41,989 nt of DNA from a virus. A program made the translations under genes and the position numbers. Below are positions 1 through 41,989 of this stretch, piece by piece. The DNA lies in IMG/VR virus record IMGVR_UViG_3300010400_000014, positions 1 to 41,989 of that record. One strand, given 5' to 3'. The notes beneath the pieces were generated by a model that was given only the letters and a program-made list of their open reading frames with translations, was not told the origin of the DNA and did no database searches. Numbering within the stretch: position 1 is the first letter of the stretch; every line of letters starts with the position of its first letter.

Positions 1-123
1 GAGATTCCGCAGCCGCGTGCCCACCGCGCCCGCGATGCCGGCGCTATCCAAAAACAGCATCGCGACGCGCTGCCCCTGATACGTGTTACTCAGCACATCC
101 GCTAACCGGTTCGTGAGCACGCC
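1..123. repeat. Terminal direct repeat (copy 2 at 41867-41989)
   Basis: Bases 1-123 are identical to 41867-41989. The large terminase reading frame runs off the left end and continues without a break from the right-hand copy, so the molecule is circular or circularly permuted with a unit length of 41,866 bp. The repeat lies inside a coding frame, so it looks like an assembly overlap rather than a biological packaging end. A true short terminal repeat cannot be excluded from sequence alone. Confidence 0.95.
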
Positions 124-1212
124 CGGATCACGCGTGAGCTCGCCCGGAATGCGAATCGCAGGAATGCTCCGCGCATCGCGCCCGCGCCGGAAGCGAATCA
201 CGTTGCTGTCGCTGCCGCCCCAGGCCAGGTCGCAACCCGCCACCAGCGGTTCATCGGACAGCACGACCACCTGGCGCTTCTGCGCGTCGAGCACGCGGGC
301 GCTATCGATAAACTGTGCATCTTCCGCCTTCGGCGGCACCCCGCGCACGCGCACGCGAAACCGGTCGCTGTCTTCACCGCCCCAGTCTTCGAGTTGCTCC
401 GCAATCAGCCCTTTGTTCGGAAAACGGCAAGTGCGGGCATCGATGATCCAGGCCTTCCAGCGCCGGCCGCCGCTACCGAATACGACATCGTGAAACACGC
501 CGCGACGGCGGGTTGGGTTGCCGAACAGAAACCACATCGGCTCGCCATCGGTCAAACCGCCTTCCTGCACTTCATGAATGACATCAGGCACGTTGCTGTC
601 TTCATCGTTCACATAAAAGCTGGTCGAGGCTACATTGTGCTGCCCCGCGAACGCTTCGCTGTTATCGGGGTCGCAGGTTTGCGGCGAGCACTTCCACGAT
701 GTGCGATAGCCCGCGCGATACATGATGCTGCTGTTCAGCACAAACCAGTGCGCCGTAATGCTGCGCTTCGTCCATACATCAATCGCGGCCCAAGTTTTAT
801 CTTGGAGTTGCGTGTTCGTGTTCGCAGTGATGACGCCCTTCGCATCGCGGCGCGTGCTCATGATGAAGTTCACCACCATGCCGGTGAGCGCGCCCTTGCC
901 GATGCCGTGACCTGACGACACCGCGCCTTTGATGGGGAGCACCGCATCCACGCCGTTGAAGTGCCGGCTGGCGATTTCATGGCCGAGCCATTCGAGAAAC
1001 TCACACTGCCACCTGTCTGGCTCTTTATAGGCTGAGAGGGGCGTGTTGGGTTCGCCCCAGGTGAACGCGCCGCGCACATAGCCGAGAGGGTTGCTGTAGT
1101 GCTCGCTGCAGAAGTCGTGGAGTTCGCTCTCGAAGTCGCGACTCTGTGGAGAGAGGGTCTGCGTGCCGTGGCCGTATTCAGCTTTCAGCCACGGCGTCAT
1201 GCCGTCAGTCAT
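1..1212 (-). CDS. terL: Terminase large subunit, N-terminal part (continues at 41989-41522)
   Basis: This is the DNA-packaging motor ATPase. The full protein is 518 residues when joined across the window ends; residues 1-404 lie here. ATG at 1212 overlaps the upstream stop as ATGA. A Walker A-like loop sits at residues 99-109 (SSGHGIGKGAL), with Gly after the lysine where Ser/Thr is usual. It is followed by the conserved TANTNTQLQDKTW stretch (about 129-141) and a GNPT segment (231-234). The RNase H-like nuclease domain begins near residue 325, with candidate metal-binding Asp at 328 (CDLAWGG) and 388 (LDSAG). It is preceded by terS and one small gene. The family assignment is firm. Confidence 0.93.
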   Translation of the reverse strand, partial: MTDGMTPWLKAEYGHGTQTLSPQSRDFESELHDFCSEHYSNPLGYVRGAFTWGEPNTPLSAYKEPDRWQCEFLEWLGHEIASRHFNGVDAVLPIKGAVSSGHGIGKGALTGMVVNFIMSTRRDAKGVITANTNTQLQDKTWAAIDVWTKRSITAHWFVLNSSIMYRAGYRTSWKCSPQTCDPDNSEAFAGQHNVASTSFYVNDEDSNVPDVIHEVQEGGLTDGEPMWFLFGNPTRRRGVFHDVVFGSGGRRWKAWIIDARTCRFPNKGLIAEQLEDWGGEDSDRFRVRVRGVPPKAEDAQFIDSARVLDAQKRQVVVLSDEPLVAGCDLAWGGSDSNVIRFRRGRDARSIPAIRIPGELTRDPGVLTNRLADVLSNTYQGQRVAMLFLDSAGIAGAVGTRLRNL

Positions 1213-1457
1213 GGCACAGAATGAATCTGATGATCGCGGTGATATTCACAATCTTGGCACCAGATGTCGCGGTCGTCTCCTGGTTCATAGGGCGTGCGCG
1301 AATTGAACGGGTGCGGCGTCAATTCTTCATCCGGACATTCGTGGTCGAGATCGAAGATGAATCCGCTGTGGCAATTACAGCAATGCACGTCCACCGCCGT
1401 GCCGTGCTCGCAGACGTGATCACCGACATCGTTGATCGTAATCTCCAAATCCCTCAC
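1209..1457 (-). CDS. Small Cys/His-rich protein between terS and terL
   Basis: An 82-residue protein starting at GTG (GTGA overlap with terS) and ending in ATGA with terL. It is packed with Cys and His: CEH near residue 16, HCCNC at 25-29, HEC at 39-41 and WCQDCEYH near the C-terminus. This implies at least one structural zinc site. I do not recognise a family. Its place between the two terminase genes suggests a packaging-related role, but that is only positional inference. Confidence 0.75.
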   Translation of the reverse strand: MRDLEITINDVGDHVCEHGTAVDVHCCNCHSGFIFDLDHECPDEELTPHPFNSRTPYEPGDDRDIWCQDCEYHRDHQIHSVP

Positions 1458-1888
1458 TCCTTCTCAGCCCTCGCGCGCTGCTTCGCGCGGTCCAAGCGCG
1501 CGATCAGTTCTTCTGGCGCACTGATTTCCACTTTGTCCTTGAACATCCCGAACGCGCGCCCCGCCATCTCGATTGCTTTCGTTTTGTCCCACAGTTTGAT
1601 TTCCACCGTGATGTCCTGCGAATCATCGCCCACGGTGAGATTTTCTGTTTTCACTTTCACGCTCGCGATACAGCGCTGAAAATCTTCCGGCATCGCCTTC
1701 AGTTCGCGCAGTGTGAACTTTTTGCGGTTGCCATGCACGCCATCGAACGCATCAAGAATGTTGCTGAGCGCGAGGCGCTTGATTTCCAACTCGAGCCGCT
1801 CGCGCGTGAGCTTGTTGTGTGAGCCGCGAGGCCGGCCGGGGCCCGCGTCCTTCTTGAGATGCGCGGTGGGCGGATGTGGGTTTGCCAA
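1454..1888 (-). CDS. terS: Terminase small subunit
   Basis: A 144-residue protein that would recognise phage DNA and load the large terminase. The N-terminal GPGRPRGSHNKLTRERLE stretch (about residues 16-33) is the hallmark of one phage small-terminase family, followed by a helical region (LSNILDAFDGVHGNRKKFTLRELKAMPEDFQ, in two helices). The only start between the upstream in-frame stop and the conserved motif is TTG at 1888, with no clear Shine-Dalgarno. A TATGAT hexamer at 1911-1906 may be a -10 box, but no good -35 is seen. It lies directly downstream of the octamer array at 1957-2130. Confidence 0.82.
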   Translation of the reverse strand: MANPHPPTAHLKKDAGPGRPRGSHNKLTRERLELEIKRLALSNILDAFDGVHGNRKKFTLRELKAMPEDFQRCIASVKVKTENLTVGDDSQDITVEIKLWDKTKAIEMAGRAFGMFKDKVEISAPEELIARLDRAKQRARAEKE

Positions 1889-1956
1889 AGGGTTATTGAC
1901 TTGAAATCATACACGAAGAGGCTGAGGAGGGACATCCTCGTAAGTGAGGCAAATCG

Positions 1957-2130
1957 ATGCCACCATGCCACCTCATGCCACCTTTTTGGCATTTTCGTAA
2001 CTGCGTACACGTGATCTCATATACATGTATACATATACGTAAAAAGGTGGCATAGGTGGCATATGTGTAGGTGGCTCAATAATATCCACCTCAGTCACGA
2101 GGTGGCATGCATGCCACCTTAAGGTGGTGT
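1957..2130. repeat. Octamer array with dyad symmetry (candidate origin or control region)
   Basis: Seven exact copies of GGTGGCAT or its complement lie in 162 bp. ATGCCACC occurs at 1957, 1965, 1975 and 2111; GGTGGCAT occurs at 2046, 2055 and 2101. Degenerate copies are at 2070 and 2123. The left cluster points one way and the centre-right copies the other, flanking an AT-rich stretch (1993-2045) that holds the palindrome TATACATGTATA (2020-2031). Copies at 2101 and 2111 form a perfect 20-bp palindrome (2100-2119) abutting the vapE-like stop codon. The arrangement resembles iterons around an unwinding element. A role in late-gene control or termination is also possible. Confidence 0.8.
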
Positions 2131-3270
2131 CCAGAATTTACGCATCCGGTCGCGTTTCCATTGGGCATGCCGGAGGATACGCGCGACACGCATTTGGCTG
2201 GTTTTATCGAGTTTGTCTGGCGTGAATTTGAGGGGGCCCAGCAAGATGTCCTTGACGAACACGGACGGCGATGTGAGCACGTAGTGCTGTGCCCAATCCA
2301 GCACGAGTGAGGCCCATTCATCATGCTGGTGGCGAGCGGCCTGCTCCGTTTGCGTAATCGCCGGCATCTCCCACCAGGTCGCCCCGCGCTGAAAGAGCAT
2401 CACCGCTTCCGCGAACAGTTGGGATCGTGCGGCCGTGAGCGACGCCAAATTGATGGCGCCGCATTGGATGGGCCAGAATCGGCGCCCGCCCGTTTCGTCG
2501 GTCAGCCAATCATCATGGTTCGTCGTGCCGGCGAACACACATTGGCGAGGAATGTCAATCGTGCGTCGCCCATAACTGGCGCGATAGGTGTCCGACGTGC
2601 GAGACAACATCCCCTTCACGTGTGCGCTTTCCGTCTTGGAAAAAGCATTCAATTCACAGAGTTCGATGACCCATTTTCCGCGTAAGGCTTGCAGGAAATC
2701 CTTCGAGGCCGCGGATTCATCGAGCGCGCAGAACCACTCGCCGCCCACAACAGCAAGCGCGCTGGATTTAAAGATGCCCTGCTCCCCTTCGAACACCGGC
2801 ATCGTGTCGCATTTGCAACCGGGGCACAGCACGCGCGCCACGAGACTGAGAAAGAAATTGCGGCTGGCCGCGCGGACATAATCGCTCGGTTGCCGATCGG
2901 CGCCCCAGTGATCTTCGAAGGCTAAATCAATGCGCGAGATCCCGTCCCAGACCAGCGAGAGCAACCATTCCCGCACGACATGCCGCCCCCGTCGTCGAGC
3001 CACGAGATCCACGGCATCGGCGACGAGATGCTTCGTAATGCGCGTGAGTCCCGTCGTGTCCTGCAGGTAGACAGTCAAGGCGACATCGTCATCATCGCGC
3101 CACTCCCGCGGCGCGGAATTCGTCACGATGATGCGCCCCGTAAATTCATCGAAATAGAGATGCGCTGCATCCCAGAGCGGATCGTGTTCCAACACGCGCA
3201 CGGCGTTCGTCAGCGTTTGGTAGGGAGGCTTCCCGAGTCCTGGTGCATCGAGAATCGCGCCCCAATTCAC
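2119..3270 (-). CDS. VapE-type P-loop ATPase / replication helicase
   Basis: A 383-residue protein of the virulence-associated E family, which in phages and mobile elements usually acts as the replicative helicase or primase-helicase. Walker A is EGEQGIFKSS (161-170), with Phe replacing the usual Gly before Lys. A Walker B-like strand is WVIELCEL (200-207). The family signature continues with AHVKGMLSR (about 216-224), TTN (249-251) and GGRRFWPI (261-268). No primase domain precedes it. The GTG start at 3270 overlaps the upstream stop. It is the last gene of the leftward early operon, next to the octamer array. Confidence 0.88.
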   Translation of the reverse strand: MNWGAILDAPGLGKPPYQTLTNAVRVLEHDPLWDAAHLYFDEFTGRIIVTNSAPREWRDDDDVALTVYLQDTTGLTRITKHLVADAVDLVARRRGRHVVREWLLSLVWDGISRIDLAFEDHWGADRQPSDYVRAASRNFFLSLVARVLCPGCKCDTMPVFEGEQGIFKSSALAVVGGEWFCALDESAASKDFLQALRGKWVIELCELNAFSKTESAHVKGMLSRTSDTYRASYGRRTIDIPRQCVFAGTTNHDDWLTDETGGRRFWPIQCGAINLASLTAARSQLFAEAVMLFQRGATWWEMPAITQTEQAARHQHDEWASLVLDWAQHYVLTSPSVFVKDILLGPLKFTPDKLDKTSQMRVARILRHAQWKRDRMRKFWTPP

Positions 3271-3497
3271 AACGCACGCAGCGATTCCGCACGAAGTGCT
3301 TCAAGTCGCTGCAATTGCTGGGCGCGTGGGATCCACCGTCCAACTTTTGAACGCGAATAATCGCGCTCGCCTGCCGCCACGATGGCAACGCAGGTTCCAC
3401 TGTGATGGAGAACGCCGAGTTCCCAATTGAAAATATCAGGCGAGGGTCGAAGGCAGACAAAACACAGACGAGCGGAACGAATCTCGCGACGCGTCAT
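3267..3497 (-). CDS. Small hypothetical protein upstream of the VapE-like gene
   Basis: A 76-residue protein of unknown function. The ATG at 3497 is preferred over upstream options because GAAGG sits 6 nt before it. It ends in a GTGA overlap with the VapE-like gene. The N-terminal half has CFVC (about 12-15) and a later HHSGTC, a possible zinc ligand set. The C-terminal third is helical and basic. Its 5' end overlaps a second small reading frame (3436-3597), so one of the two may be spurious. The tight coupling to the downstream gene favours this one. Confidence 0.55.
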   Translation of the reverse strand: MTRREIRSARLCFVCLRPSPDIFNWELGVLHHSGTCVAIVAAGERDYSRSKVGRWIPRAQQLQRLEALRAESLRAL

Positions 3498-3597
3498 ACC
3501 GCACCTTCTCTCTAAGATGCACACCGCGCTGGGCCACAACGTGAGAGAGCACGTCGTGCGCTCGAAAGGCGAAGAGCCGGCCAGCTCCGCCCAGCAT
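3436..3597 (-). CDS. Possible small protein (53 aa) at the head of the VapE transcript
   Basis: A short frame with ATG at 3597, preceded by AGGGG 5 nt upstream, and placed about 20 nt after a plausible promoter (3625-3653). It overlaps the next gene by 62 nt in another frame, which is long for this genome. No family is recognised. The arguments for it are the ribosome site and promoter; the argument against is the overlap and an unremarkable composition. Confidence 0.3.
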   Translation of the reverse strand: MLGGAGRLFAFRAHDVLSHVVAQRGVHLREKVRYDASRDSFRSSVFCLPSTLA

Positions 3598-3624
3598 CAA
3601 GCCCCTATTGGCTTGAATAGCCGC

Positions 3625-3653
3625 ATTTTACTGAGAACATCGCGCCTAGTCTA
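3625..3653 (-). promoter_or_regulatory. Candidate promoter for the VapE-like gene group
   Basis: On the minus strand, TAGACT (3653-3648) and TAAAAT (3630-3625) are spaced by 17 nt, a fair match to a sigma70-type promoter. It lies in the 227-nt gap between the VWA gene and the small genes before the VapE-like gene, the only sizeable gap in this operon. It lacks the TGCTACAGT core of the three stronger early promoters, so it would be regulated differently. Confidence 0.4.
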
Positions 3654-3724
3654 CGTTGGGAACGCACAGAACCTTGCACACAAGATAGCCCGCTGGCTGA
3701 GATGGGAGGCTACCAGCGGCGGTA

Positions 3725-4279
3725 TCACGCCGAGAGCAGGCCGCGAATCTTTGTGCCGAGCGCTTTGGTCGCCAGATCTAGCGTGTCACATGACCCGCCA
3801 CTCTGCCGCGCCAGATCGCGCAGAAAGCGCTCGCCCGGATCGCCCGGTCGGCCGATGAACACGACATCGATCTTGCACCGCGACTGTTTTGCCGCGATGA
3901 GCGCCCGCGGTGGATCATTCGGCGCGCCATCGCTCACCACAATCAGATGCGCCGCGCCCCGTCCCGCGCAGTAATCGATCGCTTCGGCGAGCGGCGTGCC
4001 GTTGCCGCCCACATCCGGAATGTCGGCCGCGATTTCTCGCGCCGCCGCACCCTCCACGGGAAACGCCACTTGCTGCACACTCGGCAGATCAGCGCGCAGT
4101 TGCCGCGCGACACTCCGCAGTTTCTGGATGGCGGTCTGATTCGGCGCAATCTCCTCGCTCATGGAATACGAGCAGTCCAACAGCAAAAATGTGCCCGTCG
4201 CGCGCCGGTGCTGCTTGATGCGTTCGGCCAGCGACGAATTGCTCGAGATGCGTGCCGTGGCGATAATCTCAGACGACAT
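3725..4279 (-). CDS. VWA-domain protein with intact MIDAS site
   Basis: A 184-residue single-domain von Willebrand factor A protein. The metal-dependent adhesion site is complete: DCSYS at 35-39, Thr95 in GGNGTPLAEA, and Asp117 in VVSDGAPND. VWA domains mediate metal-dependent protein contacts and in bacteria usually work with a MoxR-type AAA+ ATPase, none of which is visible here. No signal peptide or membrane segment is seen, so it should be cytoplasmic. It overlaps the upstream gene by 11 nt within the early leftward operon, between nuclease/helicase genes and the VapE-like gene. Confidence 0.87.
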   Translation of the reverse strand: MSSEIIATARISSNSSLAERIKQHRRATGTFLLLDCSYSMSEEIAPNQTAIQKLRSVARQLRADLPSVQQVAFPVEGAAAREIAADIPDVGGNGTPLAEAIDYCAGRGAAHLIVVSDGAPNDPPRALIAAKQSRCKIDVVFIGRPGDPGERFLRDLARQSGGSCDTLDLATKALGTKIRGLLSA

Positions 4280-4706
4280 AACTAGTCTCCTCCTGGAAAA
4301 TTGCTGAGATGAGAAGCACCAGCGCGGTTTTCAGCGCCACACGGGCTTCCGGTTTTACGCGTGAGCCGAGCCCGAGCGCTTTGCACTTTTCGTATTTCGT
4401 CCACGCCGCATCGATCTGCGGCGTAGACGTGCGCGCGGCCATGCGCACGAATTGCACTTCAAGTGCCTCGCAGGCCGCGACCGCGGGCGGCAGGTCCGGG
4501 GCGCGCACGACCTCACGCGGAGCGGCGGGCTTCGGCGCGGGTGCCCAGGCCTTCGACGTCGGTGGCGCACTCGGCGGATTGGCGCCGAGGCAGGCGAGAC
4601 ACATCACGCCTTTGATGCCGGGGGTCCACTCGCAGCGGTCCCCGACTTTAATTTCGACGCGCCCGCACTGCCGGCACCAACTCTGATATTTCGACGTGAT
4701 CAGCAT
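4269..4706 (-). CDS. Zinc-ribbon protein of unknown function
   Basis: A 145-residue protein. The start is ATG 4706, overlapping the upstream stop by one base (TGATG); longer upstream frames would cover the neighbouring gene and are rejected. The N-terminus has CRQCG near residue 12 and CLAC near 36, a typical four-cysteine zinc ribbon. A Pro/Ala-rich linker (about 44-70) and a helical C-terminal domain follow. It overlaps the VWA gene downstream, which suggests a functional pair, though no partner relation is known to me. Confidence 0.75.
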   Translation of the reverse strand: MLITSKYQSWCRQCGRVEIKVGDRCEWTPGIKGVMCLACLGANPPSAPPTSKAWAPAPKPAAPREVVRAPDLPPAVAACEALEVQFVRMAARTSTPQIDAAWTKYEKCKALGLGSRVKPEARVALKTALVLLISAIFQEETSYVV

Positions 4707-4972
4707 CAGTGCCTCGTGGCGCCGGTATCTATCGGTGGCATCTCGTCTGTGGTCGGTTCGAATTCCGCCAGCACATGCGGAATCAGCGTCTGCAGCAGGT
4801 CGAGCGCGCACGGCAACTCGCCGCCGTGCTGATCGAGGCCTCGCAGCAGCAGCGCCCGCACCAGCAGCAACAACGCAGGTAGAATGATCCGGTTCTGCTC
4901 GCCGAGAAAGACCGGCTGAATGCGCTCCGCGAGCGCGCATACGGCATCGACATGAGTAGGCTTCGTGTCCAT
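4706..4972 (-). CDS. Small helical hypothetical protein
   Basis: An 88-residue protein starting at ATG 4972, overlapping the stop of the VRR-NUC gene (TAATG). The sequence is mostly predicted helix with a Leu-rich stretch near residues 31-44 (ILPALLLLVRALLLR). This could be a hydrophobic core helix; flanking charges make a membrane segment less likely. No family is recognised. Tight overlaps on both sides support it as a real gene of the early leftward operon. Confidence 0.65.
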   Translation of the reverse strand: MDTKPTHVDAVCALAERIQPVFLGEQNRIILPALLLLVRALLLRGLDQHGGELPCALDLLQTLIPHVLAEFEPTTDEMPPIDTGATRH

Positions 4973-5328
4973 TACGGGGCTCCGATCAACTGCGCCAACG
5001 CCAGCGCGACATCGTTGACCTCACGGGCCACCACGGCCAGCCCGCCGGCCGTCTGCACCGCCCGAAGAAACCGCGCCTGCTCGTCCGTGGTCCGGCGACG
5101 CCCGACCTTTCCCTCGACCGCCACGAAAACGGCTAGCGCACGGCCGAGCATGGCCTCGGTGACGATGACCGGCACCCAGCCGATCAGGTCGCTGGAGCCA
5201 ACGCACAGGCCGCTGGAAATCCAGCGCCCATCGGCGAGCTGATAGGTGCCGACCTGGTTGCGAAACAGCCGCACCCCAGCGGCCGAATAGTGGAGCATGA
5301 GGCGCTGCAGCAGGTCTGTTTCGCTCAA
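4972..5328 (-). CDS. VRR-NUC domain nuclease
   Basis: A 118-residue stand-alone VRR-NUC protein, a PD-(D/E)XK-fold nuclease common in phages near helicases and thought to act on branched or structured DNA. Visible family features are RNQVG (about 23-27), GLCVGSSDLIGW (40-51, carrying the catalytic Asp), the VAVEGK segment (69-74, acidic-x-Lys core) and EQARFL then GGLAVVA toward the end. It starts at TTG (TTGA overlap with the HNH gene). Phage VRR-NUC proteins often pair with an SF2 helicase, and the RadD-like helicase gene is two genes upstream. Confidence 0.88.
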   Translation of the reverse strand: MSETDLLQRLMLHYSAAGVRLFRNQVGTYQLADGRWISSGLCVGSSDLIGWVPVIVTEAMLGRALAVFVAVEGKVGRRRTTDEQARFLRAVQTAGGLAVVAREVNDVALALAQLIGAP

Positions 5329-5801
5329 AACTTCAGCCTCCGTTCAACCCATCGCTTCATCGCTACGCCATGCACCACTTCGCGCTGAAGATTCTCGCCG
5401 AGGTCCATGATGTCCTTCGGTTCCCATTCCGGCATCATCAGATATTTCCGATAACGGCGCTCTATCCACTCCTTGATGTAGCGTTTACGTTCGCGTAGGG
5501 TCCAGAGCGCCAGTTTACCGAGTGCGCAGTTGCATTCTCGACACGCACGCACTTCAAAAAACGGATAGCGTTCGACAAGCCCAAGCTCGATCAATTTCTC
5601 TCGGCTCACGCGTGGCGGCACATGATCAATCGATTCGCCGATTTCACCACAGTAGATGCAAACCAATTCAGCCTGCGCGATGCGCTTCGGCATCTTCCAC
5701 GCCTTTTGGCGACAGGCATCAGAACAGAAGCGGTGCCACGAACGCGACGGCTCGAAGGACTGACGACAGACCCGGCAGCGGATATTTTTTACCTTGCGCA
5801 T
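5325..5801 (-). CDS. HNH-type zinc protein (putative endonuclease)
   Basis: A 158-residue protein with two zinc modules. CRVC at 9-12 pairs with CSDAC near 26-30, a ribbon common in homing-type nucleases. CIYCG (48-52), DHVPP (59-63) and CRECN (86-90) form an HNH-like core with the paired cysteines and a DH motif. The basic helical C-terminus (REKRYIKEWIERRYRK-like) could bind DNA. It has its own candidate promoter immediately upstream (5802-5837), and the start codon is 6 nt from that -10 box. It could be a free-standing homing nuclease or a processing nuclease. Confidence 0.75.
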   Translation of the reverse strand: MRKVKNIRCRVCRQSFEPSRSWHRFCSDACRQKAWKMPKRIAQAELVCIYCGEIGESIDHVPPRVSREKLIELGLVERYPFFEVRACRECNCALGKLALWTLRERKRYIKEWIERRYRKYLMMPEWEPKDIMDLGENLQREVVHGVAMKRWVERRLKF

Positions 5802-5837
5802 CTACGCATTGTAACGCGTTCCGTAACGCGTTTTCAA
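5802..5837 (-). promoter_or_regulatory. Candidate promoter with tandem GTAACGCGTT repeats
   Basis: On the minus strand TTGAAA (5837-5832) and TACAAT (5813-5808) are separated by 18 nt, and the ATG of the HNH gene follows TACAAT after only 6 nt, so the transcript would be essentially leaderless. The spacer holds two direct copies of GTAACGCGTT (plus strand, 5811-5820 and 5823-5832), each containing the palindrome AACGCGTT. These look like a tandem operator. The -35 overlaps the stop codon of the helicase gene. Confidence 0.55.
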
Positions 5838-7219
5838 GCCGTTCTTCGGTGCGCCTTCGCGCGCTGACTCATGTGCCAGGCCCAGCCTGCGCGATACCCA
5901 AGCATCTTCGCCAGCGCCTGCCACTGCGCCAGCGTCTGACACTGCCCGTAGAATTCCTGCCGCCGTTCACGTAGTGCCCGCAGCGCCGCCGCATCGGTTT
6001 CCTGCAGCACGCCCTCGACCTGCTGCACCTGGCGCGCCTTCACCTCGAACGCTGCGCCACAGTAGGCACACACCCGCGACGAGGACCGGGACACCCCGAA
6101 GCAGACTGGACAGCGACGCACACCCAGCACTCCTTCTCGGCTCTTCGAAGACGAAGCACCCGTCAGCGACCACTGTCGGGAATCATCGGGCAACCCGTGT
6201 CGCTCCCAGTGGCCGGCATGGTCAAAAATTCGCACGACAGCCTTACCTGCGGCCGGCCGCAAACCTCGACCAACTTGCTGGAGATATAGACCCAGCGATT
6301 GTGTTGGCCGCAGAAGGAACAACCCGTCAACGGCTGGCACGTCCAATCCTTCGCTGAAAAGATCCACGCTACATAACACTCGCACGGTTCCATTCCTGAA
6401 CTCCTTCATCGCGTGTGCGCGCTCGGCCTTCGGTGTATCACCATCGACATGCTGAGCCGCGATCCCTGCCGCCACGAACGACGCCGCCATCTGCCGTGAC
6501 GCATCCAGATTCCACGCGAACACCAGCGCGCGTCCGCCCGCGCAGTGCTGGCGATAGTGCGCGAGCGCATCGCCGACCACGCTGCTCTGTTGCATCGCGC
6601 CGGCGAGTTCGCGCTTGTTGTAGTCGCCAGCTACGCGATGCACGCCTGAGAGATTCGCCGCCGAGGGCGCATAGAACTTGTAGGCGCTCAGCCAGCCTTG
6701 CGCGATGAGGTCGGCCGTCGTCGGGCCTTCAACGGGCGCGTCGAAGTAGGCACCGAGGCCGCGCCCGTCGAGGCGCTGTGGCGTGGCCGTGAGGCCGATG
6801 TGGACGGCGGACGGGAACTGCTGCGCGAGCGCGGCCCAACTTTTACTCGCAAGATGATGACATTCGTCCCACACACACACGTCAGGACTCGTGAGATGAC
6901 GTGCTCGCCGTTCCAGAGATGGGACACTGCACACCTGCACGGGAGCAAGTGGCGAGGCTGGATAGCCTGCCGCAACCACGCCGGTGTGAATATCAGCCGT
7001 TTCGATGAAGGTTTCAACGCTTTGCTCCAGTAATTCTTTGCGGTGAACGAGGAACCAGGCGCGCTTGCCACGGGCGGCCGCGCTCGCGAGCATCTGTGCG
7101 ACCAGCACAGTCTTACCGCTCCCGGTCGGACACTGGATCAGGATCCGTCGCACGCCCTGCCGCATGAGGGCGCGGGTGCGCTCGAGAAGATCGATCTGAT
7201 AGTCACGCAACTGAATCAT
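5834..7219 (-). CDS. RadD-like superfamily 2 DNA helicase
   Basis: A 461-residue DEAD/DEAH-family ATPase. ATG 7219 overlaps the methyltransferase stop (ATGA). It shows a Q-motif-like RDYQ (5-8), Walker A PTGSGKT (31-37), DECHH (118-122), TATP in motif III and QQVGRGLRP as motif VI. After the helicase core comes a four-cysteine zinc module (CPVC then CAYC). This architecture resembles bacterial RadD (YejH), which acts with SSB and RecA in recombinational repair. It sits between the cytosine methyltransferase and the HNH/VRR-NUC genes, consistent with a DNA-processing role. Confidence 0.85.
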   Translation of the reverse strand: MIQLRDYQIDLLERTRALMRQGVRRILIQCPTGSGKTVLVAQMLASAAARGKRAWFLVHRKELLEQSVETFIETADIHTGVVAAGYPASPLAPVQVCSVPSLERRARHLTSPDVCVWDECHHLASKSWAALAQQFPSAVHIGLTATPQRLDGRGLGAYFDAPVEGPTTADLIAQGWLSAYKFYAPSAANLSGVHRVAGDYNKRELAGAMQQSSVVGDALAHYRQHCAGGRALVFAWNLDASRQMAASFVAAGIAAQHVDGDTPKAERAHAMKEFRNGTVRVLCSVDLFSEGLDVPAVDGLFLLRPTQSLGLYLQQVGRGLRPAAGKAVVRIFDHAGHWERHGLPDDSRQWSLTGASSSKSREGVLGVRRCPVCFGVSRSSSRVCAYCGAAFEVKARQVQQVEGVLQETDAAALRALRERRQEFYGQCQTLAQWQALAKMLGYRAGWAWHMSQRAKAHRRTA

Positions 7220-8112
7220 GGCTTCCACGCCCGCGCAATCCAGCACGCCAGCGGCAATGGAATCTTCGCGATGTGCGCGGAGGCGGCTTTACGTGCCGTG
7301 CTCTTGCTGCTACTCCGCCGCGAGATCGATGGCTGTTCGGCGTTGAACCAATCACCACCTTGCTTGATGCCATCGCCTGCAAGTTGCATCTTCGCGGTGT
7401 CGCCGTAGTGCTTACTGCGCCAGCCTTCCGAGATGCACCGCCCATCCGGATTCTGCCCTGTGCCGCTCGTCGTGTTGTGCGCCACGTTGAACCAGGATCC
7501 GCCGTCGTTCTTTGTGGCCTTCACCGATGCCGACTGGAACGACTTGCCGGAACCATCGAAGCGGAAGCCGGGAACCTTCTCGCCGTCATCTTGGATTTGA
7601 TCCAAGTGAATCGCGCAGAACTGATTGCCTGTGCCGGGCTTCGGTCCTTTGCCTCGATGTCGCGTGATCGGCATCAACGCGGGCACATCGCCCCACAGGT
7701 AGAAACTGCCATAGTGCCAGCGAGCGCGCCCAACCCACTTCTGCGCCCCGCACACATTCTCCACCACCAACGGAATGTAGTGTCCTGCGGCCTCGCACGC
7801 CTCGCGCTGAATCCGAAAGCACGCGTTGAACAACGCATTGTCCGGCGGCGGGAGTGCCTTCGCACGCTTCCACGGCATCGCGCGATAGCTGTAGGCCTGA
7901 CACGGCGGCGAGGCCACGATCAGTGCGGCATCACGAAACTGTGCGCCGTGCAGCGTGAGCACGTCCTGTATCACGAGTTGCGCCGGATAGCGCGCGGAGC
8001 CGTAGACATGCTGCTCGTTGTCGAAGCCGACCACGCGATAGCCTTCTGCCAACAAGCCGTCCGTCCAGCCACCGAGCCCGCAGAACAGATCAATCCCGAG
8101 CGGCTGATTCAT
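7216..8112 (-). CDS. DNA cytosine-C5 methyltransferase
   Basis: A 298-residue Dcm-type enzyme that would transfer a methyl group from SAM to C5 of cytosine. Motif I is DLFCGLGG (8-15), motif IV PPC with catalytic Cys71 (SPPCQAYSY) and motif VI ENV (118-120). The middle (about 150-250) is Gly/Ser/Asn-rich, and a conventional motif IX-X end is hard to see, so the target-recognition part is atypical. No cognate restriction enzyme is adjacent. A host-defence evasion or regulatory role is likely. ATG at 8112, 20 nt after the upstream gene. Confidence 0.88.
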   Translation of the reverse strand: MNQPLGIDLFCGLGGWTDGLLAEGYRVVGFDNEQHVYGSARYPAQLVIQDVLTLHGAQFRDAALIVASPPCQAYSYRAMPWKRAKALPPPDNALFNACFRIQREACEAAGHYIPLVVENVCGAQKWVGRARWHYGSFYLWGDVPALMPITRHRGKGPKPGTGNQFCAIHLDQIQDDGEKVPGFRFDGSGKSFQSASVKATKNDGGSWFNVAHNTTSGTGQNPDGRCISEGWRSKHYGDTAKMQLAGDGIKQGGDWFNAEQPSISRRSSSKSTARKAASAHIAKIPLPLACWIARAWKP

Positions 8113-8132
8113 CGCTCATCTCAGCCCGCACA

Positions 8133-8423
8133 CTAGTAATGCCAGCCTTGACTACGAATCCACGCCGCTCGCATTTGCACGATTTTTTCTTCAAGATCAT
8201 GGATCGCTTGTCGCTCTTCACTCATGGCACGCATCAGATTTTCAGGCAGTGCCAATTCGCCGACATGCTCGATGTGATGTTCATGGTAAATAACAGGGCG
8301 AAGATCCAACGCCCACAATTGGTTGGCGAGGTCATGCAGATATTCCAACATCTGTCGGTGCGCCGCCAAGTCGCCGAGAATCTCGCGCAGATCCGCTGGC
8401 TTCGGCAATATGGCATCGCTCAT
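8133..8423 (-). CDS. Helical hypothetical protein
   Basis: A 96-residue protein. Its ATG at 8423 overlaps the upstream stop (ATGA). It contains a short His-rich patch YHEHHIEHVG (about 46-55) and a coiled-coil-like C-terminus (SEERQAIHDLEEKIVQMRAA). The His cluster could bind a metal. I recognise no family. Its conserved operon position between the promoter-proximal small genes and the DNA methyltransferase supports it as real. Confidence 0.65.
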   Translation of the reverse strand: MSDAILPKPADLREILGDLAAHRQMLEYLHDLANQLWALDLRPVIYHEHHIEHVGELALPENLMRAMSEERQAIHDLEEKIVQMRAAWIRSQGWHY

Positions 8424-8572
8424 TCTTGGCCGCCGTGCATCTCAGCCCGCACATAGCGCCGCAGTTCTTCGCGTGCCGCTTTCAGTTGCGCCTCGAGTGC
8501 GGCGATGCGCTGCTGCTGCGCGTACAGTTGCGCCAGAGCCACGCTGACCATCTCGCGGCGGACATCAGACAT
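8420..8572 (-). CDS. Small coiled-coil protein
   Basis: A 50-residue protein. ATG 8572 is chosen because it overlaps the upstream stop by 8 nt, as elsewhere in this genome. The sequence is one long amphipathic helix (LAQLYAQQQRIAALEAQL and onward) ending in a short basic tail. It is likely a dimeric coiled coil of unknown role. Confidence 0.6.
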   Translation of the reverse strand: MSDVRREMVSVALAQLYAQQQRIAALEAQLKAAREELRRYVRAEMHGGQE

Positions 8573-8771
8573 CGTCTGATCGTTTTCTCGCCATACGCTC
8601 TTCGCACTGACAAGGTGTATAGCCATGACTCGTCAGCTCAGTCTCGCACTCGCTGTCGTGGCGCTCGCAATCTATGCAACCGCGGCACATCTCGCCCGCA
8701 TAGGCCGAGCCGTCCCAATACGCCACCATGCCCGTTCCGCCGCATCGGCCGAGGTCGGTATCATCAGCCAT
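8565..8771 (-). CDS. First gene of leftward operon: small Cys-rich protein
   Basis: A 68-residue protein with Cys-rich segments: RCGGTG, CRGCIDC (about 30-36), HDSEC, and CQCEE. This suggests a DnaJ-like or other zinc-binding fold, but no family is recognised. ATG 8771 is chosen because it follows the -10 box TACAGT by exactly 7 nt, mirroring the first gene of the divergent operon. A start further upstream would lie inside the promoter. Translation probably begins on a leaderless transcript. Confidence 0.7.
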   Translation of the reverse strand: MADDTDLGRCGGTGMVAYWDGSAYAGEMCRGCIDCERHDSECETELTSHGYTPCQCEERMARKRSDDV

Positions 8772-8778
8772 CCGGCGC

Positions 8779-8807
8779 ACTGTAGCATAAATCAGGAACA
8801 GGCGCAA
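8779..8807 (-). promoter_or_regulatory. Leftward early promoter (leaderless)
   Basis: On the minus strand TTGCGC (8807-8802) and TACAGT (8784-8779) are spaced 17 nt apart, with an extended TGC before the -10. The operon's ATG begins 7 nt after the -10, so the transcript would start at or next to the start codon. Spacer and -10 carry the 18-bp element GTTCCTGATTTATGCTAC, nearly identical to that of the divergent promoter at 8821. Confidence 0.8.
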
Positions 8808-8820
8808 CTACGGACGGCGC

Positions 8821-8849
8821 TTGACAGCGTTCCTGATGTTTGCTACAGT
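8821..8849 (+). promoter_or_regulatory. Rightward early promoter (leaderless)
   Basis: TTGACA (8821-8826), a 17-nt spacer and TGC-TACAGT (-10 at 8844-8849) form a near-consensus sigma70-type extended -10 promoter. The ATG of the first gene is at 8857, 7 nt after the -10, with no room for a ribosome site. The element GTTCCTGATGTTTGCTAC (8829-8846) matches the leftward promoter's copy in 15 of 18 positions, in inverted orientation. Confidence 0.88.
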
Positions 8850-8856
8850 CTCGCGC

Positions 8857-9147
8857 ATGGACAGCAACCGCCCCACGCATTACACCTACCAACTGCCGGA
8901 CGGCACACGCTTTCAGTGCGCCGCTGACCTGTGCAAAGGCGCCAGCGTCATCACCTTCGAACTGAAAGCCGTGCCACCCGCGCTCCGCGGGCGCATTGTG
9001 GATGCCATCATCGTGACGGCACCACGTCCGCGTGATGGGCGCTGCCTCTGCGGCCTGCTCGTGGCCGACCACTTCACCCGCGCCAACCGGAAACTGACCT
9101 GCGAGGAGACGGCGCGCCGCGCCGAGCTCCCGACCGTGCGAGGCTGA
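8857..9147 (+). CDS. First gene of rightward operon, hypothetical
   Basis: A 96-residue protein. ATG 8857 is set by the promoter; upstream codons in frame fall inside the -35/-10 region. It contains CAADLC (about 21-26), CLCG near 63-66 and later CEE, possibly one zinc site. The middle has a predicted beta hairpin (FELKAVP, then DAIIVTA). No family is recognised. As the first product of the operon it would be made earliest, and an anti-host or regulatory role is possible but unproven. Confidence 0.7.
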   Translation: MDSNRPTHYTYQLPDGTRFQCAADLCKGASVITFELKAVPPALRGRIVDAIIVTAPRPRDGRCLCGLLVADHFTRANRKLTCEETARRAELPTVRG

Positions 9148-9149
9148 TC

Positions 9150-9386
9150 ATGTTCGATTATCGCGACCCTGGCACCGATCCGGATTATTGTGATGGATTA
9201 AGCACGGAAGGTCACCGCTATGCAGACCCCGACTGTGAGTGTCCCGAGTGCGTGCCCGATGCGCAAGAACTGAATGGACCGGAATTCGACTGCGTTGTCT
9301 GCAACAACATCGAAACCGATGACACCTTCTGGCCCTACTGCTCGGCGGCTTGTGTGGCGGCAGCCGAAGGAGACGGCGATGACTGA
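9150..9386 (+). CDS. Acidic Cys-rich small protein
   Basis: A 78-residue, very acidic protein (many Asp/Glu at both ends). Cysteine pairs CECPEC (about 29-34) and CVVC (48-51), then CSAAC (64-68), suggest a zinc-knuckle fold resembling small FCS-type zinc fingers. Acidic character could mimic DNA, but this is speculative. It starts 2 nt after the preceding stop and overlaps the next gene by 8 nt. Confidence 0.65.
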   Translation: MFDYRDPGTDPDYCDGLSTEGHRYADPDCECPECVPDAQELNGPEFDCVVCNNIETDDTFWPYCSAACVAAAEGDGDD

Positions 9387-9599
9387 CCGCGGCAAACTGC
9401 ACATTCGCGACGCGCACGAGGATTCCGTCCGCGTGTTGCTACGCACGGTCGCTGAACAGGAAGCCACGATCCGGCGACTCTCGGACGAGCATCAGCGCAT
9501 TGTGCGCGTGCTGACAGCGTTCAAGGCCGCGCCGATTTCGGTGTCGAGCGTGCAGCCGATTCTGGACCTGTGCGACGAACTGAGCAAGGAGCCAACACG

Positions 9600-9603
<4 letters not shown>
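9379..9603 (+). CDS. Small coiled-coil protein
   Basis: A 74-residue protein. ATG 9379 is preferred because AGGAG lies 6 nt upstream and the 8-nt overlap with the previous stop matches other junctions here. Residues about 16-50 form an amphipathic helix (VRVLLRTVAEQEATIRRL and onward). The function is unknown. It ends in ATGA with the Ala-repeat gene. Confidence 0.65.
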
Positions 9604-10354
<751 letters not shown>

Positions 10355-10358
<4 letters not shown>

Positions 10359-10573
10359 AATGGGCACTGCTCGTCGTCTGTGTGGCGGCCGTGTTCTGGT
10401 CACGGCGCTGGTGGGTGCGGTTGCGCCGCCGCGAATTCACCGACGAGTGGTTCGCCGAACACGAAGCGCAGCACCGGCGCGATGCGCTGTCGTTCGAGGG
10501 CGTGACCTCGCGGCGGCCGTTTTATCATCCGGTCCGGGACACGGCGCGCTGGACGGAGAAGAAGCGCCCATGA
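10355..10573 (+). CDS. Small single-pass membrane protein
   Basis: A 72-residue protein starting at ATG 10355 (ATGA overlap). Residues 3-16 (WALLVVCVAAVFW) form an N-terminal membrane anchor followed by a strongly basic stretch (RRWWVRLRRR), so an N-out/C-in orientation is predicted. The cytoplasmic part is charged and helical. Its role is unknown; early phage membrane proteins often act in superinfection exclusion. Confidence 0.65.
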
Positions 10574-10770
10574 CCCGCGAGCAACTGCGCGCCCGCACGG
10601 CCAAGCGCATCGCCGACAGCAAGCTGAGTCTGCGCGCCTTCGCCCGCCAATCCGGCTGCGATGCCAGCCACCTGTGTCACTTCCTGAAGCACGGCGCGCG
10701 CCCGGTGCCGCAGGTGGTCGCCGCCCTCGGCTATCGCCTGGTCGATGAACGTTACGAGCGCGCGGAGTAG
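10570..10770 (+). CDS. XRE/Cro-type helix-turn-helix regulator
   Basis: A 66-residue DNA-binding protein. ATG 10570 overlaps the upstream stop. Residues about 16-55 fit a Cro/CI-like HTH: LSLRAFARQSGCDASHLCHF, then a closing helix VPQVVAALGYRL. At this length it is a bare HTH domain, as in Cro. The strong promoter at 10771 begins immediately after its stop codon, and three early promoters share an 18-bp element with dyad character, so this is the natural candidate to bind them. Without an integrase or CI partner, it may act as a timing repressor of early genes. Confidence 0.82.
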   Translation: MTREQLRARTAKRIADSKLSLRAFARQSGCDASHLCHFLKHGARPVPQVVAALGYRLVDERYERAE

Positions 10771-10800
10771 TTGACACGCGTAGCAGGCATCTGCTACAGT
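10771..10800 (+). promoter_or_regulatory. Internal early promoter with overlapping operator
   Basis: TTGACA (10771-10776), an 18-nt spacer and TGC-TACAGT (-10 at 10795-10800). Unlike the divergent pair it has a short leader carrying a strong ribosome site (GGAGGTGAGG) before ATG 10818. A perfect inverted repeat GTAGCA-N6-TGCTAC spans 10780-10797, covering the spacer and half of the -10. Binding there would block RNA polymerase. Confidence 0.88.
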
Positions 10801-10817
10801 CGGCGCGGAGGTGAGGC

Positions 10818-11141
10818 ATGTCAAGGCAGTTCATCGATGCGCCTGCGTGGAGTCGCTGCTCGTGGGTAATTCGCTTGAAAGATGGCTCGAAGGTGAACTG
10901 TGGGCGTTGGCAGAATCCAGATGTTCGGCGCGGTTCTGGCCGCCTATTGTGCGCGCAACATAATTCGATGTGGTGCGTTGGGAAACGGGATGCGAATCAA
11001 CTGATTATTTGCGACGGCTGTCGCGTGCGACTACCACACGAACATCGTTGTCACGGAAAACTGGCTCGGCTCAATGATGTTCCTGTCGGCCGCGAGTGTG
11101 AGTGCCCTGAATGCGGAAACCTACAGCGAGGTGAGGCATGA
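10818..11141 (+). CDS. Zinc-finger hypothetical protein
   Basis: A 107-residue protein with many Cys and His: SRCSW, NCGRW, LCAQHNSMWC (about 44-53), CDGC (66-69), HEHRCH, and CECPEC near the end (94-99). At least two zinc sites are likely. It is the first gene behind the internal promoter and has a strong ribosome site. No known family is recognised. A nucleic-acid-binding role is a reasonable but untested guess. Confidence 0.7.
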   Translation: MSRQFIDAPAWSRCSWVIRLKDGSKVNCGRWQNPDVRRGSGRLLCAQHNSMWCVGKRDANQLIICDGCRVRLPHEHRCHGKLARLNDVPVGRECECPECGNLQRGEA

Positions 11142-11368
11142 AGCAATCTGCGATTGAGAAGGTTGTCGCCGAGATGCGGGCGGAACGGACCATCGTGGAC
11201 AAGTGCTGGACTGATGTGAAAGACATCGAAGAGGCCGAAGGCATTCTCGGTAAGCGCCTCGAAGTACTGGATGCGTGCATCGCGCGCCTGTCCGGCAGCA
11301 ACGGCAGTGAGACACCGAAGCCGACCCGCACACGGAAACGCCGCACGGCGACCGGGACGGACCTGTGA
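11138..11368 (+). CDS. Coiled-coil hypothetical protein with basic tail
   Basis: A 76-residue protein (ATGA overlap with the previous gene). Residues 1-50 form a long amphipathic helix with heptad spacing (IEKVVAEMRAERTIVD and onward). The last 20 residues are basic and disordered (RTRKRRTATG), resembling a nucleic-acid-binding tail. No family is recognised. Confidence 0.65.
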   Translation: MKQSAIEKVVAEMRAERTIVDKCWTDVKDIEEAEGILGKRLEVLDACIARLSGSNGSETPKPTRTRKRRTATGTDL

Positions 11369-11472
11369 GCACCAACATCCTGCTGGTAGCGGCGGAGCGG
11401 CGATCGCGCAACTGGAGGCACAAATCGTCACGCTCACGGCGGAACGCGACGCGACCCGGAGCCGACCTGTGA
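11365..11472 (+). CDS. Doubtful 35-aa frame resembling the start of the exonuclease gene
   Basis: A GTG-initiated frame (GTGA overlap) of 35 codons. Its first residues, VSTNILLVAAE, and their codons resemble those opening the FEN-type gene at 11651 (VSASILLIDLS). The remainder is Arg-rich and looks out of frame. It could be a relic of a duplication, or simply non-coding. Confidence 0.2.
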   Translation: MSTNILLVAAERRSRNWRHKSSRSRRNATRPGADL

Positions 11473-11654
11473 CGCTGGTGGAGGCGCTTGCGTATCTCTT
11501 CGATGAATTCCATCTCGAAGACAAAGTCTACGACGTGCGCGCGCGTGCCGTGGAAAACGGCGAGCCGTTCGAGGGGAATAGTTGGGACCATCCAGCCGTG
11601 CTGAAGTTCAGTGAGGCGTGCCAAACCCTCAAGGAGTGGAGGCGGCAACAGTGA
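11469..11654 (+). CDS. Small hypothetical protein
   Basis: A 61-residue frame with GTG at 11469, ending in a GTGA overlap with the exonuclease fusion. Composition looks protein-like (FDEFHLEDKVYDVRA, then SWDHPAVLKFSEACQTLKEW). The same frame stays open upstream through a coiled-coil-like stretch (IAQLEAQIVTLTAERD) but offers no good start there. The N-terminus may therefore be longer or the gene may be frameshifted near 11365-11400. Confidence 0.5.
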   Translation: MTLVEALAYLFDEFHLEDKVYDVRARAVENGEPFEGNSWDHPAVLKFSEACQTLKEWRRQQ

Positions 11655-13303
11655 GCGCCAGTATTCTGCTGATCGATTTATCGTCCATCCTGCACCGTGA
11701 GTGGCACACATCCGGCAACGACCCAAATCCGGATGCGACCAGCATGAAAACCGTGGAGCGCGTGCGAGCACTCGCCGGCGATCGGCGCAGTGGCGTCGCC
11801 ATCGCGCTGGACAGCCCGCCGTATCTGCGCAAACAAGTGGATCCGGCCTACAAAGCGCAGCGCGACAAAGAGAACAACGCCGTCATCGCGCATCAGATGG
11901 CGCTGGCGGCCGACACGTTGCGCGCGGACGGCTTTCCGGTCTGGGGCATGACGGGCTATGAGGCAGACGACGTGATCGCCTCAGCCACTCGCTGCGCCTT
12001 CAGCCTCGTCGATGGGGTCTACAACGGCACCGTCACGATTGCCAGCGCCGACAAGGATCTCCTACAGCTTGTCAACGACCGCGTGAGTTTTCATTCCGTC
12101 ACCAGTGGCAACTCACTCACGCCAGATGATGTGAAAGCGAAGTTCGGCGTGTGGCCGCACCAGATGCGCGATTACCTGTGCTTAGTCGGCGACAGCAGCG
12201 ACAACATCCAAGGCGCGAAGGGCATCGGCCAGAAGCGAGCCGCCGAGATTCTTGAGGTGTTCGGCCACCTCGAAGATGCCTACCGCGCACTGGACGAAGG
12301 CACGGTGGTGCTCTCGCCGGCCATCACGAAATCGCTACAGGACTTCGGCACACGCCTCACCACCGTGCGCGAGCTCGTCAGCCTCAAGACGGATGTGCCG
12401 CTGCCGTTCGACGAGGTGTTTCGCGAGCGGGTGCCGGCGGATATCGCGGTCTTCGGAGAGGAAAGAGCTGAGATGGAGCACCACGAGAGTCGCAGCCCGG
12501 ATGGTGACGGGCATTCCCAATCCGCTGGTGAAGTCACGGGAGAAGCGGGACGCCTGCCGGACGAGGCGCAAGCGATGAATGCTGGGCGCCCAGTTGGTTC
12601 ATCGCGGGCTGAAGTTAAACGTGACGCAGCCGGGTCAGAACCGGCCGACTCTCATCAAACGGCCCCGCACGCAGGCCCAGAGCCCCCCAGAACGACGAAC
12701 GGGCAGGCATCCTCATCTCAGCCTGCCTCAGCACCGCCGCGCATCCTAGAGCCTGAAGTGCTGCCGCCGCCCGCCCTGGACCCGAGATGGCAACTCGAGC
12801 CGCGGAGCATGGCGCAAGCCAAGCAGGTGGCGGCCGACTTGTTCGCGAGCCGGATGTTTTCGGCCTACGGCAATGCCCCGGCCGTGCTCAGCACGATCAT
12901 GGCGGGCCGGGAACTCGGCTTTCAGACGATGGCTTCGTTGCGGGCCATCCACATCATCGACAGCAAGCCCGCGCTCTCGGCCGGGGCCATTCACTCGTTG
13001 GTGCTGACGAGCGGCAAGGCGAAGTATTTTCGGTGCGTGGAACGCACGTCTGAGCGCGCTACGTTCGAAACCCAGCGTGGCGAGGATCCGCCCGTGTCGC
13101 TGTCGTTCAGCATCGAAGAGGGGCGACAAGCGTGGAACGGCAAGCGCGATGACAAGGGCGAGCCGGACGCGAAATCCTGGGCGGCCAGCGGCTGGGGACG
13201 TAATCCGGCTGATATGCTCGTGGCGCGCGCACTCACTAAGCTCGCTCGCCTTGTCTATCCCGACATCACACACGGGCTATACGCGCCCGAGGAACTCGGC
13301 TGA
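11651..13303 (+). CDS. Fused 5'-3' exonuclease (FEN-type) and RecT-like annealing protein
   Basis: A 550-residue two-domain protein. GTG 11651 overlaps the upstream stop. Residues 1-270 are a FEN/PolA-type 5' nuclease with every acidic ligand group visible: Asp9, Asp54 (IALDSPPYLRK), Glu104/Asp106/Asp107 (GYEADD), Asp134/Asp136 (SADKD), Asp181/Asp184 (GDSSDN), plus the helix-hairpin-helix (GAKGIGQKRA, 188-197). A Pro/Ser/Ala-rich linker covers about 272-378. Residues 380-550 match phage RecT-like single-strand annealing proteins (RSMAQAKQVAADLF, GRELGFQTMASLRAIHII, then DMLVARALTKLARLVYPD). This joins resection and annealing in one chain, functionally analogous to lambda Exo/Beta. A weak internal start (ATG 12473) might also release the second domain. 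Confidence 0.85.
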   Translation: MSASILLIDLSSILHREWHTSGNDPNPDATSMKTVERVRALAGDRRSGVAIALDSPPYLRKQVDPAYKAQRDKENNAVIAHQMALAADTLRADGFPVWGMTGYEADDVIASATRCAFSLVDGVYNGTVTIASADKDLLQLVNDRVSFHSVTSGNSLTPDDVKAKFGVWPHQMRDYLCLVGDSSDNIQGAKGIGQKRAAEILEVFGHLEDAYRALDEGTVVLSPAITKSLQDFGTRLTTVRELVSLKTDVPLPFDEVFRERVPADIAVFGEERAEMEHHESRSPDGDGHSQSAGEVTGEAGRLPDEAQAMNAGRPVGSSRAEVKRDAAGSEPADSHQTAPHAGPEPPRTTNGQASSSQPASAPPRILEPEVLPPPALDPRWQLEPRSMAQAKQVAADLFASRMFSAYGNAPAVLSTIMAGRELGFQTMASLRAIHIIDSKPALSAGAIHSLVLTSGKAKYFRCVERTSERATFETQRGEDPPVSLSFSIEEGRQAWNGKRDDKGEPDAKSWAASGWGRNPADMLVARALTKLARLVYPDITHGLYAPEELG

Positions 13304-13304
13304 G

Positions 13305-13661
13305 ATGAGCCTGAGGCGGTGCGATAAGTGCGGTAGAGAAGCCAAGCGAGCCATTGGCGATCTAGAACACCACTACGGTTGGATATTCACGATTGTCGGC
13401 ACGGAACTCATTGCAAAATGCGGTGATTGCAACCGCAAAGGAGCACAGCCCATGAATCTCCCGGACATCGAAACAGTTGCCGACAAAGCGCACGAAGCCT
13501 GGATGGCGAGCAAGAAAGCGCAGGGCGTGACCTCGCGCAAAGCCGAAGACGGCGAAGAACTGATGGTGCCCTACGCGCAATTATCCGAGAAGGCGAAGGA
13601 TCTGGATCGCGGCATGATCACGGCAGTCTATGCGGCCATCCGCGCTGCGAGTCACGACTGA
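13305..13661 (+). CDS. Zinc-ribbon protein with RyR-like domain
   Basis: A 118-residue protein starting at ATG 13305, two nt after the previous stop. The N-terminal part carries CDKCG (6-10) and CGDC (39-42), a zinc ribbon. The C-terminal 65 residues match the RyR domain seen in phage and bacterial proteins: HEAWMASKKAQGV (56-68), MVPYAQLSEKAKDLDRGMI. RyR domains are proposed to bind nucleotide-like ligands in anti-phage signalling and have phage-encoded relatives. ATG 13452, with AAAGGAG 8 nt upstream, could start the RyR part separately. Confidence 0.75.
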   Translation: MSLRRCDKCGREAKRAIGDLEHHYGWIFTIVGTELIAKCGDCNRKGAQPMNLPDIETVADKAHEAWMASKKAQGVTSRKAEDGEELMVPYAQLSEKAKDLDRGMITAVYAAIRAASHD

Positions 13662-14137
13662 TGGCCGTTACCACCGACCAGATGTATCAGGTGTTCCAAT
13701 CCATCGACGCCAGCCTGAAGTTACTTGTGGCGCATTTCGGCTGCACGGCGCAGCGTGTCGGTGGACCAGGCGCGCCATTTACGCCGCCGCGCATCGCCTC
13801 CGATGCGGACCTCGACGGCAAATACGGCGATCCGGCGATTCGAGCCAAAGACCCACGCGACTGGACCGGGGACAGCATGCTGGGACGGCCCTATAGTGAC
13901 TGTCCACCGGAATATCTGGAGATGGTCGCCGACCGGCTCGATTATTTCAATTCGCTGCTCGGAGACAGCGCAGACGACCAGAAAAAGCGGAAGTATCAGA
14001 GCCTCGATGCGGCGCGCGCCAGAGGCTGGGCGCAACGCAAGCGCAATGGCTGGCAGCCGCCGCCCGAAGACAGCAGCAGTGCGTTTCCGAGTGACAACAC
14101 ACCGTCGCCACTGACCGACGACGATGTGCCTTTCTGA
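13661..14137 (+). CDS. Putative ssDNA-metabolism protein with SSB-like C-terminal tip
   Basis: A 158-residue protein (one-base overlap, TGATG). The last residues TDDDVPF match the acidic tip of bacterial SSB (consensus DDDIPF), which docks repair and replication proteins. The preceding region (about 130-150) is Pro/Ser-rich and disordered, as in SSB. The central domain (ADLDGKYGDPAIRAKDPRDW, then YLEMVADRLDYF) is a conserved type in phages but I see no OB-fold signature. It may recruit host SSB-interacting proteins to phage DNA, or be a divergent SSB partner. Confidence 0.7.
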   Translation: MAVTTDQMYQVFQSIDASLKLLVAHFGCTAQRVGGPGAPFTPPRIASDADLDGKYGDPAIRAKDPRDWTGDSMLGRPYSDCPPEYLEMVADRLDYFNSLLGDSADDQKKRKYQSLDAARARGWAQRKRNGWQPPPEDSSSAFPSDNTPSPLTDDDVPF

Positions 14138-14143
14138 TCAAGC

Positions 14144-14509
14144 ATGGCTGAGATGAAGCATGGGCTGTTCGTAGCGGACGAGGCAATTCGTCTCGCACTG
14201 ACCCTTGAGGCACGCGGCCACATGCTGAGTGTGCAGGACGGCGCGCTGCTGGTCAGCTCCGGCAGCGCACTCACACCAGAAGACACGATAGCGATTCGGC
14301 GCTGGAAGTGGCATCTGCTGGCAATTGCGGGAGGCGAAGACATCCATGACACTCCGCGACATCCTGAAACGGCTCGAATCCATCGATACGATATCGACAT
14401 GGGCCTACTGCATGAGGTGCTGGAGCCAAGTGCCCGCCAGCGATTCCGACCAGCAGCGCGCGCTCGCCGACCTGCGCCTCGACATCGAGCGCTATCTTTT
14501 GAAGACTGA
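14144..14509 (+). CDS. Small protein with TubC-N-like fold; C-terminus doubtful
   Basis: A 121-residue frame from ATG 14144. Residues about 15-65 resemble small phage proteins related to TubC N-terminal docking domains (EARGHMLSVQDGALLVSS, then LTPEDTIAIRRWKWHLLAI). After residue 67 the sequence becomes Arg/Pro-rich and overlaps the next gene by 164 nt, which suggests that the natural stop has been lost by a frameshift near 14340. The real product may be about 68 residues. Confidence 0.55.
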   Translation: MAEMKHGLFVADEAIRLALTLEARGHMLSVQDGALLVSSGSALTPEDTIAIRRWKWHLLAIAGGEDIHDTPRHPETARIHRYDIDMGLLHEVLEPSARQRFRPAARARRPAPRHRALSFED

Positions 14510-14522
14510 GGGCACGCTGTGA
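14346..14522 (+). CDS. Small helical hypothetical protein
   Basis: A 58-residue protein from ATG 14346, with GGAGG 11 nt upstream. Two amphipathic helices (LRDILKRLESID; QRALADLRLDIERYL) flank a CMRC pair. It ends in GTGA overlap with the endonuclease VII gene, the normal junction type here, which supports this frame over the overlapping one. The function is unknown. Confidence 0.55.
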   Translation: MTLRDILKRLESIDTISTWAYCMRCWSQVPASDSDQQRALADLRLDIERYLLKTEGTL

Positions 14523-14959
14523 GCAAGCGCATTCCGTCAACGCTCGAGCGGCGGCGCGTGCAATCACGCGAGTGGTATCACCGCAACAAGAAGCGAGTCG
14601 GCGAGAAGAGACGGAAGCGGTATCGGACCGATAAGGCATGGCGAGAATATCAGAGGTTCCGCCGAATCGAATACGCTAACAGGAACGGAGCGCTGTGGGC
14701 CAGAGCTAAGAAATACGGCCTAGAACAAGACGAGCTAGAGTTGATGCTGGACCGTGGTTGCCAGATTTGCGGAGCCTCTGGCGATTACGTCACGCTGCAT
14801 GTCGATCACGACCATGAAACTGGACACACGCGCGGTATCCTCTGCGAGCATTGCAACTTCGGCGTGGGCAAGTTCTATAACGATCCGATGTTGCTGATCG
14901 CGGCGGCCGATTACCTCACGCGAGACAGCCTGTCGAGACTGCCCAATGCAGACGTATAG
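14519..14959 (+). CDS. Endonuclease VII-type Holliday-junction resolvase
   Basis: A 146-residue protein starting at GTG (GTGA). The C-terminal half fits the T4 gp49/recombination endonuclease VII family: zinc pairs CQIC (81-84) and CEHC (109-112), and the catalytic VDHDHETGHTRGILC (95-109), then GVGKFYNDPMLLIAAADYL. The first 65 residues are very basic and likely bind DNA. It would cut branched DNA before packaging or during recombination, fitting the neighbouring exonuclease/annealase. Confidence 0.9.
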   Translation: MSKRIPSTLERRRVQSREWYHRNKKRVGEKRRKRYRTDKAWREYQRFRRIEYANRNGALWARAKKYGLEQDELELMLDRGCQICGASGDYVTLHVDHDHETGHTRGILCEHCNFGVGKFYNDPMLLIAAADYLTRDSLSRLPNADV

Positions 14960-16244
14960 CGAGTTCATCGCTTCGAAGGTTCGGCGTGTGAACGACCTCG
15001 GTTTACGGATTGACGCCTCGGTATTGCCGTCGCAACTGTTCGACTGGCAGACACAAATCGTGCAATGGGCTCTCAGGAAAGGCAGCGCAGCTATCTGGGC
15101 GGATTGTGGCCTTGGGAAAACCGCGATGCAGTTAGCATGGGCGGATCACATCCCTGGGCGCGTGTTGATCTTGGCGCCTTTGTGCGTGGCTGAGCAATCG
15201 GTTGCGGAAGGACTCAAGTTCGGCATTGAGGTGCATTATGCACGTGGGCAAGGCGGTGCAGGCGACCACCGCATTGTGATCACGAATTACGAGATGCTTG
15301 ACCGTTTCGACGTCACGCAATTCGCTGGCGTTGTGCTGGATGAAGCATCGATCTTGAAGAGCTTCGAAGGCAAGATCAGGACTGCGCTGATTAAGACGTT
15401 CGCTCGAACAAAGTATCGGCTCTGTTGCACGGCGACCCCGAGCCCGAATGATATCGCCGAGCTCGCCAACCATGCGGAGTTTCTGGGTCTGATGACGCGC
15501 CAGGAGTTTCTCGCGACGTGGTTTGTGCATGATGATCAAGGCTGGCGGATGAAGGGCCACGCCGTGCAGCCGTTCTATCGCTGGTTGGCGAGCTGGGCGA
15601 TTGCGATGCGCAAGCCGTCCGATATCGGCTACGACGATACCGGTTATGAATTGCCGCCGCTCACGATTACGGATCATGTGGTCGAAGGCGGCGATCCGGG
15701 CGGCGTGCTGTTTCCCGAACTCGGCCTGAAAGGCATTACGGGCCGCCAGAAGGCGCGACGGGCCAGCATCGAGGATAGATGCAAGAAGGTCGTTGAACTC
15801 GTGAAGTCGGCTGTCAGCGACCAATGGATTCTGTGGTGCGGTCTGAACGCCGAATCCGACGCGCTCGGCGAGTTGGCTGGGGCCGTGAACGTGCAAGGCA
15901 GCGACAGTTACGAGAAGAAGCGTGCGGCCGTGCTTGGTTTCGTCAGTGGTAAACACAATATCCTTGTCAGTAAAAGCAAGATCGTTGGATTCGGTTTGAA
16001 TTTCCAGCACTGCCATCACATGGCGTTTGTCGGCATCGGCGACAGTTATGAGCAGTATTACCAGATGATTCGCCGCTGCTGGCGGTTCGGGCAACAGCAT
16101 CCGGTGGACGCACACATCGTGGTCAGCAACAGCGAGCGCGCCATTGTCAGTAACGTGCGACGCAAGCAAGCCGATGCCGACGAGATGGCGCGGCAACTGC
16201 TGGTGCATATGAGGGAGTTCGAGCGAGAGGAGTTGGCATCATGA
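14946..16244 (+). CDS. SNF2-family DNA helicase/translocase
   Basis: A 432-residue superfamily 2 ATPase overlapping the endonuclease VII gene by 14 nt. Walker A is ADCGLGKTA (52-60), motif II DEAS (132-135) and motif III TATPSPND (162-169). The C-terminal lobe includes VSKSKIVGFGLNFQ and motif VI QMIRRCWRFGQ. Compact SNF2 proteins of this kind are common in phages and are often next to a DNA methyltransferase, as here. The usual inference is DNA remodelling or displacement of bound proteins. Confidence 0.9.
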   Translation: MQTYSEFIASKVRRVNDLGLRIDASVLPSQLFDWQTQIVQWALRKGSAAIWADCGLGKTAMQLAWADHIPGRVLILAPLCVAEQSVAEGLKFGIEVHYARGQGGAGDHRIVITNYEMLDRFDVTQFAGVVLDEASILKSFEGKIRTALIKTFARTKYRLCCTATPSPNDIAELANHAEFLGLMTRQEFLATWFVHDDQGWRMKGHAVQPFYRWLASWAIAMRKPSDIGYDDTGYELPPLTITDHVVEGGDPGGVLFPELGLKGITGRQKARRASIEDRCKKVVELVKSAVSDQWILWCGLNAESDALGELAGAVNVQGSDSYEKKRAAVLGFVSGKHNILVSKSKIVGFGLNFQHCHHMAFVGIGDSYEQYYQMIRRCWRFGQQHPVDAHIVVSNSERAIVSNVRRKQADADEMARQLLVHMREFEREELAS

Positions 16245-16558
16245 ACTACGATTTAAGCGATTTCCTGCTGAACTATGTATTCGCCCAACGGCTCTGGTCG
16301 TCTGAAACGTTCGGCCCGGGCCGTCGCACGCTGGGCATCACTGCGCACATCCGAAAAGAGCTGGCCGAAATCGAAGCCGACCCGGACGATGTGCGCGAGT
16401 GGATCGATTTAGTCATCCTAGCATTCGACGGATTTTGGCGTCATGGCGGAAAACCTGAAGAGCTTGCGGAAATGCTCGAAGCCAAACAACGCATCAATTT
16501 CGAGAGAAACTGGCCGCCCATACAGCCGCAGGACCACCCAACGGAGCATCTCAAGTGA
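16241..16558 (+). CDS. DUF550/MazG-like dNTP pyrophosphohydrolase
   Basis: A 105-residue protein (ATGA). The sequence FGPGRRTLGITAHIRKELAE (about 24-43), then EADPDDVREWIDLVILAFDG, matches the DUF550 family annotated as dATP/dGTP pyrophosphohydrolase, an all-alpha MazG-like fold. The EEx-type acidic residues KELAEIEAD and EWIDL would bind Mg2+. It could cleanse or rebalance the nucleotide pool or counter alarmone signalling. It is co-transcribed with the SNF2 helicase and methyltransferase. Confidence 0.85.
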   Translation: MNYDLSDFLLNYVFAQRLWSSETFGPGRRTLGITAHIRKELAEIEADPDDVREWIDLVILAFDGFWRHGGKPEELAEMLEAKQRINFERNWPPIQPQDHPTEHLK

Positions 16559-17442
16559 CCCAGACATACGCCGGTAACGGCTGGACGCTGGCCGAAGGCG
16601 ACAGTTGCGAGCGGCTCAGCGAACTGGCCGATGATTCGGTCGACCTGAGCGTCTATAGTCCGCCGTTCTCATCCCTCTACACCTACAGCGCCAGCGAGCG
16701 CGACATCGGCAACTGCGCCACGCACGGCGAATTCGTGATCCACCTCGGCTTCATCATCCGCGAACTGCTGCGCGTCACGAAGCCGGGTCGCCTGACCTGT
16801 TGCCACATCGCGCAACTCACGAGCACGAAGGCGACACATAATGTGATCGGATTGATTGACCTGCGCGGCGACATCATCCGCGCCTTCAAGGCTGACGGCT
16901 GGATTCATCACGGCGAAGTCGTCATCGACAAAGACCCGCAAGCGCAAGCCATCCGCACGCACAGCAAAGCGCTGCTGTTCGTGCAGAAAGAGAAAGACCG
17001 GAGCTGGCTGCGGCCGGCACTGGCCGATTTCATCCTCGTCTTCAGGAAACCGGGCGAGAACAGCGTGCCGATTACCGGCGATCAACTCACCAACAACGAG
17101 TGGATCGAGTGGGCGCGGCCGATCTGGTATGGCATCGATGAAACCGACACGCTCAACACGCAAGTCGCGAAGGAGAACGACGATGAACGGCATATCTGTC
17201 CTCTCCAGTTGGGCACTATTGAGCGCTGCGTGCGTCTGTGGAGCAATCCTGGGGATTTGGTTCTGTCTCCTTTTGCCGGAATCGGATCAGAAGGCTTTGA
17301 AGCGATTCGTCTCGGGCGACGATTCTGGGGATGCGAACTGAAACCCGCCTATGCGCGAGTGGCCGCACGCAATCTCGCCGTGGCCGAAGGCATGCAGAAA
17401 CAAGGTGCCCTGTTCGATGAAACAACCCACGCTCCGCAGTGA
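16555..17442 (+). CDS. DNA methyltransferase, N4-cytosine or N6-adenine type
   Basis: A 295-residue class-beta amino-methyltransferase. Catalytic motif IV is SPPF (35-38), which favours N4-cytosine but does not exclude N6-adenine. Motif I, near the C-terminus, is SPFAGIGSEGFEA (238-250), followed by GCELKPAYARVAARNL. It overlaps the MazG-like gene (GTGA-like junction, ATG 16555). Together with the C5 methyltransferase the phage encodes two DNA-modification enzymes and no visible restriction partner, so protection from host restriction is likely. Confidence 0.88.
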   Translation: MTQTYAGNGWTLAEGDSCERLSELADDSVDLSVYSPPFSSLYTYSASERDIGNCATHGEFVIHLGFIIRELLRVTKPGRLTCCHIAQLTSTKATHNVIGLIDLRGDIIRAFKADGWIHHGEVVIDKDPQAQAIRTHSKALLFVQKEKDRSWLRPALADFILVFRKPGENSVPITGDQLTNNEWIEWARPIWYGIDETDTLNTQVAKENDDERHICPLQLGTIERCVRLWSNPGDLVLSPFAGIGSEGFEAIRLGRRFWGCELKPAYARVAARNLAVAEGMQKQGALFDETTHAPQ

Positions 17443-17512
17443 GGATGTGTGGTGTGTCTACGCGGTGGTGTGGTTCGCGGCACTCGTGTGGTGCGTGACG
17501 CGGTTTTCCTGA
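17417..17512 (+). CDS. Tiny membrane protein (31 aa)
   Basis: ATG 17417 inside the methyltransferase 3' end starts a 31-codon frame. Residues about 11-28 (VWCVYAVVWFAALVWCV) form one membrane helix with charged ends. It fills the 79-nt space before the lipoprotein gene. A small membrane protein directly before a lipoprotein recalls accessory lysis or exclusion proteins. The evidence is only its hydrophobicity and placement. Confidence 0.45.
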   Translation: MKQPTLRSEDVWCVYAVVWFAALVWCVTRFS

Positions 17513-17521
17513 AGGTGCGCC

Positions 17522-17896
17522 ATGAAATTCCTCGCCCTCCTCGCCGCCGTTACCCTGTCGGCCTGCTCGAACTCTCCGCTCCAGCCATCGGCTCTCGCCA
17601 CCCTGTCCAGCCCGACCATGCGCCCGGACCTCGTGCTGCCCGTCAGCGTGCCTCCGGTGCCGGTGCCGACCGCGCCAGAACCACCCCCCGCGCCGCCTAG
17701 CGTGCCCCAGGAGCCGCCTCCGCCGCCGGATGGTCCCTGTGGCCCTCACCCCTGCGTGCCCCCGCCAGACGGCCCCTGTGGCCCGCAGCCCTGTGCCCCC
17801 ACTACGCCCCGGTGCGGCAACGTGCCGTGCGGCCCGCCCCCGCCGAGCGCTGATGGCCCTTGTGGCCCGGTGCCCTGTCACGACCCGAAACCCTGA
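17522..17896 (+). CDS. Pro/Cys-rich lipoprotein with GPCGPxPC repeats
   Basis: A 124-residue lipoprotein. Residues 1-15 are a signal with lipobox LSAC, giving lipidated Cys15. Asn/Ser at +2/+3 would favour outer-membrane sorting in a proteobacterium. After a Pro-rich stretch (about 45-75) come three DGPCGPxPC units and one divergent CGNVPC unit. It has AAGG 6 nt before ATG and is last in the rightward operon. A Pro-rich outer-membrane lipoprotein could be an Rz1-like spanin, but no inner-membrane Rz partner is adjacent; superinfection exclusion is the alternative. Confidence 0.75.
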   Translation: MKFLALLAAVTLSACSNSPLQPSALATLSSPTMRPDLVLPVSVPPVPVPTAPEPPPAPPSVPQEPPPPPDGPCGPHPCVPPPDGPCGPQPCAPTTPRCGNVPCGPPPPSADGPCGPVPCHDPKP

Positions 17897-18120
17897 TCAG
17901 GGCTTGTGGATCCAGTATTCGAGGAGCCGCAGCAGGAAGGTGATGACTGTGCCGGCGAGCACCCAGGCAAGGGTGCCGCGGCGCGTGGCAACCCCTCGCA
18001 GTTGATCTTTCTCGGCGAGGCGCGCGACTTCGATGGTCAGGATGCGCTTATCCAGCGCGCGCATCTCGGCCGACTGCGCATGCTCTCGAAGAACTGTCCT
18101 TGCGTGACCGGCTCGCTCAT
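17897..18120 (-). CDS. Coiled-coil/membrane protein, apparently split by a 2-nt frameshift
   Basis: ATG 18120 opens MSEPVTQGQFFE, then the frame diverges and stops after 27 codons. Removing one CT unit from the CTCT at 18083-18087 would join it smoothly to EHAQSAEMRALDKRI and onward, giving about 73 residues: an N-terminal coiled coil, then one membrane helix (LAWVLAGTVITFLLRLL) near the C-terminus. As sequenced, only the 55-residue part from ATG 18064 to 17897 is intact. It is the last gene of the late operon, convergent with the lipoprotein gene, and may belong to the lysis set. Confidence 0.6.
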
Positions 18121-18186
18121 CGGGCGGGCATCTGAAACGTCCTGAAGCATACCAACAGATAACGCTATCGGCCGGCGAACTGCACA

Positions 18187-18375
18187 CTAAAACAGCGTTC
18201 GCGGCGTCGGCCCGAAAAGCGCGTAGAGGATGGCAATCCCGGCCGCACAAATTCGCAGCAGCGGCCAGGCCCCGGTGAGCGGCAAGCCGAAGAACGCAAT
18301 CAGCGGCGGCATGATCCACACGAAGAGGGCGAAACAGACCACCGCGTAGATGACCCGCCAGAGGAGTCCTGTCAT
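18187..18375 (-). CDS. Small protein with two membrane helices (holin candidate)
   Basis: A 62-residue protein with two predicted membrane segments: about 4-28 (LLWRVIYAVVCFALFVWIMP) and 36-54 (WPLLRICAAGIAILYALFG). It has a short loop and tails, the size and topology of class II holins. It sits in the cluster of membrane and exported proteins ending the late operon. Holin function is inferred from topology and location only. Confidence 0.65.
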   Translation of the reverse strand: MTGLLWRVIYAVVCFALFVWIMPPLIAFFGLPLTGAWPLLRICAAGIAILYALFGPTPRTLF

Positions 18376-18384
18376 CTCAGCCTT

Positions 18385-18834
18385 TCATCGCGACCCAGGC
18401 AGGTCCGAGCCGCCCACGCCCCCCTGCCGTTGGTGATTCGTTCTGCCAAAATAGAAACCCGTCACGAGATTGGCGACCCCGAAGAGAAACACATTCGCCG
18501 CCAACTGCAAGTTTTCTGACCCCAGCCAGCGCCCGAAGATCGACAGCGACATGCTCACCACCAGCGATGCACCAATCACCGCCATCGCGATGCTGCGCTG
18601 CGTATTCTCCCAGATGAGGTTGATGTTGCGCTGTCCGGCACTGACGCGCTCTTGCTCTTCGGTGGTGGTCGGTGCCGCCGTGCGGAGCGCGAGCCGTTCG
18701 CCCGCCGACTGGCGATTCTGTTCTGTGGTCGTAGTGGCCGGAGCATCGATGTCCGAGGCCGGACTCGCGATCACGACCGGCACCGGCGCGGGATTAGTAA
18801 CCACCACAGGAATCGGTTCGGCTTCGGCGATCAC
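18385..18834 (-). CDS. Two-helix membrane protein with long soluble N-terminus
   Basis: A 149-residue protein starting at GTG (GTGA). Residues 1-75 are Pro/Ala/Thr/Gln-rich and soluble. Two membrane helices follow: about 81-100 (SIAMAVIGASLVVSMSLSIF) and 110-127 (AANVFLFGVANLVTGFYF), then GRTNHQRQGG. The helices plus an FGRTNHQR-type tail recur in phage lysis-region proteins. It may be the holin or a holin-associated membrane protein. Confidence 0.65.
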   Translation of the reverse strand: MIAEAEPIPVVVTNPAPVPVVIASPASDIDAPATTTTEQNRQSAGERLALRTAAPTTTEEQERVSAGQRNINLIWENTQRSIAMAVIGASLVVSMSLSIFGRWLGSENLQLAANVFLFGVANLVTGFYFGRTNHQRQGGVGGSDLPGSR

Positions 18835-19058
18835 GGCGTGACTGGCTTTTTCACGTAGGTGCCCTCGCGCGTCAGATCATACCCCGGCACCGTCAGGTCT
18901 TTGATGAGCGCATCGAGGCGGGCCTGGGCGAGTTCGACCGCGAGGATGCGCGCTTCGAGTCTCGTTTTCTGCAATTCTGTGAGGGTCGGCGCATCATCGG
19001 CTGAGAGAGGCAGACCCAGCACCGTGGCCACGAGGAACGCCGTCAGGCCGCGTCTCAC
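18831..19058 (-). CDS. Small exported coiled-coil protein
   Basis: A 75-residue protein with a Sec signal peptide (RR, hydrophobic core FLVATVLGLPL, cleavage after SA near residue 20). The mature part is a coiled coil (LTELQKTRLEARILAVELAQ and onward) with a basic end. A periplasmic coiled coil beside membrane proteins could be an i-spanin-like or structural element, but there is no uncleaved anchor. Confidence 0.6.
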   Translation of the reverse strand: MRRGLTAFLVATVLGLPLSADDAPTLTELQKTRLEARILAVELAQARLDALIKDLTVPGYDLTREGTYVKKPVTP

Positions 19059-19402
19059 GGCACTGACCCCTGCACCGTGCCCATGATGCGCCCGTCCGCG
19101 ATGAGCCGGTCGAAAATACGTTGCACCAAGCTCCGCGTGGTTAAGTTTGCCTTATTTAGGCCGACCATCAGCGTTGTCGCCACCGTGCCCTCGTAGACCT
19201 GTTCAGTGTACAGGCCGTCTTCGCCTTTCAGCGTAATCACGATCTGCGGCGTGGGTTCCCACTTCAGCAGCAACGCGGAAACGGAATAGCCTGTGACTTG
19301 CGTCGGCAGTGGCTTCGGCGTGGTCAGCGCGAGCCGCTCTTGTGCAAACGCACCGAGCGAGAAGAAGCAGATGAGAGCAACCGTGAGCCGAATGAATTTC
19401 AT
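19055..19402 (-). CDS. Exported hypothetical protein
   Basis: A 115-residue protein with a clear signal peptide (MKFIRLTVALICFFSLGAFA, cleavage before Gln21). The mature 95 residues contain predicted beta strands (SVSALLLKWEPTPQIVITLKG) followed by helices (NLTTRSLVQRIFDRLIADG). The family is not recognised. It is one of four consecutive or near-consecutive genes with export signals at the end of the late operon. Confidence 0.65.
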   Translation of the reverse strand: MKFIRLTVALICFFSLGAFAQERLALTTPKPLPTQVTGYSVSALLLKWEPTPQIVITLKGEDGLYTEQVYEGTVATTLMVGLNKANLTTRSLVQRIFDRLIADGRIMGTVQGSVP

Positions 19403-19405
19403 GGG

Positions 19406-20875
19406 TTAGAAGCCTCGACAGAGCACGTAGATAGCTGATGATGCTGGTAATGTTGGGTTCGTGCCGCCGATCGCTGTAATACTGACGCTTGTCGTGCCAG
19501 CAATCGCCCCCATAATCGTCACTCCCGCCACGTTCGTGGGAGGATTAACTGGTGTCACGCTACAGGCTGGCACATTCGCAAACGTCGCATTGAATGTCAC
19601 CCCGCACGAGTTTGTAGGGCCGGTGCCAGTGGTGACCACAAACGCAAAGTCTTTCCCAGCGATCGTTGCGCCGGTTCCACATCCAGCCGTCAGGCCACTC
19701 GGCGTCGCCACGGCATCCGTGATGTTTGCCGCGCCGAGGATGTAGTTCCCGCTCGCGTCGTACTTCGCCCGGACTGTGGATCCGGTGGTAAAGATGTTCG
19801 AGAAGCCCACGCCCGCCGAGTGATACAGATTGGCATCGCTTTCAATCGCGCCGTCCGCGGTGCCACCACCCGCGCCGACCGCCGCCGCATCGCCGAGCAG
19901 CAACACATCCACCCCGCTGCGCGCGGACGCGATATACCCCCCGCTCGCATTCGTCGAGGTAAACGTCGCCACGCGTGACGCGGACGTGGAAAAGGAGCCG
20001 GTCACGCCCGTAATCACCCCGCCCGACGTCACCGCGCCCGCATTCCAGACGCCACTGGTGATCGTCCCCGTCCGGGTGATCAGATCCTGCGTCGCGGACG
20101 TGATGGTGCCGGTCAGATTCGCCGCCGGAATCACGGTCAGGTTTGTGGCGGCGAGCGACGAAAAATAGGTCGAGGTCAGTGTCAGTTGCGGCGTGGCACT
20201 TCCGGCCAGTGTCAGTCTCCCTTGCTGGTCGACCGTAAACGTCGGAATCGATGTCGCTGACCCATAGGCATTCGGGGTCACGGCGGTGTTGTTTAGGCTG
20301 ATCACCGTCGCGGCGGCGTTACCGGCGGTCACACTGCTTGTAATGCCGGTGCCACTGCCGACGGTCGCGACATAGTTCCCCGTGCTCACGGCTGACGTGG
20401 GAATCGACGTCAGTCCAGCACCACTGCCGTTGAAGATCGCGCTATTGACTGAGGTGGTGCCCGTGATCGTGCCCGAGACGGTCAATCCACCAGTCACTGT
20501 AATCAGTGTCGCTGGTGCGTTCTGCGTGATGATGCTATTCCCAATCGCCGCCGCGCCCGTGAACATCCCGATTGTGTTCGCGGTCCCCGACACACTCGAT
20601 CCGGTCGCCAACAGCGAGCCATTGAAGTACAGGGCCCCAGCAATGTTGTACAACTTATTCGTCGTGACACTCGGTGCGGCAAACTGACTCAGGGTAATCG
20701 TGGCGAGTGCCACGCCGCTATTCGCCGCCGGAATGCCCGACGCGAAGGGACAGCCGACACACACACTGCTCGCACTCGCGCTGGTGCTGCGCAACGTGGA
20801 CACCACCGTGGGCGCGGGCTGTGCCCACACACCACGGCTCAGGAGCACACACAGCACCGTCAGCCAGATTCTCAT
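19406..20875 (-). CDS. Tail fibre/spike-like beta protein with signal peptide
   Basis: A 489-residue Ser/Thr/Gly/Ala-rich protein with repeated beta-strand segments typical of phage fibres (SAIFNGSGAGLTSIPTSAVS, then SGNYILGAANITDA). The last 110 residues (from TAGCGTG) have four spaced Cys and a GKDFAFVVTTGTG motif seen in fibre tips. The first 18 residues (MRIWLTVLCVLLSRGVWA) form a good Sec signal with an AxA-like site. A cytoplasmic virion protein would not normally carry this. It overlaps the head-binding fibre gene by ATGA. Confidence 0.7.
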   Translation of the reverse strand: MRIWLTVLCVLLSRGVWAQPAPTVVSTLRSTSASASSVCVGCPFASGIPAANSGVALATITLSQFAAPSVTTNKLYNIAGALYFNGSLLATGSSVSGTANTIGMFTGAAAIGNSIITQNAPATLITVTGGLTVSGTITGTTSVNSAIFNGSGAGLTSIPTSAVSTGNYVATVGSGTGITSSVTAGNAAATVISLNNTAVTPNAYGSATSIPTFTVDQQGRLTLAGSATPQLTLTSTYFSSLAATNLTVIPAANLTGTITSATQDLITRTGTITSGVWNAGAVTSGGVITGVTGSFSTSASRVATFTSTNASGGYIASARSGVDVLLLGDAAAVGAGGGTADGAIESDANLYHSAGVGFSNIFTTGSTVRAKYDASGNYILGAANITDAVATPSGLTAGCGTGATIAGKDFAFVVTTGTGPTNSCGVTFNATFANVPACSVTPVNPPTNVAGVTIMGAIAGTTSVSITAIGGTNPTLPASSAIYVLCRGF

Positions 20876-21561
20876 GCGGTCCTCACGAGCACGATGCCCC
20901 AGGCAAACCCGGTATTGACGCCCGTCATCTTGGTCTTGATGCCATAGCGTTTGGCGATCCCGGCGGCCCCAAACGTAATCACGCCGGACGTGGACACCTC
21001 GCCCGTCGTGCTCGTGATCGTCAGCGTCGCCAGAGGCGTATCCGGGGCACCATCGCTGAGATTCACGACCGCGACCGTGAGCGTGCCGCCATCCACGACG
21101 CCGGTGGCACGCAGCACGTAGGTGCCCACGAGATTATTGCTGTCTTCGAGCAACACCGCCGTGCCGGGATGCAGCATGTCGAATGTTGCGCCACTGGGAT
21201 ACGCGGCGAGCGTGACGGCCGCCTGCGAATTTCCTTCGAACGTAAACGCTTCGCCGAGTCCGGCATTCACGCCGACGGCCGATGCGGAGGCCGTCACCGG
21301 GTCCATCGTCAAGCCAACCGGCACCAGATTCGCGTCCGTCAAGATGAACTTATAGGCAATCGGCTGCAGGAAGATGCGGCATCGCCCCGCCGCCGAGAGC
21401 ACAACCGGATTCGCGTTCGGTGTGCCGATACTGTCGCTGTAGGTCGTCGCGGGCGTGCTCGTCCCAGAGAGATAGGTGAACACGAAGCCACCCGCCAACG
21501 GATCGCCGTTGTCATCGAAATACTGGCGTTGCTCGTATTGGCTCAGGCCGTAGGTAGGCAT
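20872..21561 (-). CDS. Tail fibre protein with podoviral head-binding domain
   Basis: A 229-residue protein. Its N-terminus (about 10-85) is the adaptor domain that attaches fibres to podoviral tails: QYFDDNGDPLAGGFVFTYLS, then TTYSD, NPVVLSAAGRCRIFL and YKFILTDAN. The C-terminal 140 residues are beta-rich without an enzyme motif. It is short for a full fibre, so it is probably an adaptor onto which the larger fibre (19406-20875) or another protein assembles. Confidence 0.8.
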   Translation of the reverse strand: MPTYGLSQYEQRQYFDDNGDPLAGGFVFTYLSGTSTPATTYSDSIGTPNANPVVLSAAGRCRIFLQPIAYKFILTDANLVPVGLTMDPVTASASAVGVNAGLGEAFTFEGNSQAAVTLAAYPSGATFDMLHPGTAVLLEDSNNLVGTYVLRATGVVDGGTLTVAVVNLSDGAPDTPLATLTITSTTGEVSTSGVITFGAAGIAKRYGIKTKMTGVNTGFAWGIVLVRTA

Positions 21562-22587
21562 TTACTGGCCTCGCCTCGCGCGTGCGGTTTCGGCGCTGGG
21601 TGTTTTGATAGCGCCCTGATCATGGCGCAGGTCGAGCGCCTGCCGAACTTGCGTGTTCGAGAGTGCGCCCATGCGCTCGCGGAGTTGCCGTTGCGCCAGA
21701 ATCGCCTCGAGTGCCTCCTGCGGCGTCTTGCCACGCGCCATCAGGTCCATGCCGACTTTCATTTCATCAGCCGTTAGCTTCACCATGCTGCTCGCTGACG
21801 ATGCAGACGCCGACACCCCCGCCGAAGGCGCAGACGGGGGCGTCTCCATCGGGCGGCGATGACTGATGATGTTGACGACCGCTTCGCCTGGCGACTTGCC
21901 GCGGCGAATCAGTTCCATCGCATTGCTCGCTTCCGCAGGCTGCGGCGTTTCCCCGATGGCCGCAAACGCCTCTTTCGCTTGCTGCAAGGCGACACTCGGA
22001 TTGAACGGCCCAGCCTGCACCACCTTACCCATCGCGGGCGCGGCCCCTGAGGGTGCCGGTGCAACCGCCGCAGAAGGCGCAACCACGGGCTGAGAGGGAG
22101 GTGGTGTTTCCGTGAGACGTGGATACCCCGGATTGGACACCACGTCTCGCGCCGACGCCTCTGCTGAGCCGAGATGCGCTTCCAGCATCGCCGCCATCTT
22201 GTCTCCGATCGCCGTCGCGATTGTGCGCGCGGGATGCCGAACCGCCTTGTAGGCACTCAGGACTTGCCGACCCGTGGGCACCGGGAGTTTCTTGACGGCT
22301 TCCATCATCGCGGCAACGTTCGCTTTCGACAGCCGGATGTCCGGAATCAGCAACGCCGCGAAATCGTTCACCGTCTGCGGATGAGCAATCTGTTCGAGTG
22401 CCGGTCTTATTTTCGTTTCGAACCATTGCAGCTGTGTGCTCTTGTCGCGCGAGGGCACACCGGAATCGTCCACGCCGCCGAGCGCGATTTCCTGACGCGC
22501 CATCTCGCGGCGGTTCACAGGTTGCGGTGCTGCAAAGCCAGTGGGCCATGCCTCGCCAGCAGGTTCGAACCCTGGAGGCCACGCCAT
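21562..22587 (-). CDS. Putative internal virion protein, Pro/Ala-rich
   Basis: A 341-residue protein of unknown function. It has helical segments near 60-150 and 180-340, with Pro/Ala/Ser-rich linkers (about 160-190, 245-265). Two helices share a pattern NAMELIRRGKSPGEAVVNII and KVGMDLMARGKTPQEALEAI, suggesting an internal duplicated motif. Located between the internal virion proteins and the fibres, it is probably carried in the virion. TAATG overlap with the next gene. Confidence 0.55.
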   Translation of the reverse strand: MAWPPGFEPAGEAWPTGFAAPQPVNRREMARQEIALGGVDDSGVPSRDKSTQLQWFETKIRPALEQIAHPQTVNDFAALLIPDIRLSKANVAAMMEAVKKLPVPTGRQVLSAYKAVRHPARTIATAIGDKMAAMLEAHLGSAEASARDVVSNPGYPRLTETPPPSQPVVAPSAAVAPAPSGAAPAMGKVVQAGPFNPSVALQQAKEAFAAIGETPQPAEASNAMELIRRGKSPGEAVVNIISHRRPMETPPSAPSAGVSASASSASSMVKLTADEMKVGMDLMARGKTPQEALEAILAQRQLRERMGALSNTQVRQALDLRHDQGAIKTPSAETARARRGQ

Positions 22588-24125
22588 TACGGCACTTCCT
22601 CGAATCCGGCGGGCACTGGTCCGCGCGGCCCTGTGCGCACCTCACCCGTCTTGAGATTGCGGAGTGTCATCGTGCCGCGCGCCTGGCCGCCCATCGTCGG
22701 ATGATCTGGATCGTGGCCATATTTCCGCAGCGCTTGCGCCGCCTCTGGGTAAATCGCCTTCCACGGATCACGCGCCCCCATCACCTGATGATACTGCGCA
22801 TTGAACGTGTCGGCCTTCGACCCCAGCGCCGGCATCGCGATTTTCGTGGCGTAGTCGATCAGTTGCGATGCGCTGTTCTTCGACGCAATCGCGCGCTCCA
22901 CGCCCGCGATCTCTTGATCCGTCGCGCCTGATTTCTTGAACGCGGACGCGAGCTCGCCCGACATGATCTGCTTGATGCCCTCGAAGTTCGTCGGCGCGCT
23001 ATTCCCAAATGTGGTTTTGAACCAGTTGAACACCTGATTCCCCGGCTGGAAACTGCCGTTGTCGAGCGCTTTCGCCACATCGACAAACTGATCCAGATGC
23101 GCAATCGCCGTGTTCAGCGAATTCAACGTCTGGGACTGTGGCCCGCTCGTGAATGCGATGCGCGTGCGTTGCCGCGTCGGAAACTGCGACGCATCGTAGT
23201 CCGGGTTCAGGCGCATCACGTCTTCCATCAGCGCCTTGCCGGGACCGGACGCCATTGCGCGCGGCGACACCGGCGGGCTCCGGTATTCCGCGATGGCTTT
23301 CGCCAACGGATTATCGGTCCCGGCCGACCCTTGCAGCGATCCGTAGGTCGCATCGAACTGCTTCTGTTCGCGGCCTTCGCGCGACGTCGCCGTGCGCGCA
23401 TTCTGCTCGCTCGCGCGCACTTCGCGCTCACGTAACGCATTCTGGGCACGCTGTTCGGCGCTAATGCCGCCCTGCATGCCCGCCGCGATCTGCTGCTGCA
23501 CCTCGGACTGCGCAACCTTCCCCGGTAGTTCCGCTTGCGCCGTCGCCAGTTCACGGTCAGCATTCTGCTGCTGCGGCGATTTCAGGCTTTCGACAATCTG
23601 CTTGATGATCTGCGGGTTACCCTGTGCTTTTTGCCGATACTCATCCGCCGGAAAGTTCTCGAAATGGCTTTTCACCGCACCGAGCGCGAAATCGAACAGC
23701 CCCGGATCGTAGTTGCCCTTCTCGACGAGCTGCATGAGCGGCCCTGCATACTCCTGGCCCTTGATCGCGGCTTCCTGTTGTAACTTCGTCAGTTCCTGCT
23801 GCTTCTTCTTCAGGTCGGCCGCTTTGTCGTCCAGTTCCGCCCGCTGTTTCAGGAACGGCTCATAGAGCGACGGCACGCTCACGCGAATTTTTTCGGCGGC
23901 TTCATCAGCATTCTTCGACGTGCTGAGAATGCGATAGAACTGCTGCTGGTCGGCTTCGGCGCGCCGTTGTTTTTCGATGTCCTGACGGCGCGCGTCTTCC
24001 GCCGCCTGTTGTGAGCGGATCTGCTGTTGCTGCGCCCGCAACTGCATCATCGCGCCAAGCGACTCGAACGGCGTATTGAACGCCACCGGCCGCAAGCCGC
24101 CGATTACCGAAGGATCGACCGGCAT
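22587..24125 (-). CDS. Large coiled-coil internal virion / ejection protein candidate
   Basis: A protein of about 512 residues. ATG 24125 overlaps the upstream stop; GTG 24128 is an alternative. Residues about 25-130 and 190-250 are Gln/Lys/Glu-rich coiled coil. A helical domain (300-480) contains SLNTAIAHLDQFVDVAKAL and MSGELASAFKKSGATDQEIAGVERAI in separate stretches, a pattern seen in podoviral ejection-type proteins. Together with the two neighbouring upstream genes it occupies the place of the P22 ejection genes (gp7, gp20, gp16), without convincing residue-level similarity. Confidence 0.6.
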   Translation of the reverse strand: MPVDPSVIGGLRPVAFNTPFESLGAMMQLRAQQQQIRSQQAAEDARRQDIEKQRRAEADQQQFYRILSTSKNADEAAEKIRVSVPSLYEPFLKQRAELDDKAADLKKKQQELTKLQQEAAIKGQEYAGPLMQLVEKGNYDPGLFDFALGAVKSHFENFPADEYRQKAQGNPQIIKQIVESLKSPQQQNADRELATAQAELPGKVAQSEVQQQIAAGMQGGISAEQRAQNALREREVRASEQNARTATSREGREQKQFDATYGSLQGSAGTDNPLAKAIAEYRSPPVSPRAMASGPGKALMEDVMRLNPDYDASQFPTRQRTRIAFTSGPQSQTLNSLNTAIAHLDQFVDVAKALDNGSFQPGNQVFNWFKTTFGNSAPTNFEGIKQIMSGELASAFKKSGATDQEIAGVERAIASKNSASQLIDYATKIAMPALGSKADTFNAQYHQVMGARDPWKAIYPEAAQALRKYGHDPDHPTMGGQARGTMTLRNLKTGEVRTGPRGPVPAGFEEVP

Positions 24126-26380
24126 CACTCATACCACTGCAAGCCGTTCGGCGACGGCTGCTGATTCGTCGTGACGGTCTGCGGTTGCTGATTCAGCCAG
24201 TTGAAATACGCGCCCTGCTGCGCGAGGTTGCCCAGATTGCCAAATGCCCCGCCCCACGCATTCGCACTGCCCACCTGGCCAGCGGCATTCGCATTGCCGA
24301 TTCCGGTCAGCAGATCACTCCCCGCATTGGCATACGCCTGGCCGTTCGGCGCACCCGGATTGCCGAGTGACGCAAGTTGATAGTTCATGTTCCACGGGTC
24401 CAGCACATTGGCCTGATAGTTCTGTTGCCACGTCTGAAGCCCCTGATTGAACTGTTGCCCCTGCTGCGCCAGCCCGAGTTGCCCCTGTGCCACGCCGAGA
24501 TTCCCGAGGCCGAGATTGTAGGCGTTGCCCGCCTGCGTGTAGCCCAAATTGAGATTACCGAGTCCCAGCGCGGCATTCACCTGCGCCTGATAGTTCGCGA
24601 GCTGATTCTGCTGGTTCTGCGAGCCGTACTGCAGCCCCGTTTGCGCATTCAGGCCGTAGGCTCCCAATGCCTGCTGATAGCCCTGATTCTGTGCCGCCTG
24701 ATTCGCCTGATAGGCCGCCAGCGCCTGCTGGTAATTCTGTGCCTGCGCACTCTGACCGGCTTGCTGATTCATCCCCCAGGTGTTCGCCGCCTGGCTATAT
24801 TGCTGGCCCTGTGCGGCGAGTGCCGCCGCGTTGTTCGCCTGCGTCGCCTGTTGCTGGCCTTGGTTGTTCGCTTGGTTGACTTGAAATCCCTGATTGAAGT
24901 TTTGCGCGCCATAGGCGAGGTTCGCCTGATTGTTCGCCTGCGCAGCGTTCAGCGCGTTGCCGATATTGGCCTGTCCTACCTGAAAGTTCCCCGCGTTGTT
25001 CGCTTGCCCCACCGCGAAGTTGGCGGCGTTGTTGGCACCTGCGGCATTCAGCGCGCCCTGGTTGTTGGCCTGGTTCACCGCGAACTGATTTTGGAAACCT
25101 TGCTGTGCTTCGTTCGCCGAGCGCCCGTAGTTGCTTTCGTTCGCCGCAAACTGATTCTGGATGTTCGCCTGCCCGAAGTTCAGCGCGTTCGCGTTCGCGT
25201 TCTGGTTGTACGCCAACCCGGTCTGCGCATTCGTCTGCGCCGCACTCAACCGCCCCTGGTTGTTGGCTTGACTCTGCGCCAGTCCGCGCTGCCACGCGTT
25301 GTTATATTCCTGTGAGGCCAGGTCGCTAGCGAGTTGCCCTTGTGCCTGTAAGGCGTTGCCCGTGCGCAGACTGCCCATGTGCGCGGCGATGTTCGCCTGC
25401 GCGTCGAGCGCCTGCTGTTCACGGAACTGCCGCCCCGGATCCGCCGCGAATTCCGCGGCGCTGGGACCGGTATAACTCTGATATTCAAAGTTCGACGGCG
25501 TTGGAAGATTGGTGTAGTTCAGCGTGCCGGGATCCGCCTGACGCGATCCCGCGAACGCGGTCGGTGTGGCCGCCGGGTTGTAATTCACCTGCTGCGGATT
25601 TGCCAGATTCGCATAGGTTAACGATGCGGGCGTGCCGACCTGTTGCGCCGTCAGCGAGGCCGGAGTCGTGGCGGGATTGTAGGTGAGGCTCTGCGGCGTC
25701 GGCGTGGCGCTCGGTGCCGAAAACGGCGCGGGTGCCTGATACGCACTCGGTCCCGCAAATGCCCCCAGCGACGACGTCGGATAACTGAACGGCGCGGGCG
25801 CCTGCAGATTCGTGGGCGTCGGCGCGGTCGGCATCGCCATATTGCCCAGCGAGGGACCGCCGCCGCCATTGCCCCACGCCACGGCTTGACCGCTCGGCGA
25901 CATCTGGCCGCGCGGTTCACCGATCGGGTTGTTGCCGCGCGGATCGTTCGCCTGCCACAACTGCCCACCGGAGGTCAGCACGTCCTCAGCGCCGCGCCCC
26001 GTGCCGAAGTCGACGCGATCCCCCGATGGGCCGCCGAGCATCTGCGCGTGCGCGCCGGTTTCGGTGTTGAATCGGTTGACCACGTCGCCAAGGCTTGTGC
26101 CCTGCGGCTTATCGGCAAATCCGCCGCCACGCACGGCGCTGGTGCCGTATGTGTGATCAATCCAGTCCAGCCACGACATGCCAGGCGACGCGGGTCCAGC
26201 CGCAGGTGCCGCCTGCGCCAATGGCGGCGACTGATCCGATCCTCCTGTCCGCGCTACGGGGGCTGCTTGGATCGGCCCCTGCCGCCAGATGTCCATGCCC
26301 CCGGTGAAGCCGGTATTCCCCCCGAACTGTGACGGATCGATTCCGAGTTCCGCGAACGCCTGGTCGAACGCATCAGCCAC
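24125..26380 (-). CDS. Asn/Gln-rich repeat virion protein
   Basis: A 751-residue protein starting at GTG 26380. The N-terminal 160 residues include a folded-looking part (WLDWIDHTYG, then GGPSGDRVDFGTGRGAEDVL). From about 330 to 690 it is a low-complexity repeat dominated by Q, N and A, with units such as FAVNQANNQGALNAAGANN and VGQANNAGNFQVGQANIGNA recurring every 11-20 residues. It resembles prion-like or fibrous repeats and probably forms a long internal-virion or ejection structure. It overlaps the gene on either side by only a few bases. Confidence 0.65.
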   Translation of the reverse strand: MADAFDQAFAELGIDPSQFGGNTGFTGGMDIWRQGPIQAAPVARTGGSDQSPPLAQAAPAAGPASPGMSWLDWIDHTYGTSAVRGGGFADKPQGTSLGDVVNRFNTETGAHAQMLGGPSGDRVDFGTGRGAEDVLTSGGQLWQANDPRGNNPIGEPRGQMSPSGQAVAWGNGGGGPSLGNMAMPTAPTPTNLQAPAPFSYPTSSLGAFAGPSAYQAPAPFSAPSATPTPQSLTYNPATTPASLTAQQVGTPASLTYANLANPQQVNYNPAATPTAFAGSRQADPGTLNYTNLPTPSNFEYQSYTGPSAAEFAADPGRQFREQQALDAQANIAAHMGSLRTGNALQAQGQLASDLASQEYNNAWQRGLAQSQANNQGRLSAAQTNAQTGLAYNQNANANALNFGQANIQNQFAANESNYGRSANEAQQGFQNQFAVNQANNQGALNAAGANNAANFAVGQANNAGNFQVGQANIGNALNAAQANNQANLAYGAQNFNQGFQVNQANNQGQQQATQANNAAALAAQGQQYSQAANTWGMNQQAGQSAQAQNYQQALAAYQANQAAQNQGYQQALGAYGLNAQTGLQYGSQNQQNQLANYQAQVNAALGLGNLNLGYTQAGNAYNLGLGNLGVAQGQLGLAQQGQQFNQGLQTWQQNYQANVLDPWNMNYQLASLGNPGAPNGQAYANAGSDLLTGIGNANAAGQVGSANAWGGAFGNLGNLAQQGAYFNWLNQQPQTVTTNQQPSPNGLQWYE

Positions 26381-26864
26381 TGATCACCTTGAACCCTCGT
26401 TGCGCGAGCTGTTGCGCCACCTGTGCGGGCACCGGCCGCCGCGAACCGTCTGGCCCCTGCATCACGACCATGCCCTGACCGCCTCCGGCGGCCTGTGGCG
26501 CGACTTGAGCCGGTCCACCCTGCGGAGCCATACCGAACGCGCCGAGCGCTCCAGGCGCGCTCTGCACGCCCCCTGAGCCCATCGGATTGCCAAGACTCGC
26601 CGTCTGACCCGGCTGAAATGACTGGCGCGGTGCCGCCGCCATGTTGCCCAGCCGTCCGAGCGCGCCCTGTCCCGCCTGCTGGTAAGGGTTGAAATCCTGC
26701 CGCGCCTGCTGGTATTGCTGCTGCTGGAGTTTCAGCGCCTCGCGCGCTGAGTCTGCCTGGGTTTTCGCCGCGCTCCCCGCCGCATGGGCATTGATCGCCG
26801 CCCCGGCCACGGAACTCGCCGCGCCCACGCCCAGCGCGATGGCGGTCGCTGTCCCAACGCTCAT
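26373..26864 (-). CDS. Small internal virion protein candidate
   Basis: A 163-residue protein. ATG 26864 overlaps the oxygenase stop (ATGA); upstream in-frame codons lie in that gene and are rejected. The N-terminus is a Gly/Ala zipper (TAIALGVGAASSVAGAAINA), followed by coiled coil (KTQADSAREALKLQQQQYQQ) and a Gly/Gln-rich region. This layout (glycine-zipper membrane-active helix plus QQYQQARQDFNPYQQAG) is typical of small podoviral internal proteins that insert in the cell envelope during ejection. Confidence 0.65.
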   Translation of the reverse strand: MSVGTATAIALGVGAASSVAGAAINAHAAGSAAKTQADSAREALKLQQQQYQQARQDFNPYQQAGQGALGRLGNMAAAPRQSFQPGQTASLGNPMGSGGVQSAPGALGAFGMAPQGGPAQVAPQAAGGGQGMVVMQGPDGSRRPVPAQVAQQLAQRGFKVISG

Positions 26865-27412
26865 GGCAAACTCCCCGTCCCAAACGCCAGTTGGATTAGC
26901 CGCGCCTCTTGCCCAGTGCCCCAGTTGCGAAACAGTGCCCGACTGTGAAAGTAGCTCGCCGGAAACACCACGCACCGGTTGAACGACGCCGCCACCGTGT
27001 GCCAGCACTCCCACTGCCCGAGATCGTGCCAGTCCAGCAATTCATCGAGGAGCGCCTCGTCTTCTGCCGTGCTCTGAATCGCGCCGGTTTCCCGATACCG
27101 GTAAAACCGCGTGCCATCGCTCGCTGGCGGATCCGGATTCAGGAACAGGAGTGCCGTCCACTCGCCCATGTCCCGGTCGGTATGCACGAAGTTCGGCTCA
27201 TCCTGGCCCTCCGGACTCAGCCGGAAGGCTGAGAAGGTGGTGACGAGGCCGAGGTCGTGCTCGAGCGTGGCACTCAGCGGATTCGGGCCGACCGGCACCA
27301 TGTTGTGAAACGTCACGGGGCCGGCGTGCAGATCGCCGAACGGCAGACGCAGCGCCGCCTCGCGGTAGATGTGCGGGTCCGGCAGCACGTCATCGAACAC
27401 CAGTGGCATCAT
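26861..27412 (-). CDS. 2-oxoglutarate/Fe(II) oxygenase-like protein (DUF6445-like)
   Basis: A 183-residue protein with a complete facial triad: His77 and Asp79 (HTDRDMGEW) and His156 (PASYFHS). Arg171 is positioned for 2-oxoglutarate binding. The beta strands WTALLFLNP (about 85-93), GTRFYRY and NRCVVFPASYF match the double-stranded beta-helix fold. Such phage proteins hydroxylate unknown targets. It lies between the GNAT gene and internal virion genes, so the target may be a virion component or host factor. ATG 27412, with a second ATG at 27409. Confidence 0.75.
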   Translation of the reverse strand: MMPLVFDDVLPDPHIYREAALRLPFGDLHAGPVTFHNMVPVGPNPLSATLEHDLGLVTTFSAFRLSPEGQDEPNFVHTDRDMGEWTALLFLNPDPPASDGTRFYRYRETGAIQSTAEDEALLDELLDWHDLGQWECWHTVAASFNRCVVFPASYFHSRALFRNWGTGQEARLIQLAFGTGSLP

Positions 27413-27867
27413 GCGACACGCTCCTGCGTGGTCAGGTCCAGTTGCCAGGCCGCTTCGATACAGCGTGCGCCCACCGCGGCATAGAAATCACCGACCCGCA
27501 CATCGGCGATGGGCTGCACCAACTGCAGGGTGGTGGCCCCTTGCTGCTGTGCCCACTCAATCGCCCATCGAAGCAACAACACGCCCGCACTACGGCCCTC
27601 ACTCCAGTAGAACGCTTCACCCACTGTCGGCGCGCCGCTGATGTGATGCACGAACGCCGTCAAGCCAATCATCGCGACCAATGCGCCATCACGACCTTCA
27701 GCCACGAGCACCGTGCCGGTTGGCTGCTCGATTAGCGATGTGGCGGTGCGGGCCATCTGCGCTGGGTTGTCCGCCACGATGTCCACGTAGCTGGTTTTGG
27801 CGCGAAACAGCCGCCCCATCTCCACGAGATGCGGCACATCGGCGAGCGTCGCAGGGCGGATGATCAT
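27409..27867 (-). CDS. GNAT-family acetyltransferase
   Basis: A 152-residue N-acetyltransferase. ATG 27867 (MIIRPATLADVPHLVEMG) is the classic GNAT beginning; a longer frame adds improbable residues. The core strands TVLVAEGRDGALVAMIGL and the acetyl-CoA helix region RSAGVLLLRWAIEWAQQQGA are visible, though the R/Q-x-x-G-x-G/A loop is degenerate (RSAGVL). It overlaps the oxygenase gene by ATGA, so the pair is probably co-expressed. The substrate is unknown. The 127 nt upstream hold no convincing promoter. Confidence 0.78.
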   Translation of the reverse strand: MIIRPATLADVPHLVEMGRLFRAKTSYVDIVADNPAQMARTATSLIEQPTGTVLVAEGRDGALVAMIGLTAFVHHISGAPTVGEAFYWSEGRSAGVLLLRWAIEWAQQQGATTLQLVQPIADVRVGDFYAAVGARCIEAAWQLDLTTQERVA

Positions 27868-27994
27868 CGTGTCCCTATATGTGTCAACCGGCCACACAAT
27901 ACACAGCGAACCGTAATAAAACCGCCACATACGCTTTCAGATACCAATTCTGATGGAACCCATCCTAGAAGATGCCGCAACCAATGAAACCGAC

Positions 27995-28276
27995 TCATGT
28001 GAGGGGTAACCAACCCGTGTTCGTGCCAGCATTGGTCTGCGAAATCACACCACCCGAGCTTTTATAGTAGATAGTCGTGCCGACCCCGCCATCCGTGCGT
28101 TCATACAACCGGCCCTGCGAGGCCGTCACGACGCCTTCCGGACTGCCGGCGCCGCTGAGCGTGCGCTGCAGGAGTTCGTTCACCGCCGCAATCAGCGCCG
28201 TGTGCCAGCGTTCGATATCCGGCGAGCGCTTCAGCGTCGGTTCAATCGGATAGCGATTTAGCGGTTCGAAAGCCAT
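27995..28276 (-). CDS. Small tail-appendage-like protein
   Basis: A 93-residue protein. ATG 28276 overlaps the gp10-like stop (TGATG). Its first 45 residues are helical (IERWHTALIAAVNELLQRTL). The last 45 (GRLYERTDGGVGTTIYYKSS and onward to WLPLT) resemble the terminal beta segment of phage tail-fibre or needle-like proteins. It may be a tail-hub plug or small fibre. A specific role is not assigned. Confidence 0.6.
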   Translation of the reverse strand: MAFEPLNRYPIEPTLKRSPDIERWHTALIAAVNELLQRTLSGAGSPEGVVTASQGRLYERTDGGVGTTIYYKSSGGVISQTNAGTNTGWLPLT

Positions 28277-29733
28277 CAGTGCGCGCCTACGGTGTAATCC
28301 ATAATGCAGTCCACGAGCCGCCACGGCACCGGATCCGTGGCGATGAACCGGTCCGTGCGATTCCGCGCCTGTCCGCACTGCGTCCAGCGCACGCGCGTCT
28401 CGAACGCGCCGAGCGCCCCGGCCGAACTCCAGCGCTCATTGCCGAACACCTTTCCGCCATCCTTCGCGGTCTGGAGCATCAGTTGCGGATTCACGCCCTG
28501 CCCAGACGGCAACCCCTGCCCGACGTCCATCACGACGTGCAGGCTGTTCACGGTCACCCGCTTCTGATCGACAGAAAAACGCGGCGGCTGACGAAGTCGG
28601 CGAATCACATTGCCGTCAACATCATCCTGAAACAGCGAGGACATCTCGTAGATATCGCCCGTCAGTCGGTCACCCACGAGAATCCTGCCAAACGCCAGCA
28701 TCTGACAGCAGGGTCGATAGGCCAAGAAAGTGCCGGTCACCGTATCCCAGTAGGCGCGCTCACCCCAAAGGCCCGTGGTTTCATCCAGCACGAAGGTTTT
28801 CTCTTCACCCGGAAACGTGAACACGGTAAACGAATGCCCGAGTTCCTGATAACAGAAACTCAGCGTGTCATCGAAGGTCGCAAACTCCTGAAACGCTGTC
28901 GAAATCGCATGCGTGCTGACGCGTTCCGGCGTGTAGCCGTTCATCCGCATCACGATCCCTCTCCCTTGTTTATTTTGGGCCAGGAACGTGACATCAGTGT
29001 CGACCGAGAACGCAAAGGGCGCGACGATCCCGTAGGCGCAGGAACCTTCCTGCACTTGCGAAAACGGAAACGGCGCGGTGCCCTGATCGGCCCAGACTTC
29101 GCCAGTTGTCTCGCCAAACAGCCGAATCAGATTATCCGGCGTCACGACGAGTGCGCGCCACGGATCGCCAGACTCAGACTGCGCCACATTCAGCAGGTTC
29201 CACACCAAGCCGTTATAGCGATCACTCGCGTAAAACGCGCCGGTATTCGCATCCAGTGAGAGAAAGCGCGCTGAGAGAAACCCGCCCATGCTCACCGTCG
29301 TCCCCGCCGGACCCGCGGGCGTCAGGGTGTTCGCCGTCAAGTCGTAGATATAGCCCAAGCCGCCACTCGTGATCCAGAGTTGGTTGCCCGCGTCGCCGTT
29401 CGCATTGATCGTCACGGGATTGCTATCCGCCGCCACGGTGCCACGTTGCGTCGTGCTATACACTTGCGTCACACTGTTGTAGAAGAGTTCGTAGAACGCA
29501 AAGCCCGCCACGAAAAACGCGCGCCCCAACTGAAAAAACGTGCCGCGAATCGGTGCCTGCCCCACCGAGGCGCGCGTGAGAAAGCCAGGACACGGCATCA
29601 GCGCGGACGGGGCGGCCGTCGGCGATCCGCCGTTCGCTTCGGGATACCAGTTAATCAGCCGCTCGCTGTCCTGCATGTAAGACTGCGACTGATACGCCGG
29701 ACCGATAAACCCCGGATAACTGATGACCGGCAT
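28276..29733 (-). CDS. P22 gp10-like packaged-DNA stabilisation/tail hub protein
   Basis: A 485-residue protein matching the phage-stabilisation family typified by P22 gp10, which plugs the portal-adaptor channel after packaging. Visible features are the N-terminal QSQSYMQDSERLINWYPE, repeated beta-propeller-like strands through the middle (VVTPDNLIRLFGETTGEVW, then FSVDTDVTFLAQ), and the C-terminal RFIATDPVPWRLVDCIMDYT. It is adjacent to small structural genes and two upstream of the gp4-like adaptor region, as in P22-like order. Confidence 0.85.
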   Translation of the reverse strand: MPVISYPGFIGPAYQSQSYMQDSERLINWYPEANGGSPTAAPSALMPCPGFLTRASVGQAPIRGTFFQLGRAFFVAGFAFYELFYNSVTQVYSTTQRGTVAADSNPVTINANGDAGNQLWITSGGLGYIYDLTANTLTPAGPAGTTVSMGGFLSARFLSLDANTGAFYASDRYNGLVWNLLNVAQSESGDPWRALVVTPDNLIRLFGETTGEVWADQGTAPFPFSQVQEGSCAYGIVAPFAFSVDTDVTFLAQNKQGRGIVMRMNGYTPERVSTHAISTAFQEFATFDDTLSFCYQELGHSFTVFTFPGEEKTFVLDETTGLWGERAYWDTVTGTFLAYRPCCQMLAFGRILVGDRLTGDIYEMSSLFQDDVDGNVIRRLRQPPRFSVDQKRVTVNSLHVVMDVGQGLPSGQGVNPQLMLQTAKDGGKVFGNERWSSAGALGAFETRVRWTQCGQARNRTDRFIATDPVPWRLVDCIMDYTVGAH

Positions 29734-29734
29734 G

Positions 29735-30067
29735 TCAGGCCGTGCGCTTCCACGCCCACACTTCTGTGGCGTTGTCGCCGATGAACAGTTTCCCCGTCTG
29801 GATTAGTTCCCACGTCCCAAATCCCAGCAGCGTGGCTGGGTCATCCGCCACCAGAAACAACAGCATCACGGTTTGAATCTGATTCGTCAGCGGCCCATGT
29901 AAGGGCACCCCCACGACCGGCAATTCCGCCAGAAGGAGCCACGCCCCACCGATCCGCGCCCAGTTCCCACCTTCGGGAATGCACTGGCATAGATCGCCAT
30001 CCATCGGGGTCGGACTAAAGGTGCCCGTGATTTCCGTCTGATGCTGAATGTAATACTGTCGCGGCAT
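29735..30067 (-). CDS. Small tail-associated protein
   Basis: A 110-residue beta-rich protein. The C-terminal TWELIQTGKLFIGDNATEVW resembles short terminal motifs of phage tail or capsid appendage proteins, where G-x-x-x-x-G-D loops are common. It lies between the gp10-like gene and two other small structural genes. No known family is assigned. Confidence 0.6.
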   Translation of the reverse strand: MPRQYYIQHQTEITGTFSPTPMDGDLCQCIPEGGNWARIGGAWLLLAELPVVGVPLHGPLTNQIQTVMLLFLVADDPATLLGFGTWELIQTGKLFIGDNATEVWAWKRTA

Positions 30068-30070
30068 GAC

Positions 30071-30322
30071 TCACACAAACCCAGTCACAATGCCCTTGGA
30101 AATCGTCAGGGTGCCCACCGTGGGAATAATGAGCGACGCATCCACGCCAGCCGCCGCCCCGACATTGTAGGTCGCGGCGCGCATATTGCCGGACAGCACC
30201 ATGCTGGTGCCTGTGGCCGCGCCCAGCACCGGCGTGATCAGGGTCGGCGTGTTCTGAAGCACGGCGGCGCCGGTGCCGCTCGCGAGCGCGAAATCAATCG
30301 GAATAAACAGCGACGCGGCCAT
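30071..30322 (-). CDS. Small Gly/Ala/Thr-rich structural protein
   Basis: An 83-residue protein. ATG 30322 overlaps the stop of the upstream gene (TGATG). Composition (Gly, Ala, Thr, Val) and strand-turn pattern (ALASGTGAAVLQNTPTLITP and onward) match short fibre or decoration proteins. It ends in IPTVGTLTISKGIVTGFV. The function is inferred only from its place in the tail gene cluster. Confidence 0.6.
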   Translation of the reverse strand: MAASLFIPIDFALASGTGAAVLQNTPTLITPVLGAATGTSMVLSGNMRAATYNVGAAAGVDASLIIPTVGTLTISKGIVTGFV

Positions 30323-30687
30323 CAGTTGCCCCATGCCCACACGGTGATACTGCCGCCGCCCGTGATGTCGGTGACAATCCGCACGCGCACCGCCCAGAAC
30401 GAGCCGACCACATGCACCACGGACTGCGCCCCGCCCGTCACCGTCGAGGCGTTGATGACCGCCCCGACCGCGCTCCATGTGCCGCCGTAGACCGGATCGC
30501 GTCCGAAGTCTTTGTCGTAATAGGCTTCCTCGATCTGGATCGTGCCGCCCGACGTGGTGCCGGTGCCCTGCACCACGACCGTCAGGCGCTCGCAGTGGCC
30601 CATGATGTAGAGGATGCCGCCCTGCGCGGACACCGTTGCCGCATCGTGCAGTTTCTGCGGCCGAGAGGGAGTGAGTGTGTAGGACAT
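30322..30687 (-). CDS. Small beta-rich virion protein
   Basis: A 121-residue protein with alternating strands (AQGGILYIMGHCERLTVVVQ, GGTIQIEEAYYDKDF, then WAVRVRIVTDITGGGSITVW). This looks like a single jelly-roll or immunoglobulin-like domain, as in head or tail decoration proteins. It is unassigned at family level. It is embedded in the podoviral tail cluster between the gp4-like and gp10-like genes. Confidence 0.6.
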   Translation of the reverse strand: MSYTLTPSRPQKLHDAATVSAQGGILYIMGHCERLTVVVQGTGTTSGGTIQIEEAYYDKDFGRDPVYGGTWSAVGAVINASTVTGGAQSVVHVVGSFWAVRVRIVTDITGGGSITVWAWGN

Positions 30688-30694
30688 GGGAGCC

Positions 30695-30919
30695 TCAGAC
30701 GCGCGGCGGCCAGTTCCACTGACCGGGCTGTTCGCCTTGCGTGCTGGATGTCTTCCAGAAATCTGACACTTCGTCGTTGAGCACCTTCAGATTCACGGAC
30801 GTATCGGACCACACGCGCACAATCACGGCTGGCAAAACAATGGCATTGTTATGCGCAGGATCGCCTCCATGCGGCACATAATGCACGACACGTCCTACGG
30901 TTGGTTTCTGGTCAGCCAC
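30695..30919 (-). CDS. Small hypothetical virion-region protein
   Basis: A 74-residue protein starting at GTG 30919, preceded by GAAAGGAC (AGGA 6 nt upstream); longer frames run into the gp4-like gene. The sequence KPTVGRVVHYVPHGGDP, then AIVLPAVIVRVWSDTSVNLK suggests a small beta barrel. Short proteins of this pattern are frequent in phage structural clusters, but the function is unknown. Confidence 0.65.
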   Translation of the reverse strand: MADQKPTVGRVVHYVPHGGDPAHNNAIVLPAVIVRVWSDTSVNLKVLNDEVSDFWKTSSTQGEQPGQWNWPPRV

Positions 30920-30948
30920 AATCCGTCCTTTCTCAACTCGAAGTGATG

Positions 30949-31692
30949 TCACTGATCCGTCAGCACGTTGTACGATCCGCTGCCACGCCGCGCATTCGCC
31001 GTCACCGCCGGATCCATGCCGAGCAGTCCTGGCTGCACATTCGGCTTCGTCATCGTATCCCAGGCTCGCGCCGCCATCTGCGGCAGCAGCGGGCACTGTT
31101 CATCGACACGCACCCCGAACGGCGTCACGAGTCGCAGGGCGAGCTGATACATGAAGGCTTCGGCGTAGCCAGACGGCCCGGTCAACACCGTGTTCAGCGA
31201 CAGCGGAATGCTCACCGCTTCCGGCGTATACAGCACCATGTCCACGTTCTGTGAGACGACCGGCCAGAATGTCAGCGTGCCAAGCACGCCATCCAGATTC
31301 ACCTGATAGAAACATTGCGTCGGCAACGCACTACTCAGGGTCTTGATCGTGAGTGCCGCATACTGGTCCTCATCCAGCATCGCCAGGCCGCTCGCCATCT
31401 CCACCGGCGGACTCGATCCCGGCACGACATAGGTCACGTGATTCAGGAACATGGGTCGCGTGATATTCACGGTCCCTCCGGGACCGATCGTTACGGCACT
31501 CGTGCCACTCACCAGCGTGAACGATGTGCGCAACTGTCGCGAGAGCGTGAGCCGCTGCGCGGCCCAGCTATCGAACATGTTCTGTGCCCGCAGCAGCGCG
31601 AGCGCCCCTTGCGACGCATTCATTGCTTCGGTCTCGGCCAACACACCGAGTTCACGGAGCGCATCCGTCGCAATCACGCGGATCGTCGGCAC
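30949..31692 (-). CDS. P22 gp4-like tail adaptor/head completion protein
   Basis: A 247-residue protein resembling the P22 tail accessory factor gp4 family: an N-terminal helix pair (DALRELGVLAETEAMNASQG, then ALALLRAQNMFDSWAAQRLT), a strand-rich middle and a C-terminal helical part (YAEAFMYQLALRLVTPFGV). gp4 forms the ring below the portal and prepares binding of gp10 and the tail. Its position three genes upstream of the gp10-like gene supports this. Confidence 0.8.
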   Translation of the reverse strand: MPTIRVIATDALRELGVLAETEAMNASQGALALLRAQNMFDSWAAQRLTLSRQLRTSFTLVSGTSAVTIGPGGTVNITRPMFLNHVTYVVPGSSPPVEMASGLAMLDEDQYAALTIKTLSSALPTQCFYQVNLDGVLGTLTFWPVVSQNVDMVLYTPEAVSIPLSLNTVLTGPSGYAEAFMYQLALRLVTPFGVRVDEQCPLLPQMAARAWDTMTKPNVQPGLLGMDPAVTANARRGSGSYNVLTDQ

Positions 31693-31695
31693 GGC

Positions 31696-31923
31696 TTATC
31701 CCTTCGCACGTCGCACATGATGCCCTGACGTCGCATCGTGTTTCGGATCAGGATCCGGTGCCGGTTCCGGTTCCGGCTCTTCGACGGGCGGCACGTCTGC
31801 CGCCTGCAGGCTGTCCGGCGGAAACGCGCGATAGCCAGCGGCCTCACGAGTTTCTTGCTCAGATAGTGTCTGCACCGTGACTTCGTCGCCCGTGGGCCCC
31901 CACATCAACCGCGGATAGTCCAT
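31696..31923 (-). CDS. Acidic Pro-rich small protein
   Basis: A 75-residue protein. ATG 31923 overlaps the upstream stop (TGATG); the GTG codon before it is an alternative. The N-terminal half (MDYPRLMWGPTGDEVTV, then REAAGYR) looks folded. The C-terminal half is a Pro/Glu/Asp run (VEEPEPEPAPDPDPKHDA) with a basic end. Its function is unknown. It shares the phrase pattern PKLLW/PRLMW-GPTGDEVTV with the upstream protein, so the two may be related. Confidence 0.6.
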   Translation of the reverse strand: MDYPRLMWGPTGDEVTVQTLSEQETREAAGYRAFPPDSLQAADVPPVEEPEPEPAPDPDPKHDATSGHHVRRAKG

Positions 31924-32462
31924 CACGCCGCTCCTTTCTTTTTCTGCTGCCGAATCTCGATGCTGCCGAGCAGTTCCGCCAGTTTGGCTTCCGGCAGCGC
32001 ACTCAGTTGTTGCTTCAGCGCCGCAATCCGATCCTGTTTCTGGCTCTCGATCAGCACGGCCTGATCCTCCGGCGAGAGCGCGCTGAACTGCTGGCGCAAC
32101 ATCTCCATCGGATCAATCACCGCACTTACGGGAGAAGTGAACAGGAATCCCATCGAGAGATAGCGCTGTTGCTCCTCAGCGGAGGCGGCCGTGACTTCCT
32201 GGCCGGTATCGCCATGCCAGAGCAGTTTCGGAAACTCAGTGGTGCGCGTGAGGTCCACCGCATCGCGCGGCGCCGTCGCGCTCCACAGATACGTCGGCCG
32301 TGGATCATCCTTTGTCGGCACGAGCCGCAGATCGTCGACTTGCCGACCATCTTGGAAGCGCCCGCGGCGAATCGGCGAGCGCCCATTCGGATTGCCGAGA
32401 TTCAGCGTGCCCGCGTTGATCGCGGCTTGGATTTGCGCAAGTAGTTCCGGCGAGAGATTCAT
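31923..32462 (-). CDS. Hypothetical structural-region protein
   Basis: A 179-residue protein. ATG 32462 is chosen with AAGGAG 9 nt upstream; GTG 32468 is too close to that site. The segment TEFPKLLWHGDTGQEVTAAS (about 76-95) parallels PRLMWGPTGDEVTV of the next gene, suggesting a repeated domain across the two products. The C-terminus is helical and ends in basic QQKKKGAA. It probably joins the capsid-to-tail region, but no family is recognised. Confidence 0.6.
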   Translation of the reverse strand: MNLSPELLAQIQAAINAGTLNLGNPNGRSPIRRGRFQDGRQVDDLRLVPTKDDPRPTYLWSATAPRDAVDLTRTTEFPKLLWHGDTGQEVTAASAEEQQRYLSMGFLFTSPVSAVIDPMEMLRQQFSALSPEDQAVLIESQKQDRIAALKQQLSALPEAKLAELLGSIEIRQQKKKGAA

Positions 32463-32476
32463 CGTCACTCACTCCT

Positions 32477-32563
32477 TCAGGCGACTGGATCCGTGCCCAT
32501 GAGCAGCACGCATGACCTGGGATCGGCTTGCGCGCGATCGATCCAGCCGCCGTCAGCCTGCAT
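32477..32563 (-). CDS. Possible 28-aa protein
   Basis: ATG 32563 overlaps the stop of the upstream structural gene (TAATG), and the frame ends just before the ribosome site of the next gene. The peptide (MQADGGWIDRAQADPRSCVL and 8 more) is unremarkable. The only support is that it exactly fills the gap in this genome's usual overlapping style. Confidence 0.45.
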   Translation of the reverse strand: MQADGGWIDRAQADPRSCVLLMGTDPVA

Positions 32564-33243
32564 TACACGATCACCGGCGCAATCACCTGACCCACCGCAT
32601 AAACCACGGTCATGAACGTGCGCCCCGCCGTGCCCGCGCCTGGCGTCACGGTCACCACGCCGATCACACTGCCCGCCGTCGCGTAGTAGAAGCTCGACTT
32701 CGTCGCCGTCGCTTGCCCGAACACGCCGGTCGCCGCGACGAGATACGCGCCGTTCAGACCGCCCCAATAGGCCGTCCCACCGGCCGCGCTGAACATCTCA
32801 CCCACCAGTAGGTCTGTCGCATTCAGGTTCGTGCTGAGGAGCCAGCCGTTGGCCGCTTGCGCATCGCCAATCGTTAGACGCGCGCTCGCTTTCGTCCACA
32901 GCACTTGATTCGTCGCCCGAATATCCAGCAACGTCGCCCCGGCCGGAATCACGACCGTGCCGGTCGACGTGGTCATGGTGGCGTTTTCGACGAATTGCAC
33001 CGTCTTGGCGACGACGATGCCGCTCGAGGCATCACCCGTCACGGTCGGATTCACAAACGTCGAGGCCGCCATCGTTTGTCCGCCCGCCGTGCTGAGCAAT
33101 GTCGCCGACACCGTCGTGGTGCCGTTCTGATCAGTGAGCCCGACTGTCGGCGCAATCGCGAAGTTCGTCGCATCGGTCGGATTGTTGAAGTTCGCCGCCT
33201 GCGCCGGCAGAAAACTACCGCCCGCCTGGTAATTGATCGCCAT
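32563..33243 (-). CDS. Putative capsid decoration/structural protein
   Basis: A 226-residue protein rich in Ala, Thr, Gly and Val with repeated beta strands (VAKTVQFVENATMTTSTGTV, then VVIPAGATLLDIRATNQVLW, GVVTVTPGAGTAG). This is typical of head decoration or head-fibre proteins. AAAAGGAC precedes the ATG. Its leader carries TATTCTATC, also present before the gene at 34490. It is separated from the coat gene by two inserted antisense endonuclease genes and one structural gene. Confidence 0.65.
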   Translation of the reverse strand: MAINYQAGGSFLPAQAANFNNPTDATNFAIAPTVGLTDQNGTTTVSATLLSTAGGQTMAASTFVNPTVTGDASSGIVVAKTVQFVENATMTTSTGTVVIPAGATLLDIRATNQVLWTKASARLTIGDAQAANGWLLSTNLNATDLLVGEMFSAAGGTAYWGGLNGAYLVAATGVFGQATATKSSFYYATAGSVIGVVTVTPGAGTAGRTFMTVVYAVGQVIAPVIV

Positions 33244-33336
33244 AGATCATCTGTCCTTTTCGAGATAGAATAGGCGGGCCGCGGCACTGTAGCTAGCAGC
33301 GCCGAGGCCCTCACCACACGACCACCTGGAGGTCAC

Positions 33337-33885
33337 ATGGCTGTCAGAATCATACGCTGCCCGCAGTGCAATCGAGACTTTCACCACAACGACCCGCGCC
33401 AACGCTACTGTTCGGTTGAATGTTACGACGCCAAGCGAAAGCGCCGAACGCCAATGGATCAAGTGGCTGACTTCTTGGCGCGAGGCAGCGACCCGAATAT
33501 CTGCTGGGAGTGGCCAACCCGCCGCCGATATGGATATGGACGGCTCAACGGCCCCGACAACATCATGGCACATCGAGCTGTCTGGGAAACCGTCAACGGA
33601 CCGATTCCCGATGGCCTGAAAATCCTGCATCGATGTGACAATCCGCCGTGCTGTAACCCTCACCATTTGTTTCTCGGCACTGACGCAGACAACGTCGCGG
33701 ATAAAGTGGCGAAGGGTCGAGAGATTCGAGGCGAACGCCAGTGGATGGCGAAGCTCACCGAAGACGATATTCGAGCCATTCGCGCATCCACTGACACCCT
33801 CAAAGCCATCGGCGAACAATTCGGCATTCATCCGAATCATGCCTGCGACATTCGTCTCCGCAAGGACTGGAGGCATGTCCTGTAA
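33337..33885 (+). CDS. Free-standing HNH homing endonuclease (insertion 1)
   Basis: A 182-residue protein with GGAGG 6 nt before ATG. An N-terminal zinc ribbon (CPQC at 8-11, CSVEC near 25-29) precedes an HNH_3-type core: AHRAVWETVNGPIPDGLKIL, then HRCDNPPCCNPHHLFLGT. It is followed by a family-typical GERQWMAKLTEDDIRAIRAS and a C-terminal HTH-like segment. It is on the plus strand against the late operon, so it is a likely selfish insertion. Confidence 0.88.
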   Translation: MAVRIIRCPQCNRDFHHNDPRQRYCSVECYDAKRKRRTPMDQVADFLARGSDPNICWEWPTRRRYGYGRLNGPDNIMAHRAVWETVNGPIPDGLKILHRCDNPPCCNPHHLFLGTDADNVADKVAKGREIRGERQWMAKLTEDDIRAIRASTDTLKAIGEQFGIHPNHACDIRLRKDWRHVL

Positions 33886-33921
33886 GTAGTTGAAAACAAA
33901 CAACTTACCTAGGCAACTACT
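33885..33921. terminator. Inverted repeat between convergent genes
   Basis: AGTAGTTG (33885-33892) and CAACTACT (33914-33921) form an 8-bp stem around a 21-nt loop. It covers the stops of the plus-strand endonuclease and of the minus-strand structural gene. There is no strong U-tract, so termination is weakly supported. Because it is symmetric it could act on either strand. Confidence 0.35.
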
Positions 33922-34490
33922 ACTCCCTGCACGCCGGTCACGGCCCACACGCCGAAGTTTGCGCGGATGCGCAACATGCCCCCCAGCGCCGCCACGAACG
34001 TCGCCGTATCCTGCGTCGCCGGATTGCCGGTCATCGTCAGCACATGCGCTTGCGCCGTCGCATTCAGGATTGTCAGATAGTTCGTCTGATCGATCGCCGG
34101 AAGCGCCAGCGTATACGCCCCCGCGCCAGAGGCCGTGAGGAAGATGATTTCATCCACCACCGGCACCGTGCCCGCGCCATTCGGCCCGGTAATCGCGCCC
34201 GTGAAGAACGACTGCGACTGCACGCCGCCGATGTTCACGAAGTCACTCGGCACGCCATAGGCAACCGGTGCCCCGACCGCATGCGGCCCCGCCGTGGTCT
34301 TGTAGTAGCCCGGCACAATGCCGAGTGTGGGCGTGCGCTGCACATCCGTGATGCGCACGAACTCGTTGTCCACCATCGCGATCATGTCGCGCGTGGCGCC
34401 GGTTGCTGACGTCAGCGTGAGCGACGTGTCGTTCCAGAAGCCGCCGTTCAGCGTCTTCGCTTTTGAGAGGGTTGTTGCGGTCAAAGCCAT
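33909..34490 (-). CDS. Putative capsid-associated structural protein
   Basis: A 193-residue protein (ATG with GTAGGAG 9 nt upstream). It is Ala/Thr/Gly-rich with beta patterns (GAYTLALPAIDQTNYLTIL, then AQAHVLTMTGNP). This suggests a head decoration or accessory capsid protein, as the first late gene after the coat gene. It is flanked on both sides by antisense endonuclease insertions. The leader holds TATTCTATC as in the 33243 gene. Confidence 0.65.
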   Translation of the reverse strand: MALTATTLSKAKTLNGGFWNDTSLTLTSATGATRDMIAMVDNEFVRITDVQRTPTLGIVPGYYKTTAGPHAVGAPVAYGVPSDFVNIGGVQSQSFFTGAITGPNGAGTVPVVDEIIFLTASGAGAYTLALPAIDQTNYLTILNATAQAHVLTMTGNPATQDTATFVAALGGMLRIRANFGVWAVTGVQGVVVA

Positions 34491-34518
34491 TGTTCTATGC
34501 TCCTACGAATGATAGAAT

Positions 34519-35154
34519 ATGTGGATGAGAATACGCGCCAAATTGGACGGACACATCTACGGCCGATTGACCGTCACCGATTCCTCGACCATCGGACCGC
34601 CGCCGCTGCGGCTGACGATGTGCACCTGTCGTTGCGACTGCGGCAACTTCCTCACTGTCTCGGCCAACGCGCTGAGAAGCGGCAACACGAAGTCCTGCGG
34701 GTGTCTGCGGAAAGATGTAGCCGCGGCCCAATCCACCACACATGGGAAGTCCCGCACGCCAGAATACTTGGTGTGGCTCGGCATGCGAGGCCGCTGCAAT
34801 AACCCGAAAAACACCAAATTCGAGTTCTACGGAGGACGCGGGATTACCGTATGCACGCGCTGGAACGACAGTTTTCAGGCCTTCATCGAAGATATGGGCA
34901 AGAAGCCTTCGAAGAAACACGAAATCGAGCGCCGAGATAACGACCTCGGCTACTCGCCTGAAAACTGCTACTGGGCAACACGCACGCAACAAAACAACAA
35001 TACGCGACACAATCGCATGCTGACATGGCGCGGAGAAACTCACACGCTGGCTGATTGGGCCAGAATTATGAGATTGCCTCGTCCAGTCGTTACAAACCGA
35101 TTGTATCGCCATTGGTCTATCGAACGCGCATTGACTACGCCTGTAACTGACTGA
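34519..35154 (+). CDS. Free-standing homing-type endonuclease (insertion 2)
   Basis: A 211-residue protein of a phage family annotated as HNH/AP2-type. It has a zinc part (CTCRCDCGNFLTVSANALRS, then SCGCL at about 59-63), then GKSRTPEYLVWLGMRGRCNN, YGGRGITVCTRWND, IERRDNDLGYSPENCYWATR and a C-terminal DNA-binding-type region (GETHTLADWARIMRLPRPVV). Two in-frame ATGs lie 6 nt apart. It is placed between the coat gene and the next structural gene, on the opposite strand, as a mobile insertion would be. Confidence 0.82.
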   Translation: MWMRIRAKLDGHIYGRLTVTDSSTIGPPPLRLTMCTCRCDCGNFLTVSANALRSGNTKSCGCLRKDVAAAQSTTHGKSRTPEYLVWLGMRGRCNNPKNTKFEFYGGRGITVCTRWNDSFQAFIEDMGKKPSKKHEIERRDNDLGYSPENCYWATRTQQNNNTRHNRMLTWRGETHTLADWARIMRLPRPVVTNRLYRHWSIERALTTPVTD

Positions 35155-35160
35155 AAACAC

Positions 35161-36414
35161 TCACCCGCAGACGACCACCCCTAATTCCTGTCTGAGCACG
35201 GCGACGGCATACAAAACATCTAATCTTTGCAAGAATTGGTCCGAGAGGGCCACATAGTCGCGAATCACGCGCAACGCCTTGCCCGCCTTCTTGCTCGCCG
35301 CGCGATACGCGCGATCCGTCCCGCCAGGCAGTGGCAGATCCACCATCGCCAGCGTGCCGAAATCCTTATGCACGACGAGATTGTTGGGCGTCTGCTTGCC
35401 CGCGATGCTCGCGAAGTTCGCCGCAGCTTGGTTCCACACGTAGATCGGCGTGCCACTTGCCGGAAGATTCGTCACGTTCTGCAACTGCGACCCAGGTCCG
35501 ATGATCGCCGGCGCAATCGGAATCGTCATCGCCCCTGTGGTATCGGACGTCGTCGCGGTCACCACGAACTGCATCGGCTGTCCCGTGCTCGAGAAACTCT
35601 GTGGGTTGATGCCGTTCACGGGCGTGGTGGTGGAAATAAAGCTAATCTTGTCACCCGCGTTCACCGTGCTCAGGCCCGACTGCCAGCCGTTCGTCACGAT
35701 ACTGGAGGCGCCGGACACCGGCACGCCGTTGGTGAGGGGCGTCGACACCCCCAGCGCACCCACCGTATGCACGTAGATGTTCTGGTCCATGAACCACTTC
35801 GCACCCAGCGTGCTGCTCTTCGTCATCGAACCGGAGTCATACTGCGCGGCGATCTCCCGGCCCGAGTGAAACAACCCTTTCAGGTTGTCCATCAGCGAAA
35901 AATCGGCGATGGGGTTCAAAAAATTCATCCGCCCGTTGTCGTCCGGTGCCGCCATGTTGTCGAGCAGCACCTTCGCGAGGCCATACGTCGTGAGCGTGGT
36001 CGGCGTCACGCCCGGCGTGCCCACCGCCTGATTCAGACCTTGCGCAAGGCCGCACACGTCCTGATCGATCAGGTTGTTGAGCCGCACCAATTGCGGCATC
36101 ACCACCCGCTCGCGGTAGTTGTCGATGTCCAGCGCGAGCTGCTGACTGGAGACTTCCGTATCGACCCCGCGCTGATATGCCAGCGTCACCGTGACGAACG
36201 TCTCGGTAATCGCTTCGATCTGCGCGGCCTGCCCCAGACGACCGATGTAGCGCGGCGGCTTTCTGACGTCGAGTGACTGCCCGACAACGGCGCCGCCAAA
36301 CTCAAACTGATCCGAATACTCGCCGTTGATCTTGCCCATCACGGCATCGGTATTCTCGAGCACGTCTAACGCTTCATACGTGATGATGCGGTTTGTGAGA
36401 AGGGTGTTGGCCAT
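35161..36414 (-). CDS. P22-type major coat protein
   Basis: A 417-residue HK97-fold coat protein of the P22 coat family. The N-terminus ANTLLTNRIITYEALDVLEN, then GKINGEYSDQFEFGGA, VRKPPRY and VTVTLAYQRGVDTEVSSQQL matches the family closely. The C-terminal part (KALRVIRDYVALSDQFLQRL) ends in a short strand. A Ser/Thr-rich middle (about 225-300) corresponds to the inserted domain of P22 coat. It is preceded by a scaffold-like gene and an unusually long 122-nt leader. Confidence 0.92.
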   Translation of the reverse strand: MANTLLTNRIITYEALDVLENTDAVMGKINGEYSDQFEFGGAVVGQSLDVRKPPRYIGRLGQAAQIEAITETFVTVTLAYQRGVDTEVSSQQLALDIDNYRERVVMPQLVRLNNLIDQDVCGLAQGLNQAVGTPGVTPTTLTTYGLAKVLLDNMAAPDDNGRMNFLNPIADFSLMDNLKGLFHSGREIAAQYDSGSMTKSSTLGAKWFMDQNIYVHTVGALGVSTPLTNGVPVSGASSIVTNGWQSGLSTVNAGDKISFISTTTPVNGINPQSFSSTGQPMQFVVTATTSDTTGAMTIPIAPAIIGPGSQLQNVTNLPASGTPIYVWNQAAANFASIAGKQTPNNLVVHKDFGTLAMVDLPLPGGTDRAYRAASKKAGKALRVIRDYVALSDQFLQRLDVLYAVAVLRQELGVVVCG

Positions 36415-36435
36415 ACCTGCACCGTCGCTTTCGGA

Positions 36436-36462
36436 TCCTGACTTACTGGCTGGTCGTCAGGA
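36436..36462 (-). promoter_or_regulatory. Hairpin in the coat-gene leader
   Basis: TCCTGAC (36436-36442) and GTCAGGA (36456-36462) form a perfect 7-bp stem with a 13-nt loop in the 122-nt leader before the coat ATG. It is not followed by a U-tract. It may stabilise or process the abundant coat mRNA, or partially terminate transcription from the scaffold gene. No clear promoter was seen in the leader. Confidence 0.4.
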
Positions 36463-36536
36463 CCACGCGAACCATGCAGGCCGCCTTCGAGGCCAGACCA
36501 GCGAAGGCATGCTGCTAAGATAGACCAGAGTCTACA

Positions 36537-37544
36537 CTATCCGCGCGCCTTCCGTTCCGCACGACGGCGCGCCTGGTATTGCTCGAAATTCTCCGCATCG
36601 GCTGACCCAGGCGTGGATGTCCGACTGCCACTCCCCACCGGTTGCATCGGCGCGGGCGGCGCCACCTGACTCGGCACCGCTGACCCCGCCTGCGCTTGCG
36701 GGGCCAGTTTCACCAGTTCCAGCGCAAACGCATAGGGATTCTGTCCCGCCAACTGCGCCAATCGCTGGGCCAGCGCGCCGTCTTTCATGATCTGGTATTG
36801 CACATGCTCGCTCTGCGGATGGTTCAGAATCGCCTGAATCGCCGCGGGATGCATCGCCACGAATGTGCCCGGTCCGGATTGCAGCATCTGGTCGAAATCC
36901 GGATACGCCGCTCGCCCTTTCGCGCGGACGCTCTCGACATGCTGGACGAACTGCTGTTGCTGTTGATGCTGCTGAATGCCCTGCGCGATCTGCTGCTGAA
37001 TCGTCTGTTGCTGCTGCTCCCACACCCAGCGGCCGAAATCCTCCTGATAGGTGTCCCAGTCCGTATACTTGCCGCCAATGTCATCGATACTCGGCTTGGG
37101 ACGCGTCGGCGCAGCCTGAGCGGGCTGAGATGGGGAGGAGGGTGCCGCCGGTCGCATGGCAGATTCCCCGGCGACCGGGGCAGGGGTCGCCGTTCCCAGC
37201 GGACCCTCCACGCGAGCCGGCGGCGGCTGGAGCCGCGCCTCGAGCTCGGCGGCTTTCTTCTCGGCGGCATCGGCGCGCGCTTTCGCTTCGTCGCGCTCGT
37301 GCGTCAGTTCCTGATACCGCGCCCGCCCCTTCGCGAGCTGGGGCGGCTCCGTCGAGGTCGGAGCGGTCGCAGTCGGTGACGAGACGGACGCAGACGCCGC
37401 TGGGGCAATCAGTGGCGTCTTGTGCTCTGGAGCAGGTTGTCGCGCGTCGATAGTGTCTTGCAGATCGTCAACGCTGACGCCGACCCCGCTAAGGGTGCGG
37501 CCTTTGTCGTCCGTCGCCGAAGCCTGCGTCAGATCATCAGCCAT
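36537..37544 (-). CDS. Putative scaffolding protein
   Basis: A 335-residue protein directly before the coat gene, the standard place of a scaffold. It is Pro/Ala/Gln-rich with coiled coil (RARYQELTHERDEAKARADA and onward), a disordered Pro-rich stretch (about 105-150), and a conserved-looking KPSIDDIGGKYTDWDTYQED, then FGRWVWEQQQQTIQQQIAQ. A basic C-terminal tail (YQARRRAERKARG) would bind coat. No residue-level match to P22 scaffold is claimed, but size, charge and location fit. Confidence 0.7.
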   Translation of the reverse strand: MADDLTQASATDDKGRTLSGVGVSVDDLQDTIDARQPAPEHKTPLIAPAASASVSSPTATAPTSTEPPQLAKGRARYQELTHERDEAKARADAAEKKAAELEARLQPPPARVEGPLGTATPAPVAGESAMRPAAPSSPSQPAQAAPTRPKPSIDDIGGKYTDWDTYQEDFGRWVWEQQQQTIQQQIAQGIQQHQQQQQFVQHVESVRAKGRAAYPDFDQMLQSGPGTFVAMHPAAIQAILNHPQSEHVQYQIMKDGALAQRLAQLAGQNPYAFALELVKLAPQAQAGSAVPSQVAPPAPMQPVGSGSRTSTPGSADAENFEQYQARRRAERKARG

Positions 37545-37547
37545 GTG

Positions 37548-37832
37548 TTACCCGAGGCGCTTGGCCAGCGCAGGATTCCTGTCTAATTCGGCTTGCCATT
37601 CCGGCACAGTCGGCCCGATGCGATGCGGATCGCTCGGATCGTGAATACTCGCCAGACATCGCGTTTGCTCAATTTCCGTGAGCAGCGAGAGTTTCGCCTC
37701 GATATCGCGGATGTCGCTCGCGGCATCCTGACATGCGTGCCAGTCACCCGCCTTTACTTTCGAGGCGAGATACGCAATCAGCGAGGCTTTCTGTTCGAGC
37801 AGATCAGCCTTCGTCGCGGTCATGGATGTCAC
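37548..37832 (-). CDS. Small helical hypothetical protein
   Basis: A 94-residue protein with ATG 37832 (ATGA overlap). The N-terminal half is an amphipathic helix pair (ADLLEQKASLIAYLASKV, then DAASDIRDIEAKLSLLTEIE). The end is Pro-rich (HDPSDPHRIGPTVPEWQ). It lies between the portal-linked small genes and the scaffold. Head-assembly role inferred only from neighbours. Confidence 0.6.
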   Translation of the reverse strand: MTSMTATKADLLEQKASLIAYLASKVKAGDWHACQDAASDIRDIEAKLSLLTEIEQTRCLASIHDPSDPHRIGPTVPEWQAELDRNPALAKRLG

Positions 37833-38026
37833 CGCCCCAGTAAATTCGCCAAATTCGCCGCATTATAGGTCTCGGCTGTTCCTGACACCGTCGAAGTCTG
37901 TGGTACCCACGCCTGACCATACGCTTGGCGCTCCATCGCTTGATTGAACTGGGTCAACTGCTTCATCGCTTCCCGTGCTTGTTGTGGCGGGATTTGCTTC
38001 GCAACTGATGCCTCCCGCTCTGGCAT
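37829..38026 (-). CDS. Small hypothetical protein near the portal gene
   Basis: A 65-residue protein. ATG 38026 overlaps the upstream stop (TGATG); a GTG codon precedes it. It is helical and Gln/Ala-rich (QAREAMKQLTQFNQAMERQA) and ends in ETYNAANLANLLGR. No family is recognised. Tight packing in the head operon supports expression. Confidence 0.55.
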   Translation of the reverse strand: MPEREASVAKQIPPQQAREAMKQLTQFNQAMERQAYGQAWVPQTSTVSGTAETYNAANLANLLGR

Positions 38027-38232
38027 CACGCGGAGAAAGGGCGGATCAGCACATCGATGCGCGTGAGGTCCGCATCTTTCGGCATGTCGCCGCCCATCAC
38101 GGCCCCAATGGCCGCCGCCTGCGAATCCTTCGCCACGACAGCCTTGGGACCGAAGAGCAATTTCTCGATCGCGCCGTCTTCGGCCTCTTTCTTGGTGGGT
38201 TTCTGCACAATCGCGACTTCAAATAACGGCAT
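38026..38232 (-). CDS. Conserved small head-operon protein
   Basis: A 68-residue protein: MPLFEVAIVQKPTKKEAEDG, then LLFGPKAVVAKDSQAAAIGA, with a final LIRPFSA. This pattern, with alternating beta strands and a short helix, recurs as a small gene after the portal in many phages; I do not know a function. It starts 5 nt after the portal stop. Confidence 0.65.
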   Translation of the reverse strand: MPLFEVAIVQKPTKKEAEDGAIEKLLFGPKAVVAKDSQAAAIGAVMGGDMPKDADLTRIDVLIRPFSA

Positions 38233-38237
38233 CGTGA

Positions 38238-40511
38238 TTACTCCTGCGTGTGTGGCTGGGTTTGTGCGGCCAATTCGCTCTCATGGGCCTGCTGCGCGCC
38301 CTGTTGCTGCTGTCCCACCGCCGCCGCATGCGCCGCCAGTCGCACCTCGTGCTGACGGTCCAGTTCTGCCTGCTCAGCCTCGTGTTGCAGTTCCAGTCCG
38401 GTTGAGAGCCGCTCTTCCTGCGCTTCGGCCTGCACATCCAGCGCGCTTTTCGCGGCGGCGATGCGCGCCACCGCAATCGCATTCGCATTCTTCATCTCTT
38501 GCAGATGAATCTCTTTCTGGGCCTCGAACTGCGCCATCTGCACATCAGCCTGGGCTTTGATTTCTGCGGAGCGAATCGCGCCCTGTTGCTCGGCCTGCTT
38601 CGTCTGGATGAACTGCTGCGCTTTCTGCAATTCCTGCTGCAAAAACTGCATCTGCGCCTGCACTTGGGGCGGCACTTGGCCCTGTTGGTCCTGGTCCTGC
38701 AACGCGGGCGGCAGCGCCTTGCGCAGTTTCTCAGCGATTTTGTGCGCACCCGGAAACGAAAGCTGCTCGACATAATCCGGCGTGGCGACGGCGGCCATTT
38801 CGGGCGGCAGATGCGGAATCAACTGCCCCAGCGCCATCGCGCCTTCTTCGCGCTTCGTTGCCGTCGCTTTCCCCACGGTGACCGTCACCGCATAGCGGCC
38901 ATGATTCAGGTCGTAGAACTTGTAGAAGCTGCCCTGGATGCGCGCCATCTCCGGCGTGACGCCCTCCGGCGCGCGCTGCGGCACGCCATTCTTCCCTTCA
39001 GAGAAGGGTTGCCCCACCATGACCTGTTTCGGCTCATCGTCCATGCCGAGAATCTGCAGAATTTGTCCTGGTCTGGTGATTTTCGGGATCACTTCCAGCA
39101 TCAGTTCCGCCGCGTAGATGCGCGCCCGCCGCACGTTGTCCGGATAATTGCTGTTCGCCAAGTCGCTCTGCATCTTCAGCGCTTCCAGGGCGCGGCCAGA
39201 ACGCTCATTCGGATGGCTATTGCCGAGACTGGCATCTCCGGTGCTCGTCGTGGCTTTCACTGCTTCTTCCGACATCCGCATCAGTTCGACGGCGGCTTGA
39301 ATCGGCGCTTCGGTCACATCAGGCAACGGCGCTGGCAACGCGCGGCCTTGGTCGTCCCACGCATCATACGGCAGGTAGCTGTGATTGAACATCGTCCGCG
39401 TTTGCCAGATCGTCTGGTAATTCGCGACACTCGCCGCCGGAATCATCGGCGCTTTCTTGCTGGACAGCGCAAAAATCTCCATCGCCCCGCTGTAGGTGTA
39501 GTTGATCATCCGCTGCGCATCCATCCCCTCATCGATGATGCCGCGCAACACCGGCTTGCCGTCCACGTTCAGTTCTTCGCCGAGAATCGGGATGATGGGA
39601 ATGCGCGACCCCGCCCAACTGTAGGACTCCAGCGATTCCACGGCGTTGATTTTATCGCACAGCACATGCGGCACGCGCATCACGCGCTCGCGCTTCACCT
39701 GCGCCTTGGTATAGGTGGGCCCGCCTTTCACTTTCTCCACGATGGTGCCGTCCTGCAGCTCACAGAACGTGCGCGTCTCGTATTCGATGCGCCAGTATTC
39801 CGCGATGCGAATGCTCTCGTCCGTCACCCAACCCGGCATGTCGCCGACGGTCATGAATTCTTCCAGACCGCGCACATCCGCATCAGGCCAGCGCCGCGTG
39901 AATTCATCCTTGTCGAGATCGTCCACGATGAACAGGAACTGCATGTCCGAACGCGTCGGACGCATCGCACTCGGATCCGGATACACCGTCAGATTGTTCG
40001 TGATGCGCTCTTCCCGAATCTCCTGATCGAAGACTTCCGGATCGTTCGGGTCACCGTCCCAGGTCTCATGCACATACTCGGTGCGCAACCGGAACCAGCC
40101 AAGGCCGCCTTCGATCGCGCCATCGGCGGCCCATTCCACGGGCGATTCGCCGCGCGCATTGTTCTGCACGCGCCGCATGTAGCCTTTGTAGATTTCAGCG
40201 ACTTCGTCGTTGGCACCCTGGCCGTTCGGCATCACCTCGAAACCGAAGTCGGCATTCTTGATGGTGTTGCTGGTCTGTCGCACCGGCTGTGAGAGCCGGT
40301 CCACCACCATGCACGGCCGCGGCGGCTGGGCGGGCATACCGGCAATCGCCTGAGCCCCTTCGCGCTGCGCTTTGATGGGCGCTGGCCACTGATTGCCGGC
40401 GCGAAATTCTTTGGCCGCGACAATGCGCCGACGCTGCGCATCGCTCGCATCCGCGCACTTCAACCAACGACGGCGCGCCTCGGCGATCAGCGCGGAGGGT
40501 GCGCTAGCCAT
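38238..40511 (-). CDS. P22-type portal protein
   Basis: A 757-residue portal protein, close to P22 gp1 in size. The N-terminal part matches the P22 portal family (RRIVAAKEFRAGNQW, then RPCMVVDRLSQPVRQTSNTI, GFEVMPNG). The central region contains the clip/wing pattern (SYSWAGSRIPIIPILGEEL, then INYTYSGAMEIFALSS). The long C-terminus (about 620-757) is a Gln/Glu/Ala coiled coil, the barrel helices of P22-type portals. It forms the dodecameric DNA gate used by the terminase. Confidence 0.92.
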   Translation of the reverse strand: MASAPSALIAEARRRWLKCADASDAQRRRIVAAKEFRAGNQWPAPIKAQREGAQAIAGMPAQPPRPCMVVDRLSQPVRQTSNTIKNADFGFEVMPNGQGANDEVAEIYKGYMRRVQNNARGESPVEWAADGAIEGGLGWFRLRTEYVHETWDGDPNDPEVFDQEIREERITNNLTVYPDPSAMRPTRSDMQFLFIVDDLDKDEFTRRWPDADVRGLEEFMTVGDMPGWVTDESIRIAEYWRIEYETRTFCELQDGTIVEKVKGGPTYTKAQVKRERVMRVPHVLCDKINAVESLESYSWAGSRIPIIPILGEELNVDGKPVLRGIIDEGMDAQRMINYTYSGAMEIFALSSKKAPMIPAASVANYQTIWQTRTMFNHSYLPYDAWDDQGRALPAPLPDVTEAPIQAAVELMRMSEEAVKATTSTGDASLGNSHPNERSGRALEALKMQSDLANSNYPDNVRRARIYAAELMLEVIPKITRPGQILQILGMDDEPKQVMVGQPFSEGKNGVPQRAPEGVTPEMARIQGSFYKFYDLNHGRYAVTVTVGKATATKREEGAMALGQLIPHLPPEMAAVATPDYVEQLSFPGAHKIAEKLRKALPPALQDQDQQGQVPPQVQAQMQFLQQELQKAQQFIQTKQAEQQGAIRSAEIKAQADVQMAQFEAQKEIHLQEMKNANAIAVARIAAAKSALDVQAEAQEERLSTGLELQHEAEQAELDRQHEVRLAAHAAAVGQQQQGAQQAHESELAAQTQPHTQE

Positions 40512-40662
40512 GCGTGATCATCGCCGGCCAGCCATGCGCGTAGCGTTCATGCTCGACCACGCTCAGCGCCACCGCCGTATCGGACATCGCAGACACGATG
40601 AAACCGCACGCGAGGCACCGCGCGCATACGATTCGCACACACACAGGCGTCACGGGCGCCAT
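40504..40662 (-). CDS. Possible 52-aa Cys-containing protein before the portal
   Basis: ATG 40662 overlaps the upstream gene, and the stop (TAG, 40506-40504) overlaps the portal start. The frame fills the otherwise empty 138-nt gap and encodes MAPVTPVCVRIVCARCLACG followed by 32 residues. CARCLAC could be part of a zinc knuckle. There is only a weak ribosome site. It is unrecognised, but the packing favours a real gene. Confidence 0.5.
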   Translation of the reverse strand: MAPVTPVCVRIVCARCLACGFIVSAMSDTAVALSVVEHERYAHGWPAMITHG

Positions 40663-41042
40663 CCGTTTTCCAGTCGGCGCACCTGTTCACGTTGCGCTTC
40701 GATGTCTGGCATCGCCTCGCGCATGATGTCCCGCCAGACTTGCGGATTCTTCTGCGCGTCCAGCAACCGACGTTGAAAGCGCGGCGCGCAGGCCTGCAAC
40801 TCGAAATAGCTGAACATCGCATCGAGCAACTGATGGTCTTCGCCAATCCTCAGCCCACGCCAGATGCTCTGCGCCACTTTCCTCCACTTTTCTCTACCTT
40901 GGATGACAATCGTCAGCAACCGAAACCGATCACGCTCGCACTCGCGCATGAATTCCTGCACGGCATCATGCAATGCTTGCTCACGATGCGTGCTCGGATG
41001 ATCCGAGATCGGCAGGTTCGGGAGGCGCAGAATGTCAGACAC
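40650..41042 (-). CDS. Helical hypothetical protein before the portal
   Basis: A 130-residue, strongly helical, charged protein (HREQALHDAVQEFMRECERD, then SIWRGLRIGEDHQLLDAMFS and DIMREAMPDIEAQREQVRR). No family is recognised. Its 5' end overlaps the preceding coiled-coil gene by 8 nt. Situated between terminase and portal, it may assist head assembly. Confidence 0.6.
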   Translation of the reverse strand: MSDILRLPNLPISDHPSTHREQALHDAVQEFMRECERDRFRLLTIVIQGREKWRKVAQSIWRGLRIGEDHQLLDAMFSYFELQACAPRFQRRLLDAQKNPQVWRDIMREAMPDIEAQREQVRRLENGWRP

Positions 41043-41319
41043 GCAGCACCCAGCGCAATCGCTGCCATCGGGTCATCGCGCTGATGGCATGCGTGTGACG
41101 CGCCAAGATGTCGAGTTGTTCTTGCACCCATACCAGTTCGTCAGCCATCGCTTGCACGCGATCCGCCAACAGCATCACACGCCCCGCCAGTTCCTGACCC
41201 GCCGCGAGCAGGTGCTGATCCTGCTGAATCAGCGTCTCGACCAATTCCTCGACATCCTCGAGGCGATCCGACAGCCGTTCGGTCACTGTGCGATGCGTGC
41301 GCTGTTCCACCCCGTTCAT
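41035..41319 (-). CDS. Coiled-coil protein between terminase and portal
   Basis: A 94-residue protein formed almost wholly by one long coiled coil (RLSDRLEDVEELVETLIQQD, then HLLAAGQELAGRVMLLADRV). It has heptads suited to dimers or trimers. Unknown function; the next gene in the same operon overlaps it by 8 nt. Confidence 0.6.
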   Translation of the reverse strand: MNGVEQRTHRTVTERLSDRLEDVEELVETLIQQDQHLLAAGQELAGRVMLLADRVQAMADELVWVQEQLDILARHTHAISAMTRWQRLRWVLRV

Positions 41320-41331
41320 GGTTGCCCCATC

Positions 41332-41520
41332 CTACACCGGTTCACGCCCAGACCGCCGTTTCGCCAGCCGAATCTTGCGCAACGGCTCGCTGCGCCGCTC
41401 CAGCGCATGCGCCGCCAGCACCGGCCGCACACTCCCGATCGCGTGAATCATACGCCCGCAGTGCGGACACGGACTCGCCACCGGCTGCGCCGACCCAGGA
41501 CACCGCCGCTCCGGTCGCAT
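41332..41520 (-). CDS. Small zinc-finger-like protein after terL
   Basis: A 62-residue, very basic protein with C at 8, CPHC (18-21) and His 26, a minimal zinc-binding set. The ATG at 41520 is one base after the terL stop, so translational coupling is likely. It is arginine-rich (RRSEPLRKIRLAKRRSGR) and may bind nucleic acid. It could be a small packaging factor, but this is speculation. Confidence 0.6.
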   Translation of the reverse strand: MRPERRCPGSAQPVASPCPHCGRMIHAIGSVRPVLAAHALERRSEPLRKIRLAKRRSGREPV

Positions 41521-41521
41521 G

Positions 41522-41989
41522 TCATCCCATCCAACCGGTCAACCCAATCGCGGGCGGCTTCGGAGGCGGCACCGGCGCCTTCTCCGGTTGCACCTTCTGG
41601 GCAAACGTCAGACACAACGCATCGCCCTCATCCGGCGACGCCACATCACGCGCCTTCATCTCTTTTTTTGATTCGAGCCAGATGCGCTGCTGCAAGTCTT
41701 CACGCAGCCCCGGTGCCGTCAGGTCATTTTCGAGCCGCGCGTCTTTCGGAATCGCGCCCACCAACAGCCAGTCCTTCATCTCGGACCACATGAAATCGCG
41801 CATGTAGCGCATCTTCGGATTCGGCGAGTCGGCCCCGAAGTTCACTTCGAGCACGTTCTTGAATCCGAGATTCCGCAGCCGCGTGCCCACCGCGCCCGCG
41901 ATGCCGGCGCTATCCAAAAACAGCATCGCGACGCGCTGCCCCTGATACGTGTTACTCAGCACATCCGCTAACCGGTTCGTGAGCACGCC
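41522..41989 (-). CDS. terL: Terminase large subunit, C-terminal part (continues from 1-1212)
   Basis: Residues 364-518 of the large terminase, joining the left-end piece across the repeat at 1-123/41867-41989. This part carries the rest of the RNase H-like nuclease: Asp388 in LDSAG and Asp486 in SPDEGDAL as candidate metal ligands. It ends in a Pro-rich tail (VPPPKPPAIG). The nuclease cuts concatemeric DNA at headful or site-specific ends. The next gene, at 41520, follows after one base. Confidence 0.93.
   Translation of the reverse strand, partial: GVLTNRLADVLSNTYQGQRVAMLFLDSAGIAGAVGTRLRNLGFKNVLEVNFGADSPNPKMRYMRDFMWSEMKDWLLVGAIPKDARLENDLTAPGLREDLQQRIWLESKKEMKARDVASPDEGDALCLTFAQKVQPEKAPVPPPKPPAIGLTGWMG

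Follow-up and report, generated by a model that had tools for sequence, protein, structure and literature searches.

A single gene in the window, the whole 41,989-nucleotide stretch of viral DNA that was analysed, encodes a FEN-type 5'-nuclease of the PolA family joined in one polypeptide to a RecT/Redbeta-type annealase core (Table 1). With a probability of roughly 0.55, this protein would act as a one-chain single-strand-annealing recombinase in which resection by the FEN domain precedes annealing. In such a reaction sequence, the FEN domain would remove the 5'-ended strand at ends, nicks or gaps of the phage DNA; the tethered annealase cores would then assemble on the 3' strand left behind and anneal it to a complementary strand. 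The covalent tether would thereby stand in for the C-terminal domain (CTD) that mediates exonuclease docking in lambda Redbeta, and a direct hand-over of resected strands to the annealing domain, which had been proposed in the first-pass annotation, is plausible.

Table 1. Positions of the fusion gene, its parts and further features of the window.
Feature	Position	Strand	Description or basis
FEN-RecT fusion gene	11651..13303	+	550 aa, GTG start; one open frame ending in stop
FEN / PolA-type 5'-nuclease domain	11651..12412	+	residues 1-254; Pfam, NCBIfam, Foldseek, metal ligands
Disordered linker	12440..12790	+	residues 264-380; pLDDT <50
RecT/Redbeta-type annealase core, without C-terminal domain	12785..13300	+	residues 379-550; PHROGs, model, PDB matches
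GGAGG ribosome-binding-like sequence	11638..11642	+	sequence; 8 nt 5' of fusion GTG
Small conserved partner gene	13661..14137	+	homologues near fusion; acidic tail ends DDVPF
Promoter-like TTGACA/TACAGT pairs	10771..10800 (N18), 8821-8849 (spacing 17)	+	2 window matches
VapE-type helicase/primase-like gene	2119-3270	-	Pfam/PHROGs profile searches
Helicase-like gene	5834-7246	-	
Helicase-like gene	14946-16244	+	
Endonuclease VII gene	14519-14959	+	

The first-pass annotation had placed both domains in one uninterrupted frame, and all 550 codons are indeed open. The GTG start overlaps the TGA of the preceding gene. Further upstream, the TTGACA/TACAGT pair was found twice in the window and not once in 100 shuffles; judged from its sequence, the copy closer to the fusion gene is a possible promoter of the operon to which this gene belongs. 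The same upstream region contains an alanine-rich tandem array with 9-, 21- and 30-bp units (CGCCGCCGC) at 10061-10244, within the frame 9570-10358 on the plus strand.

Further fusions were searched for in IMG/VR with the protein, with an alignment of the fusions, and with an alignment of the C-terminal halves, while GTDB genomes were covered by one scan. At least 58 other contigs, mostly viral, encode both domains in one frame, so that the architecture described for the window is present elsewhere, and many of the proteins are less than 50% identical to that of the window. Chance or a merge of two adjacent genes by assembly or frameshift is ruled out as the origin of the frame because the same in-frame fusion recurs in these 58 contigs from separate assemblies, which leaves a negligible probability for an artefact. 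Two of the 58 contigs have been binned as bacterial MAGs, namely L016 (Thermoanaerobaculia) and L017 (Myxococcota, JAICYS010000010.1); these are possibly a hint at the hosts, or virus contigs that were binned together with bacteria. None of the isolate phage and plasmid records covers 80% of the fusion query, and split FEN and RecT genes were not found in relatives. A protein of an uncultured Caudovirales phage (BFVD/UniProt A0A6J5MUB0, 462 aa) aligns over both domains with 36% identity (E 1.1e-43) and belongs to the same family. Its only name is 'PIN_53EXO domain containing protein', in which the annealase half is not mentioned.

Profile searches with the N-terminal half identified both Pfam domains of 5'-3' exonucleases above their curated cut-offs: 5_3_exonuc_N (PF02739) at residues 5-166 (E 1e-24, 87.5 bits vs. 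a cut-off of 34.3) and 5_3_exonuc (PF01367) at residues 167-254 (E 1e-20, 74.4 bits vs. 40). PolA models of NCBIfam match residues 5-254 (8.5e-47). The full-length AlphaFold2 model, which was calculated from an alignment of 11 rows, consists of two confidently predicted domains and a low-confidence region at residues 264-380. In Foldseek searches this model matched ExoIX (4e-18), T5 FEN (2e-15), and also the FEN of M. smegmatis, which assigns a FEN fold to the first domain. The full set of FEN metal ligands reported in the first-pass annotation is present: the acidic ligands of both metal sites correspond to D9, D54, E104, D106, D107, D134, D136, D181, and D184, and all nine are invariant among the 56 or 57 fused sequences that cover the respective position. 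The same applies to R60, K68, and R71 (56 or 57 sequences). The nuclease is not a relic, since the metal ligands and these three basic residues have been kept without exception, and it is predicted from the ligand set to be a catalytically complete 5'-nuclease. Fold and complete ligand set are shared with the 5'-nuclease domain of PolA, with ExoIX (Xni), and with T5 FEN. In those proteins a polymerase domain or nothing follows the nuclease, while in the fusion the FEN domain precedes an annealase. PolA-type 5'-nucleases favour flaps and nicks over blunt ends, and strong end resection by the fusion is therefore not a given.

For the C-terminal half, the claim of a RecT-like annealing domain could be confirmed with profiles, with a predicted structure, and with PDB matches. 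Residues 386-550 match the RecT-like PHROGs 4171 (1e-12) and 561 (5e-11). The profile search was thus positive with PHROGs but not with Pfam, as RecT (PF03837) reached only E 0.007 and 16.3 bits in the window protein and remained below the gathering cut-off of 24, a score that delimits a search and is not a biological trait. Among 25 family members, 21 match this Pfam family at E<=0.1, the best one with 2.6e-9. When the C-terminal half was modelled separately from a 25-row alignment, a mean pLDDT of 94 was obtained. Redbeta (7ujl; 4.8e-4, probability 1.00) and LiRecT (7ub2; 0.017, probability 0.99) were the best two matches of this model, and there was no other convincing match among 350,542 PDB chains. 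Redbeta 7ujl was also matched by the full-length model (7e-4, Foldseek) and was picked up among PDB sequences by the sequence profile of the C-terminal half (0.0019). In the predicted structure, helices are followed by a beta hairpin, a three-stranded sheet, a helical hairpin, and a long last helix, in agreement with the description of the LiRecT core (PMC9772228). R533 is invariant in the fused sequences, and no one-to-one counterparts of the contact lysines of LiRecT and Redbeta were identified. Redbeta K154 and the LiRecT contact lysines could not be equated with a single conserved position, as the basic residue at position 526 is not strictly conserved and moves by one position between subclades. 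Sequence profiles and modelling together point to a RecT/Redbeta-type annealase core, which would be expected to anneal complementary strands.

Both domains are connected by a linker that ranges from 35 to 199 aa among fused members. Pairwise dN/dS values are mostly well below 1 in the FEN domain (0.06-0.47) and in the annealase (0.02-0.19), and those of the linker are usually above both; all of these values are rough, as several dS values are near saturation. The two halves can differ strongly in their relatedness. L213 and L214 share 99% identity in the annealase and 53% in the FEN domain, and in the pair L104 and L222 the FEN domains are 96% and the annealases 82% identical. This unequal identity suggests that sequence has been exchanged inside the fusion gene, across the linker, which may serve as a hinge for the swapping of modules.

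The annealase core is located at the very C-terminus of the fusion. In the 56 fused contigs with complete ends, it is followed by 0-11 aa; in 25 complete stand-alone relatives, 60-217 aa follow. The corresponding region has been studied in lambda Redbeta: the C-terminally truncated protein anneals DNA and forms filaments, but it cannot recombine (PMC5052646). K253 in the CTD is required for the binding of SSB, with K214 probably belonging to the same interface (PMC8303780). Interaction with the exonuclease partner is named as a function of the CTD in the title of a paper by Smith and Bell (2016; cited in PMC7496540). In the simplest reading, a covalently attached FEN domain would have made the docking domain unnecessary. 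Since the fusion looks like one event, the loss of the CTD counts as one coincidence and not as 56 independent ones.

Stand-alone relatives differ from the fusion also in the nuclease that accompanies them. A homologous annealase core is present in the stand-alone RecT-like proteins of three isolate phages, namely Thermobifida phage P1312, Gordonia phage Howe, and Microbacterium phage Antuna; in contrast to the fusion, these proteins have a C-terminal extension of 60-156 aa and a separate nuclease gene upstream. This gene encodes a DUF3799 nuclease in P1312 and Howe and a YqaJ nuclease in Antuna, and it is located directly upstream of recT in P1312 and Antuna and one gene away in Howe. A YqaJ gene is also found just upstream of the stand-alone recT of the viral contig L245, while no PD-(D/E)XK nuclease was recognised upstream of recT in the other stand-alone viral contigs and in a Salinibacter phage. 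In phages of Firmicutes, recT is known to occur together with YqaJ or DUF3799 (PMC8093625). No FEN match was found near the stand-alone relatives, and neither YqaJ nor DUF3799 nucleases were found in 16 records of fused phages, some of which may be fragments. Because the nuclease of the three isolate phages is of the PD-(D/E)XK type and YqaJ and DUF3799 are missing from the fused records, the gene content suggests that the FEN domain took over from a PD-(D/E)XK resection enzyme.

Phylogenetic analyses of both halves gave a consistent picture. The annealase tree, which comprises 80 cores, places the fused members to one side of one branch (support 93/86; recovered in 96% of bootstrap trees, with the bootstrap not fully settled), and the FEN tree, with 99 domains, does likewise (SH-aLRT 99). 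Each half thus seems to form one clade, as would be consistent with a single old fusion event. The closest cellular FEN domains among the sampled best hits form the N-terminal part of full-length PolA proteins, and Myxococcota are the source of many of these.

Downstream of the fusion, a second conserved gene was identified. Of the 24 fused loci examined, 13 have a homologue of this small partner gene close to the fusion. The gene was found in nine of ten near relatives, the window counted among them, and the tenth is represented by a 28-kb fragment. It was found neither in six distant fused records nor in three phages with stand-alone RecT, and searches with the protein in Pfam, PHROGs, NCBIfam, and the isolate-phage collection gave no match. 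Its acidic C-terminus, DDVPF in the window and DDIPF, EIPF, or SIPF in others, resembles the tip of bacterial SSB. A canonical SSB gene is present in only one of 16 records, and this record does not contain the partner gene. One may guess that the partner protein substitutes for SSB. Between the fusion and the partner gene, positions 13305-13661 on the plus strand encode a small protein that contains CxxC-type motifs and matches the RyR domain (PF02026, 1.2e-6). A gene of the dATP/dGTP pyrophosphohydrolase family (PF04447) is located further downstream on the same strand (16241-16558). This gene raised the question of a modified, 2-aminoadenine-containing genome, which was rejected as a search of the window and of eight relatives gave no PurZ-type gene (PF00709).

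Two other functions of the fusion have to be weighed against resection as its main task. The annealase could pair single-stranded DNA first, e.g. on the lagging strand, after which 5' flaps or primers at the joint would be removed by the FEN domain tethered to it. This order of events fits the close relationship of the FEN half to the 5'-nuclease domain of PolA, a flap and nick-translation nuclease, and a flexible linker of 35-199 aa would allow the FEN domain to reach joints beside an annealase filament. Its standing is weakened by the recombination exonucleases of the PD-(D/E)XK type that are encoded upstream of stand-alone recT in isolate phages, and by the lack of YqaJ and DUF3799 in the fused records, from which the FEN domain appears as the substitute for a resection enzyme. 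Trimming after annealing is accordingly regarded as the less likely order, albeit one that deserves serious consideration.

It is rather improbable that the fusion is mainly a replication protein, in which the FEN domain would remove primers and the RecT-like half would act in DNA binding or recruitment and take no part in recombination. The PolA-like character of the nuclease and the rarity of canonical SSB genes would agree with such a function, as would the lack of polymerases: family A and B polymerases were not found in the window, just as the first-pass annotation had stated, and both are absent from 15 related viral records, which may be fragments. A PolA match in a 17th record belongs to a cellular MAG. 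The further suggestion that the fusion might be the core of replication found no support. A VapE-type helicase is encoded in the window, and the replication genes differ between fused phages, VapE being limited to 3 of 17 records and DnaB to 2 of 16, although these absences weigh little as records may be fragmentary. The fusion stays while replication genes vary, so a recombination enzyme fits better than a replication core; moreover, the complete core fold of an annealase has been kept in the C-terminal half. Phages with the fusion are more likely to use the polymerase of their host.

Taken together with the partner gene, a resecting one-chain recombinase leads to a broader and more tentative proposal, to which somewhat less than even odds are given: a PolA-type 5'-nuclease would have been captured and tethered to an annealase without CTD, its linkage replacing docking, and together with the small protein carrying an SSB-like tip it would represent an ancient family of single-chain recombinases.

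The combination of a 5'-3' nuclease with a RecT/Redbeta-type annealase is known from lambda Exo/Redbeta and RecE/RecT, as are the individual parts. Unlike in these two-gene systems, nuclease and annealase form one polypeptide, the nuclease is of the FEN type instead of the PD-(D/E)XK type, and the annealase does not have the C-terminal domain that docks exonuclease and SSB. The contrast to Exo/Beta and RecE/RecT drawn in the first-pass annotation, including the different nuclease fold, therefore holds, and the new aspects are the union in one chain, the FEN type of the nuclease, and the absence of a CTD. No published description of a FEN-annealase fusion was found in the open-access literature, including reviews; proteins of this type are already deposited in public databases, and no sign that they had been recognised as fusions was found in that literature.

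For lambda Red, it has long been asked whether the exonuclease has to pass its product physically to the annealase. A natural one-chain family without docking domain makes this hand-over testable, and the fusion is a possible single-gene enzyme for recombineering. For proteins that have so far been named only after their nuclease half, the reading as a fusion supplies a function.
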